This document shows positions 1-63,494 of a stretch of DNA of 63,494 nucleotides, piece after piece. The stretch comes from Opitutia bacterium (GTDB lineage: Bacteria > Verrucomicrobiota > Verrucomicrobiia > Opitutales > Opitutaceae). The position numbers and the translations under genes were made by a program. The notes under the pieces are model-generated. The model was not told where the DNA came from, searched no databases, and saw nothing but the letters and a program-made list of their open reading frames with translations. The stretch's first letter is position 1; every line of letters starts with the position of its first letter. The stretch spans positions 1-63,494 of the forward strand of contig CANJCM010000018.1 of the NCBI GenBank assembly GCA_947472765.1, given 5' to 3'.

Positions 1-46
1 CGCTCACGCCCGCATGGCGGACTGGCTCAACCGGCAGACCTTATGA
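1..46 (+). CDS. 3' end of a toxin-like gene (partial)
   Basis: Only the last 14 codons are inside the window, reading AHARMADWLNRQTL and ending in TGA at 44-46. The stop overlaps the ATG of the downstream helix-turn-helix gene (ATGA, 43-46), which indicates translational coupling. A short toxin of the RelE/HigB (Gp49-like) type followed by an overlapping XRE antitoxin is a common arrangement, and a C-terminal Ala/Arg-rich helix would fit. The identity rests on this context alone, because no catalytic part of the protein is visible. Confidence 0.45.
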   Translation, partial: AHARMADWLNRQTL

Positions 47-408
47 AAAAGACCAACTTCGATCGTTATCTGGAGCAGCAACTGCGCGACCCGGTCTTTG
101 CCGCGCGCTTCAAACGCGCGGGGCAGGCCTGGGACGTGGCGCTGCAGATCGCCGCGCTCCGGGAACAGGCCGGCCTCTCCCAGCAGGAGCTCGCCGCCCT
201 GCTCAAGACTTCCCAGCAGCAGATCAGCCGCCTCGAATCTCCCGGCTACGAGGGGCACTCCTTGAGCATGCTGCGGCGGGTCGCGTCGGCCCTGCATGCC
301 CGGGTCCGCGTGACGCTTGAGCCAGAGGATGACTCCCTCAGCGTGGCGGAGGCGCCGGCGCCATATGGCGCCAAGCGTGGGACGAAGAAGCCGGGGCGTC
401 GCCAGTAG
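43..408 (+). CDS. XRE-family HTH protein, probable antitoxin
   Basis: This 121-residue protein has a Cro/CI-type helix-turn-helix at about residues 34-88, with the typical LREQAGLSQQELAALL helix pair, QQQISRLE recognition helix and a hydrophobic third helix. The N-terminus (residues 1-30) looks like the extra helix found in HigA-type antitoxins, and the C-terminus is a short basic tail. It starts 4 nt inside the preceding partial gene, as antitoxins of toxin-first modules do. It probably binds the toxin and autoregulates the pair's promoter, which lies outside the window. A stand-alone regulator is the alternative. Confidence 0.75.
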   Translation: MKKTNFDRYLEQQLRDPVFAARFKRAGQAWDVALQIAALREQAGLSQQELAALLKTSQQQISRLESPGYEGHSLSMLRRVASALHARVRVTLEPEDDSLSVAEAPAPYGAKRGTKKPGRRQ

Positions 409-1247
409 TCCCAACACACCTCGCCCTTCGGGCACCCCTTCCGGCCGGAACGATGCAGTGGAACGAAATCGGCGTGCCCTCCATGGTAGGCGGATCGTTC
501 AGACTTCAGTTCGCGCTCCTCTCAAAGAGCAATCCATGAAGGGACGGTGCCCCCACCGTCCAAGGAAGGCGCAAAACGGGTCCGCCCCATGTCATCTTGG
601 ACCAGTTCCCGCCCCTTCCCCTGCTCCCTCTCCGACTGATTTCGATCCGGATAAATTCATCCTGCTCCATCCTGCTCATCCTGTCCAAATTGGTCTGAGC
701 GGAATTGATCATGAAGGTATCCAGAGCGATCGGCGACCACGGGAGCATGGATTCTTCGCTGCGCTCAGCATGACAAACCAGGGATGGGACACGGATGGAC
801 CCGGATTCGGAGGCGGCATCCGCGCCGGTTCATCGGTGTGCATCGGTGGCCATCTGTGGTTCGACCGGGTTTGGACGGTGGGGGCACCGTCCCTCCATGG
901 ATTGGGCTCTTCGACAGAAGAGGCCCGCCGGCGAGCCGTTCGACGCGGCTCACGGCCTAAACCCCGCGATGGCTTGAGGCCTTGAGCCTGCCGAAAGGCG
1001 CCGGCCCTACGGTCAACGGCTCTGCATCTGTGTCCATTTGTGTCCATCTGTGGTTCAACTTCCGGCCGCGTTTGCACCTTCCCGCCTTGGCGGCTTTGCG
1101 CTTCAACGCCGGGTCACGCCGGGCGTGGATTAACTCGACTTTCGACGGGTGCGCCGTCTGCTTCCGACGTCTACCCCCCGCCGGCATTGAGTGTTCGTCG
1201 AGTTATCCCACCCCCATGGAAAAGACAGTCAGGGCACGCGCATCATC
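409..1247. other. Repeat-rich gene-free spacer
   Basis: These 839 bases contain no credible gene. The open frames on both strands are short and arise from repeat sequence. The spacer carries a stem-loop around a GGGACGGTGCCCCCACCGTC core (541-560), one copy of the long direct repeat (743-1013), and phrases such as TGTGTCCATCTGTGGTTCAA (1039-1058) and GGCGGCTTTGCGCTTCAAC (1090-1108) that recur near 3340 and 3550. A promoter for the downstream isomerase-cytochrome pair should lie in the last 200 bases, but I could not pick one with confidence. Confidence 0.7.
743..1013 (+). repeat. Long intergenic direct repeat, copy 1
   Basis: This block of about 270 bases recurs in the same orientation at 3241-3508. 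Both copies hold, in the same order, GATTCTTCGCTGCGCTCAG, a GCATCCGCGCCGGT module, a CCATCTGTGGTTC phrase, the stem-loop ACGGTGGGGGCACCGT, and GAGCCTGCCGAAAGGCGCCG. Differences are scattered substitutions and short indels. The two copies flank the isomerase-cytochrome c gene pair. Confidence 0.85.
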
Positions 1248-2192
1248 ATGATCTCCAGACGTAATTTTGTCCGCGCTGCAGTCGGTGGCTTGGCGGCGGC
1301 GGCCCTGCCCCGGCACGCCTTCGGCATGGAGGCGGCGTTCGACCGCAACGCGCGGATCGGCGGACTCGATTTCGGGGTGCAGACTTTCAGCTTCAATGGT
1401 CTGCCGAACGGCGACGCCCGCATTCCCACCATCATCAAATGTATGCACCAGGTGGGGATCACGGCGTGCGGGATCCAATCCGGACACGTGGAGCCTCCCG
1501 GCCGGACTGAAACCGGCTGGTGGATTACCGATCGCAACCTTCCGGGCATGCGCGAATCCCGCGAGCGGGCGCGCCAATGGCGCCTGACTGTGCCGTCCAG
1601 CTATTATACCGACCTGCGCAGCCGGTTCGAGGCCGAGGGTTGCCGCATCGACTACTTCGGGATGAATTTCAACGAGACGTTTACCGATGCGGAGCGCGAG
1701 GCGGAGTTGAAGGCGGCCAAGGCGCTCGGCGTGAAGGCCTGTTACGCGTCCATCCGTCTCGACGAATGCGCGCGGCTGGTTCCGTTCGTGCAGGCCCACC
1801 AGGTGCGAATCGCGATGCACAATCACAACAACATCCACGATCCGCAGGAGTTCGGAACCGCCGAGAGTTTGGAGAAGGCGCTGGCGATGTCCGAATACTT
1901 CATGGTCTCGCTCGACATCGGCCATTTCACCGCGGGGAATAACGACTCCATTGCCTTCATCCGGAAGCATCACGACCGGATCCTCAACGTGCACCTCCGC
2001 GATCGGAGAAAGAACAACGGTCCGAACACGCGTTTCGGCGAGGGTGACGCGCCGCTGGCCGAGGTGATGCGCTTAATCCGGGACGAAAAATACCCGATCG
2101 ATTGCTTCGTGGAGTACGAGTACGGGACCTTGCGAACGCCGGTGGACGAAGTGAACGCCTGTTTCGACTACTGCCGGTCGGTGCTCACATGA
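1248..2192 (+). CDS. Tat-exported sugar phosphate isomerase/epimerase-like TIM barrel
   Basis: This 314-residue protein belongs to the xylose isomerase-like TIM-barrel group. It starts with a twin-arginine signal (SRRNFV at residues 3-8, then an Ala-rich hydrophobic stretch ending near residue 27), so export across the inner membrane is predicted. Barrel strands carry the usual polar residues: AMHNHNN, SLDIGHF, NVHLRDRR and CFVEYEYG, which would place His, Asp and Glu at a divalent-metal site. ATG 1248 was chosen because it begins the Tat signal; an upstream in-frame ATG at 1191 would add 19 unrelated residues. Its stop overlaps the start of the cytochrome c gene by 4 nt. The substrate cannot be told from sequence. 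Confidence 0.85.
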   Translation: MISRRNFVRAAVGGLAAAALPRHAFGMEAAFDRNARIGGLDFGVQTFSFNGLPNGDARIPTIIKCMHQVGITACGIQSGHVEPPGRTETGWWITDRNLPGMRESRERARQWRLTVPSSYYTDLRSRFEAEGCRIDYFGMNFNETFTDAEREAELKAAKALGVKACYASIRLDECARLVPFVQAHQVRIAMHNHNNIHDPQEFGTAESLEKALAMSEYFMVSLDIGHFTAGNNDSIAFIRKHHDRILNVHLRDRRKNNGPNTRFGEGDAPLAEVMRLIRDEKYPIDCFVEYEYGTLRTPVDEVNACFDYCRSVLT

Positions 2193-2866
2193 GATTCCAA
2201 AGTCTGGGAATTCTCGGCGTGATCCTGGCCCTCGGCAGCCAGAGCCTCCGGGCGCAGGCCACGAGCGCGAACGACGCGGCGATGGCCTTGGAGCCGAATG
2301 CCGCCGTCCTTGAACGCGGCAAGGCGATCTTCCGCCTGAACGAATGCAATTACTGCCACGGGATTGATCTCACCCGTGCTCCCCGCGGCGCGCGCGCCGA
2401 TTTGAAGCATAGTCCCCTGGTCGGGGCGGATGAGAACGGCAACCTCATCGGCCTGGCCGTCCTCAACGGCCTGCCGATGTCCCAGACCTCGATGCCGCGA
2501 TTTGGCGACGTGATTACACCGGATCAACTGGTCGACCTCGCGGCTTACATTCACTTCCAGCGCCAGGCCGAGCGCTACAAGGAATTGACGGCCCTGCCGG
2601 ATCGCCCGGGCGATCGTGAGGAGGGCAAGGCGTATTTCAATGGGACGGGTCAGTGCACCACGTGTCATTCCCCGGCGGAAATCGCCGGGGCCGTGAAGAA
2701 ACTCGCCGCGCCGGCATTGAAAGAGAACACGCTGCGCCCGACGGCCCCCGCGGCGGCGAACCCGCGATTCGATGAGGGTTACCGCGCCCACCGGAAAATG
2801 GTGGAGCGCATCACCGACGACGAGTTTTTGAATCTGCTGGCGTATCTGAATTCGTTGCGACCGTGA
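2189..2866 (+). CDS. Exported di-heme cytochrome c
   Basis: This 225-residue protein has a cleavable signal peptide (about residues 1-23) and two c-type heme motifs: CNYCH at residues 53-57 and CTTCH at 156-160. MPRF around residue 102 could supply a Met axial ligand to the first heme. The product should be a periplasmic electron carrier with two class I-like domains. Its ATG lies inside the end of the isomerase gene (ATGA), so the two are translated together. Similar pairings of exported TIM-barrel proteins with small cytochromes suggest a periplasmic sugar oxidation route, but no dehydrogenase is present in the window. Confidence 0.88.
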   Translation: MRFQSLGILGVILALGSQSLRAQATSANDAAMALEPNAAVLERGKAIFRLNECNYCHGIDLTRAPRGARADLKHSPLVGADENGNLIGLAVLNGLPMSQTSMPRFGDVITPDQLVDLAAYIHFQRQAERYKELTALPDRPGDREEGKAYFNGTGQCTTCHSPAEIAGAVKKLAAPALKENTLRPTAPAAANPRFDEGYRAHRKMVERITDDEFLNLLAYLNSLRP

Positions 2867-2894
2867 GCAGCCCCGAGCGGCCGTCGATTCAGGT

Positions 2895-2971
2895 GTAGCC
2901 CTGCCCGTGAGGACAGGGACCGCTTCATTGCTCCGCTTCCCAGTCGTCCCGCTGTTCACGCAGCGGGCTAC
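2895..2971 (+). repeat. Double stem-loop intergenic element, copy 1
   Basis: The unit begins with GTAGCCCTGCCCGTGAGG and ends with GCAGCGGGCTAC, so both ends carry GTAGCCC in opposite orientations. Each half can fold by itself (CCCTG with CAGGG, and CCCGCTG with CAGCGGG). A second copy of similar size lies in the reverse orientation at 10402-10477. Confidence 0.8.
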
Positions 2972-3059
2972 ACGGAAGTGGTTCGTCTATCCACAGGAGC
3001 GAGGAGGAATTTTCCCTCGGCTGCCATTGAACCAACGATGGCCGTGGCCGCGTTTGATT

Positions 3060-3127
3060 CCGTGCATTCTGTGCGCTCCGTGGTCCAAACCTCCGGACTT
3101 TTACCACAGAGTGCACTGAGTGCACGG
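3060..3127. repeat. Imperfect 25-bp inverted repeat
   Basis: The arm 3060-3084 (CCGTGCATTCTGTGCGCTCC then GTGGT) is matched by the reverse complement of 3103-3127 with about five mismatches, leaving an 18-base loop. No gene overlaps it. It has the look of a widespread intergenic palindrome rather than a terminator, as no T-run follows. Confidence 0.7.
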
Positions 3128-3240
3128 AGCGAAACCACACTTGGAAGTAGGAGCTTTGCTTCCCGATCTCCCCGGCCTTCCTGTTCAAAGCTCGAAATCT
3201 GCGGGCTGGGGAACAAGCAAAGTCGTGGTTAAGGCAGCGT

Positions 3241-3508
3241 GAGCATGGATTCTTCGCTGCGCTCAGAATGACAAACAAGGGAGGGGGCAGGTACGGACAC
3301 GGATTCGGCGGCAGCATCCGCGCCGGTCATCTGGGTGCATCGGTGTCCATCTGTGGTTCAACCGGGTTTGGACGGTGGGGGCACCGTCCCTCCATGGACT
3401 AGGCTTTGGATGAGAAAGGCCCGGCGACGAGCCGTTCGACGCCGCTCACGGCCTGAACCCCGCGTTGGCTTGAGGCCTTGAGCCTGCCGAAAGGCGCCGG
3501 CCCTATAC
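3241..3508 (+). repeat. Long intergenic direct repeat, copy 2
   Basis: This is the second copy of the block at 743-1013, in the same orientation and with the modules in the same order. Together the two copies bracket the 1.6-kb isomerase-cytochrome c pair. Confidence 0.85.
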
Positions 3509-3577
3509 TCAAGAGGCCGTTCCGTCCGGGGCTTTGAACCTTTGCCTCTTCGCGGCTTTGCGCTTCAACTCCGTCCC

Positions 3578-3919
3578 ATGGCCAAGACCATTTTTCAGAA
3601 GATCATCGATCGCGAGATTCCCGCCAAAATCGAACACGAGGATGAGCACTGCGTCGTGCTGCACGACGTTAACCCCCAGGCGCCGGTTCACCTGCTGATT
3701 ATTCCGAAGCAGCACATCGCGCGCGTCGGCGAGGCCGGGCCCGGTGACCAGGCGATCCTTGGCCATCTGCTGCTCGTCGCGGGCCGGCTGGCTCGCAAGC
3801 TCGGCCTCGACGGCGGTTTTCGCCTCGTGATTAACAACGGCAAGGACGGCGGTGAAAGCGTTCCGCACCTGCATGTTCACCTGCTGGCGCGGCGCCAGCT
3901 CGCCTGGCCTCCGGGTTAG
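3578..3919 (+). CDS. HIT-family nucleotide hydrolase/transferase
   Basis: This 113-residue protein matches the Hint branch of the histidine triad family in length and motif order. FQKIIDREIPAKIEHEDE opens the fold, and the triad HLHVHLL near the C-terminus supplies the nucleophilic histidine, followed by the usual GR-like and WPPG ending (RRQLAWPPG). The family hydrolyses purine nucleoside phosphoramidates and acyl-AMP in the cytosol. ATG 3578 gives the standard MAKTIF start; an upstream ATG at 3542 would translate intergenic repeat. The gene stands alone on the plus strand, convergent with the secreted protein gene. Confidence 0.92.
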   Translation: MAKTIFQKIIDREIPAKIEHEDEHCVVLHDVNPQAPVHLLIIPKQHIARVGEAGPGDQAILGHLLLVAGRLARKLGLDGGFRLVINNGKDGGESVPHLHVHLLARRQLAWPPG

Positions 3920-3948
3920 AGCGGGTTAAAGAATGCCGTAGCCATATT

Positions 3949-4020
3949 TGGGCGTGCACGAGGCACGCCCCTACACGAAATGACAATCGATGTCGGGGCG
4001 CGCACGAGGCGCGCCCCGAC
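3949..4020 (+). repeat. Paired GC-rich stem-loops (GGGCGTGC family)
   Basis: Two stem-loops in tandem read GGGCGTGCACGAGGCACGCC (3960 region) and GGGGCGCGCACGAGGCGCGC followed by CCC (3995-4017), joined by about 25 bases. A variant pair is found at 11301-11380. The block lies between two convergent genes, but lacks T-runs, so a terminator role is only possible. Confidence 0.7.
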
Positions 4021-4108
4021 GAAGGCGGAAGCGGTCCGCTCAGCGCGGCCGCCTCGAGGAAAACGGGGGCGAGATCGCGGCGGAGATCGTCCGCCCCGCC
4101 CGTTGACC

Positions 4109-5470
4109 TCACTTGCTCGGCAATCCGAGCGGAGAGGTCGGCGAATAGTTGCCGCTGAACTCGGTCTTGGTGCCGTCCGACATCGTCAACGAATAGGAAT
4201 ACGTCCCGGTCGTGTCCGTGCTCCGGTTCACCGTCATCGCGAGCGTCTTCGGCAGCGCCGGATTGGAGGTCGGCCCGATGTTCAACGTCGTGGCTCCGAA
4301 GCCCCCGACGCTCGTGGCGATCGTGTTGTAGTTCATCGTCAGCGTGAACGTGTTGTTGTTGTTCGACAGCACGTAGGTGTAGGTCCCTGAGATCGTGGCT
4401 TGCACCGTGAAGCCCGACGAAGTCGTATTGGAGGTCACTGTCCAAGTCCCGGAGTTTCCACCCGAGAATTTCCAGGTGACGCCGACGGTGCCGTTGAGAC
4501 TGATCGGGCTGTTGGTGCCGGCGATCAGGTCCTGAAAATTCGCATTGAACGAACCGGAGCTCGCTCCGGTGTTGCCGTTGGTGATCGCGGTGCCGTCGAT
4601 CTGCAGCGAGCCGGTGGTGCCGCCGGTGAACGTGACCGTTCCGGCAACCGTGCTGCGCGTGATATTGCTGCCGTCGGAGCGAATGTTCGAGACCGTCGTG
4701 ATCTTCGTCAGCGTGGTCCCCGTACCCGACGTGACGTCGATCGCCACATTGTTGGCTTGGGCGAGATTGCCGCCGGCGAGGAGCACCGCTCCCGAATCGA
4801 GCGAGAACGTGGATCCCGCCCCGAATTGCAGCACCGGCGTAGCGCTGCCGGTGGCCTTGATGTCGTAGAGGATCGCGCGCTCCACCACGTTCGTGTTCGG
4901 CGCAAAAATCCCGGTCAGGCCGGCGGAACCGCCGAAACGAGTGTTGCCCGCGCGAATGCGGCCGATGGCCGGGCCGGAGACCTGCAGCAATTGGACGTCC
5001 GCGACGCCGTCATAGACTTCGCCCGTCTTGAACAGCGCCTGGTTCACCGCCGTGGCCGAACCCACGGTGAAAATCGTCACGTAGGTGTTCGCGGTGTTGC
5101 CGGCGACGGTGACGGTCGGGCGGCCCGTCACATAGCTCACCGACGGCTGGTTGTACTTCGACGGGGGCGCGGCGGGCACGAAGGTCGAGGCATCGAGCGC
5201 GATCGTCACCTGGCCCGGTCCGGAAAATTCCACCTGCACGATGTCCCCGTTCGGATCGAGAAAGGAACAGCGCAGGACCTGGTTGGGATCGGCCTGCATC
5301 GTCGCCGTCTGACCCGTGAGCAGGACCTGATCGTAGATCAGGCCGTCCGGATTCGTCAGGTTCGGATAGACCGTCCCGGAGCCACTGACGAGGTTGGTCT
5401 GGGCGGAAGCCACGCCGAGGAGGGCGCAGCTGAGCAGGAAGGAAGGCAGGAGACGGCGGAACGTGTTCAT
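4109..5470 (-). CDS. Secreted beta-rich protein of unknown function
   Basis: This 453-residue protein has a clear signal peptide (residues 1-24, cleavage near ASA-Q) and no membrane segment after it. The mature part is rich in Ser, Thr, Gly and Asn with alternating hydrophobic residues, as in extracellular beta-sandwich or beta-helix proteins. The N-terminal half speaks of a surface or fibre-like domain, while the last 150 residues form short repeating strands (GTWTVTS, GTYTYVL, GTYSYSL). No catalytic motif, lipobox, PEP-CTERM or autotransporter barrel was seen. It is transcribed alone and its stop faces the HIT gene. I do not recognise a function. Confidence 0.75.
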   Translation of the reverse strand: MNTFRRLLPSFLLSCALLGVASAQTNLVSGSGTVYPNLTNPDGLIYDQVLLTGQTATMQADPNQVLRCSFLDPNGDIVQVEFSGPGQVTIALDASTFVPAAPPSKYNQPSVSYVTGRPTVTVAGNTANTYVTIFTVGSATAVNQALFKTGEVYDGVADVQLLQVSGPAIGRIRAGNTRFGGSAGLTGIFAPNTNVVERAILYDIKATGSATPVLQFGAGSTFSLDSGAVLLAGGNLAQANNVAIDVTSGTGTTLTKITTVSNIRSDGSNITRSTVAGTVTFTGGTTGSLQIDGTAITNGNTGASSGSFNANFQDLIAGTNSPISLNGTVGVTWKFSGGNSGTWTVTSNTTSSGFTVQATISGTYTYVLSNNNNTFTLTMNYNTIATSVGGFGATTLNIGPTSNPALPKTLAMTVNRSTDTTGTYSYSLTMSDGTKTEFSGNYSPTSPLGLPSK

Positions 5471-5589
5471 GGTGGAAGTGCGAAGGTGTCTGGCTGAGTA
5501 GGCCTGAAAGCAGGCGGACCGCGGGGGAACTCAATCCCCAACCACCGACCTACGCACGTATGCGTATCCAGCGATGGCACACGCCGCTC

Positions 5590-6711
5590 TCAGCGGGCCT
5601 CGAACGCGCCATCGGCGCGTTTCACAATCCGCCGCTTGAGCTCGAGCATCATCAAGGTCGCAGAGAGCGAAGCCGACGTGGCGCCGGTGAGGGCCGTGAT
5701 CGCATCCGGCACCAGGATCGCCCCACCCCGAAAGCAATCGAGGATCTGCTGTTCCTCCGGGGTCAATCCTCCGGCCCCCGTCGCGACTTCCGATGACTTC
5801 TCCGGGATGGCGAGCGGACGAAGGCCATCGAGGTAGTTCAATTCGGAGAGCAGGTCGTCGAGGCTTGTCAGCAACGTTGCGCCGTCGCGGATGAGCTGAT
5901 GACAGCCCGCGCTCGTGTTTTGATCGATTCGCCCCGGAACGGCGAAAATCAGGCGGCCCTGTTCGCCGGCGAACCGCGCGGTGATCATCGCGCCGCCATC
6001 GACATCACTTTCCACCACGATGATCGCCTCGCACATGCCCGCGACGATCCGGTTGCGCATCGCGAACGATTGCCGATCCGCCCGGCGCCCGAAGGGAAAC
6101 TCGGAGAGGATTGCGCCCTCCGCCTCGATCCGGCGGTACAGGTCCAGGTTCTCCGGCGGATAGATTGAATCGATGCCGGTGCCCAGGACGCCGGCGGTCC
6201 GCCCGCCAGCCGCGAGTGCGCCTTCGTGAGCCGCCGTGTCGATGCCTCGCGCCAGTCCGCTCACGACGCAAAATCCAAGTCGCGCGAGTTCCGTCCCGAA
6301 CCGGCGTGCCACGGACTGGCCGTACAGGGTCGTGCGACGCGACCCCACGATCCCGATGTTCGGCAGCGCGAAGTCATACCGCCCGCGGCGATAAAGTCCG
6401 ATCGGCGGATCATGAATCTCCTTCAGCAATTTCGGATAGGCGGCATCGCTCGTCAGAAGGAAATCCGTCCCGCTCTTCGCCATCCGTTCCTCTTCCCGGC
6501 CGAGATCGAAGTGGCCGGCCCAGGCGGCGATCGTGTCCGCAATCAACGGGCCCACTCCCTTCACGGCCTCGAGCTGCCGTCGCGGCGCGGCGAACACGAG
6601 CCGCGGATCGCCGCCAAGTTCCTGAAGCAGCCGGTTAAGGGTCACCGGCCCAATGTTCGGCAGTGCATTCAGCACCAGCATCGCCTGCCGGGCAGTCATT
6701 TCGACGCTCAT
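5590..6711 (-). CDS. dprA: DNA processing protein DprA (Smf)
   Basis: The 373-residue product matches full-length DprA. An N-terminal SAM/HhH-like region (about 1-75) is followed by the Rossmann-like DprA domain with GIVGSRRTTLYGQ, SGLARGIDTAAHEGAL, GTGIDSIYPPEN and SEFPFG, and a C-terminal winged helix (about 310-373) with TPEEQQIL. In naturally competent bacteria DprA loads RecA on incoming single-stranded DNA in the cytosol. It is the last gene of a minus-strand series, 47 bp after the NAD(P)HX repair gene. No other competence genes are in the window, so uptake ability cannot be inferred. Confidence 0.95.
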   Translation of the reverse strand: MSVEMTARQAMLVLNALPNIGPVTLNRLLQELGGDPRLVFAAPRRQLEAVKGVGPLIADTIAAWAGHFDLGREEERMAKSGTDFLLTSDAAYPKLLKEIHDPPIGLYRRGRYDFALPNIGIVGSRRTTLYGQSVARRFGTELARLGFCVVSGLARGIDTAAHEGALAAGGRTAGVLGTGIDSIYPPENLDLYRRIEAEGAILSEFPFGRRADRQSFAMRNRIVAGMCEAIIVVESDVDGGAMITARFAGEQGRLIFAVPGRIDQNTSAGCHQLIRDGATLLTSLDDLLSELNYLDGLRPLAIPEKSSEVATGAGGLTPEEQQILDCFRGGAILVPDAITALTGATSASLSATLMMLELKRRIVKRADGAFEAR

Positions 6712-6758
6712 GCGCGAACGCTGGCGCCGCCGGCCCGTGCCGCCACTCCAATTGCCCC

Positions 6759-8291
6759 CTATTCGCGGGTGGAGCGCAGCGCCGCCGGCAGGTAGTCGAG
6801 CAACTCCGTCGTGCGTACCGCGACCTGCCCGCGCGCCCGGGCCAGCGCATCGGCCGCGAGCCCGTGCCAGACCACGCCGCGAACGGCCGCCAGCAGCGCG
6901 TCATCGGGCGACTGGGCGAGCAGCGTCCCAATGATTCCCGCCAGCAGATCGCCACTGCCGCCGCGGGCGAGCACGGGACCGCCAAAGGGACTGTAATAGC
7001 CGCCGCGTCCACTCAGCGTCACGCCGGTCAAACGGCCCTTGATCGCCACCACGGCCTCGCGGCCTGCAGGGGATCCATAGAAATCGTCGCCCTCGAGCAC
7101 GCGTTTCAATTCCCCGAGGTGAGGCGTCAGGATTCGCGGCGCCGTGCCCGCCCGCGCGATGTCCCATTGCAACGCATCCGCGTCGATCACCACCGGCACG
7201 GGCGAGGACTCCACGATCCCCACGGCCAGCGCGAGCGTCTCGGGTTCGCGGCCGAGACCGGGACCAATCACGAGCGCGGTGGCCCGTTCGAGCTTCGAAT
7301 CCAGCAGCGGCCGCCCCGCCACCGAGAGGCCGCCCTTCGCCGTCTCGGGCCAGCCCACCCACATCGCTTCGGGCGCTTGCGCGGCAAACGCCGGCGCCAG
7401 CGACGCCGGCACGAACGCCGTCACCAATCCGGCCCCACTGCGCAGCGCCGCGAGCACCGTCATCAGGATGGCCCCGGGATAATCCCGCGAGCCACCGACG
7501 ATGAACACATGTCCGTAGTCGCGCTTGTCCGAATCCGGATCGCGCAAGCGTGCGAGCGGCGCGAGCACGGCCGGGGTGAGCACGTTGAGCCGGCCCTCCG
7601 TCGTTTCCGGGCCGAAAAATCCGAGATCGAGATAGCGCAGCCGGCCCACGGACGCGGCGTTGAGCCCGTTCACCACCGGCGTCTTCACGCAACCCGTCGC
7701 ATAAGTGAAGTCGGCGCGGAACACGGTCGCATGCCGATCATCCTCCTCGCTGACCCCGCTCGGCCAGTCGACCGCGGCTCGCAGCCGGATCGACAGGGCG
7801 TTGACCCGGTTCGCGAGGGACGCGACCTCCGGCGGCAGCGGCGGCCGGAACTGGAAGCCGAAGACGCCGTCCAGCCCGATTGAATACTCGCCGGTCAGCG
7901 ACGCCCACTGATCCGCCGCGGGCCCGCGACTCACGACCCGTCCGCCGGCCGCGTGCACCAGTTCGCGCCAGGCCCGCGCCGCCAGCGGCCGGAGTTTTCG
8001 TTCCCCGAACGCGAAGACCACCTCGGCCCGGGCCCCGGGGAAGCGTTGGAGAATCGCCTGCGTCGCCAGCAACGCATCGCCGCCATTATGGCCCTTGCCG
8101 ACGAGCACGAGAATCGAACCGTCGGCGGGAAAGCCCCCGATCTCCTCGTAATCGAGCAGCACCGCGTCGGCGAGCGCCCGGCCGGCCCGCTGCATCGCCG
8201 GCCATTCGCGGGCTTCGTCCCCGCCGAAAAGCCGGGTTTCCAACGCGCGTGCTTCCTCACAGCCGACAATAGGATGGGCCCAGTGATTCAT
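6759..8291 (-). CDS. nnr: Bifunctional NAD(P)HX epimerase/dehydratase
   Basis: The 510-residue protein fuses an N-terminal NAD(P)H-hydrate epimerase (YjeF_N, about residues 1-215, with VLVGKGHNGGDALLA) to a C-terminal ADP/ATP-dependent dehydratase of the ribokinase fold (about 230-505, with FIVGGSRDYPGA, TPHLGELKR and GGSGDLLAGIIGTLLA). Together they repair hydrated NADH and NADPH. The ATG at 8291 overlaps the stop of the upstream membrane-protein gene by 4 nt (ATGA). The open frame continues upstream, but that part lies antisense-like across two well-supported genes in other frames and is not used. Confidence 0.94.
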   Translation of the reverse strand: MNHWAHPIVGCEEARALETRLFGGDEAREWPAMQRAGRALADAVLLDYEEIGGFPADGSILVLVGKGHNGGDALLATQAILQRFPGARAEVVFAFGERKLRPLAARAWRELVHAAGGRVVSRGPAADQWASLTGEYSIGLDGVFGFQFRPPLPPEVASLANRVNALSIRLRAAVDWPSGVSEEDDRHATVFRADFTYATGCVKTPVVNGLNAASVGRLRYLDLGFFGPETTEGRLNVLTPAVLAPLARLRDPDSDKRDYGHVFIVGGSRDYPGAILMTVLAALRSGAGLVTAFVPASLAPAFAAQAPEAMWVGWPETAKGGLSVAGRPLLDSKLERATALVIGPGLGREPETLALAVGIVESSPVPVVIDADALQWDIARAGTAPRILTPHLGELKRVLEGDDFYGSPAGREAVVAIKGRLTGVTLSGRGGYYSPFGGPVLARGGSGDLLAGIIGTLLAQSPDDALLAAVRGVVWHGLAADALARARGQVAVRTTELLDYLPAALRSTRE

Positions 8292-8779
8292 CGTTCTCCA
8301 GATGGGTTGCGACGCTCGGTGCGGCCATGTTCGAGCCACTCCCGATAACGTTCCTCCGTTTCCGTAAATTGCAGCGGACATTCCAGGGGCAGCGGCTTGC
8401 CGTGATTGATCACGCGCCGCGTCAGCCGCGGAATGGTGCGAAAGTAGATTTTCTCGCCGACGCGGCGGACCTCGTAGACTTCGGAGAATCGGCTCTTCTC
8501 CGTGTCCCAAAGGGCCACTTCCGTCATGTCGTCGTCCCAGACCGCATGCTCCCCCCACGCCGCGAAGACTGCCTCGATCGTGGTCAACCGCGGCGGCGGC
8601 AATTTCCGGGGCGTTTCCACCGGACGCGGCGCGGCGACGGGCGCCGGCGCTTCCTTCGAAGGCGGCAGGGCCACGACGAAGAGCGCCCCGAGCACGAAGC
8701 CGAGCATGACCCACGACGGCGTCATGGACATCTTCGGCCGGGGCTCGGCCGGGAAGTCGGACTCGGTTTCCTCCTCCAT
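8288..8779 (-). CDS. Small single-pass membrane protein, unknown
   Basis: The 163-residue product has an acidic N-terminus, one membrane helix (about residues 20-40, SWVMLGFVLGALFVVALP), a Pro/Ala-rich linker and a soluble C-terminal domain of about 100 residues (TTIEAVFAAWGEHAVWDDD onwards) that should sit in the periplasm. I do not recognise the domain. ATG 8779 was preferred; a GTG at 8791 would add four residues and overlap the acpS stop as GTGA, which is equally plausible for coupling. It lies between acpS and the NAD(P)HX repair gene with overlaps on one or both sides, so it belongs to that transcription unit. Confidence 0.75.
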   Translation of the reverse strand: MEEETESDFPAEPRPKMSMTPSWVMLGFVLGALFVVALPPSKEAPAPVAAPRPVETPRKLPPPRLTTIEAVFAAWGEHAVWDDDMTEVALWDTEKSRFSEVYEVRRVGEKIYFRTIPRLTRRVINHGKPLPLECPLQFTETEERYREWLEHGRTERRNPSGER

Positions 8780-8787
8780 GCGACGGC

Positions 8788-9195
8788 TCACGCCCGGACG
8801 AGCGCGGCCACGGCCAGCGCGTGCGATTCGGTGTGGGAAAGCGAAAGCAGGACATGCGTCGCACCGACGGCGGCCAGCAGGGCCTGGCCTTTTTCGTCCA
8901 GCCGCGCGAGCGGCTCATGCCGCGGGCCGTGGTAGACGGAAACTGACTTCCACCCGAACTCGGCGCCGATGCCGGTGGTGAAGCATTTCGAAACGGCCTC
9001 CTTGGCCGCAAACCGCGCGGCGATGTGCTTGTGCGGCGCGCCCATCCCGGCGCAGTAGGCCTTCTCCTCGTCCGTGAGAATCCGATCGAGGAAGCGATCG
9101 CCGTGCCGTTCCAGCACGCCCCGGATGCGCTCCACCTCGATCAAATCGGCGCCAAGGCTGACGAGGACACCGCCGGGTGGAAGTTGGAGGTTCAT
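8788..9195 (-). CDS. acpS: Holo-[acyl-carrier-protein] synthase
   Basis: The 135-residue protein carries the two AcpS metal/CoA motifs: GADLIEVERI near the start and RFAAKEAVSKCFTTGIG in the middle. It transfers 4'-phosphopantetheine from CoA to apo-ACP for fatty acid synthesis in the cytosol. ATG 9195 gives a start eleven residues before the strand that carries the first Asp; further upstream codons run into repeats. pdxJ lies upstream on the same strand, a pairing known from other bacteria, but here a 292-base repeat-bearing gap separates the two. Confidence 0.93.
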   Translation of the reverse strand: MNLQLPPGGVLVSLGADLIEVERIRGVLERHGDRFLDRILTDEEKAYCAGMGAPHKHIAARFAAKEAVSKCFTTGIGAEFGWKSVSVYHGPRHEPLARLDEKGQALLAAVGATHVLLSLSHTESHALAVAALVRA

Positions 9196-9316
9196 CGGGG
9201 AGACGCGGGTAGCGAGTAGCGGGTAGCGACTGGGAAAGGCCAAGCGAATTTTGAGTCGTCGCCTCACTCGTGACCACTAAAGAACTTTTCCCGTTGTTCC
9301 TCTCCGATCGATTGGG

Positions 9317-9440
9317 CACCACTAATCTTCACTGATTGGTCACTTATTCTCGCGACCCGTTCGTGACGGTTCGTGGTTCAACGATTGGAACTGCCCCGCC
9401 GAGATCAGATTAGTGTCCAATCAGTGAAAATTAGTGGTTC
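9317..9440. repeat. 22-bp near-perfect inverted repeat between pdxJ and acpS
   Basis: The arm 9317-9339 (core ACTAATCTTCACTGATTGG) is matched by the reverse complement of 9418-9440 (CCAATCAGTGAAAATTAGTG) with one or two mismatches, separated by 78 bases. The whole 9196-9487 spacer has no gene; it also holds a GTAGCGAGTAGCGGGTAGCG direct repeat (9208-9227). Confidence 0.75.
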
Positions 9441-9487
9441 AACCTCCGCCCGACCGGCTGCCACGAGCTTTCGCTAAGTGGTCGCGG

Positions 9488-10231
9488 TCAGGAATTCATC
9501 CGCCGCTTCATCTCACGCACCGCCTCGTCGACCCCCGTGAAGAGCGCGCGGCTGACGATGCTGTGCCCGATGTTGAGTTCGTACAGATGCGGCAGCGTGC
9601 GGACCTCGGCGATATTCTCGTAGTTGATCCCGTGACCGGCATTCACGGTCAAACCCGCCTGATGGGCGCGCACGGCGCCGGCCCGCAGGCGCTCGAATTC
9701 GGCAGCCCGGCGCGGCGTGAAATAAGCGTGGGCATACGCGCCCGTGTGCAACTCGATGAACGGCGCCCCCAGTTCCGCGCTGAGTTCGATCTGCGGGACA
9801 TCCGGATCGATGAAGAGGCTCGTCTTGATGCCCGCAGCGTTCATGGCGGCGATGCACTCGCGGACGCGCTCGCGATTGCCCACCACATCGAGACCGCCCT
9901 CGGTCGTGACCTCCTGCCGTCCCTCGGGCACGACGCACACGAACTCGGGTCGCAGTTCGAGCGCATAGGCGATCATCGCGGGCGTGCAGGCCATCTCGAG
10001 ATTGAGCCGCGTCCTGACCTGGCGGCGCAGCCGGCGGACGTCCAGATCCTGAATATGGCGCCGATCCTCGCGCAGATGAACCGTGATGCCATCCGCGCCC
10101 GCTTGCTCCGACTGGAGGGCGAATTCCACCGGATCCGGTTCGACCGCGCCCACTTCGTCGGGTCCGGCGTCGCGATAGCGGGCCTGGCGGAGGGTCGCGC
10201 AGTGGTCGATGTTAACGCCGAGAAGGATCAT
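9488..10231 (-). CDS. pdxJ: Pyridoxine 5'-phosphate synthase
   Basis: The 247-residue TIM barrel matches PdxJ in length and motifs: [15 protein letters not shown] at the start, [29 protein letters not shown], and [10 protein letters not shown] plus [11 protein letters not shown] near the end. It condenses 1-deoxyxylulose-5-phosphate with 3-amino-2-oxopropyl phosphate to make vitamin B6 (DXP-dependent route). ATG 10231 gives the usual [10 protein letters not shown] start. It heads the minus-strand pdxJ-acpS series and its upstream spacer faces a plus-strand gene. Confidence 0.96.
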
Positions 10232-10535
10232 GGGAGAGTTTCGGTAAGTGGTCAGGCGACCACCGATGGTCACGAATAAACACAGAAGGAGAAATCCAGC
10301 TCAAGCCAGCAGCAGATTGAGACAGTCAATGCTGCCCGTCATTTCCGCACTGCTGTATCGGCGAATCACCCACTTACAGCCTGAATTCCGCTGTTGGCTT
10401 TGTAGCCCGCTGCGTGAGCAGCGGGACGACATTATGCCGAGCGTTCGAGAAATCCCTGCCCTCACGGGCAGGGCTACTCCGAGCCGACTCCATTTTCCCC
10501 TTTCGGCCACGCCCGGAAGACTGTCTGCTGACCCG
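10232..10535. other. Gene-free divergent spacer with repeat
   Basis: This 304-base region between the divergent pdxJ and VC0807-like genes should contain both promoters. Its main recognisable content is the inverted copy of the double stem-loop element (10402-10477). I see no other gene or site I can support. Confidence 0.6.
10402..10477 (-). repeat. Double stem-loop intergenic element, copy 2
   Basis: It begins GTAGCCCGCTGCGTGAGC and ends CGGGCAGGGCTAC, which is the reverse order of the 2895-2971 copy. The stem sequences are kept while the middle (CGACATTATGCCGAGC) differs, consistent with an element whose ends are conserved by structure. Confidence 0.8.
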
Positions 10536-11249
10536 ATGTCCCTGCCGCCGCCGAAACGGGAGAACCTGCTGCTCAATCTGGTCTGCAACATCGCGGTGCC
10601 GACCGTGGTGCTCACCAAGCTGAGCACCGAGAACCGCCTGGGCCCGATGTGGGGCATGGTCGTGGCGCTGGCGTTTCCACTGGGCTACGGAATCTACGAT
10701 CTGGTTCGGCGAAAGAAGACCAACGTGTTCTCCATCGTCGGCCTGTGCAGCGTGCTCCTCACGGGAGGACTCAACTATCTCCGGTTCGACGTGTTCTGGT
10801 TTGCCGTGAAGGAAGCGGCCATCCCCCTGCTCTTCGGCGCCGCCGTGCTGATTTCGAATCACACCCGCCGGCCGCTCGTGCGCGAGGTCCTCTGCAACGA
10901 TCAGGTCCTCGACATCGAGCGCATCGAGGCCGCTTTGGCGGAGCGTGGCACCCGGCCCGCCTTTGACCGGCTGCTCAACAACGCGAGCTTCGCCGTCGCC
11001 GGCTCATTCGTCTTCAGCGCCATTCTCAACTACGGCCTGGCCCGTTATCTCCTCAAGAGCCCTGTCGGCACCGCGGAGTTCAACGCGCAGCTCGGCCGGA
11101 TGCACGTGCTCAACTGGCCCGTCATCGTCCTGCCGAGCATGGCCGTCACGATGCTGATCTTCTGGCGGCTGATGAGCGGCATCACCCACCTCACGGGCCT
11201 CACGCTCGAGGGCGTGATGCGTTCGCACGAGAAGAAGCCATCAGCGTAA
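10536..11249 (+). CDS. VC0807-like integral membrane protein
   Basis: The 237-residue protein has about five to six hydrophobic segments, including NIAVPTVVLTKLS, MVVALAFPLGYGIYDLV, FSIVGLCSVLLTGGL and VIVLPSMAVTMLIFW. The pattern and the LGPMWG...AFPLGYG...NVFS...LLTGG motifs match the VC0807 family of inner-membrane proteins, whose role is unknown and which is distantly like septation protein A (YciB). ATG 10536 follows the repeat element and begins MSLPPPKRENLLLN; longer in-frame starts would read through the repeats. It stands alone on the plus strand and converges on gltA. Confidence 0.8.
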   Translation: MSLPPPKRENLLLNLVCNIAVPTVVLTKLSTENRLGPMWGMVVALAFPLGYGIYDLVRRKKTNVFSIVGLCSVLLTGGLNYLRFDVFWFAVKEAAIPLLFGAAVLISNHTRRPLVREVLCNDQVLDIERIEAALAERGTRPAFDRLLNNASFAVAGSFVFSAILNYGLARYLLKSPVGTAEFNAQLGRMHVLNWPVIVLPSMAVTMLIFWRLMSGITHLTGLTLEGVMRSHEKKPSA

Positions 11250-11300
11250 GAGGGTTCTGGGCGCGGGCCGCCGAACGGGGAAGAGAAACTCACACCCGAA

Positions 11301-11405
11301 TTTGGGCGTGCACAAGGCCCGCCCCTACATGGAACGCACAACGGAAGGTGCAGGGGCGCGCCTCCTGCGGGCCTTCCCCCGATTTCCGCCGTCCCGGCGG
11401 AAATC
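11301..11405. repeat. Stem-loops between convergent genes
   Basis: A GGGCGTGC-family stem-loop pair (11301-11380) is followed by a perfect 10-bp inverted repeat, GATTTCCGCC at 11381-11390 with GGCGGAAATC at 11396-11405. The region lies between the ends of the VC0807-like gene and gltA. The second hairpin could end transcription from either side, though no T-run follows. Confidence 0.6.
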
Positions 11406-11437
11406 CTCCGATTTTGGCGGAGCCGAAACCGCCCGCC

Positions 11438-12736
11438 TCACTTCCGATCCGCCATCGGGAGATAGTCCCGTTTGGCGGGCCCGACGTAAATCTGGCGGGG
11501 GCGATAGATGCGACCCTTGGGATTCGACGCCACTTCCTTCCAGTTCGCGATGTAGCCCGGGGCGCGGCCGATCGCGAACATGGTTGTGAACATGTTCATC
11601 GGGATGCCGATCGCGCGCATGATGATGCCCGAGTAGAAGTCGACGTTCGGGTACAGCTTGCGCGACACGAAGTACTCGTCGCGCAACGCGGCCTGCTCGA
11701 GATTCTTGGCGATCGCCAGCAGCGGATCGTTGATCCCGAGCTTCTTCAGCACGACGTCGCAGGCCTCGCCGATGATTTTCGCCCGGGGATCAAAATTGCG
11801 ATACACCGCGTGGCCGAAGCCCATCAAGCGGTTGCTCTTGCTGCCCGACTTCGCCGCCGCGATGAAGCGCGTGCCGTCGTCGCCTTCGTCATGGATCGAC
11901 TGCAGCATCTGCATCACCGCCACGTTGGCGCCGCCGTGCAGCGGTCCGGAAAGCGCGCAGATGCCCGCGGAAATCGAGGTGAAGAGATTCGCGGCGCTCG
12001 AACCGACCATGCGCACGGTCGACGTCGAGCAGTTCTGCTCGTGATCGGCATGGAGCAGAAGCACGAGATTGAGCGCGTGGGACACTTCCGGGAGCGGAAC
12101 GTGATCCTGGTACGGCTCCGAGAACATCATGTGCAGGAAATTGTCACAGAACGTGAGCTCCTGCTTCGGGAACACGAAGGGCAGCCCCTTCTGGTAACGA
12201 TAGATCATCGCCACGATCGTGCGGATCTTCGAAATCGCGATCGCTGCGGTCAGGTCGAAGTTCTTCAGGTCCTTCTCGAAATTATTCGTGGCGAGCTCGG
12301 GATAATAAGCCGGGAGCGCGCTGACCATCGCGGAGAGCATCGCCATCGGGGACGCGCTGGTCGGAAAACCCTCGAGGATCTTCTGCATCTGCGTCTCGAC
12401 CGCCGCATTCTTGCGCAAGCGCAGGCCGAATTCCTTCCGCTGCGTCGCGTTCGGCAGTTCACCGTAAATCACCAGGTACGCCGTCTCGACGAAGTCAGGG
12501 TGTCCCGCGAGCTGCTCGATCGGATAACCGCGATGCCGCAGGATCCCGTTGTCGCCATCGAGGAAGGTGATCTGGCTCTCGCACGAACCCGTGTTGCCGT
12601 AGCCCTGGTCGTAGGCGATGTGCCCCGTGGTCGCCCGCAACGTGCGGGTGTCGATGGCCATCTCTCCCTCGGTCCCCGTCATCACCGGGAGCGGATATTC
12701 TTTGTCGTCGAGTTTGAGCAGGGCAGTCTTGGCCAT
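11438..12736 (-). CDS. gltA: Citrate synthase
   Basis: The 432-residue enzyme matches the type II hexameric citrate synthase of Gram-negative bacteria, including the N-terminal beta-rich domain ([19 protein letters not shown]) absent from the shorter forms. The active site is visible in [14 protein letters not shown] and [15 protein letters not shown], with the catalytic Asp in the final third. It condenses acetyl-CoA and oxaloacetate in the TCA cycle. It lies 153 bp after hisH on the same strand; the gap may contain its own promoter. The full-length antisense frame on the plus strand is a composition artefact. Confidence 0.97.
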
Positions 12737-12889
12737 GGTTTGCCGAGCGAAACGGAATCCCCGCCGCTTGCAAAGAAAAGATCCCTTCGAACCGGGACAA
12801 ATTAGCGGAATTAGTCCGGCGGGCTGCTTTGGTTAGGTGCGCTGCAATACCCGCGCCCCGACCGCGCCTCCGGCCCGGTCCACGCGTCC

Positions 12890-13510
12890 CTACCGCCCGG
12901 CAATCGCCGCAAAATTCCGGTAGATCTGAAGCCCCTTGGCCTGGCTCTTCTCCGGGTGAAACTGCGTGGCAAAGCACCGGCCCCGGGCAATCGCGGCGCA
13001 GAACTCACCACCGTAATTGCAGCCCGCGAGCGTCAGGGCCGCGTCCTCCGGTACACAGTGGTAGCTGTGCACAAAATAAAACGACTCCCCCTGCGCAGCC
13101 AGACCCGCCGCCAGCGCCGATCCGGGCTGCAGGAACCGCACGGTATTCCAACCCATGTGGGGAATCTTGTATTCCGGCGGACGGCGGAATCGCACGACAT
13201 TGCCCCGAAAGATGCCCAGTCCGGTGACGTTGCCCTCCTCCGAGTGGTCAAAGAGCGCCTGCATGCCGAGGCATACGCCGAGAAAGGGACGGTCCGCGTC
13301 AATCCAATCACGTACCGTGGTATCCAAGCCCGCCGAGCGCAGCGAACCCACGCAGTCCCGCAGCGCCCCGACGCCCGGCAACACCAACCCGGAAGCGCCG
13401 CTCGCCGCGACTTCCGCCGGCGTCCGGACCACCTGCGGCGCCGCGCCCACGGCCTCGAGGGCCTTGGTCACGCTCCGCAGGTTGCAGATGCCATTGTCGA
13501 TCACGGCCAC
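12890..13510 (-). CDS. hisH: Imidazole glycerol phosphate synthase glutaminase subunit
   Basis: The 206-residue class I glutamine amidotransferase has the nucleophile motif FLGVCLGMQALFDHSEEG and the His-Glu pair in FATQFHPEKSQAKG. HisH feeds ammonia to HisF for the fifth step of histidine synthesis. I chose GTG 13510 because it gives the family start AVIDNGICNLRSV. The open frame continues 43 codons upstream, but that part is pure heptad repeat (13532-13644) and reads as a low-complexity TQNP/NSE string. hisF is not next to it and must be elsewhere. Confidence 0.93.
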   Translation of the reverse strand: MAVIDNGICNLRSVTKALEAVGAAPQVVRTPAEVAASGASGLVLPGVGALRDCVGSLRSAGLDTTVRDWIDADRPFLGVCLGMQALFDHSEEGNVTGLGIFRGNVVRFRRPPEYKIPHMGWNTVRFLQPGSALAAGLAAQGESFYFVHSYHCVPEDAALTLAGCNYGGEFCAAIARGRCFATQFHPEKSQAKGLQIYRNFAAIAGR

Positions 13511-13531
13511 GCGGACGCGCGGTCGTTCGGC

Positions 13532-13644
13532 GTTTGGAGTTTGGGGTTCGGAGTTCAGGGTTCTGGGTTCTGGGTTCTGAGTTCCGAGTCCTGAGTTCTG
13601 AGTTGGGCCGGTCAAACGAACCCAAAACCCAGAACCCAAAACCC
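13532..13644. repeat. Degenerate 7-bp repeat with inverted arm (hisB-hisH gap)
   Basis: On the plus strand the block is built of heptads varying around GGGTTCT/GAGTTCT (13535-13605, about ten units). It is followed after a short spacer by the complementary phase ACCCAAAACCCAGAACCC (13618-13635), so the RNA could fold into a long imperfect hairpin. It fills most of the hisB-hisH intergenic region and reaches within 25 bases of the hisH start. Confidence 0.85.
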
Positions 13645-13654
13645 GCGCCGCAGG

Positions 13655-14257
13655 CTAGATTTTCCCCTTCGTGCTCGGCAGGAGATCCGCCGCGCGCGCG
13701 TCGATTTGCGTCGCCACGTCGAGGGCCCGCGCCAGGCACTTGAAGATCGCCTCGGCCACGTGATGCGGCTCCTCGCCGTAAACGAGCTGGACGTGGAGGT
13801 TCGCCCCGAGCGCGTTGCTGAACGCGCGGCAGAATTCCTTCACGAGGATCAGATTGAAATCGCGGATGAACATCGTCGGCGCTTCCGCCGAGTACACAAG
13901 GTGCGGCCGGCCACCAACGTCGACGACGACGCGGGCCAGCGATTCGTCCATCGGGAGGATGAAGAAGCCATACCGCCGGATCCCGAGCTTGTCGCCGAGC
14001 GCCTCCTTGAAGGCCTGGCCCAGCACCAAGCCGACGTCTTCGACGGTGTGGTGATAGTCGACCTCGACGTCGCCCTTCGCCTGCACGGTCAGATCGAACA
14101 GGCCATGCTTGGAAAACAGCGTGAGCATGTGATCGAAGAACGGAATCCCCGTGTCGATCTTGCCGGCACCACGGCCGTCGATCGCGAGCGACAGCACGAT
14201 GTCCGTCTCCGCGGTCCGGCGGGTGATGGTTGCTACGCGTTTGGAGTTCTTTGCCAT
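13655..14257 (-). CDS. hisB: Imidazoleglycerol-phosphate dehydratase
   Basis: The 200-residue monofunctional HisB shows both metal-binding repeats, FFDHML with [14 protein letters not shown] and later [20 protein letters not shown], plus [15 protein letters not shown]. It dehydrates imidazoleglycerol phosphate in histidine synthesis. No phosphatase domain is fused. Its ATG at 14257 lies 25 bases inside the end of hisC, which indicates translational coupling. Confidence 0.97.
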
Positions 14258-15339
14258 GCGTCGAGGGATTCGCCAAGGACGCGCATCTCCGCGTCCGTGC
14301 CGACGCTGATGCGCAGGAAGGAAGCGGTCAAGGCGTGGCTCGGAAACAGCCGCACCAATACTTTGCGGGCACAGAGGAAGTCGTAGGCGGAGCGTGCCAC
14401 GGCGGCTCCCGCGTTCCCCCGCGCGTCCCGCGGCTCGCTAAAGATGAAGTTCGCCTGCGACGGATAGGTGAACCAGCCGCGACGCGTCGCAAAGTCGGCA
14501 ATCGCGGCATCCCGGGTCGCCTTCACTCGCGCGATGATACCGTCGTAATAGGCCGGGTCACCCAGCGCAGCCACGGCGGCGACCTGCGACAGGCGGTTGA
14601 CGTTGTAGCTGTCGCGGACGCGATCCAGCACCTCGATCACTTCCGGCGCCGCGAGGGCATAGCCCACGCGGATACCGGCCAGAGCGTAGGCCTTCGACAG
14701 CGTGCGCACAATCACCAGTCGGGGATAACGCGCCAGGAGCGGCACCGCGTTCTCCGTCGCAAACGGAGCGTAGGCTTCGTCCACCACCAGCAGCCCGCGA
14801 AACGAGTCGAGCGCCTGTTGGATCGCGGCGTTGCTGAACCCGACCCCGGTGGGCGCATTCGGCGAAGTGAGAAAAAATATCTTCGCCGACGACGCCGCCA
14901 GCCGCGCCAGCGGCAACTGCATCGAGCGATCGAACTCGATCGGTTCGACGCGTCCGTTCTGGATCGCGACCAGCACCGGATAGAGCGAGTAGCTCGGCAG
15001 CGCGAATCCGGTCGCGGCCGTCTCACCGCCGTAGGCCCGGATCAGCAGGTTGAGGATGTCGTCGGAGCCGTTGCCCACACACACGCTCTTCTCGTCGAGA
15101 CCGTGCAGCTTCGCGATCGCGGCGCGCACGGGCTGGCTGGCGGGGTTGGGATAGAGACGCAGCGACGCACCGTCCGCGCCAATCGCCTCATGCAGGGCCT
15201 CCGCCACGCGCGGGCTCGGCGGATACGGGCATTCATTCGTGTTCAGCTTCACCCAGCCCGGCTCACTCGGCTGAAGACCCGGCGTGTAGGCGTGCAGATT
15301 CGCGATGTGCGGGAGAGCGAGGGAGGACAGGTCGGACAT
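14233..15339 (-). CDS. hisC: Histidinol-phosphate aminotransferase
   Basis: The 368-residue protein is a fold-type I aminotransferase. Visible landmarks are the substrate-side start [13 protein letters not shown], the cofactor loop [10 protein letters not shown], the DEAYAPF strand and the PLP lysine in [16 protein letters not shown]. It converts imidazole acetol phosphate to histidinol phosphate using glutamate. ATG 15339 (MSDLSS) was preferred over a TTG four codons upstream. It sits 74 bp after hisD and overlaps hisB. Confidence 0.96.
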
Positions 15340-15413
15340 GGACAACGTCAAAAAGGCAGAAATCCGCGGGAAAGAGGAGGCCGTTGATCGGGCCTGGACC
15401 GGCCTCCCGCCCG

Positions 15414-16709
15414 TCAGAGCGTCCGGATGCGAACGGAGCGGGCGTGGGCATCGAGCCGCTCCATGCCCGCGATGGCCGACACGATCGGTTCTGCTTTCTT
15501 CACACTCGCGCGGTCATACTGGATGAGACTGGTCCGCCGGAGGAAATCCGTGACCCGCAGCCCGCTGAAGAAGCGCCCGGCCCGGCCGGTTGGCAGCACA
15601 TGGCTCGGCCCCGCCACGAAATCACCGAGCGCGGTCGGGGTATGCTGCCCAATCATGATGGCCCCGGCGGTCGTAATCGCGCGCGTCAAAAACTTCGCCG
15701 CCGAATCCGCCACCAGCAATTCCAGATGCTCGGGTGCGACGTAGTTCGCGATTTCCACGGCCTGTTCGAGCGAGGCCACCTCGATGGCGAGGAAACCCTG
15801 ATCCAGCACGCGCTGCGTTTTTTCCGCGCGACCGAGCACCTGGATCTGCGTCCGCAATTCCGAGGCGACCTGCGCCAGGATCTCCGACGACGTGGCCACG
15901 AGGTAGATTTTCTCGCGACCCGACCCATGTTCGGCCTGCGCCAGCAAGTCCGCGGCGATAAAAGGAATCTTCGCCGTCTCATCGGCGATGACCATCACCT
16001 CGCTCGGACCCGGCAGAAGATCCACACCCGTGGTGCCGAAAACCTGCCGCTTCGCCTCGCACACGTAGGCGTTGCCGGGGCCGAAAATCTTGTCGACGGC
16101 CGGAATCGTCGCCGTGCCGTAAGCCATCGCGGCGACCGCCTGCACCCCGCCGACCCGGTAGACCTCGTCGACCCCCAGCAGGTGCAGGGCGGCCAGCATG
16201 GCGGGCGCCACCTTGCCCATCGCGTCGGACGGCGTGAAGACCGCCACCTCGGGGCAGCGGGCGATCTTCGCCAGGGCGACCGTCATGAGGACCGTGGACA
16301 CCAGCGGCACTTCGCCGCCGGGAACATAGAGTCCGACGCGACGAATCGGATCGAACTTCTCGCCGACCATCGCCCCGTGCTTGTTCTTTGCCGTCCAGGC
16401 CTGCGGCAGGCTGCGCTCGTTGAACGCGATGACGCTGTCGCGCGCCGCAGTCAGGGCCTTGATTTCCGCGGCCGGGCGCTTGCCGGCCGCCGCTTTCAGC
16501 TCGGCCACCGGGACGCGAAAATCGCGGCCCTTCAGCTTCGCGCCATCGAATTTCGCCGCGTAGTACGACACTGCCTCGTCGCCGCGAGTCCGGACGTCCG
16601 CGAGGATCGCGGTCACCGCGTCGGTGATTTCCCTCGGCACCTCCGCGCCGCGGCAGAAGGCGGCAAGCTCATCGCGAAACGTCTTGGAAGCGTGGTGCAG
16701 AGTGCGCAT
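15414..16709 (-). CDS. hisD: Histidinol dehydrogenase
   Basis: The 431-residue enzyme has the family pattern in full, including the GLYVPGG cofactor loop, the GVDEVYRVGGVQAVAAMAYGT and FGPGNAYV segments, and the catalytic Glu-His stretch QAEHGSG. It carries out the last two oxidations to histidine with NAD and zinc. It is the first gene of the local his set (hisD-hisC-hisB-hisH). The 103-base gap upstream separates it from the LolA-like gene; no leader peptide rich in His codons was seen there. Confidence 0.97.
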   Translation of the reverse strand: MRTLHHASKTFRDELAAFCRGAEVPREITDAVTAILADVRTRGDEAVSYYAAKFDGAKLKGRDFRVPVAELKAAAGKRPAAEIKALTAARDSVIAFNERSLPQAWTAKNKHGAMVGEKFDPIRRVGLYVPGGEVPLVSTVLMTVALAKIARCPEVAVFTPSDAMGKVAPAMLAALHLLGVDEVYRVGGVQAVAAMAYGTATIPAVDKIFGPGNAYVCEAKRQVFGTTGVDLLPGPSEVMVIADETAKIPFIAADLLAQAEHGSGREKIYLVATSSEILAQVASELRTQIQVLGRAEKTQRVLDQGFLAIEVASLEQAVEIANYVAPEHLELLVADSAAKFLTRAITTAGAIMIGQHTPTALGDFVAGPSHVLPTGRAGRFFSGLRVTDFLRRTSLIQYDRASVKKAEPIVSAIAGMERLDAHARSVRIRTL

Positions 16710-16812
16710 GGACCAATAGAGGGGGCGGTCTAGGTGGGTGCCGCCAGACCGGCGAGGTTTTTCTCCGTCCGCGAGGGGCCCGAACCCGGCAAAGTCCGGC
16801 GAAGCGTCGCCC

Positions 16813-17586
16813 TTATTTCGGCCCGAGCGCCGGAACCGCGAATCGCGAGGCCGGGACGTCCTCGTTCACCGAGATCCTGTCGAAAGTGATTGTGTAGGTC
16901 CGCACCTTGCCGTCTGGCAGCTTGGTGGAGTTCGTCATCGTCCTGGGAAAGCGGATGCCGTTCACCCGAACCTCACCTTGCTCGCGAATCCCGGAGCCGT
17001 TCTCCGTCTCGCTGTAGACGAGCCGGCCCGTCGCGAGGTCAAAGTAACGATAGAAGATGATCGTCGGCGCGTGGATGTAGGCGAGTTTCTGGCAGGCGAT
17101 GCCCTCGAACGTCACCGGCCCCAGATCCTCGATCCGCCCACCGATCGTTTCGATCCCGCGGAAAAAGGACAGATTCTCCCAGGTATTGGCGCGCAGGCGT
17201 TTGATTTGATCGGTGCCGAGAAGTGACTGCCGCCATTTGGAGAGGTCGGCGGGATCCTGCAGCCGCTGCCAGCCATCGTAACCGTCGAGGGCCGTGACCT
17301 CGACTCGCTGGGTCGTGGTTGCCTGGACCCGCTGGCGGTAGGGCTTCTGAAACACGAGGTCCATGGCGGCCGGAGCCTGCTTCGAAGCTTCCGTCTCCTC
17401 GGCCACGACCAGCGTACCTGTGTAGTGAATGGCCTTAACGGATTCCAGGTCGGCTTCCGTTCCGAGGTAGGCGCGGGCCTTCGCAATCATCGCCGGCTCG
17501 GCCGCGGGGACGGAAATCGCCGCGGCCATGACCACCGCGGCCGTGAGGCTGGCGCGAAAGAGGGAGAACTTCAAAGAGTGAGACAT
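16813..17586 (-). CDS. Exported LolA-like / outer-membrane lipoprotein-sorting protein
   Basis: This 257-residue protein has a signal peptide (about residues 1-27, SLTAAVVMAAAISVPAAEP) and a mature domain with the strand pattern of the LolA/LppX/MucB fold: IHYTGTLVVAEE, QRVEVTALDGYDGW, IACQKLAYIHA, FDLATGRLVYSE and YTITFDRISVNEDVP. Such periplasmic proteins hold lipids or lipoproteins in a hydrophobic cavity, but the exact cargo cannot be read. ATG 17586 is used; the much longer open frame upstream runs antisense-like through guaA and is not coding. It follows guaA by 53 bp. Confidence 0.82.
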   Translation of the reverse strand: MSHSLKFSLFRASLTAAVVMAAAISVPAAEPAMIAKARAYLGTEADLESVKAIHYTGTLVVAEETEASKQAPAAMDLVFQKPYRQRVQATTTQRVEVTALDGYDGWQRLQDPADLSKWRQSLLGTDQIKRLRANTWENLSFFRGIETIGGRIEDLGPVTFEGIACQKLAYIHAPTIIFYRYFDLATGRLVYSETENGSGIREQGEVRVNGIRFPRTMTNSTKLPDGKVRTYTITFDRISVNEDVPASRFAVPALGPK

Positions 17587-17639
17587 CGGGCCGCAGAAAT
17601 AGCCGATCCTCCAGCCGGCCCGCAATGACAAGTTGGCCC

Positions 17640-19178
17640 TTACTCCCACTCGATCGTCGCCGGCGGCTTCGAACTGACGTCGTACACCACCCGCCCCACC
17701 CCACGCACCTCGTTGGTGATGCGGCTGGAGATTTTCTGCATCAGTTCGTGCGGCAGCCGCGCCCAATCCGCGGTCATCGCGTCGATGCTTTCGACGATCC
17801 GGATGGCGATCACGTAGTCGTAAGTGCGCTCGTCGCCAAACACACCGACGGTGCGCACGGGCAGGAACACGCAGAACGATTGCCAGACCTTGTAGTAATA
17901 TCCCGAGGTCATCATCTCCTCCTGCAGCACCGCATCCGCGTTGCGAAGGATCTCGAGTTTCTCGGCGGTCAGATCGCCCATCACCCGAACCCCGAGGCCG
18001 GGCCCCGGGAACGGCTGGCGCCAGACCACTTCGCGGGGCAGCCCGAGGGCGGTGCCGACCTGCCGCACCTCGTCCTTGAACAATTCGCGCAGGGGCTCGA
18101 CCAGCTTGAGCTTCATCCGCTTCGGCAGGCCACCGACATTGTGGTGGGTCTTGATCAGCGAGGCGGGATTGTTGCCGATGGACACGCTCTCGATCACGTC
18201 CGGATAGAGCGTGCCTTGCGCCAGGTACTCGGTGTGTCCGATGGACCTGATGGAGCGTTGGAAAATTTCGACAAAGGTCCGCCCGATGATCTTTCGCTTC
18301 TGCTCCGGCTCCACCACGCCCTTGAGTCGCCGCAGGAAAAGCGAGGAGGCATCGACCACCCGGACGTCGATCTTGAAATTTCGCTGGTAGAGTTTCTCGA
18401 CGTACTCGCGCTCGTTCTTCCGCAGGAGGCCGTTGTCCACGAACACGCACGTCAGCTGCTTCCCAATCGCCTTGTGCAACAACGCCGCGGCGACGGAGGA
18501 ATCGACGCCCCCGGAGAGACCCAAAATCACGCGGCCCTTGCCGACCTGGGCGCGAATTTTCTCCACCGCGTGCGTGATGAAATCGTTCGTCGTCCAGTCC
18601 TGCTTCGCCCCGCAGATGCCGAGCAGGAAATTCCGGATCATGTCCACGCCGCGCTCGGTATGGAAAACCTCGGGATGAAACTGGATGCCGTAGAACCGGC
18701 GCCGGGCATCCTCAATGGCGGCAAAGGGCGAATTCTCGGTCGTGCCGATGGCACGAAACCCCGGCGGCAGCTTGGTCAGCTTGTCACCATGCGAATTCCA
18801 CACACGCAGTTTGCGGGGCAACCCGGCGAAAAGCTTCCCCGGCCGCTGGATGGACAGCACGCCATGGCCGTACTCGCGCTCCTGGCTGTGCTCGACGTCG
18901 CCCTCGAGGAAATGCCCCATCAATTGCACGCCGTAGCAGATGCCGAGCACGGGGACGCCGAGATTGAAAATCTCGCGATCGGGATGCGGCGCCTTCTTCG
19001 CGTAGACGCTCTGAGGGCCGCCCGAGAGAATGATCCCCACCACGTTATCGGCGCGCAGCGTCGCGGCGGGCGTCGAGTAATGGTAGATTTTCGAGTAGAC
19101 CTGACACTCGCGGATCCGCCGCGCGATCACCTGCGTCAGCTGGGACCCAAAGTCGAGGACGGCGATGGTTTGAGGCAT
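17640..19178 (-). CDS. guaA: GMP synthase (glutamine-hydrolysing)
   Basis: The 512-residue protein has the class I glutaminase domain (Cys81 in [21 protein letters not shown]), the ATP pyrophosphatase domain with the P-loop [13 protein letters not shown], and the C-terminal dimerisation domain ending in [11 protein letters not shown]. It turns XMP to GMP with glutamine and ATP. ATG 19178 gives the canonical start [13 protein letters not shown]; the frame extends upstream without family similarity. It is flanked by an alcohol dehydrogenase gene upstream and the LolA-like gene downstream on the same strand. Confidence 0.97.
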
Positions 19179-19271
19179 GGGCGCGGGAAAAACGGAAAGG
19201 ACACGCCAACCCTCCGGGCGGGGCAAGAGCGATCGTGCAATTCCTCGCCAACGTAACCGTCGCGCCACGCG

Positions 19272-20432
19272 CTACCAGGCGGCGCGGTACAACTCCACGA
19301 TCTGCGCGGCGCTTGGCACGACGGGATTGTTCTGCGGGCTGCCCGACGCCAGCGCGTCGTTGGCCATCTTCTCCGCCACGCCGAAAAACCTCTGCTCTTC
19401 CAACCCGGGATAGTCGCGCAGCCGGGGAATGCGGAGCCGGCGGTTCAAATCCTCCAGTCCGAGCACCAAACCCTCCGCCGCCGACCGGTCGGACGAAGCC
19501 GCCTCCGCCCAACGGAGGGTGCGGGCAATCGTGGCGTAACGGTGCTCGGCCCCCGGCAGGGAAAACCGGGTGACCGCCGGCAGCAGCATCGCATTCGAAA
19601 TTCCGTGCGGCACATGGAACAGCGCGCCGACCGGGCGGCTCATGCCGTGCACGAGGCACACACTGCTGTTGGCAAAGGCCATGCCGCCTTGCGTCGCCGC
19701 GATCATCATGCCTTCGCGGGCCACACGATGGCCAGGCTCACGCCACGCTGTTTCCAAGTGCCGGCCGACATTCTCGATACAGGCCAGCGCCAGCGGGTCC
19801 GTCAGCGCATTGGCCAGCCGCGAAACGTACGCCTCGATGCCATGGGTAAGCGTGTCGACCCCGACCGCCGCCGTGAGCCCGGCCGGCATCGAGAGCGTGA
19901 GTTCAAAATCAACGAGCGCCACGGTCGGCACCAGCCGCGGGTCCATCAACAGCATCTTCACGTCCTTCACCGCATCCGTGATGACCGCCGCCTTGGTCAC
20001 CTCACTCCCCGTACCTGCCGTCGTCGGAATCGCAATGAGCGGGGCACTCGCGCGGCCCACCTTGTTCCGTCCCATGTATTGACCCAGCGGAACCGGATTC
20101 GTGGCGAGCATGGCGACGGCTTTCCCGCAATCGATCGGGCTGCCCCCGCCCACTGCCACGACGGCTCCGGCCGAGATCGCGCGGAGGCGCTCCAGCCCGG
20201 CAAGCACGTTGGCCTCGGTCGGATCCGGCTGCACGCCGTCATAGACTCCGCATTCGATGGACCCGGCGCGCAGGTCCGACTCGATCCGGGCGATGAGACC
20301 GGACTGGACCATGTAACGATCGGTGACGATCAGGACGCGACTGAGGCCGAGCCGGCGCAGTTGCGGGACCAGTTCGGCGACGGCACCAGCGCCACTGATC
20401 ACCGTGGCGGGAATATTAAATTGAGCGCACAT
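19272..20432 (-). CDS. Iron-type alcohol dehydrogenase
   Basis: The 386-residue protein belongs to the group III (iron-containing) alcohol dehydrogenases. The NAD(P) site shows VVAVGGGSPIDCGKAVA and IPTTAGTGSEVTKAAVI, and metal ligands are in VDTLTHGIEAYVS and LVHGMSRPVGALFHVPHG. It should interconvert an alcohol and aldehyde or ketone; the substrate is not predictable, although 1,3-propanediol and butanol dehydrogenases share these motifs. ATG 20432 (MCAQFNIP) is used; a TTG further upstream abuts the receiver gene's stop. The lone receiver gene is 42 bp upstream and may be co-transcribed. Confidence 0.93.
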   Translation of the reverse strand: MCAQFNIPATVISGAGAVAELVPQLRRLGLSRVLIVTDRYMVQSGLIARIESDLRAGSIECGVYDGVQPDPTEANVLAGLERLRAISAGAVVAVGGGSPIDCGKAVAMLATNPVPLGQYMGRNKVGRASAPLIAIPTTAGTGSEVTKAAVITDAVKDVKMLLMDPRLVPTVALVDFELTLSMPAGLTAAVGVDTLTHGIEAYVSRLANALTDPLALACIENVGRHLETAWREPGHRVAREGMMIAATQGGMAFANSSVCLVHGMSRPVGALFHVPHGISNAMLLPAVTRFSLPGAEHRYATIARTLRWAEAASSDRSAAEGLVLGLEDLNRRLRIPRLRDYPGLEEQRFFGVAEKMANDALASGSPQNNPVVPSAAQIVELYRAAW

Positions 20433-20474
20433 GCGATAAAGCGAATCCGCCGCCTGACGGTCTGCTGACCTCAA

Positions 20475-20873
20475 TCAGTAGCACCAGACGGGAGGCGCAA
20501 ACGCGAGGTCTACGGCGGCCAGAAGCTGCTCCCGATTGAAGGGTTTGATGACCGCGGCGTGCGCTCCCCAGCCGCGGGCGAGTTTGAGGCAGTTATCGCC
20601 TTCCACATATTTTCCGCCGCCGGAAATCGCCAAAATGCGTGGTGCCGGCTGACCAGCCTTCACGTGTGAGATCAGCTCCAAACCGTCTCCGTCCGGCATC
20701 AAAATATCCGTAACCACGAGATCGAATTTCCGCGTCCCAAACAGCAGTGCCGCCTCCTTCGCAGTTCCCGCCGACTGGACCGAATGTCCGGCCGCCTGGA
20801 GCCAGCAGGTAATCAAGACCCGCAGGTTCTCGTCGTCATCCGCCAGCAGAATGGAAAGCGCCTTCCGAGCCAC
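20475..20873 (-). CDS. Stand-alone response-regulator receiver protein
   Basis: The 132-residue form is a single CheY-like receiver domain. ILLADDDENLR gives the acidic pocket, LVVTDILMPDGDGLEL the phospho-acceptor Asp, ILAISGGG the conserved Ser/Thr strand and AAVIKPF the Lys. No output domain follows. The start is uncertain: I propose GTG 20873, which is eight residues before the first strand, with AAGG about nine bases upstream. The frame stays open to 21062 and would add 63 basic residues with a CPNC motif, which look non-coding. No histidine kinase is near. Confidence 0.8.
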   Translation of the reverse strand: MARKALSILLADDDENLRVLITCWLQAAGHSVQSAGTAKEAALLFGTRKFDLVVTDILMPDGDGLELISHVKAGQPAPRILAISGGGKYVEGDNCLKLARGWGAHAAVIKPFNREQLLAAVDLAFAPPVWCY

Positions 20874-21117
20874 GCGGCCGACCTTGGTGGCGTCATCCGT
20901 CCGGCGCAAGCGCGCGTGACCAACTTGGCGGGCGCTCGTGACCAGCGGCTTCAAGCCGGCCTCGATCGCAGCGCGACGCGGATCGCGAACTTCGCGACGC
21001 CTCGCGCCCCTCCTGCCAGCGAATCGTCGCGTGCAATTCGGGCAAACAATCCATCCGCCCAATCTTCACGTGTAAGCCGCGGCGCAGAAGCCGGAGGACC
21101 GCCTCCCTCCACCCGGC

Positions 21118-21345
21118 TCAGAACTTCAACCGCGCGTTGGCGTGCCCGCATTTTGGACACGGGCTCATTTCCGACCCCGGAGGCGCGGAGTACAATGCTC
21201 CGCACCGAATGCAGTGAAACGTGGTCTTGCGTCGCTCGAGTTCGAACCGGCGATGGTCACGGCGATCGTACCACAGCCACAGCGCCAGAAAGACTGCGGC
21301 AACCAGGACGCAGTAGACGACGACAGCGGAGGAAAGCTCGAGCAT
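21118..21345 (-). CDS. Small membrane-anchored zinc-ribbon protein
   Basis: The 75-residue protein has one N-terminal membrane helix (about residues 5-24, VVVYCVLVAAVFLALWLWY), a basic stretch (DRRDHRRFELERRK) and a C-terminal zinc ribbon with CIRCGALY and CPKCGHAN. The ribbon would face the cytosol if the positive-inside rule holds. ATG 21345 is chosen because it places the helix at the N-terminus. Function is unknown. It lies between the rplQ terminator and a 244-base stretch without a supported gene. Confidence 0.7.
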   Translation of the reverse strand: MLELSSAVVVYCVLVAAVFLALWLWYDRRDHRRFELERRKTTFHCIRCGALYSAPPGSEMSPCPKCGHANARLKF

Positions 21346-21440
21346 GGAGTGAGGTTGGCGCCCCGCCCGCGTAACGCCAAGCGCCCAGCGAAGGCTGCCG
21401 GGCCGAGGTGCCCCCTTGGCCAACCGCCTCCATGTCTGCC

Positions 21441-21474
21441 AAAAAAAACGCGCCGGGCGTGAGCCCGGCGCGTT
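21441..21474 (-). terminator. Rho-independent terminator after rplQ
   Basis: Read on the minus strand, a perfect 12-bp stem (AACGCGCCGGGC with GCCCGGCGCGTT, 21447-21458 and 21463-21474) has a 4-base loop and is followed by eight T residues. It lies 22 bases after the rplQ stop and closes the ribosomal protein series. Confidence 0.93.
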
Positions 21475-21496
21475 GTAATGTTAAGTGAGAGCTACC

Positions 21497-22012
21497 TTAG
21501 GAACTCTTCGTCTCGCTGGCAGGAGCAGCCGATTCCGCCGGCGCGGCCGCCGGAGCTTCGGACTTCGCCACCTTGGCCTTTTTGGCCTTGGCCGGCTTGC
21601 GCGCCTTCGACTTCTTGTAACCCGGATCGTCCGCCTTCACGAATTCGATCAGCGCGAGTTCCGCCGCATCGCTGATGCGCTGGGGACCGAGCTTGTAGAT
21701 GCGGGTGTAGCCGCCGTTGCGGTTGACGAACTCCTTGTAGGTCTCGTTGAAGAGCTTCGTGATGGCGTCCTCGTCGCGGACATCGGCGAGCGCGAGACGT
21801 CGCAGATGAATCGCATCCTTCTTCTCGGTCTTCGCCGCGGCCTGCTTGGCCTTCGTGATGACCTTCTCGATGAAGGGACGTAGGGCCTTCGCCTTGGTCA
21901 AGGTGGTCTGGATGCGACCGTGGGTGATGAGCGACGTGGCGAGGTTGGACAACATCGCCCGACGGTGCTCGCGGGTCACGCCCAGGGAGGCGTGGTGTTT
22001 ATTGTGACGCAT
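21497..22012 (-). CDS. rplQ: 50S ribosomal protein L17
   Basis: L17 lines the polypeptide exit region of the 50S subunit. The first 115 residues match the family (MRHNKHHASLGVTREHRRAM onwards). The protein is 171 residues, some 50 more than the usual bacterial form, because of a Lys/Ala/Glu-rich low-complexity tail (KARKPAKAKKAKVAKSEAPA region). ATG 22012 is the family start. It ends the alpha operon and follows rpoA by 174 bases filled with AT-rich repeats. Confidence 0.97.
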   Translation of the reverse strand: MRHNKHHASLGVTREHRRAMLSNLATSLITHGRIQTTLTKAKALRPFIEKVITKAKQAAAKTEKKDAIHLRRLALADVRDEDAITKLFNETYKEFVNRNGGYTRIYKLGPQRISDAAELALIEFVKADDPGYKKSKARKPAKAKKAKVAKSEAPAAAPAESAAPASETKSS

Positions 22013-22186
22013 GGTATTGGTTTGGTTTCGGGCCCCGATCGGCAATCCGGTCGCAGCGTTGGGCGGCAGCGGACGGCGCGAGGCCCGGTAAATTTTCGAA
22101 TTCTATTTCCCGATTCTCGATTCTGACGGAAGCGGAATTTTCGACTGCCGGGGCAATCGAAAATCCACGACGAAAATCGAAGGTGC

Positions 22187-23188
22187 TCAGCCTTCCTTCT
22201 TGGTGTCGAGCAGGCGCTCGTCGAACTTCATGCCCAGGGACAAACCGAGGGCCTCGAGCTTCTCCTTGATCTCGTTGAGCGACTTCTTGCCGAAATTGCG
22301 GTACTTGAGCATTTCCTGCTCCGTCTTCATCGCCAGCTCGCCGACGGTCGTGATGTTGGCGTTGTTGAGGCAGTTGGCCGCACGAACCGAGAGTTCGATT
22401 TCGTTGACCGACATGTTGAGCAGCTTGCGAAGCTTGTTCTGCTCCTCGCTGACCTCGGACTGCTGGTTCTCGAACTCGTAGGCTTCTTCGCTGACGCGAT
22501 CGAAGACATCGAGGTGGTGCTTGAGAATGGAAGCCGCCTGCTTGAGCGCGTCATCCGGAGTGATGCGGCCGTCGGTCCAGATCTCGAGGATCAACTTGTC
22601 GTAGTCCGTGATCTGGCCCACGCGCGTCGCCTCGACGGCGTATTTCACGAGGCGAACCGGAGAGAAGAGGGAGTCGATCGGAATGACGCCAATCGCCTGT
22701 TCCTCTTTCTTGTTGTCGACGCCGGGATAATAGCCGCGGCCCGTCTTGATCTCGATTTCCGCCTCGAAGGAACGCTTCGAGTCGAGGGTGCAGATGACCT
22801 GGTCGGGATTGACGATCTGGATATTGGCGTCGGCCTGAATATCGGCAGCCGTGACCGGACCCGCCTTCGTGGCCTTGATCTGCAGCGTGATCGCCTCGCG
22901 TTTGGTCGAAACGATCAGGATTTTCTTCAGGTTCAGGACGATGTCGGTCACATCCTCGACCACATTGTCGATGGACTGGAACTCGTGATTAACGCCGTCG
23001 ATCTTGATGGACGAAATGGCCGCGCCCTCGATCGAGCTGAGCAGCACGCGACGCAGCGAGTTGCCGACGGTGTGTCCATAACCGGCCTCGAAGGGCTCGG
23101 CGATGAACTTGGCATACGTGGGCGTGGAGCCTTCCTCGACCTTGGTGAGCTTACTGGGGAGTTCGAACTTTCCGAGACGTTTAGGCAT
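22187..23188 (-). CDS. rpoA: RNA polymerase subunit alpha
   Basis: The 333-residue subunit has the full N-terminal assembly domain (about 1-230, with GYGHTVGNSLRRVLLSS) and a C-terminal domain (about 255-333, with SVRAANCLNNANI and YRNFGKKSLNEIKEKL) that binds UP elements and activators. Length and spacing are standard. It sits between rpsD and rplQ, the classical alpha-operon order. No Shine-Dalgarno-like sequence is visible just upstream of the ATG. Confidence 0.98.
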   Translation of the reverse strand: MPKRLGKFELPSKLTKVEEGSTPTYAKFIAEPFEAGYGHTVGNSLRRVLLSSIEGAAISSIKIDGVNHEFQSIDNVVEDVTDIVLNLKKILIVSTKREAITLQIKATKAGPVTAADIQADANIQIVNPDQVICTLDSKRSFEAEIEIKTGRGYYPGVDNKKEEQAIGVIPIDSLFSPVRLVKYAVEATRVGQITDYDKLILEIWTDGRITPDDALKQAASILKHHLDVFDRVSEEAYEFENQQSEVSEEQNKLRKLLNMSVNEIELSVRAANCLNNANITTVGELAMKTEQEMLKYRNFGKKSLNEIKEKLEALGLSLGMKFDERLLDTKKEG

Positions 23189-23242
23189 GGCGGTGAGCGC
23201 TGACGTTGAGACGTGAGAAGTGAAAGGTGGACGAAGCGGAGC

Positions 23243-23854
23243 TTAGAAGCGGGAGTAAAACTCAACGATGATCTGCTCGTTGACATCCTGCGTCATCTCT
23301 TCGCGCGTCGGGAGCCGCACCACGGTGGCCTTGAAGGTCTCCGGATTCATGGTCAGCCAGCCCGGGACATTGCGGACGCGGTTTTCCTCGAGGCACCGGG
23401 TCGCGAGCTGCCGGGAAGCCGGCGTGTTCTTGACCTCGATTTCATCGCCCGGTTGCACGTTGTAGCTCGCGATGTCGACCTTGTGGCCGTTGACGCGGAT
23501 GTGGCCGTGGTTGACGAACTGGCGGGCGGCCGCGCGGCTCTTCGCCAGGCCGAGAAGATAGATCGTGCTGTCGAGACGGGACTCAAGCAGCTGGAGGAAG
23601 CGTTCGCCGGTGACGCCGCGTTCCTTCTTCGCGATCTCGAACAGGCGCCGGAACTGACGCTCAAGGAGCCCGTAGATGTAACGGAGCTTCTGCTTTTCGT
23701 TCAGGCCGACGGCGTACTCCGAGACCTTGCGCTTGAGCTTCGCGCCGTGCTGGCCGGGGGGGAAACCGCGGCGTTCAAACGCCTTGCCGGAGCCGAGAAT
23801 GTGCTGGCCGAAGCGACGGCTGATGCGGGTGGTGGGGCCGGTATAACGAGCCAT
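23243..23854 (-). CDS. rpsD: 30S ribosomal protein S4
   Basis: The 203-residue S4 binds the 5' domain of 16S rRNA and helps start 30S assembly. The S4 RNA-binding domain is in the middle (ESRLDSTIYLLGLAKSRAAA and RQFVNHGHIRVNG). The N-terminus (MARYTGPTTRISRRFG) has no CxxC zinc knuckle, so this is the zinc-free type. An AGGA sequence sits nine bases before the ATG. In many bacteria S4 represses its own operon, and rpoA follows here as usual. Confidence 0.98.
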   Translation of the reverse strand: MARYTGPTTRISRRFGQHILGSGKAFERRGFPPGQHGAKLKRKVSEYAVGLNEKQKLRYIYGLLERQFRRLFEIAKKERGVTGERFLQLLESRLDSTIYLLGLAKSRAAARQFVNHGHIRVNGHKVDIASYNVQPGDEIEVKNTPASRQLATRCLEENRVRNVPGWLTMNPETFKATVVRLPTREEMTQDVNEQIIVEFYSRF

Positions 23855-23906
23855 GATGAATTCCTGATGTTAAAATTGAGAGGAGGATTCCGAGGACGCG
23901 AAGTGC

Positions 23907-24549
<643 letters not shown>

Positions 24550-24621
24550 GATCTTTTGGGATGGGCTATTCGCGAGGAAGAAGCAGGGAACCTGCTCTCA
24601 CCCGCCAGCCGGCTATAATTT

Positions 24622-25002
24622 TTAGGCTTCCTTAACTTTGGTGACGCCAACGGTCTTGCGCGGGCCCTTGCGGGTACGGGCGTTGGTGCTGGTGCGCTGG
24701 CCGCGGACCGGGAGTCCACGGCGGTGGCGGATGCCACGATAACAATTGATCGCCTGGAGGCGCTTCAGGTTGGCGGCGATTTCGCGGCGAAGGTCGCCCT
24801 CGAGCACCCACTTGTGCTCGGTAATGAGATGCAGAATCTTGTTCAGCTGCTCTTCCGTGAGGTCCTGCGCACGCATGTTTGCATCAAGGCCGGCTTCCTT
24901 GACCAGCAGGTCAGCCCGCGTGGGGCCGATGCCATTGATATAGCGAAGCGAGTACGCGACTTTCTTTTTGGCAGGAATATCTACGCCGAGGAGACGAGGC
25001 AT
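24622..25002 (-). CDS. rpsM: 30S ribosomal protein S13
   Basis: The 126-residue S13 sits in the 30S head and contacts the P-site tRNA and L5. The family start [19 protein letters not shown], the helix-two-turn-helix region and the basic ending ([17 protein letters not shown]) are complete. It lies 81 bases after map. The rpmJ and infA genes often found just before rpsM are not in that gap. Confidence 0.97.
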
Positions 25003-25083
25003 GGTGTGATGTGAGTTAAGTTAGGCGCGCCGGAAGCGCGGTTGAGAGGGTTGAAAAGTGTGGGAAAAAATTGATGTGCAGCG

Positions 25084-25869
25084 TCAGGCAACGCGGGCCG
25101 CAGCGCGGGGAACGGTGAGGATTTCCGGTCCCTGTTCGGTTGTGAGCACAGTGTGTTCGAAGTGAGCCGAGGGCGATCCGTCCGCGGTTACAATCGTCCA
25201 TCCGTCCGAGAGCGTCTTGGTCTTGTAAGCCCCGAGGTTGACCATCGGCTCAATCGCCAAAGTCATCCCGGGTCGAATGCGATCCCCGCTACCCTTGCGG
25301 CCGAAGTTCGGGATCTCAGGCGGTTCGTGCATCGAGACGCCGACGCCGTGTCCGACCATGTCGCGCACCACGCTGAATCCGTTGGCCTCGACGTAGGTCT
25401 GAACGGCCGCGGAGATGTCTCCGATCCGATTTCCAACCTGCGCCGCACGCACTCCGAGTTCGAGCGACTCCCGCGTGACGCGGAGCAGCTTTTCAATCGC
25501 AGGGGTGACTGCCCCAACGGGAACAGAGTAGGCATTGTCGCCAACGTAGCCTTCGTACCATACGACGACATCGAGAGAGACGATGTCGCCTTCATGAAGG
25601 ACGCGACGCAGCGAGGGAATACCGTGAACGACTTCATCGTTCACTGAGATGCAGGTGTGCGCCGGATAGCGGCGTGAACCGTGCTGGTAGCCATAACAGG
25701 CACTTCGGGCTCCAAGCCGGGCGATGTGGTCGCGGCCGGCTTCTTCCAAGTCCTGAGTCGTGATGCCAGGCCGGACCAGCGGCTTGAGTTGATCAAGCAC
25801 CGTCGCAGCAATGGCACACGCCTCTCGCATCCGGGCGATACCCTCTCGATTTTTGATCGGGATCGTCAT
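25084..25869 (-). CDS. map: Methionine aminopeptidase, type I
   Basis: The 261-residue enzyme removes N-terminal Met from new proteins. All five metal ligands of the family are recognisable: the two Asp in SLDVVVWYEGYVGDN, the His in MVGHGVGVSMHEPP, and Glu in LAIEPMVN and HFEHTVL. There is no N-terminal zinc finger, so it is a type Ia enzyme. It lies four bases after the degenerate adenylate kinase gene, in the normal secY-adk-map order. Confidence 0.97.
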   Translation of the reverse strand: MTIPIKNREGIARMREACAIAATVLDQLKPLVRPGITTQDLEEAGRDHIARLGARSACYGYQHGSRRYPAHTCISVNDEVVHGIPSLRRVLHEGDIVSLDVVVWYEGYVGDNAYSVPVGAVTPAIEKLLRVTRESLELGVRAAQVGNRIGDISAAVQTYVEANGFSVVRDMVGHGVGVSMHEPPEIPNFGRKGSGDRIRPGMTLAIEPMVNLGAYKTKTLSDGWTIVTADGSPSAHFEHTVLTTEQGPEILTVPRAAARVA

Positions 25870-25873
25870 GGGC

Positions 25874-26353
25874 TCAATTTACACCCGCCGAGGCGGACAT
25901 AAATGCAGGTACCGGTAAACCGGGCGCTGCAGGGCCGCCCGGCTCCATCAGGAGACCGAGCGTGCGATAGTGTTCAACAACAGCAGCGAAGGAGCCGGAC
26001 TCGGCAAAGATGACGCTATGCAGCGTTTCGTTGCGGGTCTCGAGCCATTCGTCGAACACTTGGGCTTGGAGCAGCGTAGCCGGGAAGTCCGTGAGGACAA
26101 ATCCCGCATCAGGTTTGCGCGCGAAGAACCAGCGGCGCATCAGCGCGAGCGTGGCAGCTTCCTCCGCCGCGGCGTTGGCCGGGCGGCGCGAAATCTCGGG
26201 CCCTTTCAGGCGGGCCGGAGAGACGTGCTCAATATTCAAAGAACGGGCCTGGTTAACCAGTGTTTCCAAAGCGGAATCCGGTAAACCGAGGAGAAGGAAC
26301 TTCGCCTTGGCGCGAGCGCCGGAAGCGATGAAGGGGTCGGAGATGCCAGCCAT
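25874..26353 (-). CDS. Degenerate adenylate kinase-like protein
   Basis: This 159-residue protein lies where adk is usually found, between secY and map. Its fold pattern follows adenylate kinase: FLLLGLPDSALET (residues 19-31) aligns with the P-loop, GFVLTDFPATLLQAQVFDEW (84-103) with the GFxLDGFPRTxxQA segment, and VVEHYRTLGLLMEPGG (125-140) with the C-terminal YY..G.L...DG segment. The P-loop lysine is Leu29, the glycines are lost, and the conserved Arg of FPRT is Ala. The LID domain is absent. I infer a pseudoenzyme. ATG 26353 is used; a GTG three bases earlier is possible. Confidence 0.72.
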   Translation of the reverse strand: MAGISDPFIASGARAKAKFLLLGLPDSALETLVNQARSLNIEHVSPARLKGPEISRRPANAAAEEAATLALMRRWFFARKPDAGFVLTDFPATLLQAQVFDEWLETRNETLHSVIFAESGSFAAVVEHYRTLGLLMEPGGPAAPGLPVPAFMSASAGVN

Positions 26354-26372
26354 CACGCCCGGAGTAAAGAAC

Positions 26373-27878
26373 TTATTTCAGGAAGGCGTTGTAGGCCCAG
26401 ATACTCGCACCCAGAAGCAGCAAGCCGAGCATCGGTAACGCGATTTTCATCACGGCTTCATGGCTCAACGCCTCGCCCGTCATGCCGCCGGTCGGATTGG
26501 CGCTTCGCGCCCGGATGCGGCCCTTCTTGAGGAAGCCGTCATAATGGCGCTGGAGCAGGAAGGTCTCAATCTGCCGCATCGTGTCGAGGATGACGCCGAC
26601 GGTGATCAACATGCCGGTGCCACCAAAGAAGTAGGCAATCCGGGTTGGGACGTTGAGCTCAAACAAAAGCACATCCGGCATGATCGCGATTACCGTCAGG
26701 AAGACGGCGCCGGCCAAGGTCAGCCGCGTCATGATAAAATCCAGAAACTGCGCCGTCGGCTCACCAGGACGCACGCCCGGGATGTAACCACCATACTTCT
26801 TCAGATCGTCCGCGATCTGGATCGGTTTGAACATGACCGAGACCCAGAAGTAGCTGAAGAAGAGAATCAGCATGGTATCGAGCACGTAGTAGGTCCAGTG
26901 CCCTCGGAGCAGGTTGGCGGAAAACTCCGTGAGGAAGCGCAGTTGGAAGTGCGCGCCGACCCACGAAAGGATCTGCTGGGGAAAGAGGAGAATCGCGCTC
27001 GCGAAGATGACGGGCATGACGCCCGAGTAATTCACTTTGAGCGGCAGGAACGAACTCTGACCGCCCATGACCTTGTTCCCGACGACGCGCTTGGCATACT
27101 GGACCGGGATTTTGCGCTGTCCCTGCACGACGGCGATGATGCCCATCGTCACGATCACAAAGAGAGCAATCATGATCACAGCCTGTGGCAGCCCGAGACT
27201 CGGACCGGTGCCGACCGGCCGGAAGAAGAGACGATACGTCTGCGCCGCCGCACCGGGAATGTCGGCGAGAATACCCACCGTGATCAACAGCGAGACGCCA
27301 TTGCCAATGCCCCGCTGCGTGATCTGTTCACCGAGCCACATCAAAAGCATCGTCCCGGCGGTCATGAAAATGACCGACGTGATGATGAAACTCCACTTGT
27401 CGATGATTACGATCGAGCCGTAGGTCGCGATATCGTATCCCGGGAAAAGCTGGCCGGGGTTTTGCAGGGCCAGAATCAGAAGCGTGCCCTGAATGACACA
27501 GATCAAGACGGTGGCATACCGGGTGTACTGGGTGAGCTTCTGACGTCCGACATCACCCTCCTGCTGGAGCCGGCTGAGTGACGGCACAACCGCCGTCATC
27601 AACTGGAAGATAATCGAGGCGCTGATGTAGGGCATGATGCCCAACGCTGCGATCGCACCCTTGGTGAGCGCGCCGCCCGTGAACATATTGTACAACCCGA
27701 TCAGATTGCCGGCCCCGCTGGACGCCTGCTCCGCGAAGAAGCGCTGCAAGGGATGCGGATCGATGCCGGGCAGCGGGATGATCGACGCGACGCGCGAGAC
27801 GAACAGCAGCGACAGCGTGTAGAAAATCCGCGAACGCAGTTCGGGGATTTTCAGGGAGTTCGTGAAGGCGGAAAACAT
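26373..27878 (-). CDS. secY: Protein translocase subunit SecY
   Basis: The 501-residue protein forms the protein-conducting channel with SecE and SecG. Ten membrane helices are evident, with the plug/helix 2 region (GLYNMFTGGALTKGAIAALG) and the SecA-contacting loops, including the MFKPIQIADDLKKYGGYIPG stretch. It is about 60 residues longer than the Escherichia coli form, partly through loops and the C-terminal segment. The start codon is almost abutted by GATTTTC heptads (27884-27911), and no Shine-Dalgarno sequence is seen. Confidence 0.97.
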   Translation of the reverse strand: MFSAFTNSLKIPELRSRIFYTLSLLFVSRVASIIPLPGIDPHPLQRFFAEQASSGAGNLIGLYNMFTGGALTKGAIAALGIMPYISASIIFQLMTAVVPSLSRLQQEGDVGRQKLTQYTRYATVLICVIQGTLLILALQNPGQLFPGYDIATYGSIVIIDKWSFIITSVIFMTAGTMLLMWLGEQITQRGIGNGVSLLITVGILADIPGAAAQTYRLFFRPVGTGPSLGLPQAVIMIALFVIVTMGIIAVVQGQRKIPVQYAKRVVGNKVMGGQSSFLPLKVNYSGVMPVIFASAILLFPQQILSWVGAHFQLRFLTEFSANLLRGHWTYYVLDTMLILFFSYFWVSVMFKPIQIADDLKKYGGYIPGVRPGEPTAQFLDFIMTRLTLAGAVFLTVIAIMPDVLLFELNVPTRIAYFFGGTGMLITVGVILDTMRQIETFLLQRHYDGFLKKGRIRARSANPTGGMTGEALSHEAVMKIALPMLGLLLLGASIWAYNAFLK

Positions 27879-27883
27879 CTGGG

Positions 27884-27976
27884 GATTTTCGATTTTCGAT
27901 TTTCGATTTTCGTACGGACGATTCGGTCGGGAGCAGTTTCCGCGAGTCGAAGATCCTAAACCAAAAATCGAAAGAT
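27884..27976. repeat. GATTTTC heptad array in the rplO-secY gap
   Basis: Four exact tandem copies of GATTTTC (27884-27911) are followed after 49 bases by the complementary phase CCAAAAATCGAAAGATC (27961-27977), so the transcript could fold back. The block occupies the 103-base gap between rplO and secY inside the ribosomal operon. Related GATTTT/AAAATC clusters lie at 22090-22180, 33362-33455 and 59668-59785. Confidence 0.85.
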
Positions 27977-27981
27977 CGACC

Positions 27982-28428
27982 TCAGCCCACGATCGCCTGA
28001 CCGCCGGCCTTTTCGATCTTCGCCTTGGCGGACTCGGTGAACTTGGCCGCAGTCACCTTGAGGGCACGGCTTACTTCACCGTCACCAAGAATCTTCACCA
28101 CGAGTTCGCCGCCACGAATCAGTCCGTTGGCTGCGAGGACCTCGGCATTAACCTCGGTGATCTTGGCGTCGAGGTCGGCCAGAGCGCCGACATTGATCAC
28201 CGCGACTTCAGTCCGATGATTGTAATTGTTGAAACCGCGGTGAGGCAGCTTGCGGTAAAGAGGCATCTGGCCGCCTTCGAAACCGGGGCGAATACTGCCA
28301 CCGGAGCGAGCCGTCTGGCCCTTGCCACCGCGCCCCGAGGTCTTGCCGTGCCCGCCGCCTTCGCCGCAGCCGACGCGCTTCTTGCGGTGCACTGCACCGA
28401 CAACATTCTTAAGTTCGTGAAGTTTCAT
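27982..28428 (-). CDS. rplO: 50S ribosomal protein L15
   Basis: The 148-residue L15 stabilises 23S rRNA late in 50S assembly. MKLHELKNVVGAVHRKKRVG and the Gly/Arg-rich signature GHGKTSGRGGKGQTARSGG are typical, and the C-terminal domain with ALKVTAAKFTESAKAKIEKA is complete. It follows rpsE; the L30 gene (rpmD) often found between them is not present, the gap being 70 bases. Confidence 0.97.
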   Translation of the reverse strand: MKLHELKNVVGAVHRKKRVGCGEGGGHGKTSGRGGKGQTARSGGSIRPGFEGGQMPLYRKLPHRGFNNYNHRTEVAVINVGALADLDAKITEVNAEVLAANGLIRGGELVVKILGDGEVSRALKVTAAKFTESAKAKIEKAGGQAIVG

Positions 28429-28498
28429 AATGATTCCTATGAGGGGGCGCCCCGCCGGTTTGATTCGGCGGAACTCGGATTGAAAATTTAAACCGGAA

Positions 28499-29176
28499 TT
28501 AGCTCGACTTGCGAATGGCGGAAATCGCCTCCGCCGGACGGAGTTGCAGGAGTCCGTTCAGGGTCGCATGCACCACGGCAATGTGGTTTGAGGAACCCAT
28601 CGACTTGGTGAGAATGTTCTTCACGCCCGCCGCCTCGAGGACGGCGCGAACGCCGCCACCCGCGATCAAGCCGGTACCCGGGGACGCAGGCTTCAACATC
28701 ACGCGGCCGCCATCATAAACGCCGAGCACATCATGCGGAATCGTGTCCCCTTTGAGCTTCACGTTCACCAGATGCTTATGCGCATTCGCGGTGCCCTTCT
28801 TAATGGCATCGGGCACTTCGTTTGCCTTGCCGTAGCCAATGCCGACCTTGCCCTTGCCGTCACCAACAACGGCCAGCGCAGAAAAGCTGAAACGGCGTCC
28901 ACCTTTGACGACCTTGGCGCACCGATTGATGAAAACGACCTTCTCGATCATCGTCGGACCGTCGGACGGTTCCTTGGAGCGATTATCGCGGCGGCCGCCA
29001 CCACCATCACGGCGGGGGCCGCGGAAACCGCCGCCACCACCCTGCCCACGGAAGCCACCGCCACCATGGCCGCGGCCATCGCGTTGCTCACGGCCAGGGG
29101 CCGCCGCGGGAGCCGCGGGGGCTGCAGCGGGAGCGGCAGCGGAGGTGTCGGAAACGGGCGTCGATTCGGTACTCAT
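28499..29176 (-). CDS. rpsE: 30S ribosomal protein S5 with Gly/Arg-rich N-terminus
   Basis: The core from about residue 72 ([20 protein letters not shown]) is a normal S5, with the S5 double-stranded RNA-binding domain and the C-terminal fold ending in [11 protein letters not shown]5 guards decoding accuracy and mRNA entry. The first 70 residues are extra: an Ala/Pro run and then FRG/RGG-like repeats ([19 protein letters not shown]), as in RNA-binding proteins. The whole protein is 225 residues against about 165 normally. The ATG is in frame throughout, and a shorter start at Met71 cannot be ruled out. Confidence 0.95.
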
Positions 29177-29181
29177 GCTTT

Positions 29182-29544
29182 TTAGAATTTGAGGCCACCT
29201 TCGCGCGCAGCGTCGGCGAATGTTTTAACTTTGCCGTGATAGGGAGCACCGCTGCGGTCGAACACGACGGAGGAGATGCCGGCCGCCTGGGCCTTCGAGG
29301 CAAACGCGACACCGAGCGCCTTGGCGCTGGCGATGTTGGCCTTGAGCTTCTGCTTGCGCAGTTCGGGATCGAGGCTGCCAAGGAACACGAGAGTCGCACC
29401 CGCGTCGTCGTCGATCGCCTGAGCATAAACATGCTTGGCGGTGAAACGGACGCAAAGGCGCGGACGCAGCGCGGTGCCAGTGACTTTCTTGCGGATTCTC
29501 CAGCGGCGCTTCTGCAGGAGGGTGGCTTTGGAAGAGTTGCTCAT
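29182..29544 (-). CDS. rplR: 50S ribosomal protein L18
   Basis: The 120-residue L18 binds 5S rRNA and anchors it to the central protuberance with L5. The basic start ([19 protein letters not shown]) and the family ending [20 protein letters not shown] are complete. It is five bases upstream of rpsE and eleven bases downstream of rplF, so the three genes are surely co-transcribed. Confidence 0.97.
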
Positions 29545-29555
29545 TTTGGATTCGA

Positions 29556-30095
29556 TTAGGCGACGGTCTTGCCTTCCTTGCGGCGGACGCGCTCGCCCAC
29601 GAGGCGCACGCCCTTGCCCTTGTACGGCTCCGGCGGGTAATAACCGCGGATCTCGGCGGCGACGGCGCCCACGAGTTGCTTGTCAGCGCCCTCAACCTTG
29701 AGCTTGGTCTGGTCAGTCACGGTGACTTTAATGCCGTCCGGGATGTCCATCACGATCGGGTGCGAGTAGCCCAGCGCAAGGTCGAGTTGCTTGCCCTTGA
29801 GGTTGGCCTTGAAGCCAACGCCCTGGATCTCGAGCTCCTTGGTATAGCCATCGGTCACGCCCTTGACCATGCCAGCGATCACCGAACGAACGGTGCCGTA
29901 CATCGCCTTCGCGAAACGGCTTTGGTCTTCCGTGGGGACGACCGTGATCTTCTTGTCAGCGATGGTGACTTTGACGACCGGCGCGAAGAGTTTCGAGACT
30001 TTGCCCTTGGGTCCTTCGACGAGGACGGTGTCACCCTTGAGGGTGACATTGACCTTGTCGGGAATCGGGACGGGTTGTTTGCCAATGCGGCTCAT
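29556..30095 (-). CDS. rplF: 50S ribosomal protein L6
   Basis: The 179-residue L6 has its two repeated domains, starting MSRIGKQPVPIPDKVNVTL, and ends with the family signature PPEPYKGKGVRLVGERVRRK. It sits near the factor-binding site of the 50S subunit. The length is normal and there is no extension. rpsH lies 12 bases upstream. Confidence 0.98.
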   Translation of the reverse strand: MSRIGKQPVPIPDKVNVTLKGDTVLVEGPKGKVSKLFAPVVKVTIADKKITVVPTEDQSRFAKAMYGTVRSVIAGMVKGVTDGYTKELEIQGVGFKANLKGKQLDLALGYSHPIVMDIPDGIKVTVTDQTKLKVEGADKQLVGAVAAEIRGYYPPEPYKGKGVRLVGERVRRKEGKTVA

Positions 30096-30107
30096 GGTCG
30101 TGCCTAG

Positions 30108-30500
30108 TTACCAGACGTTGCAGATCATTTCGCCACCCGCCTTGTTACGGCGGCAGTCGGCGTCCTTCATCAGGCCCTTTGAAGTCGAAAGGATGCCGAT
30201 GCCGAGCCCGTTAAGGACCCGCGGAATTTCGTTGTACCGAAAATAGAGACGGCGGCCGGGGGACGACACGCGCGTGATGCCAGTGATGGCGGAGGTGCCA
30301 TCGACGTACTTCATCTTAACGACGAGCGTCTTGTGCCCCAGGGCGTCGACACCGGTCGTGAAATTAGAGACGTAGCCCTCGTTCTTCAGAATAACCGCGA
30401 TGCTCTCTTTGAGCGTCGAATGCGGAAGAATGCACTCATCGAGGCGTGCCTTGCCGGCATTGCGCAGGCGAGTGAGAAAATCACTGATTGGGTCGGTCAT
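30108..30500 (-). CDS. rpsH: 30S ribosomal protein S8
   Basis: The 130-residue S8 begins MTDPISDFLTRLRNAGKAR and ends GLMKDADCRRNKAGGEMIC-NVW, the family pattern with its 16S-binding C-terminal domain. In many bacteria S8 represses translation of the spc operon by binding near rplE. The gene is of normal length; no Shine-Dalgarno sequence is seen close to the ATG. Confidence 0.97.
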   Translation of the reverse strand: MTDPISDFLTRLRNAGKARLDECILPHSTLKESIAVILKNEGYVSNFTTGVDALGHKTLVVKMKYVDGTSAITGITRVSSPGRRLYFRYNEIPRVLNGLGIGILSTSKGLMKDADCRRNKAGGEMICNVW

Positions 30501-30609
30501 GTTGGATGTTGGTTGGTCTGCAATGCCGGATCATATCCGAGCGCCGAGGCGCTTAAACTTCCGGCAAAAAAGAACTGGAGAATGGAAAATCGCGGTCGCG
30601 GGAGGATGA

Positions 30610-30915
30610 TTACCAGGACGACTTGGTCACACCGGGGATCTTGCCGGCCAGCGCCAACTCGCGGAAGGTCAGGCGGGACACGCCATACTTGCGCTTGTAG
30701 CCGCGCGGACGACCACTGAGGGCGCAGCGATTGCGAATCCGGGTCGGCGAGGAGTTGCGCGGGAGCTTCTGAAGCTGCTTCTGCGCGGCGTAAAAATCTT
30801 CGTCGGTCGCACTCGGGTTGGCCAGGACGGCCTTCAATTCGGCGCGCTTGGCGGCGAACTTGGCAGCGAGGTTGATCCGCTTCTTGTTCCGTTCGATGGC
30901 TGAAGTCTTCGGCAT
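30610..30915 (-). CDS. rpsN: 30S ribosomal protein S14 (zinc-free type)
   Basis: The 101-residue S14 is the long form without cysteine zinc ligands: the positions of CxxC in short S14 are occupied by [19 protein letters not shown], with a single Cys. The ending [18 protein letters not shown] is typical. It packs in the 30S head. It is separated from rpsH by 109 bases that hold no gene, a larger gap than elsewhere in this stretch. Confidence 0.97.
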
Positions 30916-30946
30916 GGTCGTGGTTCGATTCTAGCGTTGGGGCGGA

Positions 30947-31522
30947 TCAGGCGGCGTTCGCCTTCGGGGCGGTGGTTTCACTACGACGGAAAGGCATCCC
31001 GAGGAGGCGAAGCAGTTCGCGACCCTCTTCGTCCGTCTGCGCAGTCGTCACAATCGTGATGTCGAGACCGATGTGCTTCTTGATGTTTTCGACCGTGATT
31101 TCGGGGAAGATCGAGTGATCGGTGATCCCGAGATTGTAGTTGCCCTGACCATCGAGCTTCGGGGGAACCCCGCGAAAGTCGCGAATGGTCGGCAGAGAGA
31201 CGGCGAGCAGACGATAAAGGAACTCCCACATCGCCGCGCCACGCAAGGTCACGTGGCAACCCACGATCTGGTTTGGCTTCAGCTTGAAATTGGCGATGGC
31301 CTTGCGGGCACGGGCCAGAACCGGCTTCTGACCGGCGATCGCACCGATATCACGGGCGATCTCAGCGATCTGGTTCTTGTCGGCCTCGGCATCGATGCCC
31401 GTGTTGATGTTAATTTTCACCAACTTCGGCACCTGGTGCTTGTTGGTGTAACCGCGGCTCTTCACCAATTCGGCAATAACCTGGTCGGAGTAGAGTTTTT
31501 TGAGAGTGGGAACGTAGCTCAT
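30947..31522 (-). CDS. rplE: 50S ribosomal protein L5
   Basis: The 191-residue L5 binds 5S rRNA and contacts the P-site tRNA. KLVKININTGIDAEADKN, GQKPVLARARKAIANFKLK and GVPPKLDGQGNYNLGITDH are family landmarks. A short Ala-rich end (TTAPKANAA) is the only addition. The gene follows rplX by 112 bases. Confidence 0.98.
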   Translation of the reverse strand: MSYVPTLKKLYSDQVIAELVKSRGYTNKHQVPKLVKININTGIDAEADKNQIAEIARDIGAIAGQKPVLARARKAIANFKLKPNQIVGCHVTLRGAAMWEFLYRLLAVSLPTIRDFRGVPPKLDGQGNYNLGITDHSIFPEITVENIKKHIGLDITIVTTAQTDEEGRELLRLLGMPFRRSETTAPKANAA

Positions 31523-31634
31523 TTTCGTGGACCCGGGGTATCAGTCCGGGACGTTGGAGATAGGTAGTTGAGAGTCGAAAAGCGCTCAGTAACGCAGAGG
31601 GCCAAGGGCCATGGCAAGCGCTCAGTCGCGGAAA

Positions 31635-31904
31635 TCAGACGGCGGGGGCCGGCTTCTTGCGTTTGCTGGCGTCAAAAGTCGCCTGCAACATCAGGTTGGA
31701 GATATGGATGGAGCCTTCCCGCTCGGAAATTGTGCCTTGGGGATGCTCTTGGGACTTCTTCAGGTGGCGCTTCATCATGGCCAGGCCCTCGACCCGAGCT
31801 CGCTGCTTGGCCGGAAGAATCTCGAGCACTTTGCCCGACTTGCCCTTCTGGGAACCTGAAATGACGACGACGGCATCGCCGCGTTTGACGTGGAATTTCT
31901 TCAT
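31635..31904 (-). CDS. rplX: 50S ribosomal protein L24
   Basis: The 89-residue L24 carries an N-terminal KOW motif (MKKFHVKRGDAVVVISGSQK GKSGKV) and starts 50S assembly at the 23S 5' domain. A GGAGG sequence eight bases before the ATG is one of the clearest ribosome-binding sites in the cluster. The length is slightly shorter than the usual 100-105. The gene abuts rplN, whose stop is one base upstream of the start. Confidence 0.96.
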   Translation of the reverse strand: MKKFHVKRGDAVVVISGSQKGKSGKVLEILPAKQRARVEGLAMMKRHLKKSQEHPQGTISEREGSIHISNLMLQATFDASKRKKPAPAV

Positions 31905-31905
31905 T

Positions 31906-32271
31906 TTAGAGGACCTCCGGAGCGAGCGAGATGATCTTCATGAAGTTCTTCGCCCGCAGCTCACGCGCGACCGGCCCGAAAATGCGGGTGCCACGCGGAT
32001 TGTTCGTCGCATCGATGATGACGATCGCATTGCTATCGAAGCGCAGGTAGCTGCCGTCGGCGCGGCGAACCGGAGCCTTCGTACGCACCACCACCGCCTT
32101 CGCGACTTCACCCTTTTTAACGGTCGCTTCGGTGGAGCTTTGCTTGATGTGGACAGTGATGATGTCGCCCACGCCAGCCGTGGTCGTGATCTGGCCTTTA
32201 CGGCTGATCATCGCGGCACGACGGGCGCCGGTGTTGTCGGCGACTTCTAGAATGGAGCGCAGTTGGATCAT
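31906..32271 (-). CDS. rplN: 50S ribosomal protein L14
   Basis: The 121-residue L14 is at the 30S-50S interface. [19 protein letters not shown] and the family signature near the middle ([19 protein letters not shown]) are complete. ATG 32271 is preceded by AGGAG at proper spacing. The open frame goes further upstream, but that part has no family similarity. Confidence 0.98.
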
Positions 32272-32305
32272 GGCGTTCTCCTGAAAAGGTTGGTTGGAGG
32301 TGTGG

Positions 32306-32680
32306 TCAGGCCTTCGGAGCGGACGCGGTGGCATCCGACTTCGGGGCAGTGGTCTTGGTCGGAACCTGCGCCGCGACGTCGGCTTCAGAGATGGCAACGG
32401 CATCGGTCGTCACGGCCTTCTGGAGCACCGCGATAACACGCCAGCGCTTGAGGCGGCTGATCGGGCGGGTTTCCATGACCTCGACCTTGTCGCCCACCTT
32501 GGTCTCGTTCTTCTCGTCGTGGACGTGGAGCACGGTCTGGCGGTTGACGACCTTGTGGTAAAGAGGATGGGGCGTCTTGTACGCGATCGTGACCTTGATG
32601 GACTTGTCGCCCGAGCGACTCGAAACGAAGCCAACTTGGGTTTTACGAACGGTGCGCTGGCCGGTGGAGACAGAAGACAT
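32306..32680 (-). CDS. rpsQ: 30S ribosomal protein S17 with C-terminal tail
   Basis: The OB-fold S17 core covers about residues 8-85 ([20 protein letters not shown] to [20 protein letters not shown]) and binds the 16S 5' domain. The protein is 124 residues instead of about 85; the last 35 are an acidic then Ala/Thr/Lys-rich low-complexity tail ([16 protein letters not shown]). It lies 28 bases after rpmC. Confidence 0.96.
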
Positions 32681-32708
32681 GGCAGTGAGAATTTATTCCG
32701 TCCGACGC

Positions 32709-32915
32709 TTAAGCGGCAACGGGAGCTGATTTTTTCTTGGCGGTCTTGGCGGTTTCGAGCCGGGCGATGTCCTTGCGGAGCGTCCGCAGTTCGTGCGTCT
32801 TCTCGACCTGACCCGTCTGCTTGCGCAGCCGGAGCTGAAGGAGCTGCTCGCGGACTTCGCGGAGCTTGAGATCGATTTCGCCGGCGGAGAGCGCCTGGAT
32901 TTCTTTGGCAGTCAT
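32709..32915 (-). CDS. rpmC: 50S ribosomal protein L29
   Basis: The 68-residue L29 is the usual two-helix protein near the exit tunnel: [20 protein letters not shown], then [20 protein letters not shown], ending with an [10 protein letters not shown] tail. ATG 32915 is the family start; the upstream part of the frame overlaps rplP. L29 helps form the docking site for trigger factor and SRP with L23. Confidence 0.96.
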
Positions 32916-32937
32916 GATGGACAGTTTGAGGATTGCG

Positions 32938-33360
32938 TCAGGCGACCGCGTTTTCGCGCGTGATGAAACGGCAGCGGAACGGGAGCTTGGCATCGGCGAG
33001 GCGGAAGGCCTCCTTGGCAATAGTGGGGGAAATACCCGCCAGTTCGAAGAGCACGGCGCCCGGCTTGATCACGGCGACATAATACTCCACGGGGCCTTTG
33101 CCCTGGCCCATGCGCACCTCGGCCGGCTTCTTGCTGATCGGCTTGTGCGGGAACACGCGGATCCAGAGCTTACCCTTGCGCTTAAGATGCCGCGAGATCG
33201 TGACGCGGGCCGCTTCGATCTGCTGGCCCGTCATCGGGCCGCGGGAGAGCGACTGAAGGCCGAATTCGCCGAACGCGAGCGTGTTGCCGCGCTTGGCATT
33301 ACCGGCGCGGGAGCCCTTCTGCGATTTGCGATATTTGGTGCGGGCGGGAGCGAGAGCCAT
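32938..33360 (-). CDS. rplP: 50S ribosomal protein L16
   Basis: The 140-residue L16 organises the A-site region of 23S r[43 protein letters not shown] and the [20 protein letters not shown] stretch are typical. The start codon is directly preceded by AT-rich repeat sequence (33362-33380), with no Shine-Dalgarno site. Confidence 0.98.
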
Positions 33361-33458
33361 GGGAAATTTCGATTTTGGATAGCGGAACTTCGACTTGTCT
33401 CCCCGATCCCGGCGCCAGGTGGCCCTTCAAGATCGAGGATTAGAAATCGGATTCGGTA

Positions 33459-34091
33459 TCAGTTGTTGTCGGATTCTTTTTTGCAGATCCAGCACTTGAC
33501 CCCGATCTTGCCATAGACGGTCAACGCCTCGGCAAACCCGTAGTCGATGTTCTCACGGAGGGTGTGCAACGGCACGCGGCCCTTGCGCTGCCACTCACGG
33601 CGGGCAATGTCCGCGCCGCCCAAGCGACCGGAGCACTGAATACGAATACCTTCGGCACCGAGCGCCATGGCCATTTCCACGGCCTTCTTCATGGCGCGGC
33701 GGAAAGCGATGCGTCGTTCAAGCTGGAGCGCGACGTTCTCGGCCACCAAGGCGGCCTCGATCTCGGGCTTCTTGACCTCTTGAATATCGAGGAGGATCTC
33801 CTTGCCGGTCAGCTTGGCCAATTCCTCTTTGATCTTCTCGATCTCCTGCCCCTTGCGACCGATGACGATGCCGGGACGGGCGGTGTAAATCTTGACGCGG
33901 ACGCGATTCGACGCGCGCTCGATGAAGATGCGCGGGACGGAGGCCTGCTTCAGCTTCTCCATCAGCTTGCTGCGGATCAGCTGATCCTCAGCCAGCAGCT
34001 TGCCGAAATCTTTTTTGTTCGCGTACCAGCGAGACTGCCAGTTGCGACGGACAGCGAGACGGAAACCGGTCGGGTTGGTTTTTTGGCCCAT
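33459..34091 (-). CDS. rpsC: 30S ribosomal protein S3
   Basis: The 210-residue S3 shapes the mRNA entry channel. The KH domain ([19 protein letters not shown]) and the C-terminal domain ([20 protein letters not shown] and [13 protein letters not shown]) are complete. It is eight bases downstream of rplV. The end [11 protein letters not shown] is slightly short compared with forms that have basic tails. Confidence 0.98.
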
Positions 34092-34099
34092 GGAAGTGA

Positions 34100-34441
34100 T
34101 TAGCTGGAGTTGCCGTCGGAAAGGACGATGCGGATATGCGACATTTTCTTGCGGCGAGGCTTGGCGGTACCGCGGGCACCGGCCTTGAACCGCTTCAACA
34201 CCGGACCGTTTTCGATCAGCGCAAACTTCACCGTCAGGCTGTCGGCCGACAGATTGTTGTTGTTCTCTGCGTTCGCGATGGCGCTGCGGAGAGTCTTGGC
34301 GATGAGGCGTGCGGACTTGCGCGGAATCAGAGCCAGGTAATCGGCGGCTTCCGCCGCCTTGCGTCCCTGAATGATGCGCGAGACTTCGCGCATCTTCTTT
34401 GGCGACATGCGCGCGTAGCGGGTGAGGGCTTGTACTTCCAT
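34100..34441 (-). CDS. rplV: 50S ribosomal protein L22
   Basis: The 113-residue L22 lines the exit tunnel with its extended hairpin ([20 protein letters not shown]). The start [20 protein letters not shown] is a family signature. Upstream, a gap of 116 bases before the rpsS stop holds the GTAGCACGG stem-loop element. Confidence 0.97.
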
Positions 34442-34476
34442 GTTCGGGTGAGAATTCCAGGGCCAGAGCCCGGCGA

Positions 34477-34502
34477 TAGTAGCACGGAAACCGTGCCCTA
34501 CC
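34477..34502. repeat. GCACGG-AAA-CCGTGC stem-loop in the rpsS-rplV gap
   Basis: The sequence TAGTAGCACGGAAACCGTGC followed by CCTACC contains a perfect 6-bp stem with a 3-base loop, flanked by GTAG and CTAC that extend the palindrome imperfectly. It sits between two ribosomal protein genes. It resembles the other GTAG-ended stem-loops of the window in layout. Confidence 0.7.
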
Positions 34503-34557
34503 CTTTGTTGATTTTGTTTGCGAGGATGAGAGGTTGAAAACGTCCGCGGGCGGAAAC

Positions 34558-34833
34558 TTAGATTTCCTTGCGGGTCATTCCACCGTGCGACTTGAAGATG
34601 CGGGTGGGGGCGAACTCGCCCAGCTTGTGCCCGACCATGTTTTCCGTGACGTACACGGCCATGAAGATCTTACCGTTGTGCACACTGAACGTGTGGCCGA
34701 TGAAATCCGGGGTGATGGTCGATCGACGAGACCAGGTCTGAATCGGCTTCTTCACGCCAGTCTTCACCGCCTTCTCGATTTTCTCGAGCAGGTGGTAGTC
34801 GACGAAGAAACCCTTTTTGATGGAGCGTGCCAT
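34558..34833 (-). CDS. rpsS: 30S ribosomal protein S19
   Basis: The 91-residue S19 works with S13 in the 30S head. [20 protein letters not shown] and the family signature ([20 protein letters not shown] then APTR) are complete. It lies 18 bases after rplB, the standard order in the S10 operon. Confidence 0.98.
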
Positions 34834-34851
34834 GGTGCGAAAAGGTACGGC

Positions 34852-35718
<867 letters not shown>

Positions 35719-35747
35719 GGTGCGTTTCTCCGGATGCGGCAGCGCGG

Positions 35748-36029
35748 TTAGACGAGTTCGATCTTGTCGCCGGCTTTGAGCGTCACGATCGCCTTCTTGT
35801 AGTCCGAGCCGACACTGGGACGGCCTTGGCGGCTCTTCTTGTTCTTGCCGCGGTAATTTTGGACGTTCACGCGGCGGACGGTGACCTTGAAGGTCTGCTC
35901 AACAGCTTCGGCGATGGCGTGCTTGTTGGCAGATTTCGTCACCTCAAAGGTGTACTGACCCAGCATCGAGCTGAGCTGGTTCGACTTCTCCGAAAGGCGG
36001 ACGAGCTTGAGGACTTTGTCGGCTTGCAT
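35748..36029 (-). CDS. rplW: 50S ribosomal protein L23
   Basis: The 93-residue L23 sits at the tunnel exit and docks trigger factor and SRP. The core VRLSEKSNQLSSMLGQYTFE and VNVQNYRGKNKKSRQGR are family-like. Its ATG overlaps the last base of rplD, and a GGAGG-type site stands inside the end of rplD, so the two are translationally coupled. Confidence 0.96.
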   Translation of the reverse strand: MQADKVLKLVRLSEKSNQLSSMLGQYTFEVTKSANKHAIAEAVEQTFKVTVRRVNVQNYRGKNKKSRQGRPSVGSDYKKAIVTLKAGDKIELV

Positions 36030-36664
36030 TAGTTCTTACCTCCGTTGACGCGGGCGATGATGGCGTCGAGCGCCTTGGCGCTGACGACGATCTTCTGGTA
36101 TTGGCAGAGATCGAGGGTGTTGAGCTTCGCGGCTTCTTGCAGCGAAACGCGACCGATGTTGCGCGCCGCGCGTGCCGTCTCGGCAGTAAACGGAGCGTCG
36201 ACCAGGAGAATCTTACCCTTCGGGGCAATGCGGCCGACCACTTGGCTGACCACCTTCGTCTTGGATGGGGCGGCGCCAAATTGCTCGATGACCGCGAGTT
36301 CACCCGCGCTGGCGCGGTCGAAAAGTGCGCGACTGAAAGCGAGCGACTTCACCTTGCCATTAATTTTCTTGGAATAGTCACGCGGCTTCGGCCCGAAGAC
36401 CACGCCACCGCCGCTCCAGAGGGGAGAGCGAATCGAACCGGCACGGGCGCGACCCGTACCCTTCTGGCGCCACGGCTTCTTACCACCGCCGCGGACCTCG
36501 CCGCGCGTCTTGGTCGAGTGCGTTCCCTGGCGATTGTTCGCGTTGATGGCGACCACGACTTCCTTCACGGCCTGAAGGCCCTTGTCGCCTTCAAACGTCG
36601 GGAGACCAGCGAAATCCTTTTCGCTGCTGGTTTTGCCGTCGGAACTAAAAACAGTGAGTTTCAT
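36029..36664 (-). CDS. rplD: 50S ribosomal protein L4
   Basis: The 211-residue L4 contributes a loop to the exit tunnel; [20 protein letters not shown] and [20 protein letters not shown] form that loop. In Escherichia coli it also represses the S10 operon, but the leader here is not similar enough to judge. GGAG occurs about ten bases before the ATG. Confidence 0.97.
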
Positions 36665-36681
36665 GTCTGGGTGTCTCCGGT

Positions 36682-37335
36682 TCAGGCTTTCGCCGCTTTG
36701 GGCTGGCCCTTGATCGCGGTGCGAACGACGACATCGTCGCCGTTGGCGCCGGGAATCGCGCCCTTCACGAGAATGAGATTCTTGTCGGCAATGATCTTCA
36801 CAACGCGAAGGTTCTGGACCGTGCGAGCCTCACTGCCCATGTGGCCGGGCATGCGCTGATTCTTCCAGGAACGACCGGGCGTCTGGCGCATACCGATCGA
36901 ACCGATGCGGCGATGGAACATCGAGCCGTGCGCGGCAGGACCGCCACCCACGCGAAAGCGCTTAACGACACCCTGAAAGCTTTTACCTTTGGTAATGCCG
37001 CTCACATCGACGAGCTGGCCTTCGGAGAAGGCCGCAACCGTTACAACGTCGCCCACCTTGAGGGTCGGGGCGTCGGTCAGTCGGACCTCGCCAAGTACGC
37101 GCGGCGGATTCTCGAGTCCGGCCTTTTTCGCATGGCCCATCTCACCCGCGGCCGTGTTCTTCGCCTTCTTCTGCGCGAAGCCAATTTGCACAGCATTATA
37201 GCCGTCGGTGGCGACGGTCTTGACTTGGACCACAGCACAGGGTCCGGCTTCAACGACTGACACAGGGATCAAGACGTTTTGCGCGTCATAGATCTGCGTC
37301 ATGCCGATCTTCTTACCTAAAATTTCTGAGATCAT
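36682..37335 (-). CDS. rplC: 50S ribosomal protein L3
   Basis: The 217-residue L3 starts 50S assembly and reaches toward the peptidyl transferase centre. MISEILGKKIGMTQIYDAQN, FQGVVKRFRVGGGPAAHGS and RTPGRSWKNQ-like (RQTPGRSWKNQRMPGHMG) segments are typical. It follows rpsJ by 110 bases without a gene; that gap holds a small GTGCC-GGCAC stem-loop. Confidence 0.97.
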   Translation of the reverse strand: MISEILGKKIGMTQIYDAQNVLIPVSVVEAGPCAVVQVKTVATDGYNAVQIGFAQKKAKNTAAGEMGHAKKAGLENPPRVLGEVRLTDAPTLKVGDVVTVAAFSEGQLVDVSGITKGKSFQGVVKRFRVGGGPAAHGSMFHRRIGSIGMRQTPGRSWKNQRMPGHMGSEARTVQNLRVVKIIADKNLILVKGAIPGANGDDVVVRTAIKGQPKAAKA

Positions 37336-37445
37336 GGGCTAAGCGGTAGGTGGAGAGATTCCGTTTAAGGACCTACATTAGTGGAGGCCTAGAGGTGCCG
37401 CGAAGGCACGTGGGCAACTGCTAACGATGGATTTAAAAGTAAGTC

Positions 37446-37754
37446 TTAGACGTTGATGGTAATGTCGACGCCCGAAGGGAGGTTGAGCTTCTTGAGTTCG
37501 TCCACCGTCTGGGCGGTGGGCTCGATGATGTCGATCAGCCGCTTGTGCGTGCGCGTCTCGAACTGCTCCATGGACTTCTTGTCCACGTGCGGCGAGCGGT
37601 TGACCGAGAGTTTCTCGATCCGGGTCGGGAGTGGAATCGGGCCGGACACACGCGCACCTGAGCGCTTGGCGGTCTCGACGATATCCTGGGCCGACTGATC
37701 GATGACTCGATAGTCGAAGCCTTGGAGTTTAATGCGAATGCGTTGGCCTTTCAT
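37446..37754 (-). CDS. rpsJ: 30S ribosomal protein S10
   Basis: The 102-residue S10 (NusE) functions in the 30S head and in antitermination with Nus[41 protein letters not shown] and [20 protein letters not shown] are complete. It heads the S10 operon set but lies only 21 bases after fusA, so it is linked to the str genes here. Confidence 0.98.
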
Positions 37755-37775
37755 GGCGAAAAAAGAACGGGCGGT

Positions 37776-39971
37776 TTAGGTGCGGGCCGGACCCTTGGTG
37801 TTGCTCTCGACAATCTTCGTGAGCAGCGAATTCGGCACCTGTTCGAAGTGCGAGGGACTGATGGCAGCGGAGGCGCGGCCCTTGGAAAGTGAGCGAATAT
37901 CCGTGATGTAGCCGAAGAGCATCTCAAGCGGAACGCGCGAATCGATGATGCACGCGCCAGCCTTGTTCTCCATGCCGTTGATGGTACCGCGGCGGCGATT
38001 GATGTCGCCGATGAGATCACCCTGGTACTCTTCCGGCGTGGTGACTTCGACGCCCATGATGGGCTCAAGGAGAATCGGGTTCGCCTTCTTCATCGCGTCC
38101 TTGAACGCGAAGATGCCGGCCATCTTGAACGCCATTTCCGAGGAATCGACCTCATGGAACGACCCATCGAGGATCCGGATGATGACATCCACAACCGGGA
38201 AGCCCGCGACGATGCCATTGTTGGCACCCTCCAGAATTCCCTCGGTGGACGGCTTGATGAATTCCTTCGGAATCGATCCACCAACGGTCTCGTTGATGAC
38301 TTCGACGCCCTTGCCCTTTTCGTTCGGCTCGAGCTTGACGACGACGTGACCGTACTGGCCCTTGCCGCCAGACTGACGAATGAATTTGCCCTCACCGTCG
38401 GCTGACTTGAGGACGGTCTCACGATAAGCGATCTGCGGCTTGCCGGCGGTCGCTTCGACCTTGAACTCGCGCTTCATGCGATCGCGGATGATGTCGAGGT
38501 GTAGCTCGCCCATGCCGGCGAGAATCGTCTGGCCGGTGTCGGGATCGGTCTTGACGCGCAGGGTGGGATCCTCGGCCACGAGACGCTGGAGGGCCGTCCC
38601 CATCTTCTCCTGGTCGGCCTTCGAATTCGGTTCGATGGACATCGAGATAACCGGCTCCGGGAAGGACGGCGGTTCGAGACGGATATCAAAATCCTCATCA
38701 CAGAGCGTATCCCCGGTGATCACGTCCTTCACTCCGACGACGGCGCAGATGTCTCCGGCGTAGGCTTTGTCAATTTCTTCGCGTTCGATCGCCCGCATAA
38801 GCACCAAACGTGAAACGCGCTCTGTCCGACGGGTGCGGGGATTATAGACCGGGGTACCCTTGTTCAGGATACCGGTATAGACGCGCACGAAAACGAGGCG
38901 ACCGACAAACGGATCGTTCCAAAGCTTGAAGGCGAGCCCAGCCATCTTGGCCTTGTCGTCGACCACGGCCTCGACCGGCTTGCCGTCACTGTCCTGCCCT
39001 TGCATCGGCGGAACGTCGATCGGGCTCGGGAGGAAATTCACCACGCTATCCAGGAGGCGCTGGACACCTTTCTTCTTGAAAGCCGAACCAGGAATCACGC
39101 CAGTGAACTTTAGCGAAATCGTGGCCTTGCGGACTCCGAGCGTCAGTTCTTCCACCGAGATTTCCTCACCATTGAGATACTTGTCGGCAATGACGTCGTC
39201 GAAATCGCAGACGGCCTCGACCAACTTGTCGCGATACTCCTTGGCCTGCTCCTTCATGGAGTCGGGAATCTCAATTGTCACCGGCTTCATGCCGAGTGGG
39301 TCGTCCGGACTCTCGTCGAAGGAATAGGCGATGTTCTGCACCAGATCGACCAAACCGGAGAAGTTCTCCTCCTTGCCGATGGGCAGGAAAATAGGATGGG
39401 CGTTCGCCTTGAGCTTCTCGCGCATCTCCGAAACCGCGCGGAAGAAGTCGGCGCCGGTGCGATCCATCTTGTTGATGAAAGCCACGCGCGGAACCTTATA
39501 CTTGTTCGCCTGACGCCACACGGTCTCAGACTGAGGCTGCACCCCGGCAACCGCGCAGAACACAGCGACCGCTCCATCGAGCACGCGGAGTGAACGCTCA
39601 ACCTCGGCGGTGAAGTCGACGTGGCCAGGGGTATCGATGATATTGATCCGCTGCTTAATCCCCTTCCAAGGACCCCAAGAGGCATTCCAAGCACAGGAAA
39701 TGGCGGCTGCGGTAATCGTGATTCCACGCTCGCGCTCCTGCTCCATCCAATCGGTCACCGTCGTGCCTTCATGGACTTCGCCCATCTTGTGCACAGCACC
39801 GGAGTAAAAAAGAATCCGCTCGGTGGTCGTGGTCTTGCCGGCGTCAATATGCGCAGCAATGCCAATATTCCGAGTCCATTCCAGCGGGAACGGACGGTCT
39901 TTGGCGTTGACCGGGGAGACCTTGGCCTTGTCGGTAACGACAATAATCTTGGGAGCGTCGACAGCAGACAT
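37776..39971 (-). CDS. fusA: Elongation factor G
   Basis: The 731-residue translocase has all GTPase motifs (AHIDAGKTTTTERIL, DTPGHVDF, NKMDRTGADF) and domains II-V, including the decoding-site domain IV. The N-terminus has about 22 additional residues before RNIGIAAHIDAG. ATG 39971 (MSAVDAPKII) is used; a TTG two codons earlier is unlikely. It lies between rpsG and rpsJ. A second tuf gene, common after fusA, is absent. Confidence 0.97.
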   Translation of the reverse strand: MSAVDAPKIIVVTDKAKVSPVNAKDRPFPLEWTRNIGIAAHIDAGKTTTTERILFYSGAVHKMGEVHEGTTVTDWMEQERERGITITAAAISCAWNASWGPWKGIKQRINIIDTPGHVDFTAEVERSLRVLDGAVAVFCAVAGVQPQSETVWRQANKYKVPRVAFINKMDRTGADFFRAVSEMREKLKANAHPIFLPIGKEENFSGLVDLVQNIAYSFDESPDDPLGMKPVTIEIPDSMKEQAKEYRDKLVEAVCDFDDVIADKYLNGEEISVEELTLGVRKATISLKFTGVIPGSAFKKKGVQRLLDSVVNFLPSPIDVPPMQGQDSDGKPVEAVVDDKAKMAGLAFKLWNDPFVGRLVFVRVYTGILNKGTPVYNPRTRRTERVSRLVLMRAIEREEIDKAYAGDICAVVGVKDVITGDTLCDEDFDIRLEPPSFPEPVISMSIEPNSKADQEKMGTALQRLVAEDPTLRVKTDPDTGQTILAGMGELHLDIIRDRMKREFKVEATAGKPQIAYRETVLKSADGEGKFIRQSGGKGQYGHVVVKLEPNEKGKGVEVINETVGGSIPKEFIKPSTEGILEGANNGIVAGFPVVDVIIRILDGSFHEVDSSEMAFKMAGIFAFKDAMKKANPILLEPIMGVEVTTPEEYQGDLIGDINRRRGTINGMENKAGACIIDSRVPLEMLFGYITDIRSLSKGRASAAISPSHFEQVPNSLLTKIVESNTKGPART

Positions 39972-39991
39972 GAACAAATGGGCGGGACTGG

Positions 39992-40465
39992 TTACCAGCG
40001 GAGGTGGGCGAAGGCGCGATTAGCCTGCGCCATCTTGTGAGTGTCTTCCTTCTTCTTCACGACGGTGCCCGTATTGTTATACGCGTCGATAATCTCGGCG
40101 GCCAAAGCATCCTTCATCGGGATGCCCTTGCGACTGCCAGCGGCCGATACGATCCAGCGAAGGGCAAGCGACTCCTGCCGTTCGAACGAAATTTCCACCG
40201 GAACCTGATAGGTGGCGCCACCGACACGGCGGCTCTTCACCTCAAGCCGCGGGCGGGCGTTCTCGAGCGCGCCCAAGAGGAGATCAACCGGATCACCCTT
40301 CTCGAGCTTCTCGGAAACCTTTTCGAACGCACCGTAAACGATGCGCTGGGCAAGGTTCTTCTTGCCGCTCTTCATGATGACATTGACGAGATGAGCCACC
40401 AGCGGACTGCTGTAGCGGATATCCGGGAGGGCTTGGCGCTTCTCGGCGCGATGACGACGTGACAT
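39992..40465 (-). CDS. rpsG: 30S ribosomal protein S7
   Basis: The 157-residue S7 is a primary binder of the 16S 3' domain. [20 protein letters not shown] and [20 protein letters not shown] are typical, and the ending [13 protein letters not shown] is complete. It follows rpsL by 27 bases and precedes fusA by 20 bases, the normal str operon order. Confidence 0.98.
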
Positions 40466-40492
40466 GGCGAATGATCGATTAGGTCCGGATGT

Positions 40493-40873
40493 TTACTTGG
40501 CTGCCTTCGGGCGCTTGACGCCGTACTTCGAACGACTGCGGCGACGCTTCTCCACGCCGGTGGCATCGAGGGTGCCACGGACGATGTGATAACGAACGCC
40601 AGGCAAGTCCTTCACGCGGCCACCCCGTACAAGCACAATGGAATGCTCCTGAAGATTGTGCCCTTCATCGGGAATATAGGAAATCACTTCGTTGCCATTC
40701 GTCAGGCGCACCTTCGCCACTTTGCGGATGGCGGAGTTGGGCTTCTTGGGCGTACGGGTCATGACCTGCACACACACACCGCGGCGAAATGGGTTACCAT
40801 CAAGCGCGGGCGACTTGGACTTTGTGCGCACCTTGCGGCGGCCCTTGCGCACGAGTTGGTTAATGGTCGGCAT
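40493..40873 (-). CDS. rpsL: 30S ribosomal protein S12
   Basis: The 126-residue S12 controls decoding accuracy. [19 protein letters not shown] keeps both Lys of the streptomycin loop, and [16 protein letters not shown] keeps the second site, so the allele looks sensitive. It is the first gene of the str set, after the two terminators that follow rpoC. No Shine-Dalgarno sequence is apparent. Confidence 0.98.
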
Positions 40874-41217
40874 ACGAAGAAAGTGATTCGGCGAGACGTG
40901 AAATTAACGAAAAGAGGTGAACGCTACTTTGTGCCTAAAGCTCGGCAAGAACTTTCTGGCGAAAAGTAATCATGACTCGCAAAGCCGACGATTCCGACCG
41001 GCTGCGCGAATGAAAATTGTCACCAGCCGAAGGCCGGCAACGCAGGACACCAAGAGGAAAGAGGGTCGAGAGTTGGCGTTGAATGAGAGAACTCAAGCAG
41101 AATTCATCGAGCTTTGATAATCATCCGGCTGACTGCAGGGGAAGCAGTGCGCCCGGGGCTTTCGTCAGTCTCAATTAAATCCAAAGCCGCGACCGGCGTG
41201 ACGGCTCAGAAAATCTC

Positions 41218-41243
41218 AAAAAAAACGCCCGGTCAGAAGACCG
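41218..41243 (-). terminator. Second Rho-independent terminator after rpoC
   Basis: On the minus strand ACGCCCGGT pairs with ACCGGGCGT around a 6-base loop (41225-41243), followed by a run of eight T. It lies 175 bases past the rpoC stop and about 345 bases before rpsL. Confidence 0.9.
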
Positions 41244-41367
41244 GGCGTAAAAGCAGATGGAGCTAGGCTCTACATCCGTTTTTTGGCGGGAGGAATACAG
41301 AAAATGCTCACGCACCACGGCGATGACAAGGCGATTCTTCGGCGCGGAGGCTGCTCCCACGGGACAC

Positions 41368-41400
41368 AAAAAAGCCGCGGCACCGGGAAGGTACCGCGGC
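41368..41400 (-). terminator. First Rho-independent terminator after rpoC
   Basis: On the minus strand GCCGCGGTACC pairs with GGTGCCGCGGC (one mismatch) around a 5-base loop, followed by six T. It begins 17 bases after the rpoC stop. Confidence 0.9.
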
Positions 41401-41417
41401 TGAAATTGCGCTCTAAA

Positions 41418-45560
<4,143 letters not shown>

Positions 45561-45610
45561 TTGAAAGGTCTCCCTGTGGAATTTGAACGTGAAAGGACGC
45601 GGCCAGCGGG

Positions 45611-48600
45611 TCAGGAGCCGAAGCTCAGGGCGTCGCGTTTCTGGAGTTTGATATCCAATCCGAGGGACTGGATTTCCTTGATGAGGACGTTGAACGATTC
45701 CGGCGTGCCCGCCTGGAGCGTGTTGTCACCCTTGACGAGCGACTCGTAGATCTTGGTGCGACCCTGCACGTCGTCGGACTTGACGGTGAGCAGTTCCTGG
45801 AGCGTGTGCGCCGCGCCGTAGGCCTCGAGGGCCCAGACCTCCATCTCGCCGAAGCGCTGGCCACCATACTGCGCCTTGCCGCCCAGCGGTTGCTGGGTAA
45901 CGAGGGAGTACGGACCGACCGCGCGAGCGTGAATCTTGTGAGACACAAGATGGTTCAGCTTCATCATGTAGATGTAGCCGACGACGACCTCCTGGTCGAT
46001 CTTCTCGCCGGTGCGACCATCGTAGAGCGGGCTCTTACCCGAGGAGGGAAGTTCCGCGTCCTTGAGATACTGACGCACCTTCTTCTCGGGGATACCGTCG
46101 AAGACGGGAGTTGCCACCTTGATGCCGAGCTTTTTGCAGGCCCAGCCCAAATGCGTCTCAAGCACCTGCCCGACGTTCATGCGCGAAGGCACGCCGAGGG
46201 GGTTCAGACAGATTTCAACCGGGGTGCCGTCCGGCAGGAAAGGCATGTCTTCCTCCGGGACAATCTTGGCGACAACGCCCTTGTTACCGTGGCGGCCGGC
46301 CATCTTGTCACCGACCTCGAGCTTTTGCTTCGTGGCGATGTACACTTTGACCTGCTTGATAGCGCCATCCGCCGAACCTTCGCCGGCCTCGATGCTGCCG
46401 AGCTTGCGCTCGCGGTCACCCTCGAGCTCGTCGAACTTCGTCTGGTAAGAGCCAATGATCTCCATGATCTTGATTCGGACCGGCGACGGATCGATTTGGA
46501 CGTGCTTCGAAACCGCAGCCAGCTTGCGCAGGAGCGTCTTGGTAATCTTCCGATTCGCCGGGATGATGATTTCACCGGTCTCGCCGTTGATAACGTCGAG
46601 CGGGATTTTTTCGCCGAGGAGGATGTTGGAGAGCGCCTCGGTGAGGCCCTCGCGCAACTTGTCCATCTGCGTCTTGTATTCCTCCTGAATCTGCTTCGCC
46701 TGGCGGCGACGATCCGACGGAGACAGTTTCTCCTCCTGATTGTCGATCCGGGACGAAACCTTCACGTCCATGATGATGCCGGTGACGCCGGACGGGACGA
46801 TGAGTGAGGTGTCCTTCACGTCCGCGGCCTTTTCGCCGAAGATGGCTCGCAGCAGCTTTTCTTCCGGCGCGAGTTCGGTTTCGGACTTCGGAGTGATCTT
46901 TCCGACAAGGATGTCGCCCGGCTTCACCTCGGCGCCGATGCGGATCACGCCATTGTGGTCGAGGTTCTTGAGGGCTTCTTCACCGACGTTCGGAATATCC
47001 CGCGTGATCTCTTCCGGCCCGAGCTTGGTGTCGCGTGCGGTGACCTCGAATTCCTGGATGTGGATCGAGGTGAAGATGTCTTCGCGGAGAACCTTCTCGG
47101 AGATCAGGATGGCATCTTCGAAGTTGTAGCCGTTCCACGGCATGAACGCGACGAGCACGTTCCGGCCGAGCGCCATTTCACCCTGATCGGTGGAAGGACC
47201 ATCGGCGATGATTTGACCGGCCTTGATCTTCTGCCCGAGCTTGACGATCGGCTTCTGGTTGAAGCAGGTGCCCGCGTTCGAACGCATGAACTTCCGCAGT
47301 TCGTACACGTAAGTGCCGTTCTTCGGATCGTTCTTTAGGTTGCGCGGCAGTTCGCCGTCCTTGGAGATGACAATCCGCTTCGCGTCGACCGAGGCGACGA
47401 CGCCTGCGGCTTCCGCGACAACGACGATCTTGGAATCGCGCGCGACGCGCTCTTCGATGCCGGTGCCCACGAACGGAGACTCGGCCTGCAGCAGCGGCAC
47501 GCCCTGGCGTTGCATGTTGGCGCCCATGAGCGCGCGATTGGCATCGTCGTGCTCGAGGAACGGAATCATTCCGGCCGCGATCGAGATGACCTGCTTCGGG
47601 GAGACATCCATCAGGTGGACCTCCCCTGCCGGCACTTCGAGGAAGTTACCGTCCTGACGGACGGTCACCTTGCCGACGAAATGATTCTTGTCGTCGATCT
47701 CGGCGTTCGCTTGCGCGATGACCTTGCCCTCTTCCTGGTCGGCCGTGAGATACTCGATCTTGTCGGTAACGCGACCGTCCTTGGCCAGGCGATACGGCGT
47801 TTCGATGAAGCCGAATTCGTTGACGCGGGCGTAGGTGGAAAGGGAGTTGATCAGACCGATGTTCGGACCTTCGGGCGTTTCAATCGGGCAAATGCGGCCA
47901 TAGTGCGACGGATGAACGTCGCGAACTTCGAAGCCGGCACGTTCGCGATTCAGACCACCCGGCCCAAGCGCGGACAGGCGGCGCTTGTGCGTCACCTCGG
48001 CGAGGGGGTTGATCTGATCCATGAACTGCGAGAGCTGGCTGCGCGCGAAGAAGTCGCGGATCACCGTGGTCAGGGCCTTCGGATTGATCAGCTTCTGCGG
48101 CGTGATGGAATCGACGCTCTGGTCGTACATCGTCATGCGCTCACGCACGAGACGTTCGGTGCGGCTCAGGCCGACCCGACACTGATTCGCGAGCAACTCG
48201 CCGACGGTGCGGACGCGGCGGCTGCCGAGATGGTCGATGTCATCGACCACGCCCACGCCGCGCTTGAGCCGGACGAGATACTTGGTGGCCGCGACGATGT
48301 CGGCGCTTTCAAGAATGCGCTGCTCGAGTTCAGCCTTGAGGCCGAGCTTCTGGTTGACCTTGTAACGGCCCACGCGGCCGAGGTCGTAGCGCTTGGGATC
48401 GAAGAACAGCCGCTTGAGCAGGGCCTTCGCGTTGGCGGTGGTCGGCGGCTCGCCCGGACGCAGGCGCTTGTAGATTTCCTTGAGCGCCTCTTCCTCGTTG
48501 CGCGTCGGGTCCTTCTTCAGTGCACGGATGAGTGCGCCTTCATCGATTGAAGTGTCGATCACGCGAAGGGTGGTGATCTCGTGCTTCTCGAACGTGCGGA

Positions 48601-49390
48601 CGATGGCCTTGGTCAACGGCTCAAAGGCGCGGGCGAGAACGACACCCTTCTGGGCGTCGATCGCATCCTCGACCAGTACCAGCGTGGAGACGTTCTCCAT
48701 GTCGAGGGCCTTGGAAACCTTCAGCTCCTTAATCTCGTAGAAAAGATTCAGGAGGTCGATGTCGCTCGAGTAACCGATCGCGCGAAGCATCGTCGTGATC
48801 AGGAACTTCCGGCGACGGCGACGGCGGTCGAGATAAACGTAAAGGAGGTCGTTGTTATCGAACTGGACCTCGAGCCAAGTGCCGCGATCCGGGATGATAC
48901 GGAAAGAATGCAGTGGCTTGCCGTTCGGGTGCATCGTCACTTCGAACGCGATGCCGGGCGAACGATGGAGCTGCGAGACGACGACGCGCTCTGCGCCGTT
49001 GATGATGAACGAGCCGCGCTCGGTCACCATTGGAATCTCACCCATGTAGATGTCCTCGTCCTTGATGAAGTCCTCTTCACGAAGGCGAAGCTTCACATAG
49101 AGCGGAACGGAATAGGTGATGCCTTCACGAAGGCACTCGAGTTCCGTGTTCTTCGGATCACCGAGGTTATACGAAACATACTCGAGCGTCAGCCGCTCGT
49201 CGTAGGAAAGGATGGGGAAGACCTCACGGAAGACCGCCTCGAGACCCTGCGGCTTGCGCTGCTTTTCGGGCACGCCCTTTTGCAGGAAGTCCAGATAAGA
49301 CGTGATTTGAATCTCGATGAGATTCGGCGGCTGGATGACTTCGCGGAGTTTGCCGAAGTTGATGCGTTCAGGATGATTGCGGTCGGCCAT
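45611..49390 (-). CDS. rpoB: RNA polymerase subunit beta
   Basis: The 1259-residue subunit has all conserved regions, such as [35 protein letters not shown] and the C-terminal [20 protein letters not shown]. The rifampicin region reads [20 protein letters not shown], with the main contact residues in their sensitive form. It is preceded by AGGGG eight bases before the ATG and by a stem-loop in the rplL gap. It has no large lineage-specific insertion compared with the basic form. Confidence 0.98.
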
Positions 49391-49493
49391 GAGAGTATCC
49401 CCTAGAGATTACGAAACAGAAAAACAGACGGGCGCGCCGCGGATCAGCGCGCGCAGCGGACAAAGAACAGAGCCACGGAGGGCGAAAAGGCAA

Positions 49494-49525
49494 AGGACAG
49501 GCCGTGCAGTGGCGCGGCCTGTCCT
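49494..49525 (-). terminator. Stem-loop in the rplL-rpoB gap (possible attenuator)
   Basis: AGGACAGGCCG (49494-49504) and CGGCCTGTCCT (49515-49525) form a perfect 11-bp stem with a 10-base loop. On the minus strand it is followed by TTTGCCTTTT, a weak T-rich tract. A partial terminator between rplL and rpoB is known in other bacteria and lowers polymerase gene output; that role is inferred here. Confidence 0.65.
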
Positions 49526-49573
49526 GAAGACTGCGGAATTTGTGCGAACGGAGTCGCCAAGCGGTGCAGACGC

Positions 49574-49957
49574 TTACTTCAGCTCGACCTTGGCGCCAGC
49601 GGCCTCGAGCTTCTTCTTGATGTCCTCGGCCTCGGCCTTGGGCGCGTTTTCCTTGACGGGCTTCGGCGCACCTTCGACGAGATCCTTGGCTTCCTTGAGG
49701 CCCAGACCGGTGATGGCGCGGACTTCCTTGATGACGCCAATCTTGTTCGCGCCAGCCTCCTTGAGGATGACGGAGAACTCGGTCTGTGCCTCGGCGGCCG
49801 GGGCGGCGGCACCACCACCACCCGCGGGAGCGGCGGCAGCGGCAGCGGCGGCGGATACGCCCCACTTGCCTTCGAGGTCTTTAACCAGCGCGGCGAGTTC
49901 GATGACCGACTGGCCGGAGAGCCACTCGATGACTTGATCTTTGGTAACGTTGCTCAT
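49574..49957 (-). CDS. rplL: 50S ribosomal protein L7/L12
   Basis: The 127-residue stalk protein has the dimerising N-terminus, a flexible Ala/Gly hinge ([20 protein letters not shown]) and the factor-binding C-terminal domain ([20 protein letters not shown] and [11 protein letters not shown]). AGGAG lies eight bases before the ATG. It follows rplJ by 148 bases. Confidence 0.98.
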
Positions 49958-50105
49958 GTTGATTTCTCCTGGGGTCGGTTAGCGGTTTCGAAAGATGAAA
50001 CGCGTTTAAGAGACGTATCCCCTAGCCTGCCCCCTTGGATTTCTGGGATCCCGACCGGCCGCGAGAAATTCGCGGGCGATCGAAAATGGTTTAAAATTGA
50101 AAGGA

Positions 50106-50603
50106 TTACGCGGCGGGAGCAGCGGGCTGCTCCTTCTTGACCTTGGCATCGAGCACGCGGACAAAGGCCGCGGCGTTGCTGGTGAGCAAACCCAGGAACT
50201 GGGAGCGAAGTGACTCGAACGGAGGCAAAGCAGCGATCTTAGCGAGGTCGGCCGCGCTGATCAGCTTGCGGTCCATGACCCCGACCTTGATTTCGAGCTT
50301 TTGCTTATCGTCGAAGAACTTCTTCAGCACCTTGGCGACGCCGGCAGAGTTCTTGCCTCCAACGATGACGGCGGTCGGGCCGCTGAGAGCGGACTCGAAC
50401 TCCGGCAGGCCCAACGCCTTCGCGGCCACGCGCAAAGAGCTGTTCTTGACGACGTGAAATTCGGCTTTCTCGACGGCGAGGCGCTTGCGCAGCTCGGCCG
50501 TGTCCTCGACGGTCACCTTCGAGAAATTCGCAAGGATGACGTAGTCGGACTTCTTGAGGTGCGTCTCGACTTCGGAGATCAGGTATTGTTTTTCGGCTCT
50601 CAT
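50106..50603 (-). CDS. rplJ: 50S ribosomal protein L10
   Basis: The 165-residue L10 anchors L7/L12 dimers to the 50S stalk. MRAEKQYLISEVETHLKKSD, the RKRLAVEKAEFHVVKNSSL stretch and the C-terminal L12-binding helix (SNAAAFVRVLDAKVKKEQPA) are present. AGGA stands before the ATG. It follows rplA by ten bases. Confidence 0.97.
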   Translation of the reverse strand: MRAEKQYLISEVETHLKKSDYVILANFSKVTVEDTAELRKRLAVEKAEFHVVKNSSLRVAAKALGLPEFESALSGPTAVIVGGKNSAGVAKVLKKFFDDKQKLEIKVGVMDRKLISAADLAKIAALPPFESLRSQFLGLLTSNAAAFVRVLDAKVKKEQPAAPAA

Positions 50604-50613
50604 GTCGGATTCC

Positions 50614-51312
50614 TCAGTATTTGCTGAATTCGGTGGCGGCGACCTTGACGCTCGGGCTCATGCTCGAGGAGATGGTGACGCTCTTGATGAACTGACCGCC
50701 CTTGAAGGTGTTTGGCTTCGCCTTGCCGACAGCCTCGAGAACGGACTGAACGTTTTCGAGAATCTGCGCGGTGGTGAAAGAGCGCTTGCCAACGCCGACG
50801 CCAATGTTGGCCGTCTTGTCCATTTTGAATTCCACGCGGCCTGCCTTCACGGCCTTGATACCAGCGGGAATGTCGTCGGTGACGGTGCCCGACTTCGGGT
50901 TGGGCATCAGGCCCTTCGGACCAAGCACACGAGCCAAAGTACGGACGGTTTTCATGGCTTCGGTCGTCGCGATCGCGACATCGAAGTCGAGCCAACCCTC
51001 ATTGATCTTCGCCATGATATCCTGCAGACCGGCATGGTCGGCGCCGGCAGCGAGGGCCTTCTGCGGATCATCCGTGAAGACTACGACGCGCACCTTCTTG
51101 CCGGAGCCATTGGGCAACGGCGTGGTTCCACGCACATTCTGCTCGCCTGACGTGGCGTCGACGCCGAGCCGGAAAGAGAGTTCGACAGTCTCGTCGAATT
51201 TCGTCTTCGGAAATTTCGTGAGGATCTCCACCGCTTCCGCGAGTGGATACTCCTTGGTGAGGTCGGCGACCTTGATGGCGCTGACGTAGCGTTTGCTGTG
51301 CTTTTTTGGCAT
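50614..51312 (-). CDS. rplA: 50S ribosomal protein L1
   Basis: The 232-residue L1 forms the mobile stalk beside the E site. MPKKHSKRYVSAIKVADLTK, the GPKGLMPNPKSGTVTDDI signature and the SVTISSSMSPSVKV end are complete. AAGGAG lies seven bases before the ATG. In other bacteria L1 represses the rplK-rplA unit by binding its leader. Confidence 0.98.
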   Translation of the reverse strand: MPKKHSKRYVSAIKVADLTKEYPLAEAVEILTKFPKTKFDETVELSFRLGVDATSGEQNVRGTTPLPNGSGKKVRVVVFTDDPQKALAAGADHAGLQDIMAKINEGWLDFDVAIATTEAMKTVRTLARVLGPKGLMPNPKSGTVTDDIPAGIKAVKAGRVEFKMDKTANIGVGVGKRSFTTAQILENVQSVLEAVGKAKPNTFKGGQFIKSVTISSSMSPSVKVAATEFSKY

Positions 51313-51381
51313 GGATGACTCCTTGCGGTGCGAACGTCCCGGTGGGGACTCCCGCGGTGAGTGTTGTTTTACGGACTAAAT

Positions 51382-51807
51382 TCAGTCGACGACTTCGATG
51401 CCCATGTTGCGGGCCGTGCCGGCGATGACCTTGATTCCGGCCTCGGGATCCTTGGCGTTCAGGTCAGCCTTCTTGATGTTATAGATCTCAAGGAGCTGCT
51501 TCTTGGTGACCTTGCCCACCTTGTCCTGGTTGGGCTTGCCAGAACCGCTGGCGATATTGGCGGCCTTCTTGAGGAGGACCGACGCCGGCGGCGACTTGAG
51601 AATAAAGGTGAAGCTCTTGTCGCTGAACACCGTGATCACAACCGGGAGAATCATCCCGTTCTGGTCCTTGGTGCGCGCGTTGAACTCCTTACAAAACGCC
51701 ATGATGTTGACGCCTTGCGCGCCAAGCGCGGGACCAACCGGGGGCGCGGGGTTCGCGGCGCCGGCGGGCAACTGGAGTCGGATGTAGCCTTGGATCTTCT
51801 TAGCCAT
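51382..51807 (-). CDS. rplK: 50S ribosomal protein L11
   Basis: The 141-residue L11 works at the GTPase-associated centre and in stringent response. [20 protein letters not shown] (Pro-rich switch) and the C-terminal rRNA-binding domain ([20 protein letters not shown] then [11 protein letters not shown]) are typical. It lies 68 bases after nusG. Confidence 0.98.
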
Positions 51808-51875
51808 GAGAGCGGAGGTGGCGGGTGTTTATCTTGTCGTTAATGAAATGTCGGCGGTGACAAAGAGGCGTCGGC

Positions 51876-52454
51876 TCACTCGGTGAGACGTTGCACCTGC
51901 CAGTATTCAAGCTCGACCGGGGTGAACCGGCCGAAAATGGAGACGGAAACCTTCAGCTTGCCGCGATCGGGATCGATTTCGTCGATGCGGCCGGTCAGCG
52001 AAGCGAAAGCGCCGTCGGTAATCTTCACCTCTTCCCCGACCGAGTACTGGACCTTCGGCACTTCCTTGCCGCTGGCCGCCTCGATCCGGGAGTAAATCTC
52101 GTCGATTTCAGTCTGCCGGAGCGCCGCGGGGCGTTCGCCGCCGACGAAGCCGATCACACCGGTCGTTTCCTTCACGAAATACCACGGCTTGTTGATGAGC
52201 TTGCCGTCATCACCGAAAAGTTTCGCCTGAATGAAAACGTAGCCCGGATACAGCTTGCGCACCTTCGTGCTCTTCTTGCCGCCCTTGACTTCGGAAACCA
52301 CTTCGGTCGGCAGCAGGATCTCGAAGATATGATCGTCGAGTTCCTCGGCCTTTTTGAATTTCTCGATGTAGTTCTTCACCTTGTTCTCCTGGCCGGAGAG
52401 CGTATGAAGCGCGAACCACTGCGCCCCAGCGGGCGCGGACGTTTGAGCAGGCAT
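51876..52454 (-). CDS. nusG: Transcription termination/antitermination factor NusG
   Basis: The 192-residue protein has the NGN domain (WFALHTLSGQENKVKNYIEK, and YPGYVFIQAKL) bound to polymerase and a C-terminal KOW domain (VGEEVKITDGAFASLTGRID then GRFTPVELEYWQVQRL). It couples transcription to translation and to Rho. ATG 52454 is used; the TTG two codons earlier is less likely. It follows secE by 15 bases. Confidence 0.97.
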   Translation of the reverse strand: MPAQTSAPAGAQWFALHTLSGQENKVKNYIEKFKKAEELDDHIFEILLPTEVVSEVKGGKKSTKVRKLYPGYVFIQAKLFGDDGKLINKPWYFVKETTGVIGFVGGERPAALRQTEIDEIYSRIEAASGKEVPKVQYSVGEEVKITDGAFASLTGRIDEIDPDRGKLKVSVSIFGRFTPVELEYWQVQRLTE

Positions 52455-52469
52455 GGTCAAGTGGTAGGG

Positions 52470-52673
52470 TTAGCTGACCCAGTCGGTGAACAACACCACG
52501 ACCTGAGTAAGCGAGAAGTCGCTGATCGACGTAAACAGGCCCATAATCGCCACGGCCACCACCACAATGACAGTGGAGTCGCGCAGCTCGCCCCAAGTGG
52601 GCCAGGCGCACTTCAGCAGCTCGTCCCAGGTTTCCCGGACGAAGACTCGGATGCTGCGGAATGGGTTATTCAT
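52470..52673 (-). CDS. secE: Protein translocase subunit SecE
   Basis: The 67-residue short form of SecE has the amphipathic helix FVRETWDELLKCAWPTWGEL, in which the WP and ELxK pattern is diagnostic, and one membrane helix (about 32-60, STVIVVVAVAIMGLFTSI). It clamps SecY. It lies 21 bases after tRNA-Trp; rpmG, often found in that gap, is missing. Confidence 0.95.
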   Translation of the reverse strand: MNNPFRSIRVFVRETWDELLKCAWPTWGELRDSTVIVVVAVAIMGLFTSISDFSLTQVVVLFTDWVS

Positions 52674-52693
52674 TGGGCAATTTGCGGGAGATT

Positions 52694-52769
52694 TGGCAGG
52701 CGCGGAGGGACTCGAACCCCCAACCGACGGTTTTGGAGACCGCTACTCTACCAATTGAGCTACACGCCT
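52694..52769 (-). tRNA. tRNA-Trp (CCA anticodon), CCA end encoded
   Basis: The minus strand folds into a full cloverleaf. The acceptor AGGCGTG pairs with CGCGCCT including one G-T pair, the D arm is GCTC...GAGT, the anticodon loop is TCTCCAAAA with anticodon CCA, and the T arm is GGGGG/TTCGAGT type. The 3' CCA is encoded (52694-52696). It lies between tuf and secE, a common location. Confidence 0.96.
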
Positions 52770-52792
52770 ACAGTGTTTCTTTAGACGACGCA

Positions 52793-52819
52793 GCCGAGGC
52801 CCCAAAAAGAGGCCTCGGC
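52793..52819. other. Stem-loop between tuf and tRNA-Trp
   Basis: GCCGAGGCC (52793-52801) and GGCCTCGGC (52811-52819) form a perfect 9-bp stem with a 9-base loop. No T-run follows on the minus strand, so it may mark RNA processing between the tuf message and the tRNA rather than termination. Confidence 0.6.
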
Positions 52820-52845
52820 GAGTCGCGTTAAGCGATCGAGAGAGG

Positions 52846-54036
52846 TTATTCGGTGATCTCCGAGATACGACCGGCACCGATGGTGCGGCCGCCTTCGCGG
52901 ATGGCGAACTTCTGGGTCTTTTCCATCGCGATCGGCACGATCAGCTCGATGTCCACGGCGATGTTGTCGCCCGGCATGATCATCTCAACGCCCTTGGGCA
53001 GATTGACGACGCCAGTCACATCGGTCGTGCGGAAGTAGAACTGCGGGCGATAGCCGTTGAAGAAGGGCGTATGACGGCCACCTTCGTCCTTGGAGAGGAC
53101 GTAGATTTCGGCCTTGGCCTTCTTGTGCGGCGTGATCGACTTCGGAGCGGCGAGAACCTGACCGCGCTCGATACCTTCCTTGTCGATACCACGGAGGAGA
53201 ATGCCGACGTTGTCACCCGCCTGGCCGCTATCGAGCAGCTTGCGGAACATTTCGATGCCCGTGACGACCGAAGTAACGGTGTCCTTGAGGCCGACGATCT
53301 CGATGGTGTCGTTGATCTTGACGATACCGCGCTCGATACGACCGGTGGCAACGGTGCCGCGGCCAGTGATCGAGAAGACGTCCTCGACGGACATCAGGAA
53401 AGGCTTGTCCATCTCGCGAACGGGCTCGGCAATCTCGTTGTCGATGGCGTCCATCAGCTCGCCGATGGCCTTTTCGCCTTCCGGCTTGCCCTCGAGGGCG
53501 GCCGTCGCGGAACCGCGGACGATCTTGGCGTTCTTGCCGTCGAATTGGTACTTCGAAAGCAAGTCACGAATTTCCTCTTCAACGAGCTCGAGCAGCTCGG
53601 GGTCTTCGATGAGGTCGACCTTGTTCAGGAAAACGACGATCTTCGGCACGCCGACCTGACGGGCGAGCAGCACGTGCTCCTTGGTCTGCGGCATCGGGCC
53701 GTCAGCAGCGGAGACGACGAGAATGGCGCCGTCCATCTGAGCCGCACCCGTGATCATGTTCTTCACGAAGTCAGCGTGGCCGGGGCAATCGACGTGAGCG
53801 TAGTGACGCTTCGCCGTCTCGTATTCGACGTGGGCCACCGCGATCGTAACCGTCTTGGTGGCGTCGCGCACGGTACCGCCCTTGGCGATATCGGAATAGG
53901 CCTTCACTTCGGCGAGGCCTTTGCGGGCCTGCACCGCGAGAATTGCTGCGGTCGTGGTCGTCTTACCGTGGTCAATGTGGCCAATCGTACCAACGTTGAC
54001 GTGCGGTTTCTTGCGTTCGAATGAGGCTTTAGCCAT
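52846..54036 (-). CDS. tuf: Elongation factor Tu
   Basis: The 396-residue GTPase brings aminoacyl-tRNA to the ribosome. [46 protein letters not shown] and the C-terminal [16 protein letters not shown] stretch are complete. It lies between tRNA-Thr and tRNA-Trp. It is the only tuf in the window. No Shine-Dalgarno site is seen within 15 bases of the ATG. Confidence 0.98.
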
Positions 54037-54118
54037 GGGAGACGGATGTTTGGGTGATGATGAAAAGTGACCTCTAGTTTAACGTCGTAGAAGCCTGAGC
54101 CGACGTGCTTTCTGACCC

Positions 54119-54194
54119 TGGAGCCCAGAAACGGATTCGAACCGTCGACCTCCCCCTTACCAAGGGGGTGCTCTACCAACTGAGCTATCTGGGC
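54119..54194 (-). tRNA. tRNA-Thr (GGT anticodon), CCA end encoded
   Basis: The minus strand folds into a cloverleaf with acceptor GCCCAGA/TCTGGGC, D arm GCTCAGTTGGTAGAGC, anticodon stem CCCCC/GGGGG around TTGGTAA (anticodon GGT), and T arm with GGTTCGAATCC. CCA is encoded at 54119-54121. It is the first gene of the long minus-strand series and lies 82 bases before tuf. Confidence 0.97.
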
Positions 54195-54288
54195 AGAGTA
54201 AGACAGTGCCAAAAAACGAAAAGAGCCGGTGAACGTGCAACCCGCAGTTTGCACCGTCAACAGCAAATTGGCCCGAATCTCTAATTTT

Positions 54289-55044
54289 CTATGGCGCTAT
54301 CACCACGCGGTAGAATCCCGGCGCGAGACGGTCACCAAGTCGGAAGGTCTGTGCAAGATACTTTCGGAAGTAAATATTCACCTCTTCAACCCGCGAATCC
54401 GCCGTGATCACGAGTGGGCCGACCAGTCCCGCCCGATCAATCGCTACCATAAACTCCAACGGCTGCCAGACCTTCGTGGTCGGCGGAGCGGCCGACGCGG
54501 GCACCGGGGCACGCAGCACCGTCTGCCCGCTCGACTCAGCCACGACCTCAATGAAGCCACCACGGGGATTACCAGGGGTGGCAGCGACCTCAGCCCGGCC
54601 AAATCCGATCAGCAGTTCTCCCGGCGCCGCGGCGGCGAGGGTATCTTCCGGGCGGGCTGCTCCCGGAACCTTGCCGTTGAGCGTCACGATCGGAGGCAAT
54701 TCGGCGGTCAAATTGAGCCCTCCCTCCCCGATGCTTAACTTTGGGGGATCGTTGTCGAGGAACGTCTTGCCGGGCTCCCTGCGCGGGAGTTCTGACGGGG
54801 CCGAATTGCGCTCCGTGGGAAGAAAAAGCGGGGTCGTGTCGCGCATCACGGCCTGCTCATGGAGTACGGAATTCGCTGCATCGGGCTGCAGCAGGACAAC
54901 CTCCGCCCGGCGTTCGCCAGCGACCGAAAAGGGCACGACCGGGAGCGGTGCGCGAAACAGGAAAAGCGCCAGCGCAAAGACGCTGGCAGCGCCCGCGGCA
55001 GCCGCGGCCCAACGTTCCTTTCCGCCTGTCCGCGAGGCGTTCAC
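54289..55044 (-). CDS. TonB-like envelope protein
   Basis: The 251-residue protein has a cytosolic basic start, one membrane helix (about 12-31, AAAAAGAASVFALALFLFRA), a long periplasmic linker and a C-terminal domain of about 95 residues. The latter (WQPLEFMVAIDRAG, then RLAPGFYRVVIAP) recalls the strand pattern of TonB C-terminal domains, but the usual YP and SSG motifs are not clear. The GTG start at 55044 directly follows the TAA of the ExbD-like gene. Position and topology support a TonB/TolA-like partner of the ExbB/ExbD pair. A TPR protein gene begins the same unit. Confidence 0.68.
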   Translation of the reverse strand: MNASRTGGKERWAAAAAGAASVFALALFLFRAPLPVVPFSVAGERRAEVVLLQPDAANSVLHEQAVMRDTTPLFLPTERNSAPSELPRREPGKTFLDNDPPKLSIGEGGLNLTAELPPIVTLNGKVPGAARPEDTLAAAAPGELLIGFGRAEVAATPGNPRGGFIEVVAESSGQTVLRAPVPASAAPPTTKVWQPLEFMVAIDRAGLVGPLVITADSRVEEVNIYFRKYLAQTFRLGDRLAPGFYRVVIAP

Positions 55045-55494
55045 TTAGCGCTTTCGGCCCGGCCGGTTCGCTTCTGGTTCGACCGCGGCCGACAACACCC
55101 GCTTGAAGCCGGCCGCTGAGGCCGCATTGGCGATGTCGGCCAGCAGCGAAACGCGCACCTCGCGGCTGGCCCGCACGATCAGTACGGGCTCCCGGGTCCT
55201 GGCCGCCTCCTGCCGCAACCAGTCGGCCAATTGATCAAGGGTGCGCAGGCCATCGGCGAAAATCTGACCGGAGTCGGTCACGCTCACCACGCTGGTCGGG
55301 GCCACCGCGGACGCCGTCGCCCCACTCGCCTGCGGCAGCCGGAACTCCAGCGCCATGCCCGGTGCGAGCACAAACGGGGAACCGAAGACCGCAAAGTACA
55401 GCCCCAGCAGCCCCGCGTTGACATAAAAGAGCCAGTCGAAGTTGCGCGGTTCCGGGCGGAGCCGAGACGCGAGATCCAGCGGGCGCGTAATCAT
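55045..55494 (-). CDS. ExbD/TolR-like protein lacking the membrane aspartate
   Basis: The 149-residue protein has the ExbD layout: a short cytosolic start, one membrane helix (about 21-45) and a periplasmic domain (SVTDSGQIFADG, PVLIVRASREVRVSLLADI, AGFKRVLSAAVE) that aligns over its length. In ExbD and TolR the helix holds an essential Asp (PF-I-D); here the aligned residue is Asn26 (FYVNAGLLGLYF). The distance to the next conserved Pro (15 positions) fixes the alignment. Asp20, six residues earlier, is the only nearby acid. It overlaps the ExbB-like gene by 4 bases. Confidence 0.85.
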   Translation of the reverse strand: MITRPLDLASRLRPEPRNFDWLFYVNAGLLGLYFAVFGSPFVLAPGMALEFRLPQASGATASAVAPTSVVSVTDSGQIFADGLRTLDQLADWLRQEAARTREPVLIVRASREVRVSLLADIANAASAAGFKRVLSAAVEPEANRPGRKR

Positions 55495-56165
55495 TTTCTC
55501 GTCGCCAGCAGCCCCACCGGAACGTCAGCCGCCGGCTTCTCGGCGCGATACTCGGTCAGCAGGAACTTCATGATTTCGTTACCCGACCATTCCACGTCCC
55601 GAACAATCGATCGCACCCGACCGTTCAGGAAGTGGTGCGCGAGGTGCGCGGGAATCGCCAGCATCAGGCTCGCCGCCGCTGCCAGCAGCGCGTGCCACAT
55701 CCCGCCCGACAACGCGTCGGCCATGGCATATGGGCCGCCCTGTTCAAAGGCTCGAAAGGTCGAAATCATCCCGAGCACGGTGCCGAGGATACCAACCAGC
55801 GGCGCCACCTGCGCGATGGCGGCAATGGATCCCAGGCGTCGTTCCAGCGCCGGCAACTCCACAATCGCCGCTTCCTGCACGTGAAAGCGCATCACCTCCG
55901 GGGGCTCCTCGGCATGCAGCAGCGCCGCCTTCACCACGGCCGCCACCGGGCCGGGCGTCTCTTCGCACACCGTCAACGCCTCAATCAGCCGGCGTTTGGC
56001 CAGGATGTTCTTCACGCCATCGACAAACGCCTTCGCGCGAATCTGGCCGCGATGCAGGAAGAGCGTGCGCTCGATGAAGAGCATGACCCCCACCATGCCC
56101 AGCGCGAGCAGCACCCAAAGGATGGCGCCTCCCTTTGCAAAGACACTGGAATCGAACCCGGGCAT
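55491..56165 (-). CDS. ExbB/TolQ-like protein lacking the second channel threonine
   Basis: The 224-residue protein has three membrane helices, at about 12-32, 115-138 and 156-178, as in ExbB/TolQ. The family core is clear (APLVGILGTVLGMISTF and ALLAAAASLMLAIPAH). The first channel Thr is kept (Thr129 in LGTV), but the second, normally in ALLATA, is Ala163. Start ATG 56165 gives MPGFDSSVFAKGG. The gene is the second of a four-gene unit and 104 bases after the TPR gene. Confidence 0.88.
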   Translation of the reverse strand: MPGFDSSVFAKGGAILWVLLALGMVGVMLFIERTLFLHRGQIRAKAFVDGVKNILAKRRLIEALTVCEETPGPVAAVVKAALLHAEEPPEVMRFHVQEAAIVELPALERRLGSIAAIAQVAPLVGILGTVLGMISTFRAFEQGGPYAMADALSGGMWHALLAAAASLMLAIPAHLAHHFLNGRVRSIVRDVEWSGNEIMKFLLTEYRAEKPAADVPVGLLATRK

Positions 56166-56269
56166 GGTGAAAAAAGAGCAACCGGTTCGGCGGGCTCGTC
56201 AAGGAGCCGCCGGCCTGCCGCGTGTGAAATAGATTAGGTGGGAATCTCGGGCCAAAATCTATCGCGAAA

Positions 56270-58948
56270 TCACAGCTTCGCCGTTGGCTGGCCCAACCGC
56301 TCGAGATTGGCCTTCGCCACTGCCTCGAAGTGCCCGAGCTTCCGATCGAGCAGCAACCGGTAGACGGTGCGGGCTTCGTCGATGCGCTGCTGCTTTTCGA
56401 GCAGTTCGCCAAGACTGAGCAGGGTGCTCGCCAGCCAGAACGGGCGCTTCGCTCCGGGCTCGATGCCCTTTTGATCGTCCACGAGGAAGGCGTTCACGAC
56501 GTCCCACCACACGCCCATCGCGCGCTCCGGCTGGCCCCGCCATTCCAGCAGCAGCCCGAGGTTGTAACCGGCTTCCACCCGCACGTCCGGCGGCGCATCC
56601 ACCCGATCCCGCAGCTCCTCGAACTTCAACCGCGCGATTTCCGCGTGCGCCGGATCGGTGAGCCGCTGGGCGTGGTGCGTCTGCGCCAGCCGCAACTGGG
56701 CCAGGACGACGTCCGGCCGGCGCGGATACCGATTGACGAGATCCTCGTAAGCCCGCTGGGCACGCGGGAAATCGTTCAGCAGCCGGAACAGATCCCCCTG
56801 CTTCAGCCGCGCGGCGAAAATCAGGTCCGGCTGGTCCGCCGCCGCGGCACTGTTCACCAGCTGCTCGATCCGCCGGTTCGCCTCCTCGTAATTTTTTTCG
56901 CCCCTCAGGCGCTCCGAAAGCAGCGCGAGCTGGAAGAGGGCATACGGAACGTAGACGCTTTTCTCGTACGCCGGGTTGTCCGTCAGCCTAGCCAGTTGCT
57001 GCTGCGCCTTCGCAATTTGATCCTGATCACCATAGTAGCCGGCCAGCACGAGGTAGGAATAAATCGCCGCGTCCGTATTCGGGAATTCCCCACGCAGCTT
57101 GTTGAAACTCTCCAGCGCCGCTTCCTCCCGGCCGGCCGCCAGCTCCGCCCGGCCGCGCAGCAGGATCAGGTCGCTACTGATCTCTTTCTTCAACGCCTCG
57201 TCCACCGTCAGCGGCGACTGGACCATCGTCGCGACCAACCCGAGCGTCTGGTCATAGGCCCCGGCTTCGAACGACAGCCGCGCCTGCAGCCACGCCATCC
57301 GCGCCTTCAACTCCGGTTGAATCGCGCCAATCGCCGCCGACTCGGCGCTCGCGCCCCCCGTCGCATTGCCCAGGAGGCGAGTCACGCGATCGTAGGCCTC
57401 CGCGGTCGCACCCTGCCGGCGCAACGCGCGCGCCAGATGCCACTCCGCCTGCCACCGGTTCTCGACGTCGAAGGCCGGGTCGGCGGAGAGCTGATCCAAA
57501 ATCGACGCCGCCTGCCCCGAGCCGGAATTAATCTCCGCCACGACCCGCTGGAACATCAGTTCGCCCAACTGCTTTGATTCGATGCCGGCCGGCCGTTCCC
57601 GCAGGACCGCCGCATAGGCATCCGCCGCCGACCGGTAATCCTCGGCGCGAAACCACGCCTCGGCCTCGAGGATGCCGAGGTCCGCCCGGGCCCGGCCGAC
57701 CGTCCCCGGCAATTCCGCCCGCGCCCGCCGCGCATTATCCGCCACCGTCCGGTAACGTCGCTGCTCCCAGGCTGATTGCGTCAGGACCCCATAGGCATGC
57801 GCGCGCAGCGACGAACCGGGGAAATCCTTGAGCAGCAGATTCGCATCCCGCTCGGCCTGCACGTAGTCGCCTTCAGACAAGGCCAGCTGCGCCCGATAAA
57901 AGAGCAGACTTTCCCGGATCGAATGCGGCGGGGTCAGGCCGATGAGCCGGTTCAGCTCGGCGCGAAAATGCCCCCGCTCGGGTTCGGCCCGCGATGCCTC
58001 CGCGAGCAACTGCAATGCCTGCCGTTGCCGCTCGCGATCGTAACCGCTCGCCAGCAATTGCACGAGGGCGTTGCGGCCGGATCCGTTCCGGGTCCGATCG
58101 CCAATCAGGCCGAGGTCGAGCCGCAGCTTGTCCCACCACACGCGCTCCTGCCGCGGCAGGCCGATTAACTCCGCCTGAAGAAAATTCACGGCGTCGCGCT
58201 GCCGCCCAAGCAGGGAGAGGGCAATTGCGTGCGCCTCGGCGAACGAGTAACCAATCGGTGTGCCCTTCTGCCGCTCGTAGTTGTCGCGGCCGGCCTTCAG
58301 ATCCGCCTCCGTCTTCACGCCGGGGAGCTGCAACCGCACCTGTTCGGCGGCGAGTTGGAAACGGGCCTTGGCCAGATCAGTCGTCGCCGCCCCCTCGGCC
58401 ATTAAATAATAGCGGTTCGCCTCCGTCAGGTTACGCACCGCCGCCGTGTCCCAGAGCGCGCCCGCCAAAAACCAATACCAGGCGCGATCAGGCGGCGGCA
58501 GTTCCGCCTCCCTGAGGCCATCCCACGCCGCCTGCGCTGCGTCGCGCTTCTTCAGCTGCAGCGCCGCCAGGCCAGCCCGCAGCTGCCAGGTGGCACCCCT
58601 CGGTTCCGGCAGCGTGGCCAGCGCCTGCTCCGCCTCGTCGGCCCGACCGGCGTCCAACAGCGCCGTCGCCAAAGCCAGCGTCAGTCTTTCCCGATCGCCA
58701 CCCGGAGTTTCGAGCAACTGGCGGTACAAACCGGCGGCGATCGAGGAGAGTCCGAGATTCTGCGCCCGGATCGCCGCATCCAATGCCACGGCGTGCTGGC
58801 CGGCCGATTGCCCCGGGGCTTGAACAAAGGGAACTGGCGGATTGAGCGGCTCCGGCACCTGAGCGGACGCCGAGGCCCCGAGACCGACCACGACAAGGGC
58901 CAGCACCCGCCGAAAAATTTTCCTCCGTTCATTCACGCAGGCCCTCAT
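56270..58948 (-). CDS. Exported large TPR-repeat protein
   Basis: The 892-residue protein has a signal peptide (about residues 1-29, cleavage near ASAQ) and is otherwise helical. Many degenerate tetratricopeptide repeats show the W/L-G-Y-A/F-A-P pattern, for example FRLLNDFPRAQRAYEDLVNR and YNLGLLLEWRGQPERAM. Such proteins act as scaffolds in the periplasm, like CpoB/YbgF of the Tol system. ATG 58948 gives the signal peptide; the TTG upstream is unlikely. It opens the unit with the ExbB, ExbD and TonB-like genes, and is divergent from the LemA gene (113-base gap). Confidence 0.85.
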   Translation of the reverse strand: MRACVNERRKIFRRVLALVVVGLGASASAQVPEPLNPPVPFVQAPGQSAGQHAVALDAAIRAQNLGLSSIAAGLYRQLLETPGGDRERLTLALATALLDAGRADEAEQALATLPEPRGATWQLRAGLAALQLKKRDAAQAAWDGLREAELPPPDRAWYWFLAGALWDTAAVRNLTEANRYYLMAEGAATTDLAKARFQLAAEQVRLQLPGVKTEADLKAGRDNYERQKGTPIGYSFAEAHAIALSLLGRQRDAVNFLQAELIGLPRQERVWWDKLRLDLGLIGDRTRNGSGRNALVQLLASGYDRERQRQALQLLAEASRAEPERGHFRAELNRLIGLTPPHSIRESLLFYRAQLALSEGDYVQAERDANLLLKDFPGSSLRAHAYGVLTQSAWEQRRYRTVADNARRARAELPGTVGRARADLGILEAEAWFRAEDYRSAADAYAAVLRERPAGIESKQLGELMFQRVVAEINSGSGQAASILDQLSADPAFDVENRWQAEWHLARALRRQGATAEAYDRVTRLLGNATGGASAESAAIGAIQPELKARMAWLQARLSFEAGAYDQTLGLVATMVQSPLTVDEALKKEISSDLILLRGRAELAAGREEAALESFNKLRGEFPNTDAAIYSYLVLAGYYGDQDQIAKAQQQLARLTDNPAYEKSVYVPYALFQLALLSERLRGEKNYEEANRRIEQLVNSAAAADQPDLIFAARLKQGDLFRLLNDFPRAQRAYEDLVNRYPRRPDVVLAQLRLAQTHHAQRLTDPAHAEIARLKFEELRDRVDAPPDVRVEAGYNLGLLLEWRGQPERAMGVWWDVVNAFLVDDQKGIEPGAKRPFWLASTLLSLGELLEKQQRIDEARTVYRLLLDRKLGHFEAVAKANLERLGQPTAKL

Positions 58949-59061
58949 TTTGTTCGCCGGCGCCGCAACAATCAACCGCGTTGTATCAATTCCGACTCGC
59001 GCGCCACGGCAATCGACGACAGAAGGATTCGCGTTTTCGTTCCGACTTTTCCCTCCCCGCC

Positions 59062-59664
59062 ATGACCACTTCCCTTCTCGTGCTCGGCGCGCTCCTCATA
59101 GCCGCCATCGTTTTCGTCCTGTGGATTGTGGGCATCTACAACTCGCTCGTTGCCCTCCGCAACCGGTTCAAGAACGCCTTCTCCCAGATCGAGGTGCAAC
59201 TCAAGCGCCGCTACGATCTCATTCCCAATCTCGTCGAAACCGCGAAGGGGTATCTCAAACACGAGCGGGAGACACTCGAGGCCGTGATCAAGGCGCGTAA
59301 CATCGCCCTCGCCGCCTCGCAGTCGGTCGCCGCCAATCCGGCTGACGCCACCAGTATGAAGGGCCTCGTCGCCGCCGAAACCGGCCTGGCCGGCGCCCTC
59401 TCCCGGCTGATGGTCGTCGCCGAGCAGTATCCGGAACTCAAAGCCAACCAGAACATGCTCCAGCTCACCGAGGAGCTGACCTCGACTGAGAACAAAATCG
59501 CTTTCGCGCGGCAGGCTTACAACGACAGCGTCATGACCTACAACACCGCCCGCGAAATCTTCCCGGCGGTCGCCTTCGCCGGCGCGATGGGCTTTCAGCC
59601 CGCCGAGTTGTTTCGCATCGAGGACGCCGCGGAACGGACCGCCCCGAAGGTGAATTTCGGCTGA
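59062..59664 (+). CDS. LemA family membrane protein
   Basis: The 200-residue protein has an N-terminal membrane helix (about 5-27) and the LemA coiled domain with YNSLVALRNRFKNAFSQIEV, LKRRYDLIPNLVETAKGYLK and FARQAYNDSVMTYNTAREIF. ATG 59062 (MTTSLL) places the helix properly. It is 124 bases upstream of an M48 protease gene, an arrangement seen in many bacteria; the role in envelope maintenance is not settled. Confidence 0.93.
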   Translation: MTTSLLVLGALLIAAIVFVLWIVGIYNSLVALRNRFKNAFSQIEVQLKRRYDLIPNLVETAKGYLKHERETLEAVIKARNIALAASQSVAANPADATSMKGLVAAETGLAGALSRLMVVAEQYPELKANQNMLQLTEELTSTENKIAFARQAYNDSVMTYNTAREIFPAVAFAGAMGFQPAELFRIEDAAERTAPKVNFG

Positions 59665-59667
59665 GCG

Positions 59668-59785
59668 GATTTTCGATTTTGGATTCTCGCTTTTGGATTG
59701 GGGCGACCGCCCGTCCGTTGGCAGCGCATCCCGGCGACCGCGACCGCTGAGAATCGAAAAACCAGATTCGCAAATCGCAAATTCC
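59668..59785. repeat. GATTTT-type repeats between the LemA and M48 genes
   Basis: GATTTTCGATTTTGGATTCT (59669-59688) and TTTTGGATTG are followed by the complementary phase GAGAATCGAAAAACC and CAAATCGCAAATTCCCC near 59750-59787. The block fills the gap between the two plus-strand genes and ends two bases before the M48 start codon. Confidence 0.75.
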
Positions 59786-59788
59786 CCA

Positions 59789-61774
59789 ATGGACTTCTTC
59801 GAGGCCCAGGCCCGGGCGCGCCGGCGCACGAGCCGGCTGATTGCGCTCTTCATCGTCGCTGTCCTCGGGACCATCGCCGCCGGCTACCTCGGCGCAATTG
59901 CGATCCTCGGTCAGATTTCGCCCCGGGCCGGCTACTATCAGACCGGCGACTGGAACGTGGCAGTCTACGGAGGCGGAACGAAGCCACCGCCGAGGACACG
60001 ATGGTGGGATCCGGGATTGCTCGCCTTGGTGACCATCGGCACGACCACGGTGGTCGGACTCGCCGCGCTCTATAAATGGCGGGAGTTCGCCAGCGGCGGC
60101 GGGGCCGTGGCGGAGAGTGTGGGCGGCCGGCTCGTGGATCCCGCGACCACGGACGGCGCCGAGCGCCGGTTGCTCAACGTGGTGGAGGAAATGGCAATCG
60201 CCGCCGGTCTGCCGGTGCCGGGCGTGTACCTCCTGCCGGAGGAGGCCGGCATCAACGCCTTCGCCGCCGGATTGACGCCGAACGATGCGGTGGTCGCCGT
60301 GACCCGCGGCACGGTGCAGAAGCTGACCCGCGATGAACTGCAGGGCGTCGTCGCGCATGAATTCAGCCACATCCTGAACGGCGACATGCGGATGAACCTC
60401 CGAATCGCCGCCATCGTCTTCGGAATCCTCGTACTCGGCCTCGCCGGACGCGGCATCCTCTGGTCGCTGCGCGGCGTGCGCTCCCGCGGCAAGAGTTCGG
60501 GCGGAATCATCGCGCTCGCCGTCGTCACCGGACTGATGCTGATCGTCATCGGTTACGTCGGCTATTTCTTCGGCCGGATGATTCAGGCCGCGGTCTCGCG
60601 GCAGCGCGAATTCCTCGCGGATGCCTCGGCGGTTCAGTTCACGCGCAATCCGGGCGGGCTGCTCGGCGCCCTGAAGAAGATCGGCGGCTATGCCCTCGGG
60701 TCCTCGCTCCAGTCGAGCCGGAGCACGGCCATCGGCCACTTCTTTTTCGCGCAAGCCTTCCGCACCGGATTGACCGGGCTGTGGTCAACCCACCCACCGC
60801 TGGAGGAGCGGATCCGGGCGATTGATCCGAGCTTCGACGGGGAAATGTTCGATCCACCCGAGGTCGTCGACGTCGCGCGCGAGTCCTTTGTCGACGCCGG
60901 GGTCGGGGGCGTGCGCCGGCCGGTGGCGGCATTCGCGTCCGCGGCCGCCCGGATCCGGTTGCCGGCGACCGGTCTCTTCGGCAGCCCCTCCCTCACCCCC
61001 GCCCAACTCGAAAATGCCCAGGCCCTGCTCGCCGCCACACCGACGGAGCTCCGTCTGCAGGCCCGGACTGCTCCCGGGGCCTCCGCCCTCGTCTACGGCC
61101 TGCTGCTCGACGTGAACCCGCTGCTCCGCGCCAAACAGCTCGCCCTCATCGCCCGGCTCCAGCCGAAGGTACAGGACGAACTCAATCGCCTGGCGCCGGC
61201 GGTGGCGGAGCTCCGGCCGGAGTACAAGCTACCCCTGCTCCAACTGGCACTGCCCGCGATCAAGACCCTGCCGCCGGAGGAAAAATCGGCCTTCCTTGGT
61301 GTGCTCGACGAGCTGGTCCACGCGGACGGTCAGGTCTCAATTTTCGAATTCGCGCTGCAACGGCTGGTCGCGCACGCCCTTGAGCTCAACGCCACGCCGG
61401 TGACGACCGGCGCCCGGATTCAGTCGTTCGCCGCAGTGGGGCCGGAAATTGCCACGGTGCTCTCCGCTCTCGCCCACCTCTCGGGCGGTTCGCCGGACGG
61501 GGCCCGCGCCGCCTTCGAACAAGGCCTCCGGGAGGTGCCCTTGCTGGCACAGGCGCACGAAATCCTGCCCGCCGACCAATGCCATCTCGCCGCCGTGGAG
61601 CGCGCTCTGGACCGGCTTGCGATCACGACCGACCCGATTCGCGCAAGGGTGCTGGCAGCCGCCGCCCGGGTCGCGGGAGCCGACAGCGGCATGCGGGTGG
61701 AGGAATACGAACTGCTCCGCGCGCTAGCCGCCGGGCTCGACTGCCCGCTTCCGCCCCTGGTGGCGGCGGCGTAA
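59789..61774 (+). CDS. M48-family membrane metalloprotease with C-terminal extension
   Basis: The 661-residue protein has two N-terminal membrane helices (about 16-42 and 76-96), then the M48 zinc protease with HEFSH (190-194), two further helices, and the third-ligand region EFLADASAVQF. The final 300 residues are an extra domain; its part LDELVHADGQVSIFEFALQR looks like the TerB/DjlA acid-helix fold. It resembles HtpX/YcaL-type proteases that remove damaged membrane proteins. ATG 59789 (MDFFEAQA) is chosen. It probably forms a unit with LemA. Confidence 0.9.
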   Translation: MDFFEAQARARRRTSRLIALFIVAVLGTIAAGYLGAIAILGQISPRAGYYQTGDWNVAVYGGGTKPPPRTRWWDPGLLALVTIGTTTVVGLAALYKWREFASGGGAVAESVGGRLVDPATTDGAERRLLNVVEEMAIAAGLPVPGVYLLPEEAGINAFAAGLTPNDAVVAVTRGTVQKLTRDELQGVVAHEFSHILNGDMRMNLRIAAIVFGILVLGLAGRGILWSLRGVRSRGKSSGGIIALAVVTGLMLIVIGYVGYFFGRMIQAAVSRQREFLADASAVQFTRNPGGLLGALKKIGGYALGSSLQSSRSTAIGHFFFAQAFRTGLTGLWSTHPPLEERIRAIDPSFDGEMFDPPEVVDVARESFVDAGVGGVRRPVAAFASAAARIRLPATGLFGSPSLTPAQLENAQALLAATPTELRLQARTAPGASALVYGLLLDVNPLLRAKQLALIARLQPKVQDELNRLAPAVAELRPEYKLPLLQLALPAIKTLPPEEKSAFLGVLDELVHADGQVSIFEFALQRLVAHALELNATPVTTGARIQSFAAVGPEIATVLSALAHLSGGSPDGARAAFEQGLREVPLLAQAHEILPADQCHLAAVERALDRLAITTDPIRARVLAAAARVAGADSGMRVEEYELLRALAAGLDCPLPPLVAAA

Positions 61775-61785
61775 CACGACTCCGG

Positions 61786-62685
61786 TTACAGCGGACCCGC
61801 GGCCGCCCACTCCGGGAATTTTTCGCGACTGTAGCGCTCGACCTCCGTCAGCACCGCTTGAATCAACGGCGAAGGTTCCCCCCGCCAGAGAATACCGAGG
61901 GTCATCGGCGTGAATCCTTCCAGCGGCAGCGCCCGGACATCGCGGTGCTTGATCACCGGGGACAGGGCGATGTTCACGCCGTGCCCCTCCCCGTTGGCGA
62001 CGTAACGGGTCACGAGTTCGAGGGAGGTCGCCTGCACCGTCTGCCGCCAGGAAATACCCCGCCGCTTCAAATCCCGTTGGAACCCGGCCATGATCGCGGT
62101 CGAGGCAGGCTGCCCGATGAGCGGCTCAGTGATTTTCTTCCGCCCGAGCAGTTCCTTCGCCTCCCGCAGCGGTGAGGTCCGGTGCACCAGCAAGACGAGT
62201 GAGATTCGCACCAGCGGAAGCTGACGCAACCGGGCGGGAGGGCGCGGGCCGGTCGGAGTGATCGCCAGGTCGATTTCTCCGTTTCGCAGCAGATCCTCGA
62301 CGTCCTTCTGGAAGCCCGCCCGCAGGCGGAGCCGCATGCGGGGGAACCGCGGACGCAGCCGCTGCATCACGACCGGCAGGTGGTCGCGCAGCACCACCTC
62401 CGCTCCGCCGATCCGGAGCTCAGGCTCGTCCGCCCCGCGCAGGCCGGTCAGCACGGTCTCGAGATTCTCGATGAATGGCTGCAGGTGAGCGTACAGCCGC
62501 TCGCCCGCCGACGTGAGCCGAAACGGACTGCGCTCGAAAAGCTTCGTGCCAACATACTCCTCGAGCGCGAGCATCTGCCCGCTCACCGCCGGCTGCTGAA
62601 TCCCGTAGGGGATGTGCCGCACGGCGGCGCTGATCCCCCGGTGCCGGGCCACATAATAAAACAGCTCCAGGTGGTGGACGTTCAT
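61786..62685 (-). CDS. LysR-family transcription regulator
   Basis: The 299-residue protein has a LysR helix-turn-helix at about 4-62 (HHLELFYYVARHRGISAAV, then LEEYVGTKLFERSPFRLTSA) and a periplasmic-binding-like effector domain. The effector is unknown. It is convergent with the M48 gene (11-base gap) and divergent from a lipoprotein gene; the 165-base shared spacer may carry its operator, with ATTATCGATTAACG-like AT-rich sequence near 62783. Confidence 0.93.
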   Translation of the reverse strand: MNVHHLELFYYVARHRGISAAVRHIPYGIQQPAVSGQMLALEEYVGTKLFERSPFRLTSAGERLYAHLQPFIENLETVLTGLRGADEPELRIGGAEVVLRDHLPVVMQRLRPRFPRMRLRLRAGFQKDVEDLLRNGEIDLAITPTGPRPPARLRQLPLVRISLVLLVHRTSPLREAKELLGRKKITEPLIGQPASTAIMAGFQRDLKRRGISWRQTVQATSLELVTRYVANGEGHGVNIALSPVIKHRDVRALPLEGFTPMTLGILWRGEPSPLIQAVLTEVERYSREKFPEWAAAGPL

Positions 62686-62850
62686 CCGGCGACACCGACA
62701 AGGATGTCAGTGGCACGATGGAGGCAACGTCGATCTCCGACCGGGCTTCGGCCCATCACGGAAGGCGATAGGCCAAATCAGGATTATCGATTAACGGTCC
62801 CGCGAACCGGTCGGTTATCGTGAGCGGGTCAAGATTTGCCCCTCACTCCT

Positions 62851-63315
62851 ATGAAAAGATCATCCCTCCGTTTCACCCCCACCCTTGGCACCGGACTGCT
62901 GCTTCCAATCCTGCTGGGCGGCTGCCTCAGTGCCTCCGACCATCTCGCCGCGGTGCGCGGCGAGTCCGCCGAACGGCTCACGCTTGGAACCGTGCAGCGT
63001 GAGATTCGCGCCGGAATGAGTTCGGCCGACGTCGTCGCCGCACTCGGCGCGCCGAACATCGTCACGACCGACGAGCAGCGGCGGGAGGTCTGGGTCTACG
63101 ACAAGCTTTCCTCGGAAGTCGTCCAGTCCGCGACCAGCGCGAGCGTGAGTCCGCTGCTGCTCGGCGCTCAGGGCTCGTTCGCCGGCGCCATGTCGGGAAA
63201 CGTTTCCCAAGCCGCCGGCGCGACGAGCCGGTCGGATCGGATGCTTACGGTGGTCGTCAAGTTCGACGACCAGCATCGGGTCCGGGACTTCGCCTATCGT
63301 GCGTCGCAGTTCTAA
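62851..63315 (+). CDS. Lipoprotein, SmpA/BamE-like
   Basis: The 154-residue protein has a lipoprotein signal with lipobox LLGGC (Cys25). The mature part has the SmpA/OmlA pattern: LGTVQREIRAGMSSADVVAA, then LGAPNIVTTDEQRREVWVYD, a strand-helix unit found in BamE and related small outer-membrane lipoproteins. The middle has a Ser/Ala/Gly-rich loop. ATG 62851 gives the signal; the next lipoprotein gene starts 12 bases after its stop. Confidence 0.85.
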   Translation: MKRSSLRFTPTLGTGLLLPILLGGCLSASDHLAAVRGESAERLTLGTVQREIRAGMSSADVVAALGAPNIVTTDEQRREVWVYDKLSSEVVQSATSASVSPLLLGAQGSFAGAMSGNVSQAAGATSRSDRMLTVVVKFDDQHRVRDFAYRASQF

Positions 63316-63327
63316 CCCAGCCCCACC

Positions 63328-63494
63328 ATGACCCGCTTCCTCCTTCGATCGTCACCTGGCTTGCTCGCGTTCCTGCTCGCGGCCGGCTGTGCCAGCACGC
63401 TTGAGGGCGCCCTCGCCCCGGATCAGATTACCGTCGCCCAGCGGCAGCGCCAGACGCGCCATTTTGACCGGGTTGACGAACCAGCGCTGCTCTC
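63328..63494 (+). CDS. Lipoprotein (partial, cut by window end)
   Basis: Only the first 55 codons are present. They encode a lipoprotein signal with lipobox LAAGC (Cys21) and then a basic, Gln/Arg-rich stretch (VAQRQRQTRHFDRVDE). It follows the BamE-like gene closely and should be in the same unit. Function cannot be told from this part. Confidence 0.75.
   Translation, partial: MTRFLLRSSPGLLAFLLAAGCASTLEGALAPDQITVAQRQRQTRHFDRVDEPALL

Follow-up and report, generated by a model that had tools for sequence, protein, structure and literature searches.

Repeated loss of the membrane aspartate and of further motor residues in an ExbB/ExbD-like gene cluster of the Opitutales

In Escherichia coli, the pore residues of the motor complexes are ExbD Asp25 together with ExbB Thr148 and Thr181, and TolR Asp23 together with TolQ Thr145 and Thr178 (PMC12965293). 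Ser16 and His20 of TonB contact Ser34 and Trp38 of ExbB (PMC12215075), and the E. coli mutants ExbD D25N and TonB H20A are described as inactive (PMC11658791). GldL-GldM of type IX secretion is a ring-plus-dimer motor with its essential acid located in the ring protein, not in the ExbD-like subunit (PMC8986121). Clusters described from PVC bacteria comprise genes of a tetratricopeptide-repeat (TPR) protein, a TolQ-like protein, two TolR-like proteins as well as a vWA transducer in which a His is conserved; a conserved Asp is reported for a second, TolR-less vWA family (PMC12204202). All of these sources are quoted from excerpts. Within the excerpts available from the open-licence PubMed Central literature, including PMC12204202, PMC9389320, PMC12505986, PMC3169522 and PMC13274419, neither an ExbD or TolR protein devoid of the Asp nor a dead motor of the ExbB/TolQ/MotA type was found, which is not proof of absence.

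The window analyzed here, i.e. the whole stretch of 63,494 nucleotides from an Opitutia bacterium (Opitutaceae; contig CANJCM010000018.1), contains four closely packed genes of the same direction, coding for a TPR protein, an ExbB-like protein, an ExbD-like protein and a one-helix transducer-like protein (Table 1). The cluster adjoins genes which by eye resemble tufA, nusG, rplKAJ and rpoBC, the identity of rpoB being upheld by its matches. Two genes located divergently from the cluster at 58981-61774 (plus strand) appear by eye to be LemA-like and M48 metalloprotease-like. Both motor proteins passed the curated Pfam cut-offs (22.9 bits for the ExbB-like protein; 25.4 bits for the ExbD-like protein, matched over residues 45-133), and their genes overlap by 4 bases. 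The best NCBIfam score of the ExbB-like protein was that of TolQ (65.3 bits, under the cut-off of 221), and the profile of the ExbD-like family matched solved ExbD at 1.2e-8. The repeats of the TPR protein show weak likeness to those of Tol-Pal YbgF/CpoB and BamD, the score towards NCBIfam tol_pal_ybgF being 53.4 bits (under the cut-off of 90.1). Pfam TPR matches were detected in six of eight upstream frames scanned, the exceptions being L078, whose upstream frame is ClpB-like, and L105; a TPR partner is therefore not present everywhere.

Table 1. Location of the cluster genes and of the codons discussed in the text (window coordinates)
Feature	Coordinates	Strand	Evidence
Large TPR protein, first cluster gene, 901 aa, TTG start	56270..58975	minus	TPR_6 5.6e-13
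ExbB/TolQ-like protein, 224 aa	55491..56165	minus	PF01618 89.3 bits; alignment to solved TolQ/ExbB; column counts
ExbD/TolR-like protein, 149 aa, ExbD-like periplasmic domain	55045..55494	minus	PF02472 34.4 bits; solved-ExbD match; hhalign
Transducer-like protein, 251 aa; GTG start directly after the ExbD stop; single membrane helix at the N-terminus, conserved C-terminal region	54289..55044	minus	position and orthologues with membrane His; no family match
Codon AAC, Asn26 of ExbD-like protein	55417..55419	minus	read directly
Codon GCG, Ala163 of ExbB-like protein (equivalent to ExbB Thr181/TolQ Thr178)	55677..55679	minus	alignment
Codon for Thr129 of ExbB-like protein (equivalent to ExbB Thr148/TolQ Thr145)	55779..55781	minus	alignment
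Codon for Gly23 of ExbB-like protein (equivalent to TolQ Ser28/ExbB Ser34)	56097..56099	minus	counted from start codon at 56165; alignment

The original prediction, that the ExbD-like protein carries Asn26 in place of the membrane Asp corresponding to ExbD Asp25 and TolR Asp23, was borne out: the codon at 55419-55417 reads AAC, and the column was confirmed by joint alignment. This column contains Asp in 16/16 canonical ExbDs and in all 79 Asp-bearing orthologues, which align gaplessly there; the remaining 76 orthologues have N (68), A (5), T (2) or S (1). The canonical set consisted of four proteins from the window genome and 12 fetched paralogues, the latter being a weak control, since they were among the top-scoring matches and the search pattern demanded Asp. 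The column did not change when the canonical ExbDs were aligned with the Asp-less proteins only, i.e. with the bridging sequences omitted. When the Asp-less family was compared by hhalign with these 16 canonical proteins, the probability was 98.3%, and the match, which begins at residue 31, is in the same register. The spacing to a downstream proline, also put forward in favor of the register, provides no evidence and was dropped: the site of Pro40 is mostly Arg among relatives, and the conserved proline is Pro45, which the HMMER profile alignment pairs with the Pro of solved ExbDs. The Pro of the xPxxD motif is present in 55 of the 79 Asp-bearing ExbDs; the 56 Asp-less proteins of the window family all lack it.

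An initial search with protein P0001 yielded matches in 49 of 57 genomes, and the 30 loci kept had N (25), A (4) or S (1) at the site. Profile matches occurred in 215 of 273 genomes of the order; these include non-orthologues, the best hits of family f2 being canonical paralogues. After removal of five duplicate loci (L042, L043, L045, L053, L054), 155 loci were read, 7 of them without an ExbB hit and 25 without a transducer hit. Within the window family (f1), 56 of 60 orthologues lack the Asp (N 51, A 4, S 1), and the four loci keeping it belong to the genera g42 and g44. A supplementary set of 30 loci, from which 11 were left out as canonical paralogues rather than orthologues, added 19 loci with N (3), A (2), S (4), T (2), L (6), M (1) or D (1) at this site. 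Among the 24 families read, several of which rest on a single locus, the Asp is kept at every locus in 13 (f3, f4, f5, f8, f9, f10, f11, f14, f16, f18, f20, f22 and f24), mixed in two (f1 and f21) and absent in nine (f7, f13, f15, f19, f23, f25, f26, f27 and f28). In f21, the genus g78 includes both states, Asn at the G139 locus and Asp at the G163 locus. Scanning named genomes brought up 80 loci: 79 were readable by the pattern, all of them with N, and one was unread. The pattern was derived from the window clade and so samples that clade rather than ExbD proteins in general. The replacement (N, A or S) extends throughout the window clade. Sister homologues with the usual Asp and Thr, which the original reading had named as evidence against itself, do exist, but they occur in other genera and families.

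The first channel threonine of the ExbB-like protein, Thr129, is retained in the window protein, as predicted, and among the 56 Asp-less f1 loci the site is Thr in 55 and Ser in one. The second, for which Ala163 had been claimed, is indeed Ala in the window; clade-wide, however, this replacement is not fixed (T 30, A 20, V 3, S 3), so that the 56 Asp-less f1 members, the window included, have Thr or Ser in 33 cases and have lost it in 23. All 75 Asp-bearing loci with an ExbB hit carry Thr at the first site and Thr or Ser at the second. The 17 Asp-less loci outside f1 showed T (12), V (4) or I (1) at the first and T (10), I (5), A (1) or S (1) at the second site; among the loci added later, the four of f27 have Val or Ile at the first site and Ile at the second, and the six of genus g29 (f19) have Ala at both. 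In the window genome, the TolQ-like protein carries Ile at this second site beside a TolR with its Asp intact, indicating that the second Thr is no strict marker. The equivalent of ExbB Glu176 was rejected as evidence, this position being L, E or G in the canonical proteins of the window genome. Position 119 of ExbB is Arg, Lys or His in 72 of 75 Asp-bearing loci and in 12 of 17 Asp-less loci outside f1, and Gln in 55 of 56 Asp-less f1 loci (Gln119 in the window). All four f26 loci (L106, L107, L153, L154) have Glu at position 169 in helix 3, a candidate for a moved ion site.

The transducer-like protein of the window had no Pfam match and nothing above chance, NCBIfam included, and the C-terminal domain of TonB/TolA was not matched. 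Among 43 transducer members there was one match to TonB_2 (0.0023) and one to TonB_C (0.068); homology to TonB by sequence, with an hhalign probability of 9%, is unsupported. We call the protein TonB-like from its position and from its orthologues which bear the membrane His. This His (SHLS motif), missing from the window protein, is present in 50 of 70 Asp-bearing loci; all 60 Asp-less loci in which a transducer was hit, 56 of them from f1, lack it. Position 23 of ExbB, which aligns to TolQ Ser28 and is Gly23 in the window, is Ser in 46 of 47 loci with both Asp and His (one gap). Where the Asp is kept without the His it is A (12), S (4) or G (3), and loci that keep the Asp but gave no transducer hit have S (6) or A (3). 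The 56 Asp-less f1 loci have G (29) or A (27) and never Ser, and the 17 Asp-less loci outside f1 have S (5), G (6), A (3), F (2) and one gap. The states of the transducer His and of ExbB Ser23 coincide at 120 of 124 loci; at the other four, Ser is present without His. This agreement ties the fourth gene to ExbB as a side-bound transducer better than the family searches do. The original statement that everything apart from the proton-path residues was intact is therefore wrong, as the TonB-contact Ser, the His of the partner and the Pro of xPxxD are lost as well. Asp-bearing ExbB/ExbD pairs with a His-less transducer were observed in f9, f10, f14, f16 and f18 and in parts of f11 and f21 (G163); they are possibly intermediates or differently coupled motors. 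In several loci (L105, L125 and L138 of f25; L268 of f7; L255, L258, L271 and L272 of f19) the genes downstream of the Asp-less ExbD gene are unrelated ones, which by eye resemble those of MutS, MutL and undecaprenyl-diphosphate synthase, and no transducer is recognizable there.

An rpoB tree was calculated for 98 genomes, 97 of which have an ExbD state (42 with Asp, 55 without). The fewest Asp changes on this tree are four, and a loss-only model requires at least four losses and, under other rootings, up to 15. Because the reduced genomes have long branches, both the deep branching order and the number of losses are uncertain. None of the pair tests among the results listed opposed the associations, most pairs being alike or too few. 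On well-supported branches (all branches in parentheses) there were 3 (4) pairs for Asp, 8 (9) for Thr163 against Asp, about seven of them without an Asp difference, 5 (8) for His against Asp and 4 (7) for His against Ser23; with so few independent events, sign tests cannot reach 0.05. For the tree tests, in which only tree tips count, five genomes lacked a profile hit (G106, G076, G203, G187, G072), and their His state was set by hand. Nei-Gojobori dN/dS values were 0.05-0.25 for ten Asp-less ExbD pairs (an eleventh pair has identical ExbDs), with dS at or above 1.0 in three of the nine such pairs of the window family, and 0.05-0.12 for ten Asp-less ExbB pairs, compared with 0.05-0.10 (ExbD) and 0.02-0.06 (ExbB) for three Asp-bearing pairs. 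The Asp-less genes are under purifying selection, with slightly weaker constraint than the Asp-bearing ones; the low dN/dS indicates that they are maintained. The loss of the motor Asp in window-type pairs is real, old and repeated, and is accompanied by the loss of other motor residues.

The window genome encodes four further ExbD/TolR proteins, all with Asp, and gave 11 TonB_C matches; both TonB proteins read keep the membrane His. Contig C139 of this genome (L006:1456-2886, minus strand) codes for a protein of 476 aa with a central sigma-70 region 4 (3.3e-7) and an ExbD-like C-terminal segment, which scored 25.1 bits as a protein, just below the cut-off, and 27.8 bits in the genome search. 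When 30 genomes were searched with PF02472, the Asp-less protein was the sole match in 17, namely in four genomes each of f25, f26, f27 and f7 (genus g71) and in one of f15; as their completeness is 64-95%, single absences are weak, the pattern being stronger. Some of the reduced genomes with the Asp-less protein as the only ExbD-type protein are of 0.7-1.3 Mb, and in several of the sole-match lineages no transducer was recognized beside ExbD. A fifth g71 genome has one extra PF02472 match, below the cut-off, in a frame of 3,626 residues. G112 (f7) possesses a canonical ExbD as well, G158 (f28) had no PF02472 match, and the remaining ten genomes had three to seven matches.

Several explanations of the Asp-less state have to be weighed. 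The complex might still be an ion-driven motor with its site moved to ExbB His174, to the Glu occasionally found at ExbB position 158 or to ExbD Asp20, and GldLM offers a precedent for an acid in the ring protein (PMC8986121, excerpt). His174 is the sole titratable membrane site that has grown common in f1 (49 of 56 Asp-less f1 loci versus 9 of 75 Asp-bearing loci), and Thr129 is kept; in the other Asp-less lineages position 135 of ExbB is charged in 17 of 17 loci (K 9, D 4, E 2, R 1, H 1). Acidic residues occur at positions 112 and 169 in four of the 17 loci each. However, column counts of the 56 Asp-less against the Asp-bearing loci revealed no membrane column in f1 that gains an acid: Glu158 is commoner in Asp-bearing loci (23 of 75) than in Asp-less f1 loci (9 of 56), and an acid at position 135 is seen in 21 of 75 Asp-bearing loci but in just 1 of 56 Asp-less f1 loci. 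Asp20, which 53 of the 79 Asp-bearing orthologues possess and 11 of the 56 Asp-less f1 members lack, is ancestral and not gained, and was rejected as a substitute site; no other Asp of ExbD takes the pore position, an arrangement that the original reading had named as evidence against itself. Position 174 is charged or His in only 2 of the 17 Asp-less loci outside f1, those at 135 are basic in most cases and vary with the lineage, and the His-Ser coupling contact is lost too. We therefore consider a moved ion site unlikely.

A canonical ExbD encoded elsewhere in the genome might supply the Asp to a mixed dimer with the Asp-less protein. The Asp-bearing ExbD/TolR proteins of the window genome and the canonical ExbD of G112 would permit this, but the sole-match condition in 17 reduced genomes, spread over the five families f7, f15, f25, f26 and f27, and the erosion of the ExbB side as well, speak against it; such a dimer, possible in the window genome and unlikely in the reduced genomes, is a very improbable general explanation. 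Alternatively, Asn could lock the complex in a protonated-like state with a gated or regulatory conformational role and no ion cycling, in line with the description of MotB D22N as protonation-mimetic (PMC9389320, excerpt) and with N as the commonest replacement (51 of 56 in f1). The presence of A and S in f1 and of A, S, T, L and M elsewhere implies that no single mimic is required, and we regard this idea as improbable. Finally, most of the named records are metagenome-assembled, which might point to sequencing error, an assembly artefact or pseudogene decay. The state is, however, shared by dozens of genomes and also by records that carry no MAG tag, namely the three of Cephaloticoccus capnophilus CV41, Geminisphaera colitermitum TAV2 and Opitutaceae EW11; the genes show low dN/dS, and since N, A or S occurs throughout the window clade, sequence error or recent decay is no explanation; the chance of it is practically negligible, and it was rejected for the clade.

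The comparative evidence fits best with the reading that the ExbB/ExbD complex of the window family is probably de-energized and forms a static envelope scaffold independent of the proton motive force (PMF). The ancestor of the TPR - ExbB - ExbD - TonB-like cluster would have been a proton-driven trans-envelope motor, the residues of which persist in 13 other families. In the window family, the Asp of ExbD has been replaced by Asn (by Ala or Ser in a few cases), the second Thr of ExbB varies, and the membrane His of the transducer and the Ser of ExbB that would touch it have been lost. The remaining complex would most likely consist of an ExbB ring enclosing an ExbD dimer, which may serve as an inner-membrane anchor for the periplasmic domain of ExbD and for the TonB-like and TPR proteins. 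The substitutions with their distribution, their joint occurrence and the purifying selection are observed; the absence of proton flow, the preserved ring assembly and the scaffold role are what we infer from sequence comparison. The loss of both pore Thr/Ser residues in some Asp-less lineages outside f1 counts for a scaffold. Counting against it are Thr129, kept in 55 of 56 f1 loci, which a dead pore need not keep, the 20 Asp-bearing loci without the His, the 5 of 17 Asp-less loci outside f1 that keep Ser23, and His174 as a possible substitute. The charged membrane residues of ExbB in the other Asp-less lineages lower both the scaffold reading and the broader one, and raise that of a moved site. 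The broader proposal, for which the chances appear close to even, is that ExbB/ExbD motors have repeatedly turned into pseudo-motors, in which the proton site, the pore Thr and the transducer contact would be dismantled and the proteins selected as PMF-independent scaffolds. Of the two readings offered originally, a structural complex without ion flow is thus favored over a motor using another residue or ion; the latter is unsupported in f1, and less excluded outside f1, e.g. in f26 with its Glu in ExbB helix 3.

The interest of the cluster lies in the natural loss of both kinds of residue, the ExbD Asp and the transducer His, in one cluster, with the matching ExbB contact lost too and the genes persisting. 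If the scaffold reading is true, selection can act on a ring-plus-dimer complex for something other than ion-driven work, and gene names such as 'proton channel' or 'biopolymer transporter' would be misleading for these proteins. Relatives with and without the Asp represent natural pairs for testing an ion-independent function.

Compared with described systems, the window cluster resembles ExbB-ExbD-TonB in its adjacent ExbB and ExbD genes scoring over the Pfam cut-offs, in the ExbD-type periplasmic domain, in the neighboring single-helix transducer-like gene and in Thr129; it differs in the absence of the membrane Asp, the transducer His and the ExbB contact Ser, in the variable second Thr, and in the lack of any TonB-family match. 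Likeness to TolQ-TolR-TolA with YbgF/CpoB (Tol-Pal) lies in the ExbB-like protein scoring best with TolQ (65.3 bits) and in the YbgF-like TPR partner (53.4 bits), but both scores are below the respective cut-offs (221 and 90.1), and again Asp, His and contact Ser are missing. GldL, according to the excerpt cited above, carries a conserved membrane Glu, whereas none was found in the window family. As in the PVC vWA clusters, to the extent covered by the excerpt of PMC12204202, the TPR gene precedes the TolQ-like gene; the window cluster, in contrast, has a single ExbD, devoid of the Asp, and a transducer with neither the His nor a vWA match.
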